Shown: positions 1 through 41,974 of the stretch, piece after piece
How positions within the stretch are numbered: the stretch's first letter is position 1
Layout: each line of letters starts with the position of its first letter
Assembly (NCBI GenBank): GCA_020845635.1
Contig: JADLFI010000023.1
Span: forward strand, 1-41,974
Length of the DNA: 41,974 nt
Source: Bacteroidia bacterium
GTDB lineage: Bacteria > Bacteroidota > Bacteroidia > UBA4408
Direction: 5' to 3'
Program-made: the position numbers and the translations under genes
Notes under the pieces: model-generated
Seen by the model: only the letters and a program-made list of their open reading frames with translations
What the model was told of the DNA's origin: nothing
Database searches by the model: none

Positions 1-300
1 ACCGCTACCACCATCACTCCAGTTTAAAGAACCAGAATAACCACTAGCTGTAATGGTAGAGTTACCACAATTATTGATGACAGCAAGAGAAGGAGCCGAA
101 GGAACAGGCAATGGATTAGCCGTAACATAGTTACTGACTGTACTAGAGCATCCGTTCACTATTTGCATAACATAATAATTTCCAGGCCCAACAGTTCTAG
201 GATTACCGCTACCACCATCGCTCCAACTTAGTGTACCGGAATAACCACTTGCAGTGATAGTTGAGTTACCACAATTATCAATGACAGATAATGTGGGAGC
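1..300 (-). repeat. 204-base in-frame tandem repeat encoding Ig-like units
   Basis: The bases starting at 1 and at 205 are closely similar and lie in register 204 bases (68 codons) apart. Both encode a stretch resembling the Ig-like repeats of large Bacteroidota surface proteins, with the shared motifs NCGNSTITASGYSGSL and WSDGG. The first copy is cut by the window edge, so the copy number is unknown. Confidence 0.7.
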
Positions 301-3300
301 CACAGGTATTGAGTTAATAGTAAACGGAGCAGACTGTATTATTGTAGAACCGGTTAGAGTATTACTCCAACGTATTCTATATCCGGTTCCTGTTGGAGTG
401 TTATATGGGATTGCAAAATTTGAAGTAACTCCAGTTGTTGAAACAACATTACCTAAAGTTACCGGAGAAGCAAAACTTCCGGAAGCATCTGATAATTCTG
501 CGGTAAATGTAGTACTAGGCCATACAGGTGGGCTTAATGTACTTGTTACGTTTACCAGATAACCCGCACAAACAGGCGCATTATTTACCGTAGCTGTAAC
601 AGTATATTCTCCGTTTTCGATAAAATAAACCGGAGTAGGCGTAAAACCAGCAATTGATTTTCCGACAATATCAATATCTCCGTCTCCGTCAAAGTCGGCA
701 GAGCAGATTACAGCAGGATTAGTGCCTCCTGTGGCATGGGTAGTCACGGCAAAGGTTCCGCTGTTGTTAGCCACATAAACAGCAGCAGCAGAGGAATGAG
801 CCACATATAAATCAATATCCCCATCGCCATCAAAATCGGCTGCTTCAATTTGCCTTGGGGAGGCGTTCACTGTGAGGGTTTGTTCTAATGTATATGTTGA
901 AGAAGGATAATTGTTTCTAACCACTATCATGGTACCGTCTGCAGTTTTAGTGGCTACCAAATCTAAATCCCCATCTCCGTCATAATCGAAACAATTCAGT
1001 GCTGTACACTCGGTAGATGTTCCGGTATTTGAAAGCAAAACAGTGGCTGCCTGAAATGAACCCGGATTGGAAGGGGTGTTGTAATTTATTCTTAACACTC
1101 CTCCCGATACTGTTCTGCCGTGTGCCACATCTAATAGTCCGTCTTTGTTAAAGTCACCGATGGTGAATGAATTAATACCGGAAAGTGATTGAATAAGCAC
1201 CGGAGTGGAATCAAAGCGGCTTGCCAAAGCTCCTGTACCCGTATTGCGGTAATAAAAGAGTCTTCCTGTGGTTGGATTAGAGCACACAATGTCCAAGTTA
1301 CCATCACCATCCATATCTGCTACTTTTATGTTAGCGGCAGCTTCTGTTGTCCAGGAGCTACTGGATTGTGTAAAAACACCGCTACCGTTATTGGTATAAA
1401 AGTCCATAACATTGCTTGCATAAGGAACGGCAGTTACTAAATCCAAATCACCGTCATTATCTAAATCGCCTGCTGCTATGCCAACATCATTATACATAAA
1501 AAATGAGCTCCCCGAAGTAAATGTTCCGGATCCGTTGTTATTATAGGTCTGCACGGTAATTGCAAATTCATCATTTGAGGCTCTTGTTACGGCAAAATCA
1601 ATATCCCCATCGTTATTAAAATCTCCCGCCACTATGTCGCTTATATTATTTGAAGCTATAGAAGAAAGAGCCTGAAAACGTGCAGTACCACTGCCTGCTG
1701 CGGCAAAGTATTCAAATTGGTAGGGACTACTTAGAGTGCCGCCACTGATGCTGCTTGCTGAAGGAATGGTAACGGAAATTTTTTCACCCGGCTTATAGTT
1801 TATGTTGGGATTAAAAGTATAGGTAGGTTGTGAAACGGAACCCAACCCGAAGTGTCGTCCTTTTAAACTGCCATGAAAACGGGTGTTTGATAACGATGAT
1901 AACACTACGCTAGGAGAAAATGTAACAGAAGTGTTTTGTGCCACAGGCACATTAGTGCTATTTTCAACCGGATTAGTGGATACAACAGTTAAGGGGCTTA
2001 TAAGAGTAACTTTGAAATCTTCTATTTCACCATAAGTTTGTGCTGAACAGGCATCTCCCGCAGTAGGAGTATTGTTAAAAATGGTTCTTACCCTCATTAC
2101 CGATACCCCTTCTGTAAGCACATCAGGAAGGGTAAAATTTCCTCCGAAAGTGGATGAACCGGGGGCAGAAAATACAAACTCGTTGGCATCATCAAAATCC
2201 CCATCACGATTCAAATCAATCCAAATACCAATCCCTTGATTATAAGGTCCGAATGAGCCGTATATGTCGTAATTTTCTCCGCCATATAAGGTAGTGCTTA
2301 GTGTGTCAGCGGTCGAATAGGCTGTATAATTTCCCAAATGTCCATTACACCCACTATTAGTTTTTTGAATCAGCATAAAGTTTCCACTCATCATATAAAA
2401 GTCATCTAAATAGTCATTAGAGGAACAATCAACGGAATATGTTCCTGTACAATAGCATTGGTCTGAAACAGATATTGTTCTGCTTGAAGTGCAACCATTT
2501 GAACTTGTTCCGGTAACCGTGTATGTGGTTGGTGCGACAGGCGAAGCTATTACACTTGCTCCGGTAATGGTGTTTAAACCCGATGCAGGCGACCAAGTGT
2601 AGGAGTTTGCCCCTGAAACCGTGATGGCAGTTGCGTTTCCGGTGTTACAATTTCTACTTGCTAAGGTTATTTCGGGCGAAGAATTGATAGTAAACGAATT
2701 AGATTCAGTCCCAATAACAGAAGGATTACTGCTGATTACCCGTATTTTGTAACCGCTTCCGGTGGCTGTGCCCAAAGGAATAGTACATGAAATAGTACCT
2801 GAGGAGGCTGTGCTTACCAATAAGCCAATTGTTGTGGGACTCGCAAAGCTACCGCTTGCGTCAGACAGTTGCGCGGTAAAATAATTTGTATAAAAAACAC
2901 CATTAGAGGTGTAGTTAACATTTAATGAAGAACCAGCACAAAAAACAGTTCCTGCAAACGAAGAGTTAATAAAAACTTCGTTTAACAAGATTGAAGCCAT
3001 ATTGTTATTGGTAGTTCTTTTTACAGAAGCAAGGTCAATATCGTTATCTCCGTCAAAGTCGCCAGCAGCAATACCATACGCATAATAACCGTTAGGAATA
3101 GGGTTTGTGTTATCATATGCAAAAGTCCCGCTTCCGTTATTCTTATACACTTCAATGTTACTGTTGCCATTTGGCACCAACACCAAATCTAAATCCCCAT
3201 CTCCGTCTATATCTCCAATTTCTATATCTCTAAATCCTCCTGTGTAGGAGGTGCTTGTTGCTGTTGAGCTAAAGGTAATATTCCCACTGTTATCAGAAGT

Positions 3301-4590
3301 ATTGAGAAAACAAAATAGATTTCCGAGTGAAGCATAAGCAAAATCGAGTCTTCCGTCTGCATCAAAGTCTCCGGTTACCATATCCAATGCGGTAGCTCCA
3401 TTAGGTGCCGTATATGTATGTGACGAAAACTGACCAGAGTAGCCGGGGAGCATCACAATCTGGTTGTTTGATGTAAGAATAGCAACACTACTTCTTGTGA
3501 AAAAAGGCCCACTAGCTATGTTCCCAAAAAATCCGGTAACTATTTTTCTTGCAGTGGAGCTGTTATTGCTGATTGTATAAATTGTTGGACCGGCATTTAA
3601 GGTATAAATGGTATTCATTCCAAAAACCAAAACTGTACTTTGTGCTACGCACACTTTTCCGGTATTATTATTTCTTCTGAAACCTATTATCAAATCTATA
3701 TCTCCATCGGCATAAATTGAGTTGTTTGAGTTGTTGTAGTCTGTTGCGGCCAAAGCAGTTACACCAATTACTCCAACAGTATCTGTTGCAGTGGCCATTA
3801 AGTTACTTGCATAGCGGTTATAAGGACTGCCAAAGGTGCCATTACCACCATTTCTATATATTGAAATCCTAATAGAGCTTGTGAAACCAGAATTGTACCC
3901 TACTGCAATATCCAAATCACCGTCTCGGTCAAAATCTGCAATAGCCCAGCAAGAAGCAGACGTTAGCGGTAAAACAATAGTAGCTCCGGCATTCAAGGTT
4001 CCATCTCCATTCCCTGTCATAATGGTTATTTGTGATGCAGTCAAGGTCAGTAAATCTAAGTTGTTGTCGTTATTGATGTCGGCAGCATAAGTTGCTATTG
4101 CCGCAGCATTTAGCGTATTGCTGCTTAAGTAGGGGTTAAACCTTGCCGGTCCAACTCCTGCCTCTGCATAAAAAGAATAGTCTTGAGAATATGATGAATT
4201 ATTACCATCTGTATCCTGAACCCCGGTAGTGCGAGAAACAGAGATTAACTCACCGGGAAAAAAATCGTTGGTTGGGTTATAGGTTATAGTACTGGTATTA
4301 GCACCTGAGTAGGTGCCATGTGCAGTACCAATTCTTCCTTTTTTACTACGATGTATAAAAAAATTATTTTGACTAGTTGCCGTACTTGTTACCGCAACAT
4401 TATAGTTATGCACAATGTTGCTGTTTCTTGGGGCATTTCGCAGGTTGGTTGTTGGAGAAAAACCGGTAACAGTTGGGTTACTTTGTGCAAAACTCAATTC
4501 TGAAAAAGCCATCAATAAAAAGGCAATTTTGACAAAAACACTGTTTAGAGTACAATGTTTTTTATGGTGTTTTTTTTTATATATTTTCAT
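1..4590 (-). CDS. giant secreted FG-GAP/VCBS, GEVED and Ig-like repeat protein (C-terminus outside window)
   Basis: This minus-strand frame is open from the ATG at 4590 to the window edge, giving 1530 residues with no stop. The function is unknown; it looks like a large exported adhesin or surface protein. An N-terminal signal peptide has a long basic n-region, a hydrophobic core at about residues 18-34 and a likely cleavage in SFA|QS near residue 35. A Big_5-like Ig domain follows (about 38-150, ending in a FFPGE motif). Next come about six FG-GAP/VCBS repeats (about 150-530) with Asp-rich metal-binding loops such as DFDRDGDLD, then Ig-like segments, a GEVED-type domain (about 710-860, motif YGEIEDF), a second Big_5 domain (about 864-950), and about seven more FG-GAP repeats (about 957-1330). 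CHU_C-like Ig repeats run to the edge. Calcium binding and T9SS export are inferred from this architecture; the sorting domain would lie outside the window. Confidence 0.85.
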   Translation of the reverse strand, partial: MKIYKKKHHKKHCTLNSVFVKIAFLLMAFSELSFAQSNPTVTGFSPTTNLRNAPRNSNIVHNYNVAVTSTATSQNNFFIHRSKKGRIGTAHGTYSGANTSTITYNPTNDFFPGELISVSRTTGVQDTDGNNSSYSQDYSFYAEAGVGPARFNPYLSSNTLNAAAIATYAADINNDNNLDLLTLTASQITIMTGNGDGTLNAGATIVLPLTSASCWAIADFDRDGDLDIAVGYNSGFTSSIRISIYRNGGNGTFGSPYNRYASNLMATATDTVGVIGVTALAATDYNNSNNSIYADGDIDLIIGFRRNNNTGKVCVAQSTVLVFGMNTIYTLNAGPTIYTISNNSSTARKIVTGFFGNIASGPFFTRSSVAILTSNNQIVMLPGYSGQFSSHTYTAPNGATALDMVTGDFDADGRLDFAYASLGNLFCFLNTSDNSGNITFSSTATSTSYTGGFRDIEIGDIDGDGDLDLVLVPNGNSNIEVYKNNGSGTFAYDNTNPIPNGYYAYGIAAGDFDGDNDIDLASVKRTTNNNMASILLNEVFINSSFAGTVFCAGSSLNVNYTSNGVFYTNYFTAQLSDASGSFASPTTIGLLVSTASSGTISCTIPLGTATGSGYKIRVISSNPSVIGTESNSFTINSSPEITLASRNCNTGNATAITVSGANSYTWSPASGLNTITGASVIASPVAPTTYTVTGTSSNGCTSSRTISVSDQCYCTGTYSVDCSSNDYLDDFYMMSGNFMLIQKTNSGCNGHLGNYTAYSTADTLSTTLYGGENYDIYGSFGPYNQGIGIWIDLNRDGDFDDANEFVFSAPGSSTFGGNFTLPDVLTEGVSVMRVRTIFNNTPTAGDACSAQTYGEIEDFKVTLISPLTVVSTNPVENSTNVPVAQNTSVTFSPSVVLSSLSNTRFHGSLKGRHFGLGSVSQPTYTFNPNINYKPGEKISVTIPSASSISGGTLSSPYQFEYFAAAGSGTARFQALSSIASNNISDIVAGDFNNDGDIDFAVTRASNDEFAITVQTYNNNGSGTFTSGSSFFMYNDVGIAAGDLDNDGDLDLVTAVPYASNVMDFYTNNGSGVFTQSSSSWTTEAAANIKVADMDGDGNLDIVCSNPTTGRLFYYRNTGTGALASRFDSTPVLIQSLSGINSFTIGDFNKDGLLDVAHGRTVSGGVLRINYNTPSNPGSFQAATVLLSNTGTSTECTALNCFDYDGDGDLDLVATKTADGTMIVVRNNYPSSTYTLEQTLTVNASPRQIEAADFDGDGDIDLYVAHSSAAAVYVANNSGTFAVTTHATGGTNPAVICSADFDGDGDIDIVGKSIAGFTPTPVYFIENGEYTVTATVNNAPVCAGYLVNVTSTLSPPVWPSTTFTAELSDASGSFASPVTLGNVVSTTGVTSNFAIPYNTPTGTGYRIRWSNTLTGSTIIQSAPFTINSIPVAPTLSVIDNCGNSTITASGYSGTLSWSDGGSGNPRTVGPGNYYVMQIVNGCSSTVSNYVTANPLPVPSAPSLAVINNCGNSTITASGYSGSLNWSDGGSG

Positions 4591-4703
4591 ATTGTTTTAT
4601 ATAATTCTCGGGTTATCAATAGTATTAATGCACGTGTGTTACTAGTACAGGTATAGTATTGTTTAATAATAATTCCTCATTAGCCTTACTTAACAACTTT
4701 TTA

Positions 4704-4751
4704 TGACCAAAACAAAGAAGCAATAAGCATTCATTTAAAAATTTTTGGTCA
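4704..4751. repeat. spaced inverted repeat TGACCAAAA / TTTTGGTCA
   Basis: Two perfect 9-base arms (4704-4712 and 4743-4751) are separated by 30 bases in the divergent intergenic region. The spacing is too wide for a simple terminator. It could be a paired operator or be coincidental in AT-rich DNA. Confidence 0.35.
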
Positions 4752-4857
4752 GTTTATTATTGTTAATTTTTTAGACATTTGTTTAAAAATAATCGCTAAA
4801 ATACTACTTTTTTATGTTAACCTGCAAATATTATTGACTTATTTTAAAGAACCAATA

Positions 4858-4885
4858 CTTGAATAAGGCTTTTTATTTACCTTTG
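4858..4885 (+). promoter_or_regulatory. Bacteroidota-type promoter of mqnE
   Basis: A TTG (-33 type) at 4858-4860 is followed after 17 bases by TACCTTTG at 4878-4885, a full match to the TAnnTTTG -7 consensus. The predicted transcription start is near 4891, about 18 bases before the ATG. Confidence 0.65.
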
Positions 4886-4908
4886 AACTTTATTATTTTA
4901 TTATTGTA

Positions 4909-6021
4909 ATGTTAAATTCAATTGAACAAAAAGTTCTCGGTAAGAAACGTATAACAACAGACGAATGTTTGTATTTATATGAAAATGCAGAATTAGGTTA
5001 TTTGGGAAAATTAGCCAATTATGTTCGAGAGCAAAAAAATGGGAACTATGCATACTTTAATCGCAACTTCCATATAGAGCCTACCAATATTTGTGTTTTT
5101 GACTGTAAGTTTTGTAGTTATTCGCGCTTAATAAAAAACAAGGAAGATGGTTGGGAAATGAGCGAAGAAGATATTCTAAATAAGGTAAGAAGCTACAATA
5201 ATCAACCTATTACCGAGATTCACATTGTTGGAGGGGTACACCCTCACATGGGCTTACAATATTTTGCCTCATTAATTAAAAAAATTAAAGATATAAGGCC
5301 CGATGTTCATATTAAAGCTTTTACTGCTGTTGAATTAGAATACATGTGCCGTAAGGCAAAAGTAAGCTACAAAGAAGGGTTGAGTATATTAAAAGAGCAC
5401 GGGCAAAACTCTTTACCCGGAGGAGGTGCCGAAATTTTTGATGAAGAAATCCGAGAAAAAATATGTAAAGACAAGGCCACAACAGCGCAATGGTTAGAAA
5501 TTCACGAAACTGCTCATAGTATTGGTATGCCAAGCAATGCTACTATGTTATATGGTCATATTGAACATTATATGCACAGGGTAGATCACATGAACCGCTT
5601 ACGAAACTTACAAGACAAAACAGGAGGGTTCAATACCTTTATTCCTTTAAAATTTAGGAATAAAGATAACCAAATGAGTCACGTAGAAGAGGTAAGTGTT
5701 GTAGAAGATTTAAGAAACTATGCCATAGCTCGTGTTTTTATGGATAATTTCCCTCATTTAAAAGCCTATTGGCCAATGATAGGGCGCAATACTACTCAAA
5801 TAAGTTTAAGTTTTGGGGTTGATGATATTGATGGAACCATTGATGATTCAACAAAAATTTATAGTATGGCTGGTGCCGAAGAATCAAATCCTGCATTAAG
5901 TACAAATCAACTGGTTGAAATGATTAAACAAGCCGGTAGAACCCCTGTTGAAAGAGATACACTTTATAATATCATAAAAAATTATGATATTATTTCTGAG
6001 ATAGGCGAGGAAGTACAGTAA
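4909..6021 (+). CDS. mqnE: aminofutalosine synthase MqnE (radical SAM)
   Basis: This enzyme uses a radical SAM mechanism to join the chorismate-derived enolpyruvyl benzoate to an adenosine unit, making aminofutalosine, an early cytosolic step of the futalosine route to menaquinone. The 370-residue product has the radical SAM cysteine motif CVFDCKFC (C62, C66, C69) right after HIEPTNI, plus IHIVGGVHP and SLPGGGAEIFD, which are typical of the MqnE/MqnC group. The NRNFHIEPTNIC context and the C-terminal DDIDGTI stretch favour MqnE over the close paralogue MqnC. The length is normal for the family. The gene is monocistronic, with its own promoter upstream and a double hairpin downstream. No other menaquinone gene is in the window. 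Confidence 0.88.
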   Translation: MLNSIEQKVLGKKRITTDECLYLYENAELGYLGKLANYVREQKNGNYAYFNRNFHIEPTNICVFDCKFCSYSRLIKNKEDGWEMSEEDILNKVRSYNNQPITEIHIVGGVHPHMGLQYFASLIKKIKDIRPDVHIKAFTAVELEYMCRKAKVSYKEGLSILKEHGQNSLPGGGAEIFDEEIREKICKDKATTAQWLEIHETAHSIGMPSNATMLYGHIEHYMHRVDHMNRLRNLQDKTGGFNTFIPLKFRNKDNQMSHVEEVSVVEDLRNYAIARVFMDNFPHLKAYWPMIGRNTTQISLSFGVDDIDGTIDDSTKIYSMAGAEESNPALSTNQLVEMIKQAGRTPVERDTLYNIIKNYDIISEIGEEVQ

Positions 6022-6027
6022 CAACTA

Positions 6028-6054
6028 TTTGGTTTAGAGTTTAGCTAAACCAAA
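6028..6054 (+). terminator. hairpin after mqnE
   Basis: A perfect 10-base inverted repeat (TTTGGTTTAG / CTAAACCAAA) with a 7-base loop starts 7 bases after the mqnE stop. It lacks a T-tract, so it probably acts together with the stronger hairpin just downstream. Confidence 0.5.
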
Positions 6055-6088
6055 CAATACGAATTGTTTATTGTCCTTTGATAAGGAA

Positions 6089-6125
6089 TTTTTGCCTAAA
6101 GTGAATTTACAACTTTAGGCAAAAA
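6089..6125. terminator. bidirectional terminator between mqnE and slyD
   Basis: A perfect 14-base stem (arms 6089-6102 and 6112-6125) with a 9-base loop carries TTTTT on its left arm and AAAAA on its right arm. It therefore has the stem plus U-tract form in either direction, as expected between two convergent genes. Confidence 0.75.
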
Positions 6126-6151
6126 TATAGGAAAAACTTTAATACTATTTG

Positions 6152-6670
6152 TTAGTGATGATGCCCTCCCGGACCATGAACATGGCCATGACTTAACTCT
6201 TCTAAGGTTGCAGGTCTTACTTCAAGAACCTCACCGGTAAAGTGTAAATTCTTTCCTGCCAAAGGATGATTAAAATCCATTTTTACAAAGTCATCAGTTA
6301 TTTCTACAACCAAACCTTGCAAACGATTTCCTTCTTGGTCGTGCATTGGTAAATAGTTCCCAACTACAACCATTTCTTGGTCAATTTCGCCTTCTTCATT
6401 CTTAAAAGCGTTTATGGGAACATCAATAATATGATCGGGAAAGCTTGCCCCATAGCCCTTTTCAAAACCAATTCTAAAATCAAACTTTTCTCCTTTTGAT
6501 TTTCCCAAAAGAGCACTCTCAAAATCTTCTAATAAATCGCCATTTCCAAATAAAAAAACAAAAGGATTATCAATACTTGTTTCTTCAACAAGAATTTCCT
6601 CGTCAGAGCCATTGTTGAATGTGGTTAATATGTAATTTACCGACACTACTTTATTTTTTTCTATAGTCAT
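6152..6670 (-). CDS. slyD: SlyD-like FKBP peptidyl-prolyl isomerase with His-rich tail
   Basis: A cytosolic peptidyl-prolyl cis-trans isomerase and chaperone of the SlyD type, 172 residues. The FKBP fold starts at the N-terminus, is interrupted by the insert-in-flap chaperone domain (about residues 70-125), and resumes with the diagnostic DFNHPLAGKNLHF motif and GEVLEVRPAT. The C-terminal 13 residues contain six histidines (HGHVHGPGGHHH), a likely metal (nickel) binding tail as in SlyD. No signal peptide is seen. It lies 47 bases downstream of lon on the same strand, so a chaperone and a protease may be co-expressed. A TTTG at 6713-6716 with a degenerate -7 element 19 bases further on could give it its own start. 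Confidence 0.88.
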   Translation of the reverse strand: MTIEKNKVVSVNYILTTFNNGSDEEILVEETSIDNPFVFLFGNGDLLEDFESALLGKSKGEKFDFRIGFEKGYGASFPDHIIDVPINAFKNEEGEIDQEMVVVGNYLPMHDQEGNRLQGLVVEITDDFVKMDFNHPLAGKNLHFTGEVLEVRPATLEELSHGHVHGPGGHHH

Positions 6671-6717
6671 TTATTTATTTTTTTACAAATAACATCATTT
6701 ATTCCTAAAACGCAAAC

Positions 6718-9201
6718 TTATTTTTTGGTCTCTTCCTTTTTTACTGTCAAATCTAATGCATCCTCTACTTTCTCGTCTAATAAGGCGTATTTTATTACCT
6801 CATCCATACGTTTTACATAATTAAATTTCATATCGGTAATATACTCAGGTTTTATTTCTTCAATATCTTTTTTATTGTCTGCACATAAAACAACTTCATT
6901 TATTCCGGCACGTTTTGCAGCCAATATTTTCTCTTTTATTCCTCCAACGGGCAATACCTTACCTCGCAAGGTTATTTCACCGGTCATCGCTAAATTGGCC
7001 TTAACTTTACGTTGGGTAAATGCTGAAGTTAAGGCAGTAAACATAGTTATACCGGCAGATGGACCATCTTTAGGAGTAGCCCCTTCAGGAACATGGATAT
7101 GAATATTCCAATGGTTAAAAATATCTTCACTAATTCCAAAGCTATATGCATGTGCCTTTAAATATTCAAGAGCAATTACGGCCGACTCTTTCATTACCTC
7201 TCCCAAACTTCCGGTTAAAGTCAGTTTCCCGCCATTGTTTGGGCTTTTACTCAAACTTACCTCAATAAATAAAATATCGCCACCTACCGAAGTCCATGCT
7301 AAACCGGTAACCACTCCGGCAACACTATTATCCTGATATTTATCACGAAAGAAAACTTCAGAACCTAATACTTTTTTAACATCCTCGGGTTTAAGCTTAG
7401 AGTTATACTCTTCTTTCATGGCAATATGTCGGGCATAAGCTCTAATTACTTTTGCAATTTGTTTTTCCAAGGCACGTACTCCACTCTCTCGGGTGTAGTC
7501 ATCAATTATTTTCTCAATTGCTTTATCACTAAATTGTAATTGATTTTTCTTCAAACCATGCTCTTCTAATTGCTTTGGTATTAAATGGCGTTTGCTTATT
7601 TCAAGTTTCTCTTCAATGGTGTAGCCGTTTACATCAATTATCTCAAGTCTGTCGCGCAATGCAGGCTGAATGGTGTTTAAAGCATTGGCAGTAGCTATAA
7701 ACATTACTTTGCTCAAATCATATTCCAGTTCTAAAAAATTATCATAAAAGGCGTTGTTTTGTTCAGGGTCTAAAACTTCAAGTAGGGCAGATGAAGGATC
7801 ACCATGATAGCTACTGGCAACTTTGTCAATTTCATCTAATATAAATACGGGGTTTGACGATTTGGCTTTTTTAATATTCTGAATAATTCGTCCGGGCATA
7901 GCGCCAATATAGGTTTTGCGATGTCCGCGTATTTCGGCTTCATCATGTACTCCACCTAAGCTCATTCGTATAAACTTACGCCCAAGCGCCTTTGCAATTG
8001 ATTTCCCTAAGGATGTTTTCCCTACACCGGGAGGACCGTATAAGCATAATATAGGAGCCTTCATATTGCCTTTCATTTTTAAAACTGCCAGATGTTCCAA
8101 TATTCGGTCTTTTACCTTATCTAATCCAAAATGATCGTTGTCTAATATCTTTTGTGCTTTCTTTAAATCAAATCTATCTTTTGTATATTCATTCCAAGGC
8201 AAATCAAGTAATGTTTCAATATAATTCGTCTGAACCGAATATTCTGCTGAATTTGGGTTCATTCTTTGTAACTTTTGAAGCTCTTTACTAAAAGTTTCGG
8301 CTGTTTCGGCCGACCATTTTTTACTTTCTGCTCTTTTTTGAAACTCATTAACTTCTTTATCTATTGAGTTTCCTAACTCTTCTTGGATTGTTTTTAGTTG
8401 CTGACTCAAAAAATAATCTCTTTGCTGCTTATCCATGTCAATCTTTACCTTGCTCTGAATTTGATTTTTTAATTCGAGCATTTGTAACTCTTTACTTAAA
8501 TGTTGCAACACGAAAGTGGCCCTGTCTTTTAAATCAATCACTTCCAGCATACGCTGTTTCTCTGCTACAGGAGCATTCATATTAGAGGAAATAAAATTGA
8601 TTAAAAACGAAGGACTTTCAATATTCTTAATGGCGAAGGCCGCTTCTGAAGGAATATTAGGAGATTTGCTGATAATTTGCAAGGCCATGTCTTTTAAAGA
8701 AGCAACTAAGGCTAAAAACTCTTTCTCATTATGCGCAGGCCTGGTTTCTTCAAAAGGTAAAATTGAGGCTTTTAAATAGGGTTCTTGTTGTGTTATTTCA
8801 TTTAACTCAAATCTTTTCTTTCCTTGAATAATTACAGTGGTATTGCCATCAGGCATACGCAGCATTTTTACAATATAAGCCAATGTCCCTATTTTATTTA
8901 AGTCATCGGGACTCGGGTCTTCTATTTTATCATCTTTTTGAGAAAGCACCCCAATAATCTTATCCCCTTTATAGGCTTCTTTTACTAATTTTATAGACTT
9001 GTCTCTTCCTACGGTAATAGGAATAACCACGCCCGGAAACAACACGGTATTGCGTAACGATAAAATAGGTAACACCTCAGGCATTTTTTCAGAGTTCATC
9101 AACTCCTCATCTTCTGAGGACATCAAAGGAATAAACTCGGTATCTTCATCAACTATATCGTTTAAGTTTCTTATTTCAAAATTAAAATTATCGTTTCCCA
9201 T
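6718..9201 (-). CDS. lon: endopeptidase La (Lon protease)
   Basis: ATP-dependent cytosolic serine protease that degrades misfolded and regulatory proteins. The 827-residue product has the LON substrate-binding N-domain (about 41-250), a coiled-coil linker (about 250-345), and an AAA+ module with Walker A GPPGVGKT (389-396) and Walker B FILDEIDK with acidic pair D456-E457. The C-terminal protease domain has the catalytic Ser-Lys dyad: S715 in PKDGPSAG and K758 in the VGGIKEK segment, 43 residues apart as in E. coli Lon. The short charged N-terminal extension and Lys/Glu-rich C-terminus are ordinary for Bacteroidota. The start is the ATG at 9201. I could not assign its promoter confidently in the upstream region. 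Confidence 0.96.
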   Translation of the reverse strand: MGNDNFNFEIRNLNDIVDEDTEFIPLMSSEDEELMNSEKMPEVLPILSLRNTVLFPGVVIPITVGRDKSIKLVKEAYKGDKIIGVLSQKDDKIEDPSPDDLNKIGTLAYIVKMLRMPDGNTTVIIQGKKRFELNEITQQEPYLKASILPFEETRPAHNEKEFLALVASLKDMALQIISKSPNIPSEAAFAIKNIESPSFLINFISSNMNAPVAEKQRMLEVIDLKDRATFVLQHLSKELQMLELKNQIQSKVKIDMDKQQRDYFLSQQLKTIQEELGNSIDKEVNEFQKRAESKKWSAETAETFSKELQKLQRMNPNSAEYSVQTNYIETLLDLPWNEYTKDRFDLKKAQKILDNDHFGLDKVKDRILEHLAVLKMKGNMKAPILCLYGPPGVGKTSLGKSIAKALGRKFIRMSLGGVHDEAEIRGHRKTYIGAMPGRIIQNIKKAKSSNPVFILDEIDKVASSYHGDPSSALLEVLDPEQNNAFYDNFLELEYDLSKVMFIATANALNTIQPALRDRLEIIDVNGYTIEEKLEISKRHLIPKQLEEHGLKKNQLQFSDKAIEKIIDDYTRESGVRALEKQIAKVIRAYARHIAMKEEYNSKLKPEDVKKVLGSEVFFRDKYQDNSVAGVVTGLAWTSVGGDILFIEVSLSKSPNNGGKLTLTGSLGEVMKESAVIALEYLKAHAYSFGISEDIFNHWNIHIHVPEGATPKDGPSAGITMFTALTSAFTQRKVKANLAMTGEITLRGKVLPVGGIKEKILAAKRAGINEVVLCADNKKDIEEIKPEYITDMKFNYVKRMDEVIKYALLDEKVEDALDLTVKKEETKK

Positions 9202-9558
9202 GTATTTTCTTATCTTATTTTTTGTTGATACTAAGGTTTATTTAGTTAAATACAATATTCCATAGCCAATTTGTCATACAATAACTATTCCGTTTTATCT
9301 TCAACCAATTTAAACTAACCATTTATTGTTACGGTAAAATACTGATAACTAACAAAATGAAACTTGTATTTAAATACTACCCTTTAAAAGTAATCAATAG
9401 TTGTGCCAAGAAACAAATATGCAAATACGGCATAATTTTAACATTCTCAAATATATGAATACTTATTAAAACCATCATAGTAAATTGCCTAATGCAAATT
9501 ATTTATAATCGTTTAATAAACCCAAATATTAATAATACTTTTGCAAAAAACGAATATT
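9202..9558. other. 357-base divergent intergenic region between lon and the PLP enzyme gene
   Basis: AT-rich DNA between two divergent genes. The only firm element is the TACTTTTG box at 9536-9543 for the rightward gene. A 33-codon ATG ORF at 9357-9458 has no promoter or recognisable product. I see no RNA gene, repeat or riboswitch. Confidence 0.5.
9536..9543 (+). promoter_or_regulatory. -7 element (TACTTTTG) of the cystathionine enzyme gene
   Basis: A full TAnnTTTG match 15 bases before the ATG at 9559. It overlaps an upstream in-frame TTG at 9541, so that TTG cannot be transcribed from this promoter and the ATG is the likely start. No clear -33 TTG is visible. Confidence 0.55.
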
Positions 9559-10701
9559 ATGAAATTTGCAACTAAAGCTATACATGCTGGCCAAGAGCCT
9601 GATCCAAGTACTGGAGCAATTATGACTCCAATTTATCAAACCTCAACTTTTTGGCAAGAAAGCCCCGGAAAACATCAGGGGTATGCCTATGCCCGAGGGA
9701 AAAACCCAACCCGAAATGCGCTGGAAAAGTGCATAGCCTCCCTAGAAAATGCTAAACATGCCCTTTGTTTCAGTAGCGGCATGGGCGCTATAGATGGGGT
9801 CGTAAAATTATTGAATGCAGGTGATGAGGTTATTACCGGAAACGATTTATACGGTGGAACATATAGAATGTTTACCAAGGTTTTTGAAAGATTAAATATT
9901 AAGTTTCACTTTATTGATTTAAACCAGCCCGAAAACATAAAAAAGTATATTAACAATAAAACCCGATTGGTTTGGGTTGAAACTCCTACAAACCCTACTA
10001 TGCAAATTGTTGATATTGCTGCTTGCGCAAAAATAACAAAAGAAAATAAATTAATTTTAGGAGTAGATAACACTTTTGCCTCTCCGTATTTGCAAAATCC
10101 GCTTGACTTAGGAGCTGATATAGTAATGCACTCTGTTACCAAGTATATTGGAGGGCACAGCGATGTAATTATGGGAGCACTTTGTACCAATGATGACAAA
10201 CTGCACGAACAATTGGCATTTATTCACAATTCTTGTGGAGCTACCCCGGGACCAATGGATAGCTTTTTGGTTCTTCGCGGAATAAAAACTTTACATTTAC
10301 GTATGGAGCGCCACTGCCTTAACGGAAAAGCAATAGCTCATTTCTTGGCAAAGCATCCGGCTATCGAAAAAGTTTACTGGCCGGGTTTTGAAACACACCC
10401 TAATCATAACATAGCCAAAAAACAAATGAAAGATTTTGGAGGTATGTTATCAATTGTTTTAAAGAATGCCGATTTAGAAAAAACATTTAAAATAGCATCC
10501 TCTTTTAAAGTGTTTTCATTGGCCGAGTCTTTAGGAGGGGTTGAATCTTTGGTTAACCATCCGGCAACAATGACACATGCCTCTATTCCTAAAGCCGAAA
10601 GAGAAGCTGTAGGGGTGGTTGATAATTTATTGCGCCTTAGTGTTGGAGTGGAAGACATAGATGATTTATTGGAAGATTTAAATCAGGCGCTAATCTCCTA
10701 A
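9559..10701 (+). CDS. cystathionine gamma-synthase / gamma-lyase family PLP enzyme
   Basis: A cytosolic fold-type I PLP enzyme of Cys/Met metabolism, 380 residues from the ATG at 9559. The N-terminal FATKAIHAG, the YARGKNPTR active-site loop, SSGMGAI, DNTFASPYLQNPL and the PLP-binding lysine K195 in HSVTKYIGGHSD are all characteristic, as is SLGGVESL near the C-terminus. Sequence motifs alone do not separate cystathionine gamma-synthase (methionine synthesis) from gamma-lyase (cysteine synthesis or H2S release), so no symbol is given. An open frame extends to a TTG at 9541, but that codon lies inside the -7 promoter box. No other sulfur amino-acid gene is adjacent. Confidence 0.9.
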   Translation: MKFATKAIHAGQEPDPSTGAIMTPIYQTSTFWQESPGKHQGYAYARGKNPTRNALEKCIASLENAKHALCFSSGMGAIDGVVKLLNAGDEVITGNDLYGGTYRMFTKVFERLNIKFHFIDLNQPENIKKYINNKTRLVWVETPTNPTMQIVDIAACAKITKENKLILGVDNTFASPYLQNPLDLGADIVMHSVTKYIGGHSDVIMGALCTNDDKLHEQLAFIHNSCGATPGPMDSFLVLRGIKTLHLRMERHCLNGKAIAHFLAKHPAIEKVYWPGFETHPNHNIAKKQMKDFGGMLSIVLKNADLEKTFKIASSFKVFSLAESLGGVESLVNHPATMTHASIPKAEREAVGVVDNLLRLSVGVEDIDDLLEDLNQALIS

Positions 10702-10743
10702 TTCACACTAATTAACGAAATTTTATTTATACTTTTGTTTTTA

Positions 10744-10772
10744 TTGCAAATCATTTATAACTTTATAGTTTG
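10744..10772 (+). promoter_or_regulatory. probable promoter of the M43 metalloprotease gene
   Basis: A TTG at 10744-10746 and ATAGTTTG at 10765-10772 (one mismatch to TAnnTTTG) are 18 bases apart, and the ATG follows 18 bases after the box. A second, perfect box TACTTTTG at 10730-10737 is an alternative. Confidence 0.4.
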
Positions 10773-10790
10773 TAATAAAATAAAAGTAAA

Positions 10791-12887
10791 ATGAAAGTTA
10801 CTATTAAAACTATTTTAATAACGTTTTCCTTATTCTGTTTTAATCGTGTACAGGCACAGGAAATGAACATGTGCAGTACTGTTGAAGCAAACCAACGAAT
10901 GCAGAATTTACATTTTAAGGAGGTAAAAAATGCAGCCGAACAATTAGAAAACGAGACCATTCTCTTTAATCAGCAAAATCGTAGCTCAAGTGCTGTAACT
11001 TATACTATTCCCGTTGTTTTCCATATTTTGCATACCTACGGAACTGAAAATATTTCGGACGAACAAGTTGAAGATGCTGTAAATATTCTTAATCGTGATT
11101 TTAATAAACAAAATGCCGACACCGCAAATATTGTTTCCTCGTTTCAAGGGATAGCGGCTAATGTTGGAATTACTTTTAAACTGGCTAAGCTCGATCCAAA
11201 TGGAAATTGCACCAATGGAATTGATAGAATATACAGCACCTTAACAAATATTGGAGACGATGATTCAAAATTAAATCCTTGGCCACGTAATAAGTATTTG
11301 AATATATGGGTGGTAAAGAATATACTACCAGGCGGAGTAGCCGGTTATTCTATGTATCCTTCAAGTGTAGCCGGGAGTTGGGGAGCAGCAGTTGACGGAA
11401 TAATGATTTTAAATAGTTATGTTGGAAGTATTGGGACAGGCTCCTCAGGACGCAGCCGCGCTCTTACTCATGAGGTTGGTCATTGGCTAAATCTTAAACA
11501 CACTTGGGGAGACAGTAATTCTCCGGGAGTTCAAAGTAATTGTAATATGGATGATAATGTATCTGACACTCCTAATACCATAGGGTGGACATCATGTAAT
11601 TTAAATGGTACTTCTTGTGGGTCATTAGATAATGTACAGAATTATATGGAATATTCTTATTGCAGCAATATGTTTACCGAAGGACAAAAGAGTAGGGTAT
11701 TGGCAGCCTTAACTTCTAATACCGCATCGCGCAATAATTTATGGAAAAGCGCAAACCTAATAGAAACAGGTGTTGATAATACCACCATTTGTATCCCTAA
11801 GGCCGATTTTTATGCAGAATCGCCCCAAAGATGTGTAAACAGCTCTATTAGCTTTTTTGATAATTCCTCATTAGCTCAGGCTACCACATGGCAATGGTCG
11901 TTTCCGGGAGGAACACCATCAAGCTCTAACTTGCAAAATCCGGTTGTTCAATATAACACCCCGGGTGTTTATTCCGTTAGCCTTACTGTAGGTAACCAGT
12001 CCGGAACAGATAGCGTTACTAAAAATGGAATTGTAAATATACTTTCTACAACGCCTAATATTACTGTTCCCGATTTTTATGAAGGTTTTGAAACTTTAAC
12101 ACTTAACGCACCGGGAAGCAATTGGGTTGTTAACAATATAGATGGTGGACCGGCTTGGGCCATAACAAGCAATGCTTCATATACCGGAACCAAATCAATA
12201 AAATTAGCCAATATATCGAGTTCTGTTGGAAGCGTTGATGAGTTTGTTACCCCTTCCATGGATTTATCCCAATTCTCTAATCCTAAATTATATTACCGAA
12301 TAGCGTATGCTTCATTACCCGGAACTCCAGGTGTTGACTATGTGGCCAACTCTTTCCAAATATTATCTTCGGCTGATTGTGGTAAAACATGGGTAGTAAG
12401 AAAGAATTACACCGAAAACAGCTTAGCTACTGTTAATCCGCAAAACTCTGCTTTTACCCCAAACAATCCATCGCAATGGCGTCAAGACTATATAAATCTT
12501 AGTTTGATTGCCGGATTCACCAATATTCAATTTAAATTTAAATTTACTGCCGGAGAAGGGAACAATATTTATATTGATGATATTAATATTAATCAACCTA
12601 CAGCTATTTCCGAATTGGAAGAAATGAAAAATAATTTTAGAATATACCCTAACCCTTCTGACGGAGATGTTTCTGTATATTTCAGTACTATTGATAATTT
12701 TTCAAAGGTTATTGTAAAAATATACGATATAGTTGGTAAAGAAGTATATCATTCCGAAATTGATAAATTAAAAGAAGGAAATCATCAAATCAACCTTAAC
12801 CGTAACCAGCTAAACACTTCGGGTATGTATATGGTTCAAATAATGATTAATGATAATGTTTTTACCAAGAAACTTATATTAAACTAA
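10791..12887 (+). CDS. secreted M43 (pappalysin-like) zinc metalloprotease with T9SS sorting domain
   Basis: An extracellular metalloprotease of 698 residues. A signal peptide (cleavage near VQA|QE, residue 22) precedes an M43 catalytic domain (about 70-318). The zinc site HEVGHWLNLKH gives ligands H227, H231 and H237 with catalytic E228; the family Gly in HExxHxxGxxH is Asn here (N234). NYMEY supplies the Met-turn (M286). A PKD domain follows (about 336-418), then a beta-sandwich resembling MAM or choice-of-anchor J modules (about 428-600), and a type A T9SS sorting domain (about 617-698) opening with FRIYPNPSDG and ending KKLILN. The substrate is unknown. It is transcribed alone, convergent with another secreted-protein gene 24 bases away. 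Confidence 0.9.
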   Translation: MKVTIKTILITFSLFCFNRVQAQEMNMCSTVEANQRMQNLHFKEVKNAAEQLENETILFNQQNRSSSAVTYTIPVVFHILHTYGTENISDEQVEDAVNILNRDFNKQNADTANIVSSFQGIAANVGITFKLAKLDPNGNCTNGIDRIYSTLTNIGDDDSKLNPWPRNKYLNIWVVKNILPGGVAGYSMYPSSVAGSWGAAVDGIMILNSYVGSIGTGSSGRSRALTHEVGHWLNLKHTWGDSNSPGVQSNCNMDDNVSDTPNTIGWTSCNLNGTSCGSLDNVQNYMEYSYCSNMFTEGQKSRVLAALTSNTASRNNLWKSANLIETGVDNTTICIPKADFYAESPQRCVNSSISFFDNSSLAQATTWQWSFPGGTPSSSNLQNPVVQYNTPGVYSVSLTVGNQSGTDSVTKNGIVNILSTTPNITVPDFYEGFETLTLNAPGSNWVVNNIDGGPAWAITSNASYTGTKSIKLANISSSVGSVDEFVTPSMDLSQFSNPKLYYRIAYASLPGTPGVDYVANSFQILSSADCGKTWVVRKNYTENSLATVNPQNSAFTPNNPSQWRQDYINLSLIAGFTNIQFKFKFTAGEGNNIYIDDININQPTAISELEEMKNNFRIYPNPSDGDVSVYFSTIDNFSKVIVKIYDIVGKEVYHSEIDKLKEGNHQINLNRNQLNTSGMYMVQIMINDNVFTKKLILN

Positions 12888-12911
12888 ATCAAATAACCAA
12901 TAGCACCTCCC

Positions 12912-13910
12912 TTAGTGTAAAATATCTTTTAAGCTTACACTTTGGCCTTGTTGATTTAAAAAGGAAATAAAATAAATACCCTGATTATATTTATTTTCAA
13001 TATAAATATGATTTTTTCCGGCATAAACTTGTTCCTCTTTTGTATATACTGTTTGCCCTAATGTATTATATATTTTCACGAGCAATGTTTGAGCATGCGG
13101 GGTATTTATTTCATAATAATTATTCCTTTTCTTCTTTACATCAAATTCAAGATTACTCGTTTCGGTTAATGTGGAGGTAACTACAGAGTTGTTGACAAAC
13201 AACTGTGAACCACTTACAGGACTTGAACCTTGTGTGGTGATGGTGTAAAAACCATGCATTAATAAATAATGTTTATATCCGATCTTATAATATTCAAAAT
13301 AGGTCTCGTTAGATACTCTGGGATTATTGTTAACAGTATCATTATAAGTAGTAATGCGTTTAATACGTAGTACATTGTCTATGGTTTGATTGGGCAATAT
13401 TAATGTTCCCCAACCATCAGCAGTTATAGTACTATATCCGGCTCTGTGCCCATTAGTGTTTGAAACGGCCGCAAACGAATCGCTATAACTATCCATATAG
13501 GTAAAAGGGAAATGCAATTGCTCATAAAAATCAGTGTAAACATAATTAATAAAAGAGCTTCCACCGCCCAAATATGTATATGCGTTTGCCGTTAATTCAA
13601 AATTGTAATAAGGATTACCCGCACCTGTCCATAATACGGTGGCATTAGCCTGTGGAAAATTTGCACCTAATGGAGATTGAGCGTTATTAACTCCGCTAAT
13701 TGTGATATTAGCATTAAACGCAGGGATAACACTATAATCAAAAATTTGCTGTGCTCCGGCAAGCCCTGTATCCACATTTAAAGCATTATAAACTTGCCCT
13801 ATTTGAACACTTTCGCCTTCAAGAATAACAACGGTTGAGTCGATAATGGGCGCTTGAGCCATACAAACATTAGTAAATAAAAATAAAAAACAGGTCAATG
13901 ATTTTTTCAT
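12912..13910 (-). CDS. secreted protein of unknown function with T9SS type A-like C-terminal domain
   Basis: I do not recognise the body of this 332-residue protein. A signal peptide (residues 1-18, hydrophobic core FLFLFTNV, cleavage near CMA|QA) marks it as exported. The central part (about 20-245) is rich in Asn, Thr, Tyr and Gly and looks like beta-structure. The last 80 residues resemble a T9SS type A domain, with VKIYNTLGQTVYTKEE and GIYFISFL, but the usual YPNP opening is missing. The gene converges on the M43 protease gene with only 24 bases between stops and no obvious hairpin. Confidence 0.7.
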   Translation of the reverse strand: MKKSLTCFLFLFTNVCMAQAPIIDSTVVILEGESVQIGQVYNALNVDTGLAGAQQIFDYSVIPAFNANITISGVNNAQSPLGANFPQANATVLWTGAGNPYYNFELTANAYTYLGGGSSFINYVYTDFYEQLHFPFTYMDSYSDSFAAVSNTNGHRAGYSTITADGWGTLILPNQTIDNVLRIKRITTYNDTVNNNPRVSNETYFEYYKIGYKHYLLMHGFYTITTQGSSPVSGSQLFVNNSVVTSTLTETSNLEFDVKKKRNNYYEINTPHAQTLLVKIYNTLGQTVYTKEEQVYAGKNHIYIENKYNQGIYFISFLNQQGQSVSLKDILH

Positions 13911-14066
13911 AGGTATTTTAAGTTCAAAAATTAATCTAAATAATAATTAAGTGTTTCAGACAATTAATATTAAAACTTATAGCTATTGATTAAAAATAGA
14001 AAATCTAACTTAACCGTAAATATATACAGTGAAAGCTTCAAATAATTAATCCATATAACCTTAATT

Positions 14067-14747
14067 TTAGTTGCTGAACGAGGAAAAATTAAATCGTTCT
14101 GTTCCCAATAAATTTTCTTTCACGGCAAACATCACAAGGCCCGCGGTATTGTTTACGCCCAGCTTGTTCATTATGTTTTTTCTATGAGTATTTACAGTAT
14201 GCGTACTTAAACAAAGCTTTTCAGCAATTTGCTTATTTGAAAGTCCTTCGGCTATTAACTTAATAATATCTAACTCTCTGTCTGTAATTGATACCCCTCC
14301 ACAAGTCAAAAGAGAGTTAGATATGGTAGTATTATCAATAAGTTCAAGCTGGTGTAATATTTTACCGCAAATAAAATCTGTCCCCTCTGATGTTTTTTCT
14401 AAAGCTTCAATAATTTCTTCTTTTCCACAATCGTTTAAAATGTAACTATGAACTCCGGACTTAAAACTATTTAATGCAGTTTCTTTTGATGGAAGAGATG
14501 ATATGGCAAGTGTTTTAATCTGCGGGTAGTTTTTCTTTAAAAATACAATAGTATTTATATTAAAACCATCAGAGCTAAAATCAATTACAACCAAATCAAC
14601 GTTTTTTTTAGAAACTATTTGTTGCAATTGTCCCTCATTTTTGGCAGTTCCTAAATATTGGTAGGCCGGCAACTCATCTATTAGTATAGATAACGCCATC
14701 CCTGTAAGGTAGTTACTATTGGCTATAACAACATTAATTAAACTCAT
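14067..14747 (-). CDS. LuxR/NarL-type response regulator with degenerate receiver domain
   Basis: A cytosolic DNA-binding regulator of 226 residues from the ATG at 14747. Residues 1-120 form a receiver-like domain and about 150-215 a LuxR-type helix-turn-helix (TDRELDIIKLIAEGLSNKQI, then STHTVNTHRKNIMNKLGV). The receiver keeps the phospho-acceptor Asp (D56 in VVIDFS), but the usual acidic pair after strand 1 is replaced by ANSN (N10, S11) and the conserved lysine of GYLLKD is Asn (N105). Classical phosphorylation is therefore doubtful. No sensor kinase is adjacent. A TTG at 14768 would extend the frame but sits inside the -7 box CAAAGGTA (minus-strand TACCTTTG, 14766-14773). Confidence 0.82.
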   Translation of the reverse strand: MSLINVVIANSNYLTGMALSILIDELPAYQYLGTAKNEGQLQQIVSKKNVDLVVIDFSSDGFNINTIVFLKKNYPQIKTLAISSLPSKETALNSFKSGVHSYILNDCGKEEIIEALEKTSEGTDFICGKILHQLELIDNTTISNSLLTCGGVSITDRELDIIKLIAEGLSNKQIAEKLCLSTHTVNTHRKNIMNKLGVNNTAGLVMFAVKENLLGTERFNFSSFSN

Positions 14748-14765
14748 TCTAAATAATATTGAAGG

Positions 14766-14773
14766 CAAAGGTA
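14766..14773 (-). promoter_or_regulatory. -7 element of the LuxR-type regulator gene
   Basis: The minus strand reads TACCTTTG, a full TAnnTTTG match. The ATG at 14747 lies 18 bases further on, giving a leader of about a dozen bases. No clear -33 TTG is visible. Confidence 0.5.
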
Positions 14774-14910
14774 ATAATAAAAAATCAATAAGTAAACTAT
14801 TAATATATTTTCAAACTATTAAAGAAAGTTTTATAATTAATTACAAAAAATTTCACCACTTTTTAGCAACATCAAGTTATTATAATTTTAGAAATATTAC
14901 AGATAATATA

Positions 14911-14936
14911 TAGCTTTGAAAAAATAATTATTTTTG
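14911..14936 (+). promoter_or_regulatory. two candidate -7 elements before the basic secreted-protein gene
   Basis: TAGCTTTG (14911-14918) and TATTTTTG (14929-14936) both match TAnnTTTG, 31 and 13 bases before the ATG at 14950. Either could be used; neither has a clear -33 partner. Confidence 0.4.
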
Positions 14937-14949
14937 AGAAAAAATACAG

Positions 14950-15234
14950 ATGAATAAAATAAATAAAGCATCATTACTTATTTTTTTTACTTTTCTATTC
15001 ATTTCGTTTCAAGGCTTTGCCCAGAGTGATGAAGAGCCAGTAAATAAAAAATTTGAGAAAGCTCAAAAAGAACAAAAAATAAAGGAGCAAAAATCAATGC
15101 AAGAGAGAAAAAAAAGGCACGAAAAGATACAAACTCGAAAAACCCGCAAACGAATGAAGGAATCTAAGAAAAAATCAAGAAAAGTAAATGAACCGAAAAA
15201 GGAGTTTTTTTTGATTAGAATATTTAGGAAATGA
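14950..15234 (+). CDS. small, extremely basic exported protein
   Basis: I do not recognise this 94-residue protein. It begins with a clear signal peptide (residues 1-24, core LLIFFTFLFISF, cleavage near GFA|QS). The roughly 70-residue mature part is dominated by Lys, Arg, Glu and Gln, with a strong positive net charge and almost no hydrophobic residues until FFLIRIF at the very end. It could be a helical or disordered periplasmic or surface polycation. Similar Lys-rich short exported proteins are often seen in Bacteroidota genomes without an assigned role. The signal peptide and upstream TAnnTTTG boxes argue that the ORF is real. It stands alone, about 200 bases before the TonB-dependent receptor gene. 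Confidence 0.65.
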   Translation: MNKINKASLLIFFTFLFISFQGFAQSDEEPVNKKFEKAQKEQKIKEQKSMQERKKRHEKIQTRKTRKRMKESKKKSRKVNEPKKEFFLIRIFRK

Positions 15235-15360
15235 GAAAAGAAAGTATAAAAAGCAACGAATAATTATATCTCCAGGCAGGAAAAAAACAAAATAATAATT
15301 ATTGAAATTGGTTAATTCACAACATGTTGCAACAAAAACAAAATAAAGTCTTTTGTTAAA

Positions 15361-15393
15361 TTTGGATAAAAAAATAATTATTATTTATCTTTA
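15361..15393 (+). promoter_or_regulatory. probable promoter of the TonB-receptor operon
   Basis: TTTGG at 15361-15365 and TATCTTTA at 15386-15393 (one mismatch to TAnnTTTG) are 20 bases apart. The ATG at 15435 lies about 40 bases downstream. Confidence 0.4.
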
Positions 15394-15434
15394 CCCACTT
15401 TGAAAAATGATGTTTATCAACATAAAATAATAAT

Positions 15435-18400
15435 ATGATAAAGAAATTTTACTTAATTTTTGCTATGGTAATCAGTTCTATTGTTGGGGTGTATGCCCAA
15501 CAAGGCGGGGCTGTAAAGGTTACCGTAATTGATGGAACAAACAAAGAAACAGTACCTTTTGCTACAGTGGTCGTCATGTCAAAAGGACAACAGGTAACCG
15601 CAGGTGCTGCTAATTTTGATGGTGAAGTTTTGCTTAAGCCCATCCAACCGGGAGTTTATGACATAAAAGTAAGCTATACCGGATACGCAGGTGTTGAAAT
15701 TACAAATGTTTCAATTATTGATGCCAAAACAGCTTACGTTACGGCAACTATCATGCCCGGAGTTGAATTAAAAGTGTTTGAAAAAGTGGAGTATGTGGTA
15801 CCTTTAATTGACCCAAATGCCAGTACCTCAAAAACAGTAACCAAAGAGAGTTACGACAAGATGGCTACCAAAAATATTAACTCGGTAGTTTCGCAATCGG
15901 CAGGTGTTGCACAAGTTGATGAGGGCAAAGAAGTAAATATTCGTGGAGGTCGTTCAAACTCAACAGAAACCTTTATTGATGGGATGCGCGTAATTGGTAC
16001 TTCAGGATTGCCACAATCCAGTATTGAGCAAATTTCTGTTATTACCGGTGGTGTTCCTGCCTCTTTTGGTGATGCTACCTCCGGAATAGTAAACATTACT
16101 ACCAGAGGGCCTCAAAGCACCTTGTTTGGAGGGATTGAGGCTATCAGTTCTGAACTAACCGATAAATATGGATACAACTTTTTAGGATTTTCATTAGGAG
16201 GGCCATTAGTTACAAAGAAAGACTCATCGGGCTTAAAAAAAACTATGTTAGGGTACTTCATTTCAGGTGAAATTTCTACAGAGCGCGATCCCGACCCATC
16301 AGCTATTGGAGTGTGGAAAGTAAAAGATGATGTATTGGCAGATTTGGAGAAGAATCCTTTAAAACCTAACCCTAATGGAAGTAATACCTTGGTACAAAGC
16401 TCACAATTTATTACCAAGGCCGATATGGAGCACGTAAAGGCTAAACAAAACACACGTTCTAACTATGTGCGTTTAAATGGAAAATTAGACTTCTCTCCTA
16501 TTGAAAACTTAAACATTACTTTGGGTGGTATGGTTGATTATAATAATCGCCACGATTATATATATGAGTATTCCCTATTTAACCCTACCAATAATGCACA
16601 GTCAATTGATAAAACCTGGAGGGTTTACGGTCGTTTACAACAAAAATTCAACTCAGCCCCTGAGGGTAAAGAAGAGAAAAGCGCTTCAAACTTAAAAAAT
16701 GCTTTTTATACCTTACAAGCATCTTATACCAAAGTAAAAAATATTGAGCAAGATGACAATCATAAAGACAATTTTTTTGATTATGGATATTTAGGGAAGT
16801 TTAAAACCTATAAGCAAAGAATTTATGAGTATAAAGCTGACCAACAAGCCTTTGCTCAAAATGGCTGGCAAGACACCTTAGTTACTTTTGCACCGGACAC
16901 TATCAGAAACCCGAATGGAGCATCTTATGCTTCAAACTTTTTTGCACTACAGGGAGATGATCCTGCAGGAGCTTATGATAATATTAACAGAATTCAGGCA
17001 AATGGTGGATTAATTAATGGCGACCGTCCTATTAACGTAAATGGATTGTGGTATAACACAGGGCGTCAGTACGGTGGATATTCCATTGAGAACAATAGCC
17101 AATTTAGAATTAGTACCAGTTTCTCAACAGATATTAAAAATCATGCTATTCAATTAGGATTTGAATACGAAAAACGCAATCAAAGTTTTTATAGTATTTC
17201 CCCAATAGGTTTATGGGGCTTGATGTACCAGTTAGCGAACAAAGCTGTTACCGACATTGATTTAACCAAACCTACATATGTCTCAAATGGGATTTACGAT
17301 ACAATAAATTACGAAAGAGGATATAATGAAAACGAAGAGTCATACTTCTCAAAAAGGGTGCGTGACGAATTCAAATTTGCCAAGAATGAGTGGATAGATA
17401 TTCATAATATGAGTCCGGAAGATTTCTCGCTTGATATGTTTAGTGCTGATGACTTGTTAAATAACGGGAATGCTTTTGTGGGATATTATGGATATGATTA
17501 TTTAGGAAACAAACAATCAAACGTAAGTTTTGAAGAATTCTTTACTAAAAAAGATGAAAAAGGAAACCTAACCCGCCCTGTAGGTTCTTTTAACCCAATA
17601 TATATGGCAGGGTATATTCAGGATAAGTTTGACTTTAAAGATTTAAAGTTTAACGTTGGATTAAGGGTGGACTATTTTGATGCTAATCAAAAGGTATTGC
17701 GCGACCCGTACTCTTTATATGCCACCCATAAGGCAGGTGATGTAACCGAACTTAATGGAGTTTCTGTAAAACATCCTTCAAATATTGGAAATGATTATGT
17801 AGTATATGTTAATAGTATAAATGACCCTACTCAAATTGTTGGATATAGAAGTGAAAACAAATGGTACAATTCAGAAGGAGTTGAGGTTAACGACCCTAAA
17901 ATATTAGCCCAAAAAACATCAAACGGGCAAATGACCCCATATTTGATTAATCCTAAAGATGGAGCCACAGACGAAACTAACACCGGAATAAGATCTACTG
18001 CTTTTGACCCTAAAAATTCATTTAAAGATTATGATGTACAGGTTAGTTTTATGCCGCGTATTGCTTTTTCATTCCCAATTTCTGATATGGCGAATTTCTT
18101 TGCCCACTATGACGTATTAACTCAGCGTCCGCCTTCTCGTTTAAGAATGAATATTTTTGACTACTACTTTATGGATATTAATACCGGAGGGGTATTAAAT
18201 AATCCAAACTTAAAACCTGAAAAAACAATTGATTATGAATTAGGATTTACACAGGTTTTAAATGAAAAACAAAATTCGGCAATAACCCTTTCGGCTTTCT
18301 ATCGCGAATTAAAAAACATGATTCAGGTTTCGCGTTTCTCGTATGCTTACCCTGTTTCCTACATGTCGTTTACAAATTTAGATATTGGAACAATAACCGG

Positions 18401-19121
18401 ATTCTCGGTTGCTTACGATTTAAGAAGAACCAACAATGTAACTCTAAATGCTAATTATACCCTTTCTTTTGCTAACGGAACAGGTTCGTCAGACGGGGAG
18501 GCTTACAGTATGATTTCAAACTCAACCCAGCCAAACTTAAGAAATACTATTCCTTTATCATACGACCAAAGACATAACATTGTTGCCAATATTGATTATA
18601 GTTACGGAAGTGGCAGCGACTACGATGGTCCTGTTATTAATGGCAAAAAAATATTCTCAGATGCGGGAGCTAACCTAACCTTCCGCGCCATGTCGGGTAC
18701 CCCATATAGTCGTCAAGGAAACATTTCGCAAGAGGGAGCCATAGGATTATCTAAAATATCAGTATTAAGAGGAAGTTTGAATGGTTCACGTTTACCATTC
18801 CAGTTCCGTTTTGATTTAAGAGTTCAAAAATCATTCCCTGTTGTATTTGGGGGTAAAGATGCTGAAAACAGTAAGAGAGGAAGCTTAGGAGTGTATTTAC
18901 AAGTACTGAATTTATTGAATGCAAAAAACATCATTAGTGTTTATCGTGCTACCGGAAACCCGGATGATGACGGCTATTTAACGGATGCAGCTTCGCAGTC
19001 GGTAATTAACAGCTTCCCAAGCCCTACAGCATTTATTGACCAATACAGTATAAAAATAAATAATCCAAGTAATTATTCTATCCCAAGAAGAATGAGATTG
19101 GGTGTAACTTTAAACTTTTAA
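15435..19121 (+). CDS. TonB-dependent outer-membrane receptor with carboxypeptidase-regulatory domain
   Basis: An outer-membrane TonB-dependent receptor of 1228 residues. A signal peptide (1-21, GVYA|QQ) is followed by a carboxypeptidase-regulatory-like Ig domain (about 24-115, with PFATVVV, DGEVLLKPI and SYTGY), then a plug domain (about 135-235, including VNIRGGRSN, IDGMRV and ITGGVPASFGDATSGIVNI) and a long 22-strand-type barrel ending in aromatic RRMRLGVTLNF. The substrate is unknown. There is no SusD-like lipoprotein next to it, so it is not a standard SusCD glycan importer. It starts a three-gene unit with a 1367-residue secreted protein (44-base gap) and a PorV/PorQ-like protein, which hints at a role linked to that exported partner. 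Confidence 0.9.
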   Translation: MIKKFYLIFAMVISSIVGVYAQQGGAVKVTVIDGTNKETVPFATVVVMSKGQQVTAGAANFDGEVLLKPIQPGVYDIKVSYTGYAGVEITNVSIIDAKTAYVTATIMPGVELKVFEKVEYVVPLIDPNASTSKTVTKESYDKMATKNINSVVSQSAGVAQVDEGKEVNIRGGRSNSTETFIDGMRVIGTSGLPQSSIEQISVITGGVPASFGDATSGIVNITTRGPQSTLFGGIEAISSELTDKYGYNFLGFSLGGPLVTKKDSSGLKKTMLGYFISGEISTERDPDPSAIGVWKVKDDVLADLEKNPLKPNPNGSNTLVQSSQFITKADMEHVKAKQNTRSNYVRLNGKLDFSPIENLNITLGGMVDYNNRHDYIYEYSLFNPTNNAQSIDKTWRVYGRLQQKFNSAPEGKEEKSASNLKNAFYTLQASYTKVKNIEQDDNHKDNFFDYGYLGKFKTYKQRIYEYKADQQAFAQNGWQDTLVTFAPDTIRNPNGASYASNFFALQGDDPAGAYDNINRIQANGGLINGDRPINVNGLWYNTGRQYGGYSIENNSQFRISTSFSTDIKNHAIQLGFEYEKRNQSFYSISPIGLWGLMYQLANKAVTDIDLTKPTYVSNGIYDTINYERGYNENEESYFSKRVRDEFKFAKNEWIDIHNMSPEDFSLDMFSADDLLNNGNAFVGYYGYDYLGNKQSNVSFEEFFTKKDEKGNLTRPVGSFNPIYMAGYIQDKFDFKDLKFNVGLRVDYFDANQKVLRDPYSLYATHKAGDVTELNGVSVKHPSNIGNDYVVYVNSINDPTQIVGYRSENKWYNSEGVEVNDPKILAQKTSNGQMTPYLINPKDGATDETNTGIRSTAFDPKNSFKDYDVQVSFMPRIAFSFPISDMANFFAHYDVLTQRPPSRLRMNIFDYYFMDINTGGVLNNPNLKPEKTIDYELGFTQVLNEKQNSAITLSAFYRELKNMIQVSRFSYAYPVSYMSFTNLDIGTITGFSVAYDLRRTNNVTLNANYTLSFANGTGSSDGEAYSMISNSTQPNLRNTIPLSYDQRHNIVANIDYSYGSGSDYDGPVINGKKIFSDAGANLTFRAMSGTPYSRQGNISQEGAIGLSKISVLRGSLNGSRLPFQFRFDLRVQKSFPVVFGGKDAENSKRGSLGVYLQVLNLLNAKNIISVYRATGNPDDDGYLTDAASQSVINSFPSPTAFIDQYSIKINNPSNYSIPRRMRLGVTLNF

Positions 19122-19165
19122 ATAAATTAAGAAAAGAGCGTTTATTGATTAAAAAAGATTATAAA

Positions 19166-22100
19166 ATGAAAAAAACGAAATCAATACTAATATTATTGCT
19201 GACTATGAGCGTATCAGTGGTTTCAGCAAAGAAGAATGTTGGTTTAATAGGTGGTAAAGTGGGCTCGGCTGAATCAACCTCAGCAGCTTGTTCGCCAGCC
19301 ACCGCAAAAGCAGACTTGAATATTAATAATGTGAGGGCTCAAATCATGAATGGAGGAGATATGTGGTGGGATCAAGGTCTTGATGTTGCACGATATGAAA
19401 TTCCAAAGGGTTCCGGGAAACATTCAAACTTCGCTTCGGCTCTTTGGATTGGTGGTTTGGATCAGGGAGGCCAGCTTAGAACAGCTTGTCAAACTTATCG
19501 CCAAAGCGGGAATGACTTTTGGCCGGGAGCTTTAGATATTACCAACGCCTCTATTGATGCCGTAAGATGTTCTAAATGGGATAAAATATATCAAATTACC
19601 CGCCAGGAAGTTGATGACTATGTAGCTTATTTAGCTTCTCCTTCAGATTTCCCAGGGTATTCAGTTCCAAACAGTATTACCAACTACCCAGGAAATGGAG
19701 ATGTGAGTTTAAACGAAGACCTTACCATGGCTCCGTTTTGGGATATCAACGGTGATGGGTTATATCGCCCGGAAGACGGAGACTATCCAAAATATGATTT
19801 GTATAATACTGCCACAATAGGTGGAGGTTGCGATAACTTTTTGTTTGGCGACCAAACTTTATGGTGGGTGTTTAACGATAAGGGAAATATTCATAGCGAA
19901 ACCGGAGGCCAGTCAATGGGTCTTGAAATTCGTGCCCAAGCTTTTGCTTTTGCTACAAATGACGAAATTAATGATATGACTTTTTATCAATACCAAGTAA
20001 TCAACAGAAGTAACCTTACCATTTCTGATACTTATTTTGCAAGTTGGAACGACCCGGACTTGGGTGACCATACTGATGATTTGATAGGTTGCGATGTTGA
20101 AAACGGATTAGGTTTTTGTTATAATGCCGATGACCAAGACGGTACAGGCTCAGGAAACAGCTACGGAAATAAACCCCCTTGTTCGGCCGTTGATTTCTTT
20201 AAAGGGCCAAAAGCCGACCCTTATTTTGTAAATGGTGTAGAGGTTGACAGACCGGCCAGTCAAACATTTAGTGGCTCAGGATACGGAGATGGTATTGTAG
20301 GTAACGAAACCTTAGGAATGGAGTACTTTATGGTTTATAAAAATGATTGGTCAGTTCAAGGAAATCCTTCGCAGGCTACACATTTTTATAATTATTTACA
20401 GTCAAAGTGGAAAGATGGAACTCCGCTTACCTATGGAGCTTCAGGCATTGGAGGTACCACTCCTTGTAGATTTGCCTTTCCTTGGACCTCAGATCCAACT
20501 AATGGGAATGTTAATTGGGAAGCCACAGAACAAGCCGATTGGCGTTTTATACACTCTGCCGGCCCATTTTCATTAAAACCGGGAGCCGTAAATTATGTAA
20601 CTACCGGTGCAGTGTGGGCACAAGCTCAAACAGGAGGAGCAAAAGCTTCTGTAGATTTAGTGAGAATAGCCGACATTAAAGCTCAAGCCTTATTTGATAA
20701 CTGCTTTAAAGTGTTAGAAGGTCCTCGCGCTCCGGATTTAACTATTCAGGAATTAAACAAAGAGTTAATTTTATATTTAACCAATCCTACTGTAACTACT
20801 TTTAATAACAGATACGAGCGTTATGAGGAGTTAGACCCGTTAATTCCTGCCTTACCCGGATACGACAGAACATATAATTTTGAAGGGTATTTAATATATC
20901 AATTAAAGGATGCTAGTGTTACAGTTTCTGAGGCCGATTTAAGTGATATAAATAAAGCTCGACTTGTGGCACAATGCGATGTTAATAATGAATATGGACA
21001 ATTAACTAACTTTAGGTTTGATCCCGCCATGAATTCTAATGTTCCTGTATTGAAGAATCCTACTATTGACGGATATAATAAAGGGATAAAACATTCTTTC
21101 AGAATAAAAGAAGATAAATTTGCTTCAGGGGTAGATAAGAGATTGGTTAACCATAAAACTTATTACTATGTAGCAATAGCTTATGGAGCTAATAACTTTA
21201 AGACTTATAACCAAACAGATCCTTCTGCCTATGATGGTCAAAAAACCCCATATATTTCAGGGGCAAAAAACTCTAAGGGTCAAAGTGTTGCACCGGTTGC
21301 CGGAATACCACATATTACTGCACCTGAAGAAGGGGGAACAAATTTACAGAGCAGCTACGGAGATGGTCCAAAAATTAAAAGATTAGAAGGTCAAGGTAGT
21401 GGATACCAAAACCTAGACTTAACTGAAGAAACCGAGAAAGAAATTTTAGCTAAAGGGAAAGTAGAGCAATTGGAATATAAAAACGGCAAAGGCCCTATTG
21501 ATATTCGTGTTATAGACCCGTTAAATGTACCGGAAGGTGAGTTTCAATTAAAATTTGTAAGTAGAGTTTTAGTTCCTAAACAACAATTATTGACAGGTTC
21601 AATTGATTCTTTGGCGGCAACAGACCCTGCTATTACGGAATATGTTTATGCTTATGTTCCATTGAACTCTGACATTTTTGCAGTACAAGGAGTAACATCA
21701 GGAAACAAGTATAATATCAAAAGAGTAAAAAATATTTTGACAGCTGTTGACACCGCTGCTTGGGTTTTAACCAATTTAACAACCAAAGACTCAGTTGTTT
21801 CAGATACTTGTATAAAAATAGAGAACGAACAATTAATTTTAGATTGGGGCTTATCTGTTAATATTAAAAAGGGCGTTGCTCCGGGAGTGGATATGAATAA
21901 TAATCAAAACGGATTAGTGTATAGTTCTTGGGAAGAATCCGACCCTACTAAACAATGGTTAATAGGTTTTCCTGACCAAGAAGGGCAATGGGCATTAAAC
22001 TGGATACGTTCAGGTACACAAACATATCCTAATCCTATACCCGGTCCGCCATCGTTTAGCGGAAACGACTATGTAGGAGTAGATGATGGGCAATATTTTG

Positions 22101-23269
22101 AGGGAGTGTTAGAAGGAATGTTTGCCCCTTATATACTTACCTCAAATGAGTGGAATGGAGTGTCATGGGGTAATTCTTATTTTAACCCTACAGGTCGCAA
22201 AAGAGATATATTACGTAATTTAAGAAGTGTTGATATTGTAATCACAAAAGATAAAGACAAGTGGACAAGATGCCCTGTACTTGAAATGCAAGACGACCCT
22301 AACTTAGCTGAAGGAGGTGCAGCAAAGTTTGATTTAAGAAAATCTCCATCGCGCGATAAAGATGGTAATGTTGACGGTTCAGGCACTAATGGTATGGGTT
22401 GGTTCCCCGGGTATGCTATCAATGTTGAAACCGGTGAACGTTTAAATATGGCTTTTGGGGAAGATTCATGGCTTACCGGAGATAACGGACGCGATATGAT
22501 TTGGAATCCTAGCTCAAAATTCCTTGACAGAAACACTGATGCCATATCTACAGGAGTAATTTTTGGAGGCAAGCACTTTATTTATGTATTCGGGCACTCA
22601 GGAAATACCTCTAATGATATGCCGGCATACGATGAAGGTAATTTTATTTATACAAAATTAATGGCCAACCAAGTAGCCGAAAAACAACGTGTATTTAAAG
22701 ACTGTATGTGGGCAGGTATTCCAATATTGGCAGAAGGCACCGAGTTTTTAGGAACAGATGTTAGGTTAAAGATAAGGGTAGCTCGACCATACAGCAGATA
22801 TTTTGCAGGAAACGCTATAAGTGGTCTTAACTACGATCCGGATGCGCCAAAAGTTGACCCTTCAGTGGCTAAGAATGGCAATTTCCCACTATATTCATTT
22901 GGCACAGGAGATATTGCAACGCTAAAAAACAAAACAGATGTTGCAAAGAGTGCATTGGATATAATTAATATTGTTCCAAATCCGTACTTTGCTTACTCTG
23001 CTTACGAAGCATCAACCTTAGATAACATAGCAAAGATTACCAACTTGCCTCAAAACTGTGTAATCAGTATTTATACCCTTAATGGAACATTAATAAGAAA
23101 ATATCAGAAAGATGATCCAAAGAGTTCTTTAGATTGGGATTTAAAAAATCAAAAGAATATTCCAATATCCAGTGGCATATATTTGATACATGTAAATGTA
23201 CCGGGTGTGGGCGAAAAGGTATTGAAGTTCTTTGCTACCATGAGACCAATAGATTTAGATCAATTTTAA
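19166..23269 (+). CDS. very large secreted protein with T9SS-like C-terminal domain, in TonB-receptor/PorV-like operon
   Basis: A 1367-residue exported protein of unknown function. I chose the ATG at 19166, which gives a compact signal peptide (MKKTKSILILLLTMSVSVVS, cleavage near residue 21); the frame is also open to a TTG at 19145. The N-terminal region (about 45-130) has NNVRAQIMNGGDMWWDQG and SALWIGGLDQGGQLR, a pattern I have seen in uncharacterised Bacteroidota exoproteins. An Asp-rich loop DINGDGLYRPEDGDYP near residue 190 could bind calcium. The last 100 residues (from about 1269, VPNPYFAYSA, later GIYLIHV and KVLKFFATMRP) resemble a T9SS or FlgD-like Ig domain, with an unusual extra tail PIDLDQF. 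Its PorV-like neighbour begins 21 bases after the stop. Confidence 0.75.
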   Translation: MKKTKSILILLLTMSVSVVSAKKNVGLIGGKVGSAESTSAACSPATAKADLNINNVRAQIMNGGDMWWDQGLDVARYEIPKGSGKHSNFASALWIGGLDQGGQLRTACQTYRQSGNDFWPGALDITNASIDAVRCSKWDKIYQITRQEVDDYVAYLASPSDFPGYSVPNSITNYPGNGDVSLNEDLTMAPFWDINGDGLYRPEDGDYPKYDLYNTATIGGGCDNFLFGDQTLWWVFNDKGNIHSETGGQSMGLEIRAQAFAFATNDEINDMTFYQYQVINRSNLTISDTYFASWNDPDLGDHTDDLIGCDVENGLGFCYNADDQDGTGSGNSYGNKPPCSAVDFFKGPKADPYFVNGVEVDRPASQTFSGSGYGDGIVGNETLGMEYFMVYKNDWSVQGNPSQATHFYNYLQSKWKDGTPLTYGASGIGGTTPCRFAFPWTSDPTNGNVNWEATEQADWRFIHSAGPFSLKPGAVNYVTTGAVWAQAQTGGAKASVDLVRIADIKAQALFDNCFKVLEGPRAPDLTIQELNKELILYLTNPTVTTFNNRYERYEELDPLIPALPGYDRTYNFEGYLIYQLKDASVTVSEADLSDINKARLVAQCDVNNEYGQLTNFRFDPAMNSNVPVLKNPTIDGYNKGIKHSFRIKEDKFASGVDKRLVNHKTYYYVAIAYGANNFKTYNQTDPSAYDGQKTPYISGAKNSKGQSVAPVAGIPHITAPEEGGTNLQSSYGDGPKIKRLEGQGSGYQNLDLTEETEKEILAKGKVEQLEYKNGKGPIDIRVIDPLNVPEGEFQLKFVSRVLVPKQQLLTGSIDSLAATDPAITEYVYAYVPLNSDIFAVQGVTSGNKYNIKRVKNILTAVDTAAWVLTNLTTKDSVVSDTCIKIENEQLILDWGLSVNIKKGVAPGVDMNNNQNGLVYSSWEESDPTKQWLIGFPDQEGQWALNWIRSGTQTYPNPIPGPPSFSGNDYVGVDDGQYFEGVLEGMFAPYILTSNEWNGVSWGNSYFNPTGRKRDILRNLRSVDIVITKDKDKWTRCPVLEMQDDPNLAEGGAAKFDLRKSPSRDKDGNVDGSGTNGMGWFPGYAINVETGERLNMAFGEDSWLTGDNGRDMIWNPSSKFLDRNTDAISTGVIFGGKHFIYVFGHSGNTSNDMPAYDEGNFIYTKLMANQVAEKQRVFKDCMWAGIPILAEGTEFLGTDVRLKIRVARPYSRYFAGNAISGLNYDPDAPKVDPSVAKNGNFPLYSFGTGDIATLKNKTDVAKSALDIINIVPNPYFAYSAYEASTLDNIAKITNLPQNCVISIYTLNGTLIRKYQKDDPKSSLDWDLKNQKNIPISSGIYLIHVNVPGVGEKVLKFFATMRPIDLDQF

Positions 23270-23290
23270 TATAATAAACCAAGAATTGTT

Positions 23291-24373
23291 ATGCGTTTAA
23301 ACAATCTTTCAAAGATAAGCACCATTATAGCCGGAGTTTTTTTGACGGGCTTAGTAAATGCCGGAAATCCGGATCGTGCAGGACAAGCAGGAGGAACCCA
23401 ATTACTCATTAATCCCTTTGTAAAAAGTTCAGGATTTGGGAGTGCCAATTCTTCTTGTGTTTCGGGGCTTGAGGCACAGTTTTTAAATGTTGCCGGGATA
23501 GCTCATACCGAAAAAACAGAAATATTGGTGTCGAGAACCAATTGGTTGGTAGGCTCAGGAATTAATATTAATTCTTTTGGGTTTAGTCAAAAACTTGGTA
23601 GTTCAAGTGCCTTGGCTTTGGGTGTAATGTCTATGGATTTTGGTAATATTAATGTTACTACCGTAGAACAACCAGAAGGAAACCTTGGAACATTTAAACC
23701 CCAGTTCTTAAATCTTAATTTAAGCTATGCTAAGGAGTTTTCGAATAGTATTTTTGGAGGCTTTAATGTTAAAGTTTTATCTGAAAACATAGCTAATTTA
23801 AAAGCTACAGGAGTTTGCTTTGATGGTGGTATTCAATACGTTACCAGCTTTGGGAAAGACAAAGAATTAAAGCGTAAAAATGTACATTTTGGAATAGCTT
23901 TGAAAAATGTTGGTCCTCAAATGAGATATCAAGGTGATGGGATGTCAATAAAGGCTAATTTGATTGCAACAGGAGCTGCTCAAACGTTAGAATTCAGATC
24001 ACAAGAGTTTGATTTACCCTCATTGTTAAATATTGGAATGGCTTATGATTATTATTTAAGCGATGAAAACGATAACCAAAGAATTACAGCCGCATTTAAC
24101 TTTACTTCAAATTCATTTACACAAGACCAATTTAATTTAGGTTTTGAATATGGCTTTAAGCAATTGTTTATGATTCGTGCGGGTATGGTTTATGAAAAAG
24201 GTTTATTTAATGCTGAAAAAAGAACAACAGCTTTAACCGGCCCAACCGCAGGCTTCTCGGCCTATTTGCCTTTGGGTCGCGCAAGTACTCGTAAGCTAGG
24301 TATAGACTATGCTTACCGTACAACAAATCCTTTTGGGGGTGTTCACTCAATAGGTTTGAAATTAAAATTATAA
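23291..24373 (+). CDS. PorV/PorQ family outer-membrane protein
   Basis: A 360-residue beta-barrel protein of the PorV/PorQ (FadL-like) group. A signal peptide (1-24, GLVNA|GN) precedes QAGGTQLLINPFVKSSGFGSAN, which matches the start of the family where PorV proteins carry the AGxxFLxIGxxARxxGMG pattern. GLEAQFLNVAGIAH matches the NPAG/INIAGL region. Alternating strands end in GVHSIGLKLKL. In T9SS, PorV shuttles cargo from the SprA translocon to the PorU attachment complex, and PorQ/PorZ act at the cell surface. Here it is the third gene after a receptor and a large CTD-bearing exoprotein, so a dedicated carrier for that product is possible. That role is inference; the family call is moderately firm. 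Confidence 0.75.
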   Translation: MRLNNLSKISTIIAGVFLTGLVNAGNPDRAGQAGGTQLLINPFVKSSGFGSANSSCVSGLEAQFLNVAGIAHTEKTEILVSRTNWLVGSGININSFGFSQKLGSSSALALGVMSMDFGNINVTTVEQPEGNLGTFKPQFLNLNLSYAKEFSNSIFGGFNVKVLSENIANLKATGVCFDGGIQYVTSFGKDKELKRKNVHFGIALKNVGPQMRYQGDGMSIKANLIATGAAQTLEFRSQEFDLPSLLNIGMAYDYYLSDENDNQRITAAFNFTSNSFTQDQFNLGFEYGFKQLFMIRAGMVYEKGLFNAEKRTTALTGPTAGFSAYLPLGRASTRKLGIDYAYRTTNPFGGVHSIGLKLKL

Positions 24374-24407
24374 TTCATATATTTGTAAAATAATTTTTAC
24401 TTTAAAG

Positions 24408-24437
24408 GGGGTCTCGATATTTATTTATCGGGATTCC
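24408..24437 (+). terminator. intrinsic terminator after the PorV-like gene
   Basis: A 12-base stem including G:T pairs (24408-24419 with 24426-24437) closes a 6-base loop and is followed by a T-rich run. It separates the TonB/PorV-like operon from greA. Confidence 0.65.
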
Positions 24438-24471
24438 TTTATTTTTTGTATAATCATAAAACACATTAGAT

Positions 24472-24948
24472 ATGTCACAAATTACTTATGTAACCGAAGA
24501 AGGACTAAAGAAAATGAAAGAAGAGCTTAATCGTCTTAAAACAATTGAAAGACCAAGCATTTCGAATCAAATTGCTGAAGCTCGGGACAAAGGCGACTTG
24601 TCGGAAAATGCAGAATATGATGCCGCTAAAGAAGCACAAGGGCTGCTAGAATTAAAGATTTCAAAGTTAGAAGACGCAGTAAGCAATGCCAGAGTAATAG
24701 ACGAAAGTAAGCTAGATGCTGAAAAGATCTTAATTTTGAGTACCGTTAAGCTGAAAAATATGGTCAACAAGACTATACAAACCTATACGCTTGTTCCGGA
24801 ACAGGAGGCTAATTTAAAAGAAGGCAAAATTTCGGTTGATTCACCAGTGGGGAAAGGCTTGTTAGGTAAAAAACCCGGAGAGGTAGCCGAAATTAAAGTA
24901 CCTTCGGGTATGGTTTTAAAATTCGAAATTTTGGAAATTAGCAGATAG
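24472..24948 (+). CDS. greA: transcription elongation factor GreA
   Basis: A cytosolic factor that enters the RNA polymerase secondary channel and stimulates cleavage of backtracked transcripts. The 158-residue length is standard. The N-terminal antiparallel coiled coil (about 1-75) carries the acidic tip motif DLSENAEYDAAK, whose D and E residues coordinate the catalytic magnesium. The C-terminal FKBP-like domain (about 80-158) contains YTLVPEQEA, SPVGKGLLGKKPGE and the final ILEISR. It begins a short unit, with the HIT gene starting 4 bases after its stop. Confidence 0.95.
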   Translation: MSQITYVTEEGLKKMKEELNRLKTIERPSISNQIAEARDKGDLSENAEYDAAKEAQGLLELKISKLEDAVSNARVIDESKLDAEKILILSTVKLKNMVNKTIQTYTLVPEQEANLKEGKISVDSPVGKGLLGKKPGEVAEIKVPSGMVLKFEILEISR

Positions 24949-24952
24949 TAAG

Positions 24953-25351
24953 ATGGCCACCATTTTTACACAAATTATTAAAGGAGAAATACCCTGCCAT
25001 AAAATAGCAGAGAATGATAGATTTTTTGCTTTCTTGGACATTTTTCCTTTAAGACATGGGCATACCTTAGTTATACCCAAAACAGAGGTTGATTACATTT
25101 TTGATATGGATAAGCAAGAGTATAAAGAATTGATGGCTTTTGCTCAAACAATTTCAAAAGCAATAAAAATAGCCTTTCCTTGTAAAAAGGTAGGAATGAG
25201 CGTTGTTGGACTTGAAGTGCCACATGCTCATATACATTTAATTCCATTAAATACGGTTTCAGATATGAATTTTAATGCTGAAAAACTAAAACCGAGTAAT
25301 GAAGAACTGGCTAAGCATGCCGAAATGATAAGAATGTATTTACAACTATAA
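24953..25351 (+). CDS. HIT family nucleotide-binding hydrolase
   Basis: A small cytosolic histidine-triad protein, 132 residues, of the HINT/Fhit-like group that hydrolyses nucleoside phosphoramidates or dinucleoside polyphosphates; the true substrate is not known. FTQIIKGEIPCHKI at the start, HGHTLVIPK, and the histidine triad HAHIHLIPL (H91, H93, H95) are diagnostic; H93 is the expected nucleophile. The gene is coupled to greA (4-base gap) and followed by aroQ after 39 bases. The greA-HIT adjacency suggests co-transcription rather than a shared pathway. Confidence 0.92.
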   Translation: MATIFTQIIKGEIPCHKIAENDRFFAFLDIFPLRHGHTLVIPKTEVDYIFDMDKQEYKELMAFAQTISKAIKIAFPCKKVGMSVVGLEVPHAHIHLIPLNTVSDMNFNAEKLKPSNEELAKHAEMIRMYLQL

Positions 25352-25390
25352 TAATATTGGTGTTGTAGTATTTCCTGATACTTTAACAAA

Positions 25391-25825
25391 ATGATAAGCA
25401 TAGCTATTATTAATGGACCCAATTTGAATCTTTTAGGCGAAAGAGAACCTCTGCTTTACGGCAGTAGGAACTTTGAAGATTTCTTAAAAGAGTTAAAGGG
25501 TGAATATAAAGAAGTATTGTTTACTTATTTTCAAAGCAATATTGAAGGTGAAATTATTGATGAGTTACAGAGTATAGGATTTAATAGCAATGGAATAATA
25601 CTAAATGCCGGAGGATACACGCACACTTCAGTAGCCATAGCAGATGCTGTAAAAGCCATAAAAACACCGGTAATAGAAGTGCATATTAGTAACATTATTA
25701 GCCGTGAGAATTATAGACACACCTCTCTTACCGGGGCGAATTGTATAGGCACTATTATGGGTTTGGGTTTATTGGGCTATAAACTTGCCATAGATTATTT
25801 TATAAAAAGTTTAGGAAAACAATGA
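25391..25825 (+). CDS. aroQ: type II 3-dehydroquinate dehydratase
   Basis: Dehydrates 3-dehydroquinate to 3-dehydroshikimate in the shikimate pathway in the cytosol. The 144-residue protein has the full type II signature: INGPNLNLLGERE with R18, the catalytic tyrosine Y23 in LLYGS, NAGGYTHTS (N72, H78), EVHISN (H98) and R109 in YRHTS. The length matches the family, whose members form dodecamers. It follows the HIT gene by 39 bases and precedes the helix-hairpin-helix protein gene by 59. The shikimate pathway supplies chorismate, which the futalosine route (mqnE, in this window) also consumes. Confidence 0.95.
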   Translation: MISIAIINGPNLNLLGEREPLLYGSRNFEDFLKELKGEYKEVLFTYFQSNIEGEIIDELQSIGFNSNGIILNAGGYTHTSVAIADAVKAIKTPVIEVHISNIISRENYRHTSLTGANCIGTIMGLGLLGYKLAIDYFIKSLGKQ

Positions 25826-25884
25826 GTTAAATATTAGCGTTAAATTAGGTGACAGAATAAACCAAATATAAAAAAAGCAGCATC

Positions 25885-26868
25885 ATGAAAATAAAGAAAG
25901 TAATAAAAGATTTTTTTACTTTCGAGCGCAGGGGAAAGAAAGGTATTTTGTTGCTATCAATTATCCTATTTTTACAGCTTATTGTATATTGGGTAATAAA
26001 GAATTACGAACCTAAAATAGTTTTTTCAAACAAACTTATTCCTGTAAACCCTGCTTTGCTTGATAGTTTAGACAAATCGGCTAGCCGGGATAATTCAACC
26101 AAGGCCACCGAGTCATATACCGAAGATGTCATATTTGCCGGTAACTCCAAAAATACCCCGGTTTTATTTACTTTTAATCCAAATACAATAAGTGATAGGC
26201 AATGGGAGCAATTGGGGTTAAGCTCGAAACAAATAAAATCAATAAGAAATTATTTTAAAAGTGGCGGTTATATAGATTATCCCGAAGAAGTATTTAAAGT
26301 TAGGGCAGTAGATAAAGCAACATGGGAAAGATTGCTTCCCTATATTAAAATTGATAGGGAAAAGAAACCGGAAAAAAAGGCTGAGAATAAAGAATTAGAG
26401 AAAGATAGTATAGAAGAACGAATAAAGGAAAAGGAGAGGAAAGAAGCCTTTATAGCCTCATTAAATTTTGAGATAAATACGTGTACTCGAAGTAACTTAA
26501 TAAAACTAAACCTGCTTGATTCATTAACTACCGTAAAAATAATTCGATACAGAAATGCTTTGGGGGGTTATGTAAGTTTAGAACAGTTATATGAAATAGA
26601 AGGAGCAGACACCACCAACTTTAATAAACTTATACAACACTTAAGTTTAGATTTAAACTCTGTACGAACCATAAACATTAACAAATGCAGTGTTTCGCAA
26701 TTAAGCAAACATCCCTATGTAAGCTATAATGTTGCTGTGTCAATAGTAAATTACAGACAGGTACATGGTGATTTTCAAAGTAGCAATGACTTAAAAAAGT
26801 GTTTGGCAGTTTCAGAAACACTCATCAACAAGTTAAAACCTTACCTTAGGTTTAAAGATGGGTTATAG
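25885..26868 (+). CDS. membrane-anchored helix-hairpin-helix (ComEA-like) protein
   Basis: A 327-residue protein with one N-terminal transmembrane segment (about 20-38, GILLLSIILFLQLIVYWVI) and three helix-hairpin-helix units in the soluble part: about 90-150 (FNPNTISDRQWEQLGL), about 193-255 (FEINTCTRSNLIKLNLLD) and about 263-325 (ININKCSVSQLSKHPYV). A highly charged Lys/Glu linker (about 155-190) lies between units one and two. ComEA-type repeats bind DNA non-specifically during uptake in competence, but in Bacteroidota multi-HhH proteins of this form are common and their role is not settled. DNA uptake is therefore only a possibility. It is the last gene of the greA-side group. Confidence 0.82.
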   Translation: MKIKKVIKDFFTFERRGKKGILLLSIILFLQLIVYWVIKNYEPKIVFSNKLIPVNPALLDSLDKSASRDNSTKATESYTEDVIFAGNSKNTPVLFTFNPNTISDRQWEQLGLSSKQIKSIRNYFKSGGYIDYPEEVFKVRAVDKATWERLLPYIKIDREKKPEKKAENKELEKDSIEERIKEKERKEAFIASLNFEINTCTRSNLIKLNLLDSLTTVKIIRYRNALGGYVSLEQLYEIEGADTTNFNKLIQHLSLDLNSVRTININKCSVSQLSKHPYVSYNVAVSIVNYRQVHGDFQSSNDLKKCLAVSETLINKLKPYLRFKDGL

Positions 26869-26884
26869 TGTTAATCTGTTTTTA

Positions 26885-26901
26885 TAAACAACAATTGTTT
26901 A
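26885..26901. terminator. small AT-rich hairpin between convergent genes
   Basis: TAAACAA and TTGTTTA form a perfect 7-base stem with a CAA loop between the HhH gene and trxA. It is weak and has no long T-tract, so the terminator call is tentative. Confidence 0.3.
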
Positions 26902-26943
26902 GGGAAGCATAACAGAAGCAGTTTTGTTGGGCTTGCCCGATAA

Positions 26944-27246
26944 TCAACCTATGGAAGCATGTTGATTAATTAAAGCAATAAGTTCCTGAGCGGGCACAAC
27001 ACCCGATTGTGTCCAAACGGCCTTTCCATTTTTGAAGAGCATTAATGTAGGTACCCCTCTAATTTGAAACATAGCGGCAGTTTGTTGATTCTTATCCACA
27101 TCAATTTTAATAATTGAGGCTTTTTCACCAACATTATTTTTTACTTCTTCGAGTATTGGAGCCATCATTTTACATGGACCGCACCAAGTGGCAAAAAAGT
27201 CAACCAATACAGGTTTGTTTTGATTTACAATTTCTTGAAAGGTCAT
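26944..27246 (-). CDS. trxA: thioredoxin
   Basis: A 100-residue thioredoxin that reduces protein disulfides. The active site is WCGPCK (W21-C22-G23-P24-C25-K26) in VDFFATWCGPCKMMAP, followed by the cis-proline motif RGVPTLMLF. No signal peptide is present, so it should be cytosolic. It is the last gene of an eight-gene minus-strand cluster and overlaps the preceding DUF6132-like gene by 4 bases (ATGA), showing translational coupling. Its position at the end of a rhodanese/OsmC/haem-protein cluster suggests a specialised electron donor rather than, or besides, the general housekeeping thioredoxin. Confidence 0.94.
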   Translation of the reverse strand: MTFQEIVNQNKPVLVDFFATWCGPCKMMAPILEEVKNNVGEKASIIKIDVDKNQQTAAMFQIRGVPTLMLFKNGKAVWTQSGVVPAQELIALINQHASIG

Positions 27247-27458
27247 TGTTCTTTATCTTCTTTTTTGTTATCCTTTTGAAATATTGAAAAAAGCAAACCG
27301 CCCATAACAGCACCATAAGCGGTACTATTAAACGGTTTAGAGGTTATCATACAAGTGCCGGAACTACATCCAACCCATTTCCAGTATAAGAATCCGGCCA
27401 CAGCACCAATAATTACTCCGCTTATAACCAGAATATTGTTTTTGATTAAATTAGTCAT
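27243..27458 (-). CDS. DUF6132-like small membrane protein
   Basis: A 71-residue membrane protein with two predicted transmembrane segments (about 8-28 and 47-62). Between them lies a Cys pair in the conserved-looking WVGCSSGTC (C31, C36) followed by ITSKPFNST. This matches the DUF6132 family as I remember it, whose function is unknown. The C-terminus is short and charged. It overlaps the upstream haem-lipoprotein gene by 8 bases and the downstream trxA by 4, so the three are co-translated. The cysteine pair beside a thioredoxin gene suggests thiol exchange or metal/sulfur binding, which is an inference. Confidence 0.8.
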   Translation of the reverse strand: MTNLIKNNILVISGVIIGAVAGFLYWKWVGCSSGTCMITSKPFNSTAYGAVMGGLLFSIFQKDNKKEDKEQ

Positions 27459-28041
27459 ATTTATTCATATTTATTTTCCACATTCCTCGCAACATTCCTA
27501 ACTTGTAGCCGGTAGCTTTATCATCAGGATATTTTTGAGCGATAACTTCTTCAGTTTCTACTGCAATATCCGTGCCTTTCTCACCGTGGCATGACAAACA
27601 AGTAGGCATTCCTAAGGGTATAGCTTTGTAATACACATAAGAGTTTTTCTCTTTCTTTAGAAGGTGCTTTGCTGCGTTTTTGTCAGTCATAGCTTTTTCA
27701 AGCTCATTCCAAGCCTCAATATCGTTGTTTGTTTTTAGACCGTTTTGTAAATTTCTGTTTTTGTTGCTAAGGCGTTGAATTTTTAAATGATGAAAATTGC
27801 TTATATCTTGAGTAATATTTAGAGCATTAAGATTACAAAAGTCAACAGCACCTTCATAATTACTTGTCTTTATAGCTCCCATAAGATTTTCGAGCAATAC
27901 CTTTTGTGCATGATTAGCCACACTATCGCCCAGGTGCAATAATTCTTCTTGGGTTAAAGCAGGTTGTTTTTTAGAGCCAACACCACACGAAACTAGCATA
28001 AAAAAGAGCACAGCAAACAAAAAAATCACACGATTTATCAT
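27451..28041 (-). CDS. Tll0287-like (DUF3365) haem-binding lipoprotein
   Basis: A 196-residue lipoprotein. The signal peptide ends in a lipobox LVSC with lipidated C19. The body (about 35-190) resembles the Tll0287-like/DUF3365 domain, a PAS-like fold that binds c-type haem. A single haem motif CLSCH (C148, C151, H152) in MGMPTCLSCHGEKG-like context (residues about 143-156) and the final YKLGMLRGMWKI support this. It should face the periplasm. Redox or gas sensing, or electron transfer, is known or proposed for relatives, but the partner here is unknown. It lies 7 bases after the upstream membrane-protein gene and overlaps the next one. Confidence 0.85.
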   Translation of the reverse strand: MINRVIFLFAVLFFMLVSCGVGSKKQPALTQEELLHLGDSVANHAQKVLLENLMGAIKTSNYEGAVDFCNLNALNITQDISNFHHLKIQRLSNKNRNLQNGLKTNNDIEAWNELEKAMTDKNAAKHLLKKEKNSYVYYKAIPLGMPTCLSCHGEKGTDIAVETEEVIAQKYPDDKATGYKLGMLRGMWKINMNKYD

Positions 28042-28048
28042 ATCTGAA

Positions 28049-28294
28049 TTACTTTACTTCTTCGTATTTAACATCTTCGGGTTGGTTGTTCTTTGAGGCT
28101 ACCACAGGGCTATTGTTACAATATGAACCGGTGCTACAGCATCCTACATTAAGCAAAGGCATTAATGTAAAAAGAGCGCCCAGTGCAATAACTTGCCACT
28201 CACCGGTTTGAACCCCATTTACAACGATAAAAATTCCCAAGACCAGACGAACCAATCGCATAAAATCCCATGTCTTTAAATATGCTTTTACCAT
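28049..28294 (-). CDS. small Cys-containing membrane protein (YgaP/DUF2892-like)
   Basis: An 81-residue membrane protein with two hydrophobic segments (about 12-28 and 33-50), a pattern MRLVRLVLGIFIVVNGVQTG similar to DUF2892/YgaP-type membrane domains, then LMPLLNVGCCSTGSYC with three cysteines (C52, C53, C59), and a polar tail. No function is established. It lies between a DUF2892 gene (5-base gap) and the haem lipoprotein gene (7-base gap), so it belongs to the same transcript. The Cys-Cys pair at the membrane edge could handle sulfane sulfur or metals, which is speculative. Confidence 0.75.
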   Translation of the reverse strand: MVKAYLKTWDFMRLVRLVLGIFIVVNGVQTGEWQVIALGALFTLMPLLNVGCCSTGSYCNNSPVVASKNNQPEDVKYEEVK

Positions 28295-28299
28295 AAAAT

Positions 28300-28524
28300 T
28301 TATTTTTGTTTAGTACTTATATTTTCTTTACGTGTATTTATTTTAAAAGGGAAATACAAAGGGCAAAAACTTATAGATGATGTAACAACAAATACCAAAG
28401 CGAATATACCGAGAATTAATGCCAAAGTTCCGGAAATAGTGTTGGTAAAATACAAAATGGCTATAAGTGTAGCGACAGCTATACGAATAATTTTGTCAAG
28501 AGTGCCAATATTTTTTTTCATCAT
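28300..28524 (-). CDS. DUF2892 (YgaP-type membrane domain) protein
   Basis: A 74-residue protein matching the DUF2892 pattern MKKNIGTLDKIIRI, two transmembrane segments (about 11-28 and 30-52), then SISFCPLYFPF with a conserved Cys after the second. In E. coli YgaP this membrane domain is fused to a rhodanese; here the rhodanese is the separate gene just upstream. I chose the ATG at 28524 (a second ATG follows at 28521). The frame extends to a start codon at 28566, but that would overlap the rhodanese gene by 28 bases and add residues unlike the family. Confidence 0.8.
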   Translation of the reverse strand: MMKKNIGTLDKIIRIAVATLIAILYFTNTISGTLALILGIFALVFVVTSSISFCPLYFPFKINTRKENISTKQK

Positions 28525-28538
28525 AATATTTTTAGGTT

Positions 28539-28850
28539 CTATACTAAAGCCTTTACGCTGTACCACGAGCCACCATTAACTACATTTTGTATTCCGTTTT
28601 TTTCAAGAATATTTTTTGCCTGAGCACTACGCATTCCACTTTGACAAAATACAACAACACCTTTGGTGTTTTTAAATTTAGCTATCTGAGCTGAGACTCT
28701 GTCAAGCGGAATATTGACTGCTCCTTTAACGCTACCTGAGGCAAATTCACCGGAAGTACGTACATCAACCAATAGAGCACCATTGGCTATCATTTCTTTA
28801 ATTTGTTCGCTGCTTGTAGAGCCGAAAAGACTTTTTAAAATTCCAAACAT
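28539..28850 (-). CDS. single-domain rhodanese-like sulfurtransferase
   Basis: A 103-residue cytosolic rhodanese. LLVDVRTSGEFASGSVKGAVNIPL is the typical CH2A-like start (about residues 27-49), and the active-site loop is CQSGMR with persulfide-forming C69 in VVVFCQSGMRSA. Such proteins transfer sulfane sulfur between donors and thiols. The length and loop match the GlpE/YgaP-type single-domain class. It sits between OsmC (33 bases upstream) and the DUF2892 gene (14 bases downstream), forming a split version of YgaP. Confidence 0.92.
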   Translation of the reverse strand: MFGILKSLFGSTSSEQIKEMIANGALLVDVRTSGEFASGSVKGAVNIPLDRVSAQIAKFKNTKGVVVFCQSGMRSAQAKNILEKNGIQNVVNGGSWYSVKALV

Positions 28851-28883
28851 TTTTTTGTGTAGATTAAATGGTTAAAAATAATA

Positions 28884-29318
28884 TTATTTGAGGTTTATAT
28901 GAATAGATGTTTCTGTTTTTAAGGAGTTGGTTACTAAACATGCTGCTTTAGACTTTTCGAGAACTTTAATAGCTTTTTCCTTATCATCAACAGGATTTTG
29001 AAGAGTTAGCTCAGGAGAAATTAAAGCCTCGGTAATCAAAAATTTTCCATCTTTTAGTTCTAGTTTACAAACGGTTTTACAATTAAAATCGGTAAAAGGT
29101 AATTTATAATTTTCGGCTACAGCCAAAAATGTGGCCATGTAACAACTGTTAATAGATGCGGCATAAAGATGCTCGGGTGACCATATCCCGGGTACACCTA
29201 GAGGAAACTCGGGAGGAGTAGCACATTCAATTGTGTTATTTAATACAGGAGAAGATAAAAGCCCCTTTCGGCCTTCTTTCCATTGCAGATTAACTTCATA
29301 ATAATGCACATTTGCCAT
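28884..29318 (-). CDS. OsmC/Ohr family thiol peroxidase-like protein
   Basis: A 144-residue cytosolic OsmC-family protein. The two family cysteines are present: C59 in INSCYMATFLAVAEN (peroxidatic) and C127 in KAACLVTNSL (resolving), along with PEHLYAASINSC and the preceding FPLGVPGIWSPEH. Family members reduce organic hydroperoxides, and some are linked to persulfide or sulfane-sulfur stress. The substrate here is not known. It lies 63 bases after the Crp-family regulator gene and 33 before the rhodanese gene. The minus-strand box CACCTTTG (29342-29349, one mismatch to TAnnTTTG) could be a local promoter. Confidence 0.88.
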   Translation of the reverse strand: MANVHYYEVNLQWKEGRKGLLSSPVLNNTIECATPPEFPLGVPGIWSPEHLYAASINSCYMATFLAVAENYKLPFTDFNCKTVCKLELKDGKFLITEALISPELTLQNPVDDKEKAIKVLEKSKAACLVTNSLKTETSIHINLK

Positions 29319-29381
29319 AGCTGTAATTTTTTTTGATGCGACAAAGGTGAGAAGTATAATTTATTAATACTGCTACTTAAG

Positions 29382-30005
29382 TTACATTAAAGTAATTTTA
29401 TTTCTGCCCAGCTTTACTTTTCCGTTTTCTTCCAGTTGCTTTAATAAACGAGAAACCACTACACGAGCTGTTCCTAACTCGTTAGCTAACTGTTCGTGAG
29501 TAATTAATAATGTATTGCTACTGCTGATATTTTTCTTTTTTTGAAGGAGGTCGAGCAATCGTTCATCTACCTTTTTAAACGCAATGGCATTAACCACTTC
29601 CAATAATTCCTCAAAACGTTTATGATATAATTTAAAAATATAATTAAGCCATTCAGGATATTCTTTTAGCAGCATAGCTACCCTTTCAATAGGAATAAAG
29701 AATATTTCAGCATCTTCTTCTGTTTCGGCTCTAACCTTGCTGGTTTCGTTATGTATTCCTCCCAGAAATGACATGATACAACTTTCTCCGGCCTTAATAT
29801 AGTATAGTAATATTTCTCTACCGTCTTCTTCAGTTCTAATAACTTTAAGTACTCCCTTTACCACTATAGGAATGGCTCTTATATATGAGTTCTCGTCCAG
29901 TATGACACTTCCGGATTTGTATTGTTTTTTAGTGCCAAACTGTAAAAGTTTTTCAATAAGCTCTGGCGATGTCTTAAAAGCTTCTATGAGTTGCAATTCT
30001 TCCAT
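29382..30005 (-). CDS. Crp/Fnr family transcriptional regulator
   Basis: A 207-residue regulator with an N-terminal cyclic-nucleotide-binding-type beta-barrel (about 22-115), a dimerisation helix (about 118-145) and a C-terminal winged helix-turn-helix (about 165-205, ITHEQLANELGTARVVVSRLLKQL). It lacks the N-terminal cysteine cluster of FNR, so it is not an FNR-type iron-sulfur sensor. Its only cysteine is in GESCIMSFLGG (C75), at the place of the phosphate-binding cassette. It is the first gene of the minus-strand redox cluster and probably its regulator. A TATCTTTG box (30010-30017, minus) sits 4 bases before the ATG, so the mRNA may be nearly leaderless. Confidence 0.88.
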   Translation of the reverse strand: MEELQLIEAFKTSPELIEKLLQFGTKKQYKSGSVILDENSYIRAIPIVVKGVLKVIRTEEDGREILLYYIKAGESCIMSFLGGIHNETSKVRAETEEDAEIFFIPIERVAMLLKEYPEWLNYIFKLYHKRFEELLEVVNAIAFKKVDERLLDLLQKKKNISSSNTLLITHEQLANELGTARVVVSRLLKQLEENGKVKLGRNKITLM

Positions 30006-30009
30006 TTTT

Positions 30010-30017
30010 CAAAGATA
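30010..30017 (-). promoter_or_regulatory. -7 element directly before the Crp-family gene
   Basis: The minus strand reads TATCTTTG, a full TAnnTTTG match, with the ATG at 30005 only 4 bases beyond it. No -33 TTG is seen at 17-19 bases. Confidence 0.4.
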
Positions 30018-30148
30018 AGAAATTAATATAGTTAATAGGCAGTTTCGTCTTTTCCAATTTCACAATCATTTTATTTTATTGAGAATAAAAATAAAAATAG
30101 TAATTTTAAAAACACTAATTTCGTTAACCATTTATGTAATAAAAGGGC

Positions 30149-33100
30149 GTGACTATTTTTAAGAAAGTACATATAGTTTTAATTAGTTATATTTTATGTT
30201 TGTTTGCCGGAATATCTTATTTGAAAGCACAGCATGCAACACCTGAAACAGGATTACCGTATATTGTAAATTACTCGGCCAAGCAATATAAAGCGCACGA
30301 TCAAAATTGGTGTATAGTATCAGACTCGTTAGGGATTATTTACATTGGAAATAATATTGGCATTTTGGTGTTTGATGGTTTAGACATTGATGTTATAAAC
30401 TCTGAAACAGCGATATACTCATTGGCCAAAGACCAGAAAGGAAATATTTACTATGGAGGAGAAGGTGATTTTGGACGTATTGAACCTACTGATAAAGGGA
30501 AATTAAAGTTAAACTCTATTACACATTTAATACCGGAGAAAGAAAGAAATTTTGCAGAGGTTTGGTCTATCAGAAACATTGATAACAAAATGGTATTTTC
30601 TACCCGTGATAACTTATATGTTTATGAAGAGGGAAAAATATCGGTAATAAAACCAATTAAAGGAAAGGGCATACATAAAAGTTTTTTAATAAAGAATAAA
30701 TATTTAGCACGTGAATTTGAGGCAGGCTTTTCGTACCTGGACGGGAACACACTTAAATTTATTGAGGGGTCAGAAGTATTTAGCGATTTAATGGTAGATT
30801 TTGTGAATGAGGCAGATGGTAAAATAATTATTGGCACCCGCAGCAAAGGCTTTTATACCATGTATTGGGACGAAACTAACGACCCCGGTCATTGTAAAAT
30901 ATTACCTTTAGAATTTCCGGTTAGCAGTTATTTTAAGGATGCTCAGTTGTATGAAGGAATAAAGTTAAGTGATGGTAACTTTGGTTTTGCTACTAAAAAT
31001 AACGGAATATTTATAGCAGATAAGCATGGAAATTTAATAGAACACTTTACCAAAGAGAAAGGAATATTGGACAATAAGGTTTGGTATTTAATGGAGGAAA
31101 AAGGTAAGAATTTATGGGCAGCAACAGATAAAGGAGTTTCTATGATTGATTATCATAGCCCTATACGTCAGTATAACTATATTCAAGGGCTTGTTGGTGC
31201 TATTAATGACGTAAGTTTTATAAACAACAAATTATATATTAATACCGATCGTGGAATAGTTGAGGGAATTCATACTAACGATGGAATTGTGTTTAAATCT
31301 TTTAATGAAATAAAAAGTTCAAGTTTCTCAAGCACATTGTTTAAAACCGACCAAACAAATGAGGTTATTGTTGCCACTGAGCAAGGACTGGCTTCAATTA
31401 AAAACAACAAAGCAACCTTTATTGATAATGGAGTGAGGTTTTATAATGCCTTACAGTATAGTAAAGATAAAAACATTTTAATTGCAGTAGGAAAAGATAT
31501 AATAGTGGTATATAGATACGAGAACGGGAGTTTTAAAATACTAAGCGAGTATGAGTGTGAGTCGAATTTACGCTTTATTATAGAAGACAATAATGGAATA
31601 ATTTGGGTAAGTGGAGATAATAAAACTCTCATAAAATTTAATCCTCTTATAAATGATACCGATAAGTATAAACACATAAATCTTAGAAATCATATAGATA
31701 ACAAATCAGAAAATCAAATTATAAAGTTTAAAGATAGAATATTGCTAACTACCATTAAAGGGGTACATGAAATTACCAATCTTGAAAGCGATGAACCACA
31801 AATAAATAAGTCGAAACTTTTTTCTGAAAGCTATCAATTTCAGCAAAGCAATATTTTTAGAATATTTTCCGACAAATATGAAAATTTTTGGATTGCCTAT
31901 GATTATGAAGTAGATTCAAAAAAAGGGGTTATAGCTTTCTGTAAGAAACAAAAAAATAATATTTACGAGTCGAACAATCTTTTATTTAACAAATACTTGG
32001 CGATTCAAAAAAATGGATTTTGTGAAGACAACGCAGGGAATATATGGATAGCAACTAATGAAGGATTGTTGAAATACAACACAATATTACCCTATAAAAT
32101 AAATTTTTCTTTTCCTGTTTTTATTAAGAAAGTAACCTTAAAGAACGATTCAAGCTATATATTAACCAGAGGCTTAGTGCCAAAAGAGTTGCAGAATGAG
32201 CTTCCCTTTAGCATGAATGCTATTGATTTTAGATTCTCGGTAGCTAATTTTACGAATGCAGAAAATATATTTTTTTCCACAAGGTTATTACCTAATGAGA
32301 AGAAATTTACAGAATGGTCTTTGGTACGCACCAAAGATTTTAACTATTTAGCCGAAGGAACTTATACTTTGGAAGTAAAGGCAAGAGACATTTTCTATAA
32401 CGAATCGGGGATAAAGAGGATAACGTTTACAATAGCGCCTCCTTGGTATAGAACACTGTGGGCTTATTTCCTATATTTTGTACTTGCAAATGTTGCCATC
32501 TATTTTATTATTAAATTTAACACCAAACGATTAAGAGCCTTAAATGATTTGCTTGAAAAAACCGTAAAAGAAAGAACACAGGAATTATGGAAAGAGAGAG
32601 ATAAACTAAGAGAAGCCAATCAGGAAATAACAGATAGTATAAATTATGCCAAAATAATACAGCAAAGTATTTTGCCCGAGTCGCAGGCAATAAAGAAAGT
32701 ATTTAAGCAGTCGTTTATTTATTTTAAACCGCGTAATATAGTTAGTGGTGATTTTTATTGGTTTAGTCAGTTAAGTAAGAGTGTTGGTTCTTTGTCAAAA
32801 AACTTGCATATTATAGCAGCAGCCGACTGTACCGGACATGGAGTACCGGGGGCTTTTATGAGTATGATAGGTAACGAAAAACTGAATCAGGCAATTACTG
32901 AAATTCCTGATTTAACACCCTCTACTATGTTGAAATTTTTGAATCAACATATCAAAGATTCGTTAAGACAAGAAGAAGGTCGAAGTCTTTCAAAAGACGG
33001 AATGGAAATATCTTTGTGTTTTTTTAATACAGAAACTAACATGTTAACTTTTTCGGGAGCCAACAGACCATTGTGGATATTTAGAAAAGGATGTTCTCTT

Positions 33101-33415
33101 GAGGAGGTAGAAATAATAAAACCAACCAAAGCGGCAATAGCCGGACATACCAGCATAAATCAGGAATATGAGGAAGTAAGCATACAACTAAACACAGGAG
33201 ACACTTTGTATATGTTTACCGATGGTGCTCCCGATCAGTTTGGAGGACCCGATAACAAAAAGATTACGACTAAAGGATTTAGAAAACTATTATTCGATAT
33301 TCAGAGTCTAAATATGGACGAACAAAGATTCTATATCAGTAAATTTTACCATTCGTGGATGAGAGACACCTACGAGCAAATAGATGATATTTTAATTATT
33401 GGAATAAAAATTTAA
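30149..33415 (+). CDS. transmembrane sensor with beta-propeller, Y_Y_Y domain and SpoIIE phosphatase
   Basis: A signal-transduction protein of 1088 residues. A signal peptide (1-27) leads to a periplasmic two-component-regulator-type propeller (about 35-660, repeated blades such as GNIYYGGEGDFGRI and GNIWIATNEGLLKY). A Y_Y_Y domain (about 690-766), a transmembrane helix (about 770-792) and a coiled coil (about 797-840, TVKERTQELWKERD) follow. A cytosolic SpoIIE-type PP2C phosphatase (about 850-1088) has metal-binding aspartates in SGDFYW, ADCTGHGVPGAFMS, FTDGAPDQFGG and DDILI. It probably dephosphorylates a serine/threonine partner such as an anti-sigma antagonist. The GTG at 30149 is the only usable start; an ATG-TAA-TAA lies in frame just upstream at 30134. 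Era, murI and another gene follow closely. Confidence 0.9.
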   Translation: MTIFKKVHIVLISYILCLFAGISYLKAQHATPETGLPYIVNYSAKQYKAHDQNWCIVSDSLGIIYIGNNIGILVFDGLDIDVINSETAIYSLAKDQKGNIYYGGEGDFGRIEPTDKGKLKLNSITHLIPEKERNFAEVWSIRNIDNKMVFSTRDNLYVYEEGKISVIKPIKGKGIHKSFLIKNKYLAREFEAGFSYLDGNTLKFIEGSEVFSDLMVDFVNEADGKIIIGTRSKGFYTMYWDETNDPGHCKILPLEFPVSSYFKDAQLYEGIKLSDGNFGFATKNNGIFIADKHGNLIEHFTKEKGILDNKVWYLMEEKGKNLWAATDKGVSMIDYHSPIRQYNYIQGLVGAINDVSFINNKLYINTDRGIVEGIHTNDGIVFKSFNEIKSSSFSSTLFKTDQTNEVIVATEQGLASIKNNKATFIDNGVRFYNALQYSKDKNILIAVGKDIIVVYRYENGSFKILSEYECESNLRFIIEDNNGIIWVSGDNKTLIKFNPLINDTDKYKHINLRNHIDNKSENQIIKFKDRILLTTIKGVHEITNLESDEPQINKSKLFSESYQFQQSNIFRIFSDKYENFWIAYDYEVDSKKGVIAFCKKQKNNIYESNNLLFNKYLAIQKNGFCEDNAGNIWIATNEGLLKYNTILPYKINFSFPVFIKKVTLKNDSSYILTRGLVPKELQNELPFSMNAIDFRFSVANFTNAENIFFSTRLLPNEKKFTEWSLVRTKDFNYLAEGTYTLEVKARDIFYNESGIKRITFTIAPPWYRTLWAYFLYFVLANVAIYFIIKFNTKRLRALNDLLEKTVKERTQELWKERDKLREANQEITDSINYAKIIQQSILPESQAIKKVFKQSFIYFKPRNIVSGDFYWFSQLSKSVGSLSKNLHIIAAADCTGHGVPGAFMSMIGNEKLNQAITEIPDLTPSTMLKFLNQHIKDSLRQEEGRSLSKDGMEISLCFFNTETNMLTFSGANRPLWIFRKGCSLEEVEIIKPTKAAIAGHTSINQEYEEVSIQLNTGDTLYMFTDGAPDQFGGPDNKKITTKGFRKLLFDIQSLNMDEQRFYISKFYHSWMRDTYEQIDDILIIGIKI

Positions 33416-33441
33416 TTTTATTACGCCTAACCATACCAAAA

Positions 33442-34323
33442 ATGAATCATAGAGCAGGATTTGTAAATATAATAGGAAAGCCAAATGCAGGGAAATCAAC
33501 ATTAATGAATATTTTGGTTGGTGAGCGCTTAAGCATTATTACGCCCAAAGCGCAAACTACGCGACATAGAATACTGGGTATAGTTAATGAGGAAGACTAT
33601 CAGATTGTTTATTCTGATACTCCGGGAATATTAACACCACATTATAAAATGCATGAAGCCATGATGAAGTTTGTTTATACAGCTTTAGCAGATGCCGATT
33701 TGCTCTTGTTTATTGTGGATGTAGCGGGGAAAGAACCGGTTGAAGAAGAAGTATTAAAAGAAATAAATAAATCGAAAACAGGTCTAATTTTAATATTGAA
33801 TAAAATTGATTTAGTAAGTTCCACAGACTTAGAGGAAATTAGCAAGTATTGGGCAGGTGTTTTTCCGCAAGCCGAAATAATCCCCATCTCGGCATTGGAA
33901 CAATTTAACATTGAGTATCTAAAAAAACGTATTGTGGCTCAGCTTCCCATTTCGCCACCATACTATGATAAAGAACAGCTTACCGACAAGCCCGAAAAGT
34001 TCTTTGTAAGTGAAACCATTCGCGAAAAAATTTTTTTGAACTACGAGAAAGAAGTTCCCTACAATTGCGAAGTGTATGTTGAAAGCTTTAAAGATTCTCC
34101 TGAAATAATCAAAATAAGAAGTATCATTTTTGTTTCACGCGATTCGCAAAAGGGTATTATTATTGGACATAAGGGGGCCGGATTAAAGAGAGTAGGAACA
34201 CAAGCTAGAATAGAATTAGAAAAATTTTTCGGGAAGAAAATTTTTTTAGAGCTATTTGTAAAAGTGAAAAAAGACTGGCGCAACAATAATTATATGTTAA
34301 AACAGTTTGGCTATGAAGAGTAA
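33442..34323 (+). CDS. era: GTPase Era
   Basis: An essential GTPase that binds 16S rRNA and helps assemble the 30S ribosomal subunit. The 293-residue protein has an N-terminal G domain with G1 GKPNAGKST (12-20), DTPGIL (G3) and NKIDLV (G4), plus the Era-specific TTRHRILGI switch region. The C-terminal KH domain (about 200-293) contains IIIGHKGAGLKRVGTQARIE and VKVKKDWR. The length is normal. It begins 26 bases after the SpoIIE-phosphatase gene and is followed 29 bases later by murI, so all may share a transcript. Confidence 0.96.
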   Translation: MNHRAGFVNIIGKPNAGKSTLMNILVGERLSIITPKAQTTRHRILGIVNEEDYQIVYSDTPGILTPHYKMHEAMMKFVYTALADADLLLFIVDVAGKEPVEEEVLKEINKSKTGLILILNKIDLVSSTDLEEISKYWAGVFPQAEIIPISALEQFNIEYLKKRIVAQLPISPPYYDKEQLTDKPEKFFVSETIREKIFLNYEKEVPYNCEVYVESFKDSPEIIKIRSIIFVSRDSQKGIIIGHKGAGLKRVGTQARIELEKFFGKKIFLELFVKVKKDWRNNNYMLKQFGYEE

Positions 34324-34352
34324 CACATTAAAAAAGGGCATAATAAAACAAA

Positions 34353-35183
34353 ATGGCTAATCATAAAAAGCAAACAAGCAAATCACCTATAGGTATTTTT
34401 GATTCAGGAATTGGCGGACTTACTGTTGCCAGAGCTATTAATAAAATAATGCCCAATGAACAATTAATTTATTTTGGCGACACAGCACATTTTCCTTATG
34501 GCGAAAAATCGCCCGATTCTATAAAATACTATGCTCTGAGAATTAGTGATTTTTTGCTGAAACAAAACTGTAAAATGATTGTTATAGCATGCAATACCGC
34601 TTCATCGGTGGCTTACCAAACAGTAAAAAACCAGGCAGGTAACAAAGCTTTGGTGGTTAGTGTAATTGAGCCGGTAGTGAATAATGTTGCCAACCAATAC
34701 AAACAAGGCAAAATAGGAGTAATAGCTACTAAAGGAACTATAAAAAGCGATATTTATAACAAACGGTTAAAAGAACTAAATACATCACTACAAGTATCGT
34801 CTGTTGCTACCCCATTGCTGGCACCTATGATTGAGGAGGGGTTTTATAACAACAATATTAGTAGAACAGTTATAAACAGCTATTTGCTGAAACCAAAATT
34901 AAAAAACATTGATGCTTTAATTTTAGCCTGTACCCATTACCCTCTGATAAGACCTGAGATAGAGGAGTATTACAAACAAAAAGTAAAGATTATAGATAGT
35001 GCTGAAATTGTTGCTGAGCATGTATATGCACTACTTAAAGAACATCGCTTGCTGAATAAGGATCAGGGAGAAAAAAGCAAATTTTATGTAAGTGATTATA
35101 CCGATTCATTTGCCAAAAGCACCAAAATATTTTATAATAATAAAATAAAATTACAGTATAATCCTATTTGGGAGAATGAATAA
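34353..35183 (+). CDS. murI: glutamate racemase
   Basis: Makes D-glutamate for peptidoglycan by racemising L-glutamate in the cytosol. The 276-residue protein carries IGIFDSGIGGLTVARAI (D17, S18), FGDTAHFPYGEKS, the first catalytic cysteine C80 in ACNTAS, and the second C193 in ACTHYPL. GVIATKGTIKSDIY is also typical. The gene lies between era and a carboxypeptidase-regulatory-domain protein gene with gaps of about 30 bases. Confidence 0.96.
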   Translation: MANHKKQTSKSPIGIFDSGIGGLTVARAINKIMPNEQLIYFGDTAHFPYGEKSPDSIKYYALRISDFLLKQNCKMIVIACNTASSVAYQTVKNQAGNKALVVSVIEPVVNNVANQYKQGKIGVIATKGTIKSDIYNKRLKELNTSLQVSSVATPLLAPMIEEGFYNNNISRTVINSYLLKPKLKNIDALILACTHYPLIRPEIEEYYKQKVKIIDSAEIVAEHVYALLKEHRLLNKDQGEKSKFYVSDYTDSFAKSTKIFYNNKIKLQYNPIWENE

Positions 35184-35214
35184 GTTAACCTATTGAAATA
35201 TCCGGTTTAAGGCA

Positions 35215-35925
35215 ATGATTTTGAAAAGAGAACTGTTATTTATATTGATTGTTTTTTGTATAGTGTGCAACCTAAATAAGTTAATGGGGCAAACATTAAC
35301 TATTGAAGGCTTTATTACCGAAAAAGATACTAATAGCACTGTTCCTTTTGCCTATGTAGTAAATAAAAAAAGCGGGGTAGGTACTGTTTCGTCAGATAAA
35401 GGATATTTTAAAATAAATGCACAAGCAGACGACACTATTTTAGTAAGTTGTATGGGGTATATAGCACGCAAGCTCGCAGCTCGCGATATATTAGAGCTAG
35501 GCAGTTATAAAGAAGGAAAAAAGATAATACTTTTTGCTAAAACATATACTTTAAACACAGTAAGCATAAGCCCGCGAGAGTTGAGCGAGAATCAAAAGAA
35601 TTTTTATGAGCGTTTTATCAATACCCCTATGCCGAGTTTAGGCAGTCCTATTAGTGCATTGTACTTTGAGTACAGCAAGGAAGGACGAGAACGCAAAAAA
35701 CTGATAGAGATATATAAGAAAGAATTGTTTTTTGAAAAAGCAGAAAAGCGATTGGCTTATTTTTTAAGCGTAAAAAAGGTTGACTTATCTAAATTTGATG
35801 TGCGCGCCTTTATTATGTATTGTCGATTTTCGGAAGAAATGGTGCAGTATGCCAATGATTATGATTTTTATTTTAAAACCAGCCGGTGTTTTGATGAATA
35901 CACCGGAAATCCTGATTATCGTTAA
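35215..35925 (+). CDS. exported carboxypeptidase-regulatory-like domain protein
   Basis: A 236-residue exported protein. A signal peptide (about 1-25, core LLFILIVFCIVC, cleavage near LMG|QT) precedes a carboxypeptidase-regulatory-like Ig domain (about 28-110, ITEKDTNSTVPFAYV, SSDKGYFKI, ISCMGY-like VSCMGY). The remaining 120 residues have LYFEYSKEGRERKKL and a FIMYCRF...YANDYDFY region, a combination I recognise from uncharacterised Bacteroidota proteins. No catalytic motif is visible. It ends the SpoIIE-era-murI unit, since a new promoter box for folA follows. Confidence 0.75.
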   Translation: MILKRELLFILIVFCIVCNLNKLMGQTLTIEGFITEKDTNSTVPFAYVVNKKSGVGTVSSDKGYFKINAQADDTILVSCMGYIARKLAARDILELGSYKEGKKIILFAKTYTLNTVSISPRELSENQKNFYERFINTPMPSLGSPISALYFEYSKEGRERKKLIEIYKKELFFEKAEKRLAYFLSVKKVDLSKFDVRAFIMYCRFSEEMVQYANDYDFYFKTSRCFDEYTGNPDYR

Positions 35926-35973
35926 TAACAACGAATTTAAAACAAAGGATTTATTTTTTTAAGGATTAGATAT

Positions 35974-35981
35974 TAACTTTG
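35974..35981 (+). promoter_or_regulatory. -7 element (TAACTTTG) of folA
   Basis: A full TAnnTTTG match 15 bases before the TTG start at 35997, giving a predicted leader of about 10 bases. No clear -33 TTG is seen. Confidence 0.5.
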
Positions 35982-35996
35982 TAAAAAAGAAACATT

Positions 35997-36488
35997 TTGA
36001 AAATTTCATTGATAGCCGCTATTGACGAAAACAACGTATTAGGTAGCGATAACAGACTCATTTGGCATTTACCGGCCGACTTAAAATTTTTTAAGAAAAC
36101 AACCTTAAACCATAGTATTATTATGGGGCGAAAAACTTTTGAAAGTGTGGGAAAAGCGCTGCCTCAAAGAAAAAATATAGTGATAAGTTCACAAGAGGCA
36201 TATAAGGCTGAGGGCTGTGTGGTTGTTAAATCGTTGGAAGAAGCCATAAAGCAGGCAGACACAGATGAGATTTTTATTGTAGGAGGCGGAGTAGTTTTTG
36301 CGGAAAGTATGGCTATTGCACACCAGCTATATATTACCAAAATACACCATAGATTTGAAGGTGATACTTTTTTTCCTTACATAGATATGAATGTTTGGGA
36401 AGAGACATGGCACGAAAAGCACTATAAAGATGATAAACATGCTTACGACTTTACGTTTGTGATTTATAAAAGAAGAAACAATGGTTGA
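35997..36488 (+). CDS. folA: dihydrofolate reductase
   Basis: Reduces dihydrofolate to tetrahydrofolate with NADPH in the cytosol. The 163-residue protein has ISLIAAIDENNVLG, the active-site segment WHLPADLKFFKK with acidic residue D28, IMGRKTFESVG and the NADPH-binding FIVGGGVVF. The length is typical. Translation appears to start at a TTG (35997), because homologous sequence begins exactly there (MKISLIAAID when read as Met) and no upstream ATG is in frame. It overlaps the following dehydrogenase gene by 8 bases, so the two are translationally coupled. Confidence 0.93.
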   Translation: MKISLIAAIDENNVLGSDNRLIWHLPADLKFFKKTTLNHSIIMGRKTFESVGKALPQRKNIVISSQEAYKAEGCVVVKSLEEAIKQADTDEIFIVGGGVVFAESMAIAHQLYITKIHHRFEGDTFFPYIDMNVWEETWHEKHYKDDKHAYDFTFVIYKRRNNG

Positions 36489-37431
36489 AGAAAAATCTGT
36501 ATTAGTAATTGACACAGTACACCCCTTAATTTTTGAGATGTTGCGCGAAAGGGGATATACTCTTACTGAGGCATACACTTGGGATAAAGAAAGAATTAAA
36601 GAAGAAATACATCAGTTTGAAGGAGTTATTATAAGAAGTCGTATAAAGTTAGATAAAACTATAATTGATGCCGGCTCTAAATTGCAATTTATAGCTCGTT
36701 ATGGAGCAGGCATGGAGAATATTGATGTTGAATATGCCGAAAGCAAAAACATAAGATGTTTAAATGCTGCAGCAGGAAATAAAGACGCTGTGGGCGAACA
36801 TGCACTTGGAATGTTGCTTTGCCTGTTTAATAATATAAATAAAGCTAATGCAGAGGTGCGCCAATATCAATGGTTGAGAGAAGAGAACAGAGGAGAAGAA
36901 CTGGCAGGTAAAACAGTTGGCATTATAGGTTATGGCAATATGGGAAGTGCTTTTGCTCAGCGCTTGTTGGGCTTTGATGCAGAGGTGCTGATATATGATA
37001 AGTATAAAAGCAATTATTTACCTGCCGGAAGTCCCTACAAGGAAAGCAAACTTGAGGATATTTTTGAAAGAGCAGAAGTGCTATCATTGCATGTACCGCT
37101 AACGGCAGAAACAAATGGTATGTTTAACTATCAATGGTTGTCAAACATTAAGAAACCTTTTTATTTAATAAATACAGCGCGTGGAAAAATATTAAACACC
37201 ACAGATGCAGTACGATTAATGCAAGAGCAAAAGATTAAAGGAATGTGTTTAGATGTATTAGAATATGAAGACACATCGTTTGAACATTTGAATGCAGCCC
37301 ATAGCAATGCTGCTTTGTCTTATTTAATGCAGTCAAATAAAGTAGTGCTTACTCCTCATATAGCAGGTTGGTCGCATCAATCAAATTATAAATTAGCGCG
37401 AGAGCTAGCTTTGGCTGTCCTTAGTGTTTAG
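36481..37431 (+). CDS. D-isomer-specific 2-hydroxyacid dehydrogenase (SerA-like)
   Basis: A cytosolic NAD-dependent dehydrogenase of 316 residues related to phosphoglycerate dehydrogenase. It has IIRSRIKLDKTII, the Rossmann motif GIIGYGNMGSAFAQRL (about 144-159), the catalytic arginine in INTARGKILN, a glutamate in DVLEYE and the catalytic histidine in LTPHIAGWSH. There is no C-terminal ACT domain as in long SerA proteins. The substrate (3-phosphoglycerate or another 2-hydroxyacid) cannot be fixed from sequence. It overlaps folA by 8 bases and converges on gldC with a 29-base gap. Confidence 0.88.
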   Translation: MVEEKSVLVIDTVHPLIFEMLRERGYTLTEAYTWDKERIKEEIHQFEGVIIRSRIKLDKTIIDAGSKLQFIARYGAGMENIDVEYAESKNIRCLNAAAGNKDAVGEHALGMLLCLFNNINKANAEVRQYQWLREENRGEELAGKTVGIIGYGNMGSAFAQRLLGFDAEVLIYDKYKSNYLPAGSPYKESKLEDIFERAEVLSLHVPLTAETNGMFNYQWLSNIKKPFYLINTARGKILNTTDAVRLMQEQKIKGMCLDVLEYEDTSFEHLNAAHSNAALSYLMQSNKVVLTPHIAGWSHQSNYKLARELALAVLSV

Positions 37432-37460
37432 TTTATAACACCTCTAAACCGGAAATGCTT

Positions 37461-37805
37461 CTATGCTTTTTTTGCATTAGACTCTATCCCCATAGTTTTG
37501 GCAAAATGTTTGCAAAATTCACGTAAATCCTCAGCAGCGTTAGTTTCTGCTGTGGAGCGCTCAAGCGTTTCAGACATACTCAATAGGGTTTGATAGAAAA
37601 ACAACTTCATTTCTTCAACAGTCATTTCTTTTGTCCATAAATCAATTTTAAGGGTATTTTGATTTTCGGCATCCCACAAGGCAAGCAACATGGAGCGACA
37701 TTCGTTAATTCCACTGACCCCCGAATCTGTAGCTTCCCAGGTTATTTGCTCCGGAAGGTGGTTAATATCGGTGGTTACTTTTATGTTTATTTCTGATGTT
37801 TTCAT
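37461..37805 (-). CDS. gldC: gliding motility protein GldC
   Basis: A 114-residue cytosolic protein matching GldC: ITWEATDSGVSGINECRSMLLALWD, LKIDLWTKEMTVEEMKLFFYQTL and the C-terminal FCKHFAKTMG are the family's conserved segments. In Flavobacterium, gldC loss only mildly affects gliding, and the protein is thought to stabilise GldB. Its ATG overlaps the gldB stop by one base (TAATG), so it is translated by coupling, in the same gldB-gldC order known from that genus. Confidence 0.93.
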   Translation of the reverse strand: MKTSEINIKVTTDINHLPEQITWEATDSGVSGINECRSMLLALWDAENQNTLKIDLWTKEMTVEEMKLFFYQTLLSMSETLERSTAETNAAEDLREFCKHFAKTMGIESNAKKA

Positions 37806-38827
37806 TATGATTTAGGTTTGTATTTTGACTGAGCTAAAATTTCTTGTGCATTTCTATTATTAAAAAGCGACACTAAGCTAATATCTTTTTGCTTATCCAT
37901 ATAGGCTTTTATTATTTTATATCCCACCCAAACCCCAATTTTTCCGGGCGATTCGCGTGGAAAACCGGGGGTAAAAGGACCTTCATTAACATATTTGCTG
38001 TTTCCGGCATTTAGCTGACTAAATAAAACATTTTTTTCAATAAGAGCCGACCATATTTGGGCTTCGTTTTTGTTACACCATTGCTGTTGCGCCTCAGTGT
38101 ATCCCAACAAAAGTGTGTCAGGGGTGTTAGGCATAAGTTTTTTTACGGTATAGAGTACTTTCCCTTTGAAAATCATTTGGTGGAGCAAGGAGCTATAGTC
38201 TTCGTCCTTTTCAAACTCTGTTGATACCCATGCCTGCAGGGCATCGGGAACAATATATTCTTTACGCATTAATTTTTGTCTATATAGCGGAAAATCCATC
38301 AAAGAATATGGAGAGTAGTTACTTCCTAAATACATTTCGAGTCCAATACCTAAAGTATTGTTGGTGGTTATGGTTGAATAGTTATAACCCGATACAAAGT
38401 AGGTTATTTCCGGAATTTTTGCTTGTGGAAATAAATAATGAAAAGTTTTAAAAGCATTGGTCAATTGTTGGTTGAAGTCATCAACACGGCTATATTGCTT
38501 TTGTACTTCATCATACATTTCTTTAATGTATTTATCATGAATAAAATCATTTAGAAGCCTTGTCATTTGAGGGTTTGAAGAATCACCAATATTAATTATT
38601 TTTTTCGTAAATAAATAAAAAAAGTCAGGATATTTTATAGCAATGGTATCGGTAATAACCATGTCCTTGTTGTTTTTAAGGGCAAATAAATCATTGTCAA
38701 AACGATTAACCTTCAAAACAAAGTTTTCTTTTTCCACCTCGGGCGGCAATTTAATTTTGGTGTCGTTTTGGCACGAAGAATAACAAAGCGCTGTTAAAAA
38801 TAAAAGAAACGGATATAGTCTCTTCAT
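37805..38827 (-). CDS. gldB: gliding motility lipoprotein GldB
   Basis: A lipoprotein required for gliding, and in some species linked to T9SS function, 340 residues. The signal peptide MKRLYPFLLFLTALCYSS ends at a lipobox with C19. The mature protein has the GldB features VKVNRFDNDLFAL-like VNRFDNDLF, PEITYFVSGYNY, GIGLEMYLGSNY and the C-terminal PGFPRESPGKIGVWVGYKI. I took the ATG at 38827; the frame is open to a TTG at 38851, but this would add eight residues before the signal peptide. GldC follows with a one-base overlap. A TATTTTTG box at 38862-38869 (minus) may be its promoter. Confidence 0.93.
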   Translation of the reverse strand: MKRLYPFLLFLTALCYSSCQNDTKIKLPPEVEKENFVLKVNRFDNDLFALKNNKDMVITDTIAIKYPDFFYLFTKKIINIGDSSNPQMTRLLNDFIHDKYIKEMYDEVQKQYSRVDDFNQQLTNAFKTFHYLFPQAKIPEITYFVSGYNYSTITTNNTLGIGLEMYLGSNYSPYSLMDFPLYRQKLMRKEYIVPDALQAWVSTEFEKDEDYSSLLHQMIFKGKVLYTVKKLMPNTPDTLLLGYTEAQQQWCNKNEAQIWSALIEKNVLFSQLNAGNSKYVNEGPFTPGFPRESPGKIGVWVGYKIIKAYMDKQKDISLVSLFNNRNAQEILAQSKYKPKS

Positions 38828-38841
38828 TAAAAATATATTAA

Positions 38842-38853
38842 TATTGTACAATA
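38842..38853. repeat. 12-base perfect palindrome between gldB and the barrel gene
   Basis: TATTGTACAATA is its own reverse complement. It sits in the 41-base gap between the divergent starts (38827 and 38869), where a single operator could affect both genes. Chance occurrence is possible. Confidence 0.4.
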
Positions 38854-38861
38854 AAATTGTT

Positions 38862-38869
38862 CAAAAATA
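38862..38869 (-). promoter_or_regulatory. candidate -7 element of gldB
   Basis: The minus strand reads TATTTTTG, a full TAnnTTTG match, 34 bases before the gldB ATG. It overlaps the first base of the divergent gene's start codon. No -33 TTG was found at standard spacing. Confidence 0.35.
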
Positions 38870-39675
38870 TGAAAAAGCTTTTTTTATTCAGCCTCTGTTT
38901 TGTAATAGTTATTGGAAAATTATCAGCACAAGATAATACCAATGATTCTAAATTTCGTTTTGGTTTAAAAATGGCTCCGGCTTTTGCTTGGATGAAACCG
39001 GATGATAAAAAGAAATTAACCAATGATGGTGTAGCTTTAAAATTTGCCTACGGCCTAGTTACAGAGTTTAGAATTAACTCAGTGGCCAGCCTATCTACCG
39101 GCATAGAAGTAAATTATTCGGGCGGACGTATGAATTTTGCCAATCAAGCAGATTCAAATTACTATGATCCTTCAGAATATACTGTTCCTAAAGCAGGCAC
39201 AATTGACCGCTTTTTTATATCGAAAAGAAATTATAAGATTACCTATGTTGATTTGCCTATATTGCTAAAAATGAAAACCCCCGAAGTTAATGGTTTTACG
39301 TACTTTGGGCAGTTTGGTATAAACCTTTCGGTACGCGCTAAGGTAAAAGCCAATGATGTTGGAACTTTAGTAACCTATCGTGACAGTTCATCATATTTTA
39401 AAAGAGTAAATACCATTAACGATTACGAAATACCGGATTTAATTATTACAAAAGATATGAGTTTTTTTAGAGCCGGCTTAAATATTGGTGGAGGTGCAGA
39501 ATACAGAATAGCTGGGAACACTTCAATGTTTGCAAGTGTAAATTTTCAAAACGGATTTACCAATGTGTTGAAAGCAGAATCAAAAGTTATTCGATCTCAA
39601 ACCAAAAACAATCAAAACTTTTTACAAAATGCAAAAACAAACTTCTTTCAGCTTAATGTGGGTATATTGTTTTGA
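38869..39675 (+). CDS. outer-membrane beta-barrel protein (PorT-like family)
   Basis: A 268-residue outer-membrane beta-barrel protein of the OMP_b-brl_2 type. The signal peptide MKKLFLFSLCFVIVIGKLSA|Q is followed by alternating polar/hydrophobic strands, with YKITYVDLPILLKMKT (a core motif of this family) and a C-terminal aromatic FFQLNVGILF. PorT, a T9SS protein, belongs to this broad family, as do many unrelated barrels, so PorT identity is unproven. I chose the ATG at 38869; a TTG at 38857 would place extra residues before the signal peptide. It diverges from gldB with only 41 bases between starts. Confidence 0.78.
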   Translation: MKKLFLFSLCFVIVIGKLSAQDNTNDSKFRFGLKMAPAFAWMKPDDKKKLTNDGVALKFAYGLVTEFRINSVASLSTGIEVNYSGGRMNFANQADSNYYDPSEYTVPKAGTIDRFFISKRNYKITYVDLPILLKMKTPEVNGFTYFGQFGINLSVRAKVKANDVGTLVTYRDSSSYFKRVNTINDYEIPDLIITKDMSFFRAGLNIGGGAEYRIAGNTSMFASVNFQNGFTNVLKAESKVIRSQTKNNQNFLQNAKTNFFQLNVGILF

Positions 39676-39701
39676 CACTCAGAAATAAATAGGATATAAA
39701 T

Positions 39702-39709
39702 TAGATTTG
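39702..39709 (+). promoter_or_regulatory. candidate -7 element (TAGATTTG) of nadE
   Basis: A full TAnnTTTG match 22 bases before the nadE ATG, with no clear -33 partner at 17-19 bases. Confidence 0.4.
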
Positions 39710-39731
39710 ATTTGAAAAGAAAGAGTCATCT

Positions 39732-41360
39732 ATGCGCATTGTTTGGGCACAATTATATTTTCAGATAGGAAACCTTAGTGATAATGCATTAAAGATTATT
39801 GAGGCCATAGAGCAAGCCCAGCATAACAAAGCCGATTTAATTGTTTTTCCTGAGTTAGCACTATGTGGCTATTCTCCTTTAGATTTACTTGAACAAAATT
39901 CGTTTATAGAAAAATGCAAGAAAGAGTTAGATAAAATTGCGGCACATTGCACACAAATAGCTGCCATTGTTGGCGCTCCTTTGGTTAACAACAGTTTGGC
40001 CGGAAAGAAATTATTTAATGCTGCATTTTTTATGCAACACCAAAAAATTGAAAGAGTAATTAAAAAAACTTTATTACCCGATTATGATGTTTTTGATGAG
40101 TGTAGATATTTTGAGCCCAATAAAAACTTTGAACTTTTAGAACTTAAAAACAAGAAAATAGCTCTAACTATATGTGAAGATATTTGGGACAGTTACGAAG
40201 CCAATGTTTATAGTATTAATCCTTTACAGGAGTTGATAAAGCAACAACCCGATTTTGTTATCAATATTGCCGCTTCGCCATTTCATTACCGGCAATATCA
40301 TCACCGAAATTTGATTATTAAAAACAAGGTGCTTGAATATAAAATTCCATTTATCTACGTAAATCATTGTGGGGCGCATGCTGAACTTATTTTTGACGGA
40401 GGTTCACGTGCTTTTGATGCAGAAGGAAATTTAATTGCAGCCTCTCCATTTTTTAAAGAAGACATACAATATATTGACTTGTTTGACAAGCGTGTCAAAC
40501 CTATTGAAACCACCGATCCGGATAAGTATCAGTTGATTTATGATGCCTTGGTATGCGGCATTAAAGATTTTTTTGAAAAACAACAATTTAAGAAAGCGGT
40601 TTTAGGATTAAGCGGAGGAGTTGATTCGGCCTTGGTACTTTGTTTAGCCGTAGCAGCTCTAGGTAAAGAAAATGTATATGCTGTATTATTGCCATCGCCT
40701 TACAGCACAGAGCACAGCATAAGCGATTCTTTGGAGTTGGTAAAAAATTTATCCTGCCCACATACCATTGTTCCTATTGAAAACAGTTTTAATGAAATTC
40801 TTAGCACCCTTGAGCCAAGTTTTAAAAATACAGTATTTAATGTTGCTGAAGAAAATATTCAGGCCCGACTAAGAGGCTTGATATTAATGGCTTTGAGCAA
40901 TAAGTTTAATTATATTTTATTAAACACCAGTAATAAAAGTGAAATAGCAGTAGGCTATGGAACGCTTTATGGGGATATGTGTGGAAGCCTTGCTGTTATT
41001 GGTGATTTGTATAAAACCGAGGTGTATAATTTATGTCAATATATCAATAGAAACAAGGAAATAATCCCGCAAAATATTTTAACCAAAGCTCCTTCTGCCG
41101 AATTGCGCCCCGGACAAAAAGATTCAGACTCATTGCCTGACTATGACCTATTGGACAAAATTTTGAATTATTATATTGAGCAAGGTTGCTCTTCTGAGGA
41201 GATTATTGCCAAGGGATATCAACACGAAACAGTTTTAAGCATCTTGAACATGGTTCAAAGAAACGAGTATAAACGCAGACAGGCAGCACCTATTTTGAGA
41301 GTGTCTTCAAAAGCTTTTGGTCTAGGAAGAAAAATGCCTTTAGTTGCAAAAATTAAATAA
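39732..41360 (+). CDS. nadE: glutamine-dependent NAD+ synthase
   Basis: Performs the last step of NAD+ synthesis, amidating deamido-NAD with ammonia from glutamine. The 542-residue protein has two domains. An N-terminal nitrilase-type glutaminase (about 1-260) has catalytic E41 in FPELALCGYSP, a lysine in IKKTLLPDYDVFDE and the nucleophilic cysteine in LTICEDIW. A C-terminal synthetase (about 270-542) has the PP-loop LGLSGGVDSALVL (about 290-302), NTSNKSEIAVGYGTLYGD and KAPSAELRPGQKD. The length fits the compact bacterial two-domain type. The small exported-protein gene begins 4 bases after its stop. Confidence 0.96.
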   Translation: MRIVWAQLYFQIGNLSDNALKIIEAIEQAQHNKADLIVFPELALCGYSPLDLLEQNSFIEKCKKELDKIAAHCTQIAAIVGAPLVNNSLAGKKLFNAAFFMQHQKIERVIKKTLLPDYDVFDECRYFEPNKNFELLELKNKKIALTICEDIWDSYEANVYSINPLQELIKQQPDFVINIAASPFHYRQYHHRNLIIKNKVLEYKIPFIYVNHCGAHAELIFDGGSRAFDAEGNLIAASPFFKEDIQYIDLFDKRVKPIETTDPDKYQLIYDALVCGIKDFFEKQQFKKAVLGLSGGVDSALVLCLAVAALGKENVYAVLLPSPYSTEHSISDSLELVKNLSCPHTIVPIENSFNEILSTLEPSFKNTVFNVAEENIQARLRGLILMALSNKFNYILLNTSNKSEIAVGYGTLYGDMCGSLAVIGDLYKTEVYNLCQYINRNKEIIPQNILTKAPSAELRPGQKDSDSLPDYDLLDKILNYYIEQGCSSEEIIAKGYQHETVLSILNMVQRNEYKRRQAAPILRVSSKAFGLGRKMPLVAKIK

Positions 41361-41364
41361 GGAA

Positions 41365-41847
41365 ATGAAAAAATATATTTTTTTAATAAGTGCCGCTATT
41401 TTGTTGTTTTGTGCCAAGGGCAAAGCACAGCCTCAATTATATTATACAGCAATAGGGTTAAATGCTGCCTATAATTATGGCATTACTTTAAAGCATTATT
41501 TGAATCATAAAAATATGATTGAAGGAATTGTTAACTTTAATTATGGGGCAGGCACTACCTTGTTGTATGAGTTTAACAATCGTCATCCCTTTAATGTTGA
41601 TGAGCTTGATTGGTATTACGGTATAGGCGGACATGTAAAAGCCTTAAACGGAAGACGATCTAATGTGTTTTATAATGATAGGCTTAAACACTTGTATGTA
41701 GGACTTGATGCGGTTTTGGGGCTCGAATATACCTTAAAAGAAACACCATTAAACTTAGGAATAAATGTTAAACCGGAATTGAATTTTATTACTAACAATA
41801 TGTTTTGGATTGATGGAGGTATAACAATTCGTTATGTTTTAAAATAA
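41365..41847 (+). CDS. small exported protein, probable outer-membrane beta-barrel
   Basis: I do not recognise this 160-residue protein. The ATG at 41365, just after an AGGA, gives a standard signal peptide (MKKYIFLISAAILLFCAKGKA|Q); an upstream in-frame TTG at 41344 lies inside nadE and is unlikely. The mature part (about 138 residues) is rich in Tyr, Asn and Gly with beta-strand periodicity (AYNYGITLKHYLNHKNMIEG, YVGLDAVLGLEYTL) and ends in GGITIRYVLK, which suggests a small barrel. It is 4 bases downstream of nadE, so it is probably co-transcribed without an obvious functional link. Confidence 0.7.
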   Translation: MKKYIFLISAAILLFCAKGKAQPQLYYTAIGLNAAYNYGITLKHYLNHKNMIEGIVNFNYGAGTTLLYEFNNRHPFNVDELDWYYGIGGHVKALNGRRSNVFYNDRLKHLYVGLDAVLGLEYTLKETPLNLGINVKPELNFITNNMFWIDGGITIRYVLK

Positions 41848-41875
41848 AAAATTATCTTTGTTTTGTAAAAATTTA

Positions 41876-41883
41876 TATATTTG
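41876..41883 (+). promoter_or_regulatory. -7 element (TATATTTG) of the edge lipoprotein gene
   Basis: A full TAnnTTTG match 31 bases before the ATG at 41915. A second match, TATCTTTG, lies at 41853-41860, so tandem starts are possible. Confidence 0.45.
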
Positions 41884-41914
41884 TCACAATTAACACACTA
41901 AAAACAAAAAAACA

Positions 41915-41974
41915 ATGAAAAAAATTAAAACAATTTTCGCAGCAGCTTCAATCGCTTTATTAATGGCTTCATGC
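41915..41974 (+). CDS. lipoprotein, N-terminal signal peptide only (cut by window edge)
   Basis: Only 20 codons are visible. They encode a complete lipoprotein signal peptide, MKKIKTIFAAASIALLMASC, with a basic n-region, a hydrophobic core and a lipobox ending at C20. Nothing can be said of the mature protein. An upstream TAnnTTTG element and a gap of 67 bases from the previous gene indicate its own promoter. Confidence 0.7.
   Translation, partial: MKKIKTIFAAASIALLMASC

Follow-up and report, generated by a model that had tools for sequence, protein, structure and literature searches.

The locus examined here raises the question of what a TonB-dependent receptor, a very large exoprotein, and a PorV-like barrel might do together when their genes follow one another on the same strand. 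It lies in a 41,974-nucleotide stretch of a Bacteroidia genome (assembly GCA_020845635.1, contig JADLFI010000023.1), which is referred to here as the window. An earlier sequence-only reading had described the three genes as a single unit whose members lie 44 and 21 bases apart and which ends in a terminator at 24408-24437. The ORF positions confirmed this layout, with 44 bases between the receptor gene (TBDR) and the exoprotein gene (EXO) and 21 bases between EXO and the barrel gene (PORV), and a hairpin followed by T was found at 24405-24440. The features of the locus are as follows:

15361..15393, + strand: candidate promoter, TTTG-N21-TATCTTTA, a single pattern match
15435..19121, + strand: TBDR, TonB-dependent receptor, ORF of 1228 aa
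19166..23269, + strand: EXO, exoprotein, 1367 aa from the ATG
19289..20713, + strand: EXO N domain, residues ~42-516, predicted fold
22967..23266, + strand: EXO C-terminal domain, type A-like T9SS signal, ~100 residues
23291..24373, + strand: PORV, PorV/PorQ-family FadL-type barrel, 360 aa
24405..24440, + strand: intrinsic-terminator-like hairpin closing the unit, 15 pairs, then T
24472..25351, + strand: greA and HIT-family genes, conserved downstream neighbours in the class, outside the unit

The single match at 15361..15393 presumably resembles the Bacteroidota promoter consensus, and the EXO reading frame is also open from a TTG at 19145, upstream of the ATG. As judged by eye, TBDR, EXO, and PORV all carry a Sec-type signal peptide. 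Just upstream, the window encodes a metalloprotease of the M43 type that combines PKD domains with a clear T9SS type A signal (10791-12887), as well as a small, very lysine-rich exported protein before the unit (14950-15234). The closest relatives (L003, L004, and L035) have this small protein upstream too, and it is matched weakly in L007 and L087.

Conserved co-occurrence and gene order had been named in the sequence-only reading as the test of its proposal, and both were borne out. A scan of genome contigs with EXO as the query yielded 43 relatives. The order TBDR-EXO-PORV on one strand was present at 35/35 full-family loci of the class with a contig running past EXO and at 18 complete loci of 20 from other genera and classes, with the other two being cut by contig ends, and nearly all of the distant loci also have this order. 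EXO itself was found in 208/253 good genomes of the class, mostly as one or two full-length copies, and in 182/371 good genomes sampled from the phylum, although these counts ignore phylogeny and the two rates are not directly comparable because the samples draw on different lineages. The module spans the phylum: the majority of the class genomes sampled have it, as do many genomes outside of the class. Within the class, greA lies downstream of the unit at 32 of the 34 loci that are long enough, plus four more, and is mostly followed by the HIT gene. The flanks differ in other classes, with other housekeeping genes at the closest loci. TPR and GWxTD-domain proteins are frequent beside the triples of other classes (L088-L102).

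TBDR is composed of a signal peptide, a carboxypeptidase-regulatory-like N domain (CarboxypepD_reg), a Plug domain (2.1e-8), and a barrel, with the plug and barrel being retained across the family, and its nearest solved relatives by sequence profile are Cir-type receptors. TBDR had no match to the SusC/RagA model TIGR04056 at E 0.1 and a Pfam search of EXO for SusD returned no match, so we rejected membership of the unit in the SusC/SusD systems. The Plug domain and the neighbour lacking a SusD match also agree with the earlier description of a receptor without SusD that precedes a large exported protein. Receptor and barrel genes were also encountered as pairs. The same genome encodes a 775-aa TBDR followed by a 281-aa PorV-family barrel without an exoprotein near sprA (L126, contig C45, 4776-8011), and at L131:10329-13999 a TBDR directly precedes PORV with no EXO between them and a stand-alone N-domain cargo nearby.

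EXO begins with a signal peptide and an N domain (residues ~42-516), followed by a mostly beta middle region and a C-terminal beta-sandwich domain (residues 1268-1367). The modelled N domain resembles the beta-supersandwich found at the N terminus of GH94, GH116, and related enzymes (main group: Z 16-19 over ~250 residues, rmsd 3.0-4.2, 6-11% identity). As for the catalytic (alpha/alpha)6 barrel of GH94/GH116-type enzymes, the model of the EXO body (residues 22-1221; mean pLDDT 77.7, pTM 0.59) contains mainly strands and short helices beyond residue 516. It should be noted that the N-domain alignment was a second look at Foldseek's own matches using a predicted model, and that such an apparently common fold is no demonstration of function. 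A solved-structure search with the EXO profile returned PorU alone, at E 0.87. The C-terminal end had been called CTD-like, and its match to the type A model TIGR04183 is borderline, at 19.4 bits in the protein scan and 24.1 bits in the genome scan versus a cut-off of 23. Its best NCBIfam match is PorZ, and within the class the family end MRPxDLDxF is conserved to the last residue. The assignment of PORV as a PorV/PorQ-type barrel was corroborated by NCBIfam, as it is a member of the PorV/PorQ family NF033709 (136.1 bits versus a cut-off of 90), which is matched by 28/28 homologues as well. PORV is far below the equivalog cut-offs for PorV (58/250 bits), PorQ (68/220), and PorV2 (37/325), and the genome encodes its own PorV, PorQ, and PorV2 elsewhere, with PorV beside PorU. 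The PorP/SprF model TIGR03519 had no match to the window PORV at E 0.01 and was matched weakly by 10/28 PORV homologues.

The presence of PORV next door follows the type of C-terminal domain found in EXO relatives. PORV adjoined 69/73 loci with an EXO-type C-terminal domain and enough flank, versus 0/22 loci that share the EXO N domain yet end in the ordinary signal of type A cargo (Fisher 7e-18, which ignores both phylogeny and the way the loci were chosen). Similarly, TBDR was next door at 50/54 loci with the EXO-type domain versus 2/21 with an ordinary signal. The latter two are not true exceptions because both are frame-broken EXO pieces (L005 and L043), which also make up 2 of the 22 ordinary-signal loci in the PORV count. 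At these loci (L005:7974-11900 and L043:7905-11910), the EXO genes are split over two frames and are either pseudogenes or assembly errors. A single MAG contains both a triple and a stand-alone EXO relative (L029 and L041). EXO length was rejected as the cause of the PORV linkage, since the tandem relatives at L142, which have 1137-1192 residues and ordinary signals, lack PORV. Between two and four N-domain proteins that end in ordinary type A signals are arrayed in tandem at L139, L140, and L142.

PORV adjacency is not strictly needed, however, because both orphan EXOs and orphan C-terminal-domain proteins exist. Two-copy genomes, which were obtained afterwards and stand outside the 69/73 and 0/22 counts, have one triple plus one orphan EXO with the same C-terminal domain, and a second EXO is therefore possible without its own barrel. 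Full-length orphans are found at L145, L147, L149, L150, L153, L155, L156, L158, L160, and L143:11639-15721. In the tree, the orphan was sister to the operon copy in 9 of the 10 genomes for which both copies were fetched, which we read as a likely sign of repeated duplication or gene conversion. The C-terminal domains of the orphans are conserved as body divergence predicts and no better, and concerted conservation of this domain between operon and orphan EXO was rejected, as it did not exceed the trend seen among orthologs (mean residual 0.3). The orphan C-terminal-domain proteins are ~700 aa in length (L133:6029-8137 and L134:5630-7747) and have no TBDR or PORV nearby; both genomes encode another EXO relative elsewhere.

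The three genes have also diversified together. Across 16 distant or paralogous triples, the distances of PORV, TBDR, the EXO body, and the EXO C-terminal domain were correlated (r 0.77-0.93, with r 0.93 for TBDR and the EXO body), and the permutation P for each correlation was at its floor of 0.0002. Six of these 16 triples are found in one genome, where every triple has a separate PORV and TBDR that are only ~28-43% identical to those of the others. Correlated distances would fit dedicated partners, and whole-operon duplication alone would give the same result. The earlier claim that the PorV paralogue serves the adjacent exoprotein gained support from the linkage to C-terminal-domain type, the co-diversification, and the six pairs, all of which bear on it indirectly. 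We also modelled the EXO C-terminal domain and PORV as one fused chain by reading through the EXO stop, with its TAA read as glycine. Both parts folded (mean pLDDT 80, pTM 0.76), and the conserved C-terminal tail of EXO was of low confidence. This poorly modelled tail might thread into the PORV barrel.

The distribution of the unit relates it to the T9SS. SprA, the type IX translocon, was present in 38/38 EXO carriers versus 15/20 non-carriers (Fisher 0.003). EXO thus goes with the T9SS, but the presence of SprA in 15 of 20 genomes without EXO led us to reject the unit as a core T9SS component. According to published T9SS work, PorV serves every type A cargo, and barrels of their own are described for type B cargo, with PorP/SprF (PMC12618676, PMC9143113). 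In P. gingivalis, cleaved CTDs are 67-88 residues long, while the uncleaved CTDs of PorZ and PorU have 96 and 108 residues, respectively (PMC11285876). At ~100 residues, the EXO C-terminal domain is within the uncleaved range and outside of the cleaved one, and by analogy it probably remains uncleaved. Furthermore, PorV and PorQ serve as the surface anchors of PorU and PorZ, respectively (PMC5562754). It is the domain length, the PorZ match, and this precedent that lead us to propose that PORV holds EXO.

The explanation that we favor, and to which we would give an even chance, is that EXO is exported by the T9SS and anchored to the surface by PORV, with TBDR working in uptake in the manner of the SusCD systems. 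The whole operon would then yield one outer-membrane complex. PORV, made from the next gene, would collect EXO as PorV does ordinary cargo, but would then stay bound and anchor it, just as PorU is anchored by PorV and PorZ by PorQ, with the C-terminal domain probably left uncut. Held at the surface beside the neighbouring TBDR, EXO would capture or gate the substrate of the receptor. TBDR and EXO would in this way correspond to SusC and SusD, except that the partner would be made by the T9SS rather than by lipoprotein export. This is in line with the sequence-only reading, which had TBDR importing, or being gated by, something bound by EXO; we likewise infer such a role, for which the correlated distances of TBDR and the EXO body are circumstantial support. 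Our best guess for the ligand is a glycan or a glycan-derived molecule, which is the weakest step of the proposal because the near-core version of the class sits among housekeeping genes; the window's version may have a different ligand.

Several circumstantial lines point toward uptake, namely the scarcity of SusD among EXO carriers, the carbohydrate-related neighbours, and an alginate locus. SusD was missing in 24/38 EXO carriers, and within the class the median SusD count was 0 in carriers versus 18 in non-carriers, a comparison that is confounded by lineage, such that the scarcity may be a lineage or lifestyle effect. Among the proteins encoded beside distant triples are LacI regulators, GH3, GH10, GH130, glycoamylase-like and CBM9 proteins, and solute-binding proteins. 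Closer triples have no carbohydrate neighbours among the families listed, with housekeeping genes at the closest loci of other classes. PUL membership was not supported for the window's own version, as its neighbours and those of its near relatives are housekeeping genes. For the alginate locus of Rhodothermus marinus, Figure 2 of one study gives the annotations TonB receptor, T9SS type A sorting protein, and PorV/PorQ family protein, in this order and without comment (PMC9530828).

The strongest competitor, which we regard as a serious minority possibility, retains the EXO-PORV-TBDR surface complex but assigns it to adhesion, cell-surface structure, or signalling instead of import, with TBDR acting as a signal transducer or a plugged anchor. 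Such a role would suit a near-core unit that lies among housekeeping genes and mostly occurs once or twice, as well as the very large size and many beta strands of EXO, and the type B cargo bound by dedicated barrels are adhesins, either known or predicted (PMC12618676). It is harder to reconcile with the plug and barrel retained in the TBDR family, with the LacI regulators, glycoside hydrolases, and solute-binding proteins adjoining distant triples, or with the SusD-poor genomes of EXO carriers. Less probable still, and in our view rather unlikely, is that PORV is a transient shuttle which delivers EXO to PorU-PorV-PorQ-PorZ, where the domain would be cut and EXO either linked to LPS or released. 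The borderline type A character of the domain is compatible with this, and the genome does have PorU, PorV, PorQ, and PorV2 together with ~120 ordinary cargo signals. However, ordinary cargo manage without a dedicated barrel, and none is found beside the EXO relatives with ordinary signals; moreover, the domain has the length of uncleaved CTDs and is conserved up to its last residue, and six divergent PORV copies in one genome would be superfluous for a shared shuttle.

PORV could also be a channel of the FadL type that passes a small hydrophobic molecule and works alongside TBDR, with EXO being an independent partner exported by the general PorV, but this seems improbable. The predicted PORV barrel does have a FadL fold, and FadL (Z 22-27) and TodX-type channels come after PorV in its fold list. 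Yet the best match of PORV is PorV by sequence, fold, and family (for the fold, PorV 6h3i_F with Z 30.0, 290 residues aligned, 3.5 A), and the linkage of PORV follows the C-terminal-domain type of EXO. Finally, it is very improbable that the three genes are simply co-transcribed and passed on together at one chromosomal site while their products do not interact physically, because even though the block through greA-HIT is conserved whole in the class, the trio survives a change of flanks and is retained in many diverged paralogous copies.

A literature search of open-licence PMC papers found no description of the TBDR-EXO-PORV module. Its single parts are already known, as type B barrels, PorV shuttling, and BamG-BamH have been described; what we did not find described is a type A-like cargo combined with both a PorV-family barrel of its own and a TonB receptor on a phylum-wide scale. 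The PorU-PorV and PorZ-PorQ pairs are similar in that the T9SS exports a protein whose type A-like domain stays uncleaved and which a PorV/PorQ-family barrel anchors (PMC5562754, PMC11285876), and porU and porV are likewise adjacent in this genome. However, EXO is neither PorU nor PorZ, PORV forms a distinct branch of its family, the EXO operon includes a TonB receptor, and the EXO set is missing from many SprA genomes. Type B cargo of PorP/SprF proteins, such as SprB-SprF and others, similarly have the cargo gene directly before its own FadL-family barrel gene, and in Flavobacterium orphan type B cargo share one barrel (PMC12618676). EXO differs from them in its type A-like domain, its PorV-family barrel, and the added TBDR. 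In BamG-BamH of the Bacteroidota BAM, an extracellular protein is also anchored by a FadL-type barrel, but BamH is a surface lipoprotein and the role is outer-membrane protein assembly (PMC12611786). The tonB-hypA-hypB genes of Rhodothermus marinus have the same order of annotations; hypA, at 2181 nt, is shorter than EXO, and the comparison is one of annotation only (PMC9530828). With SusC/SusD (RagA/RagB), the unit shares a TonB receptor with a carboxypeptidase-regulatory-like N domain beside a surface partner, and its distant triples lie in carbohydrate loci. It differs in having no SusD, in a TBDR outside of the SusC/RagA models, and in a partner with a T9SS signal and its own barrel. The module may be an equivalent of the SusC/SusD importers of nutrients. 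If so, it would constitute a third T9SS arrangement beyond PorV-only type A and barrel-paired type B cargo, one that joins protein secretion to nutrient uptake and provides a route for large-molecule uptake in Bacteroidota with few or no SusCD pairs.
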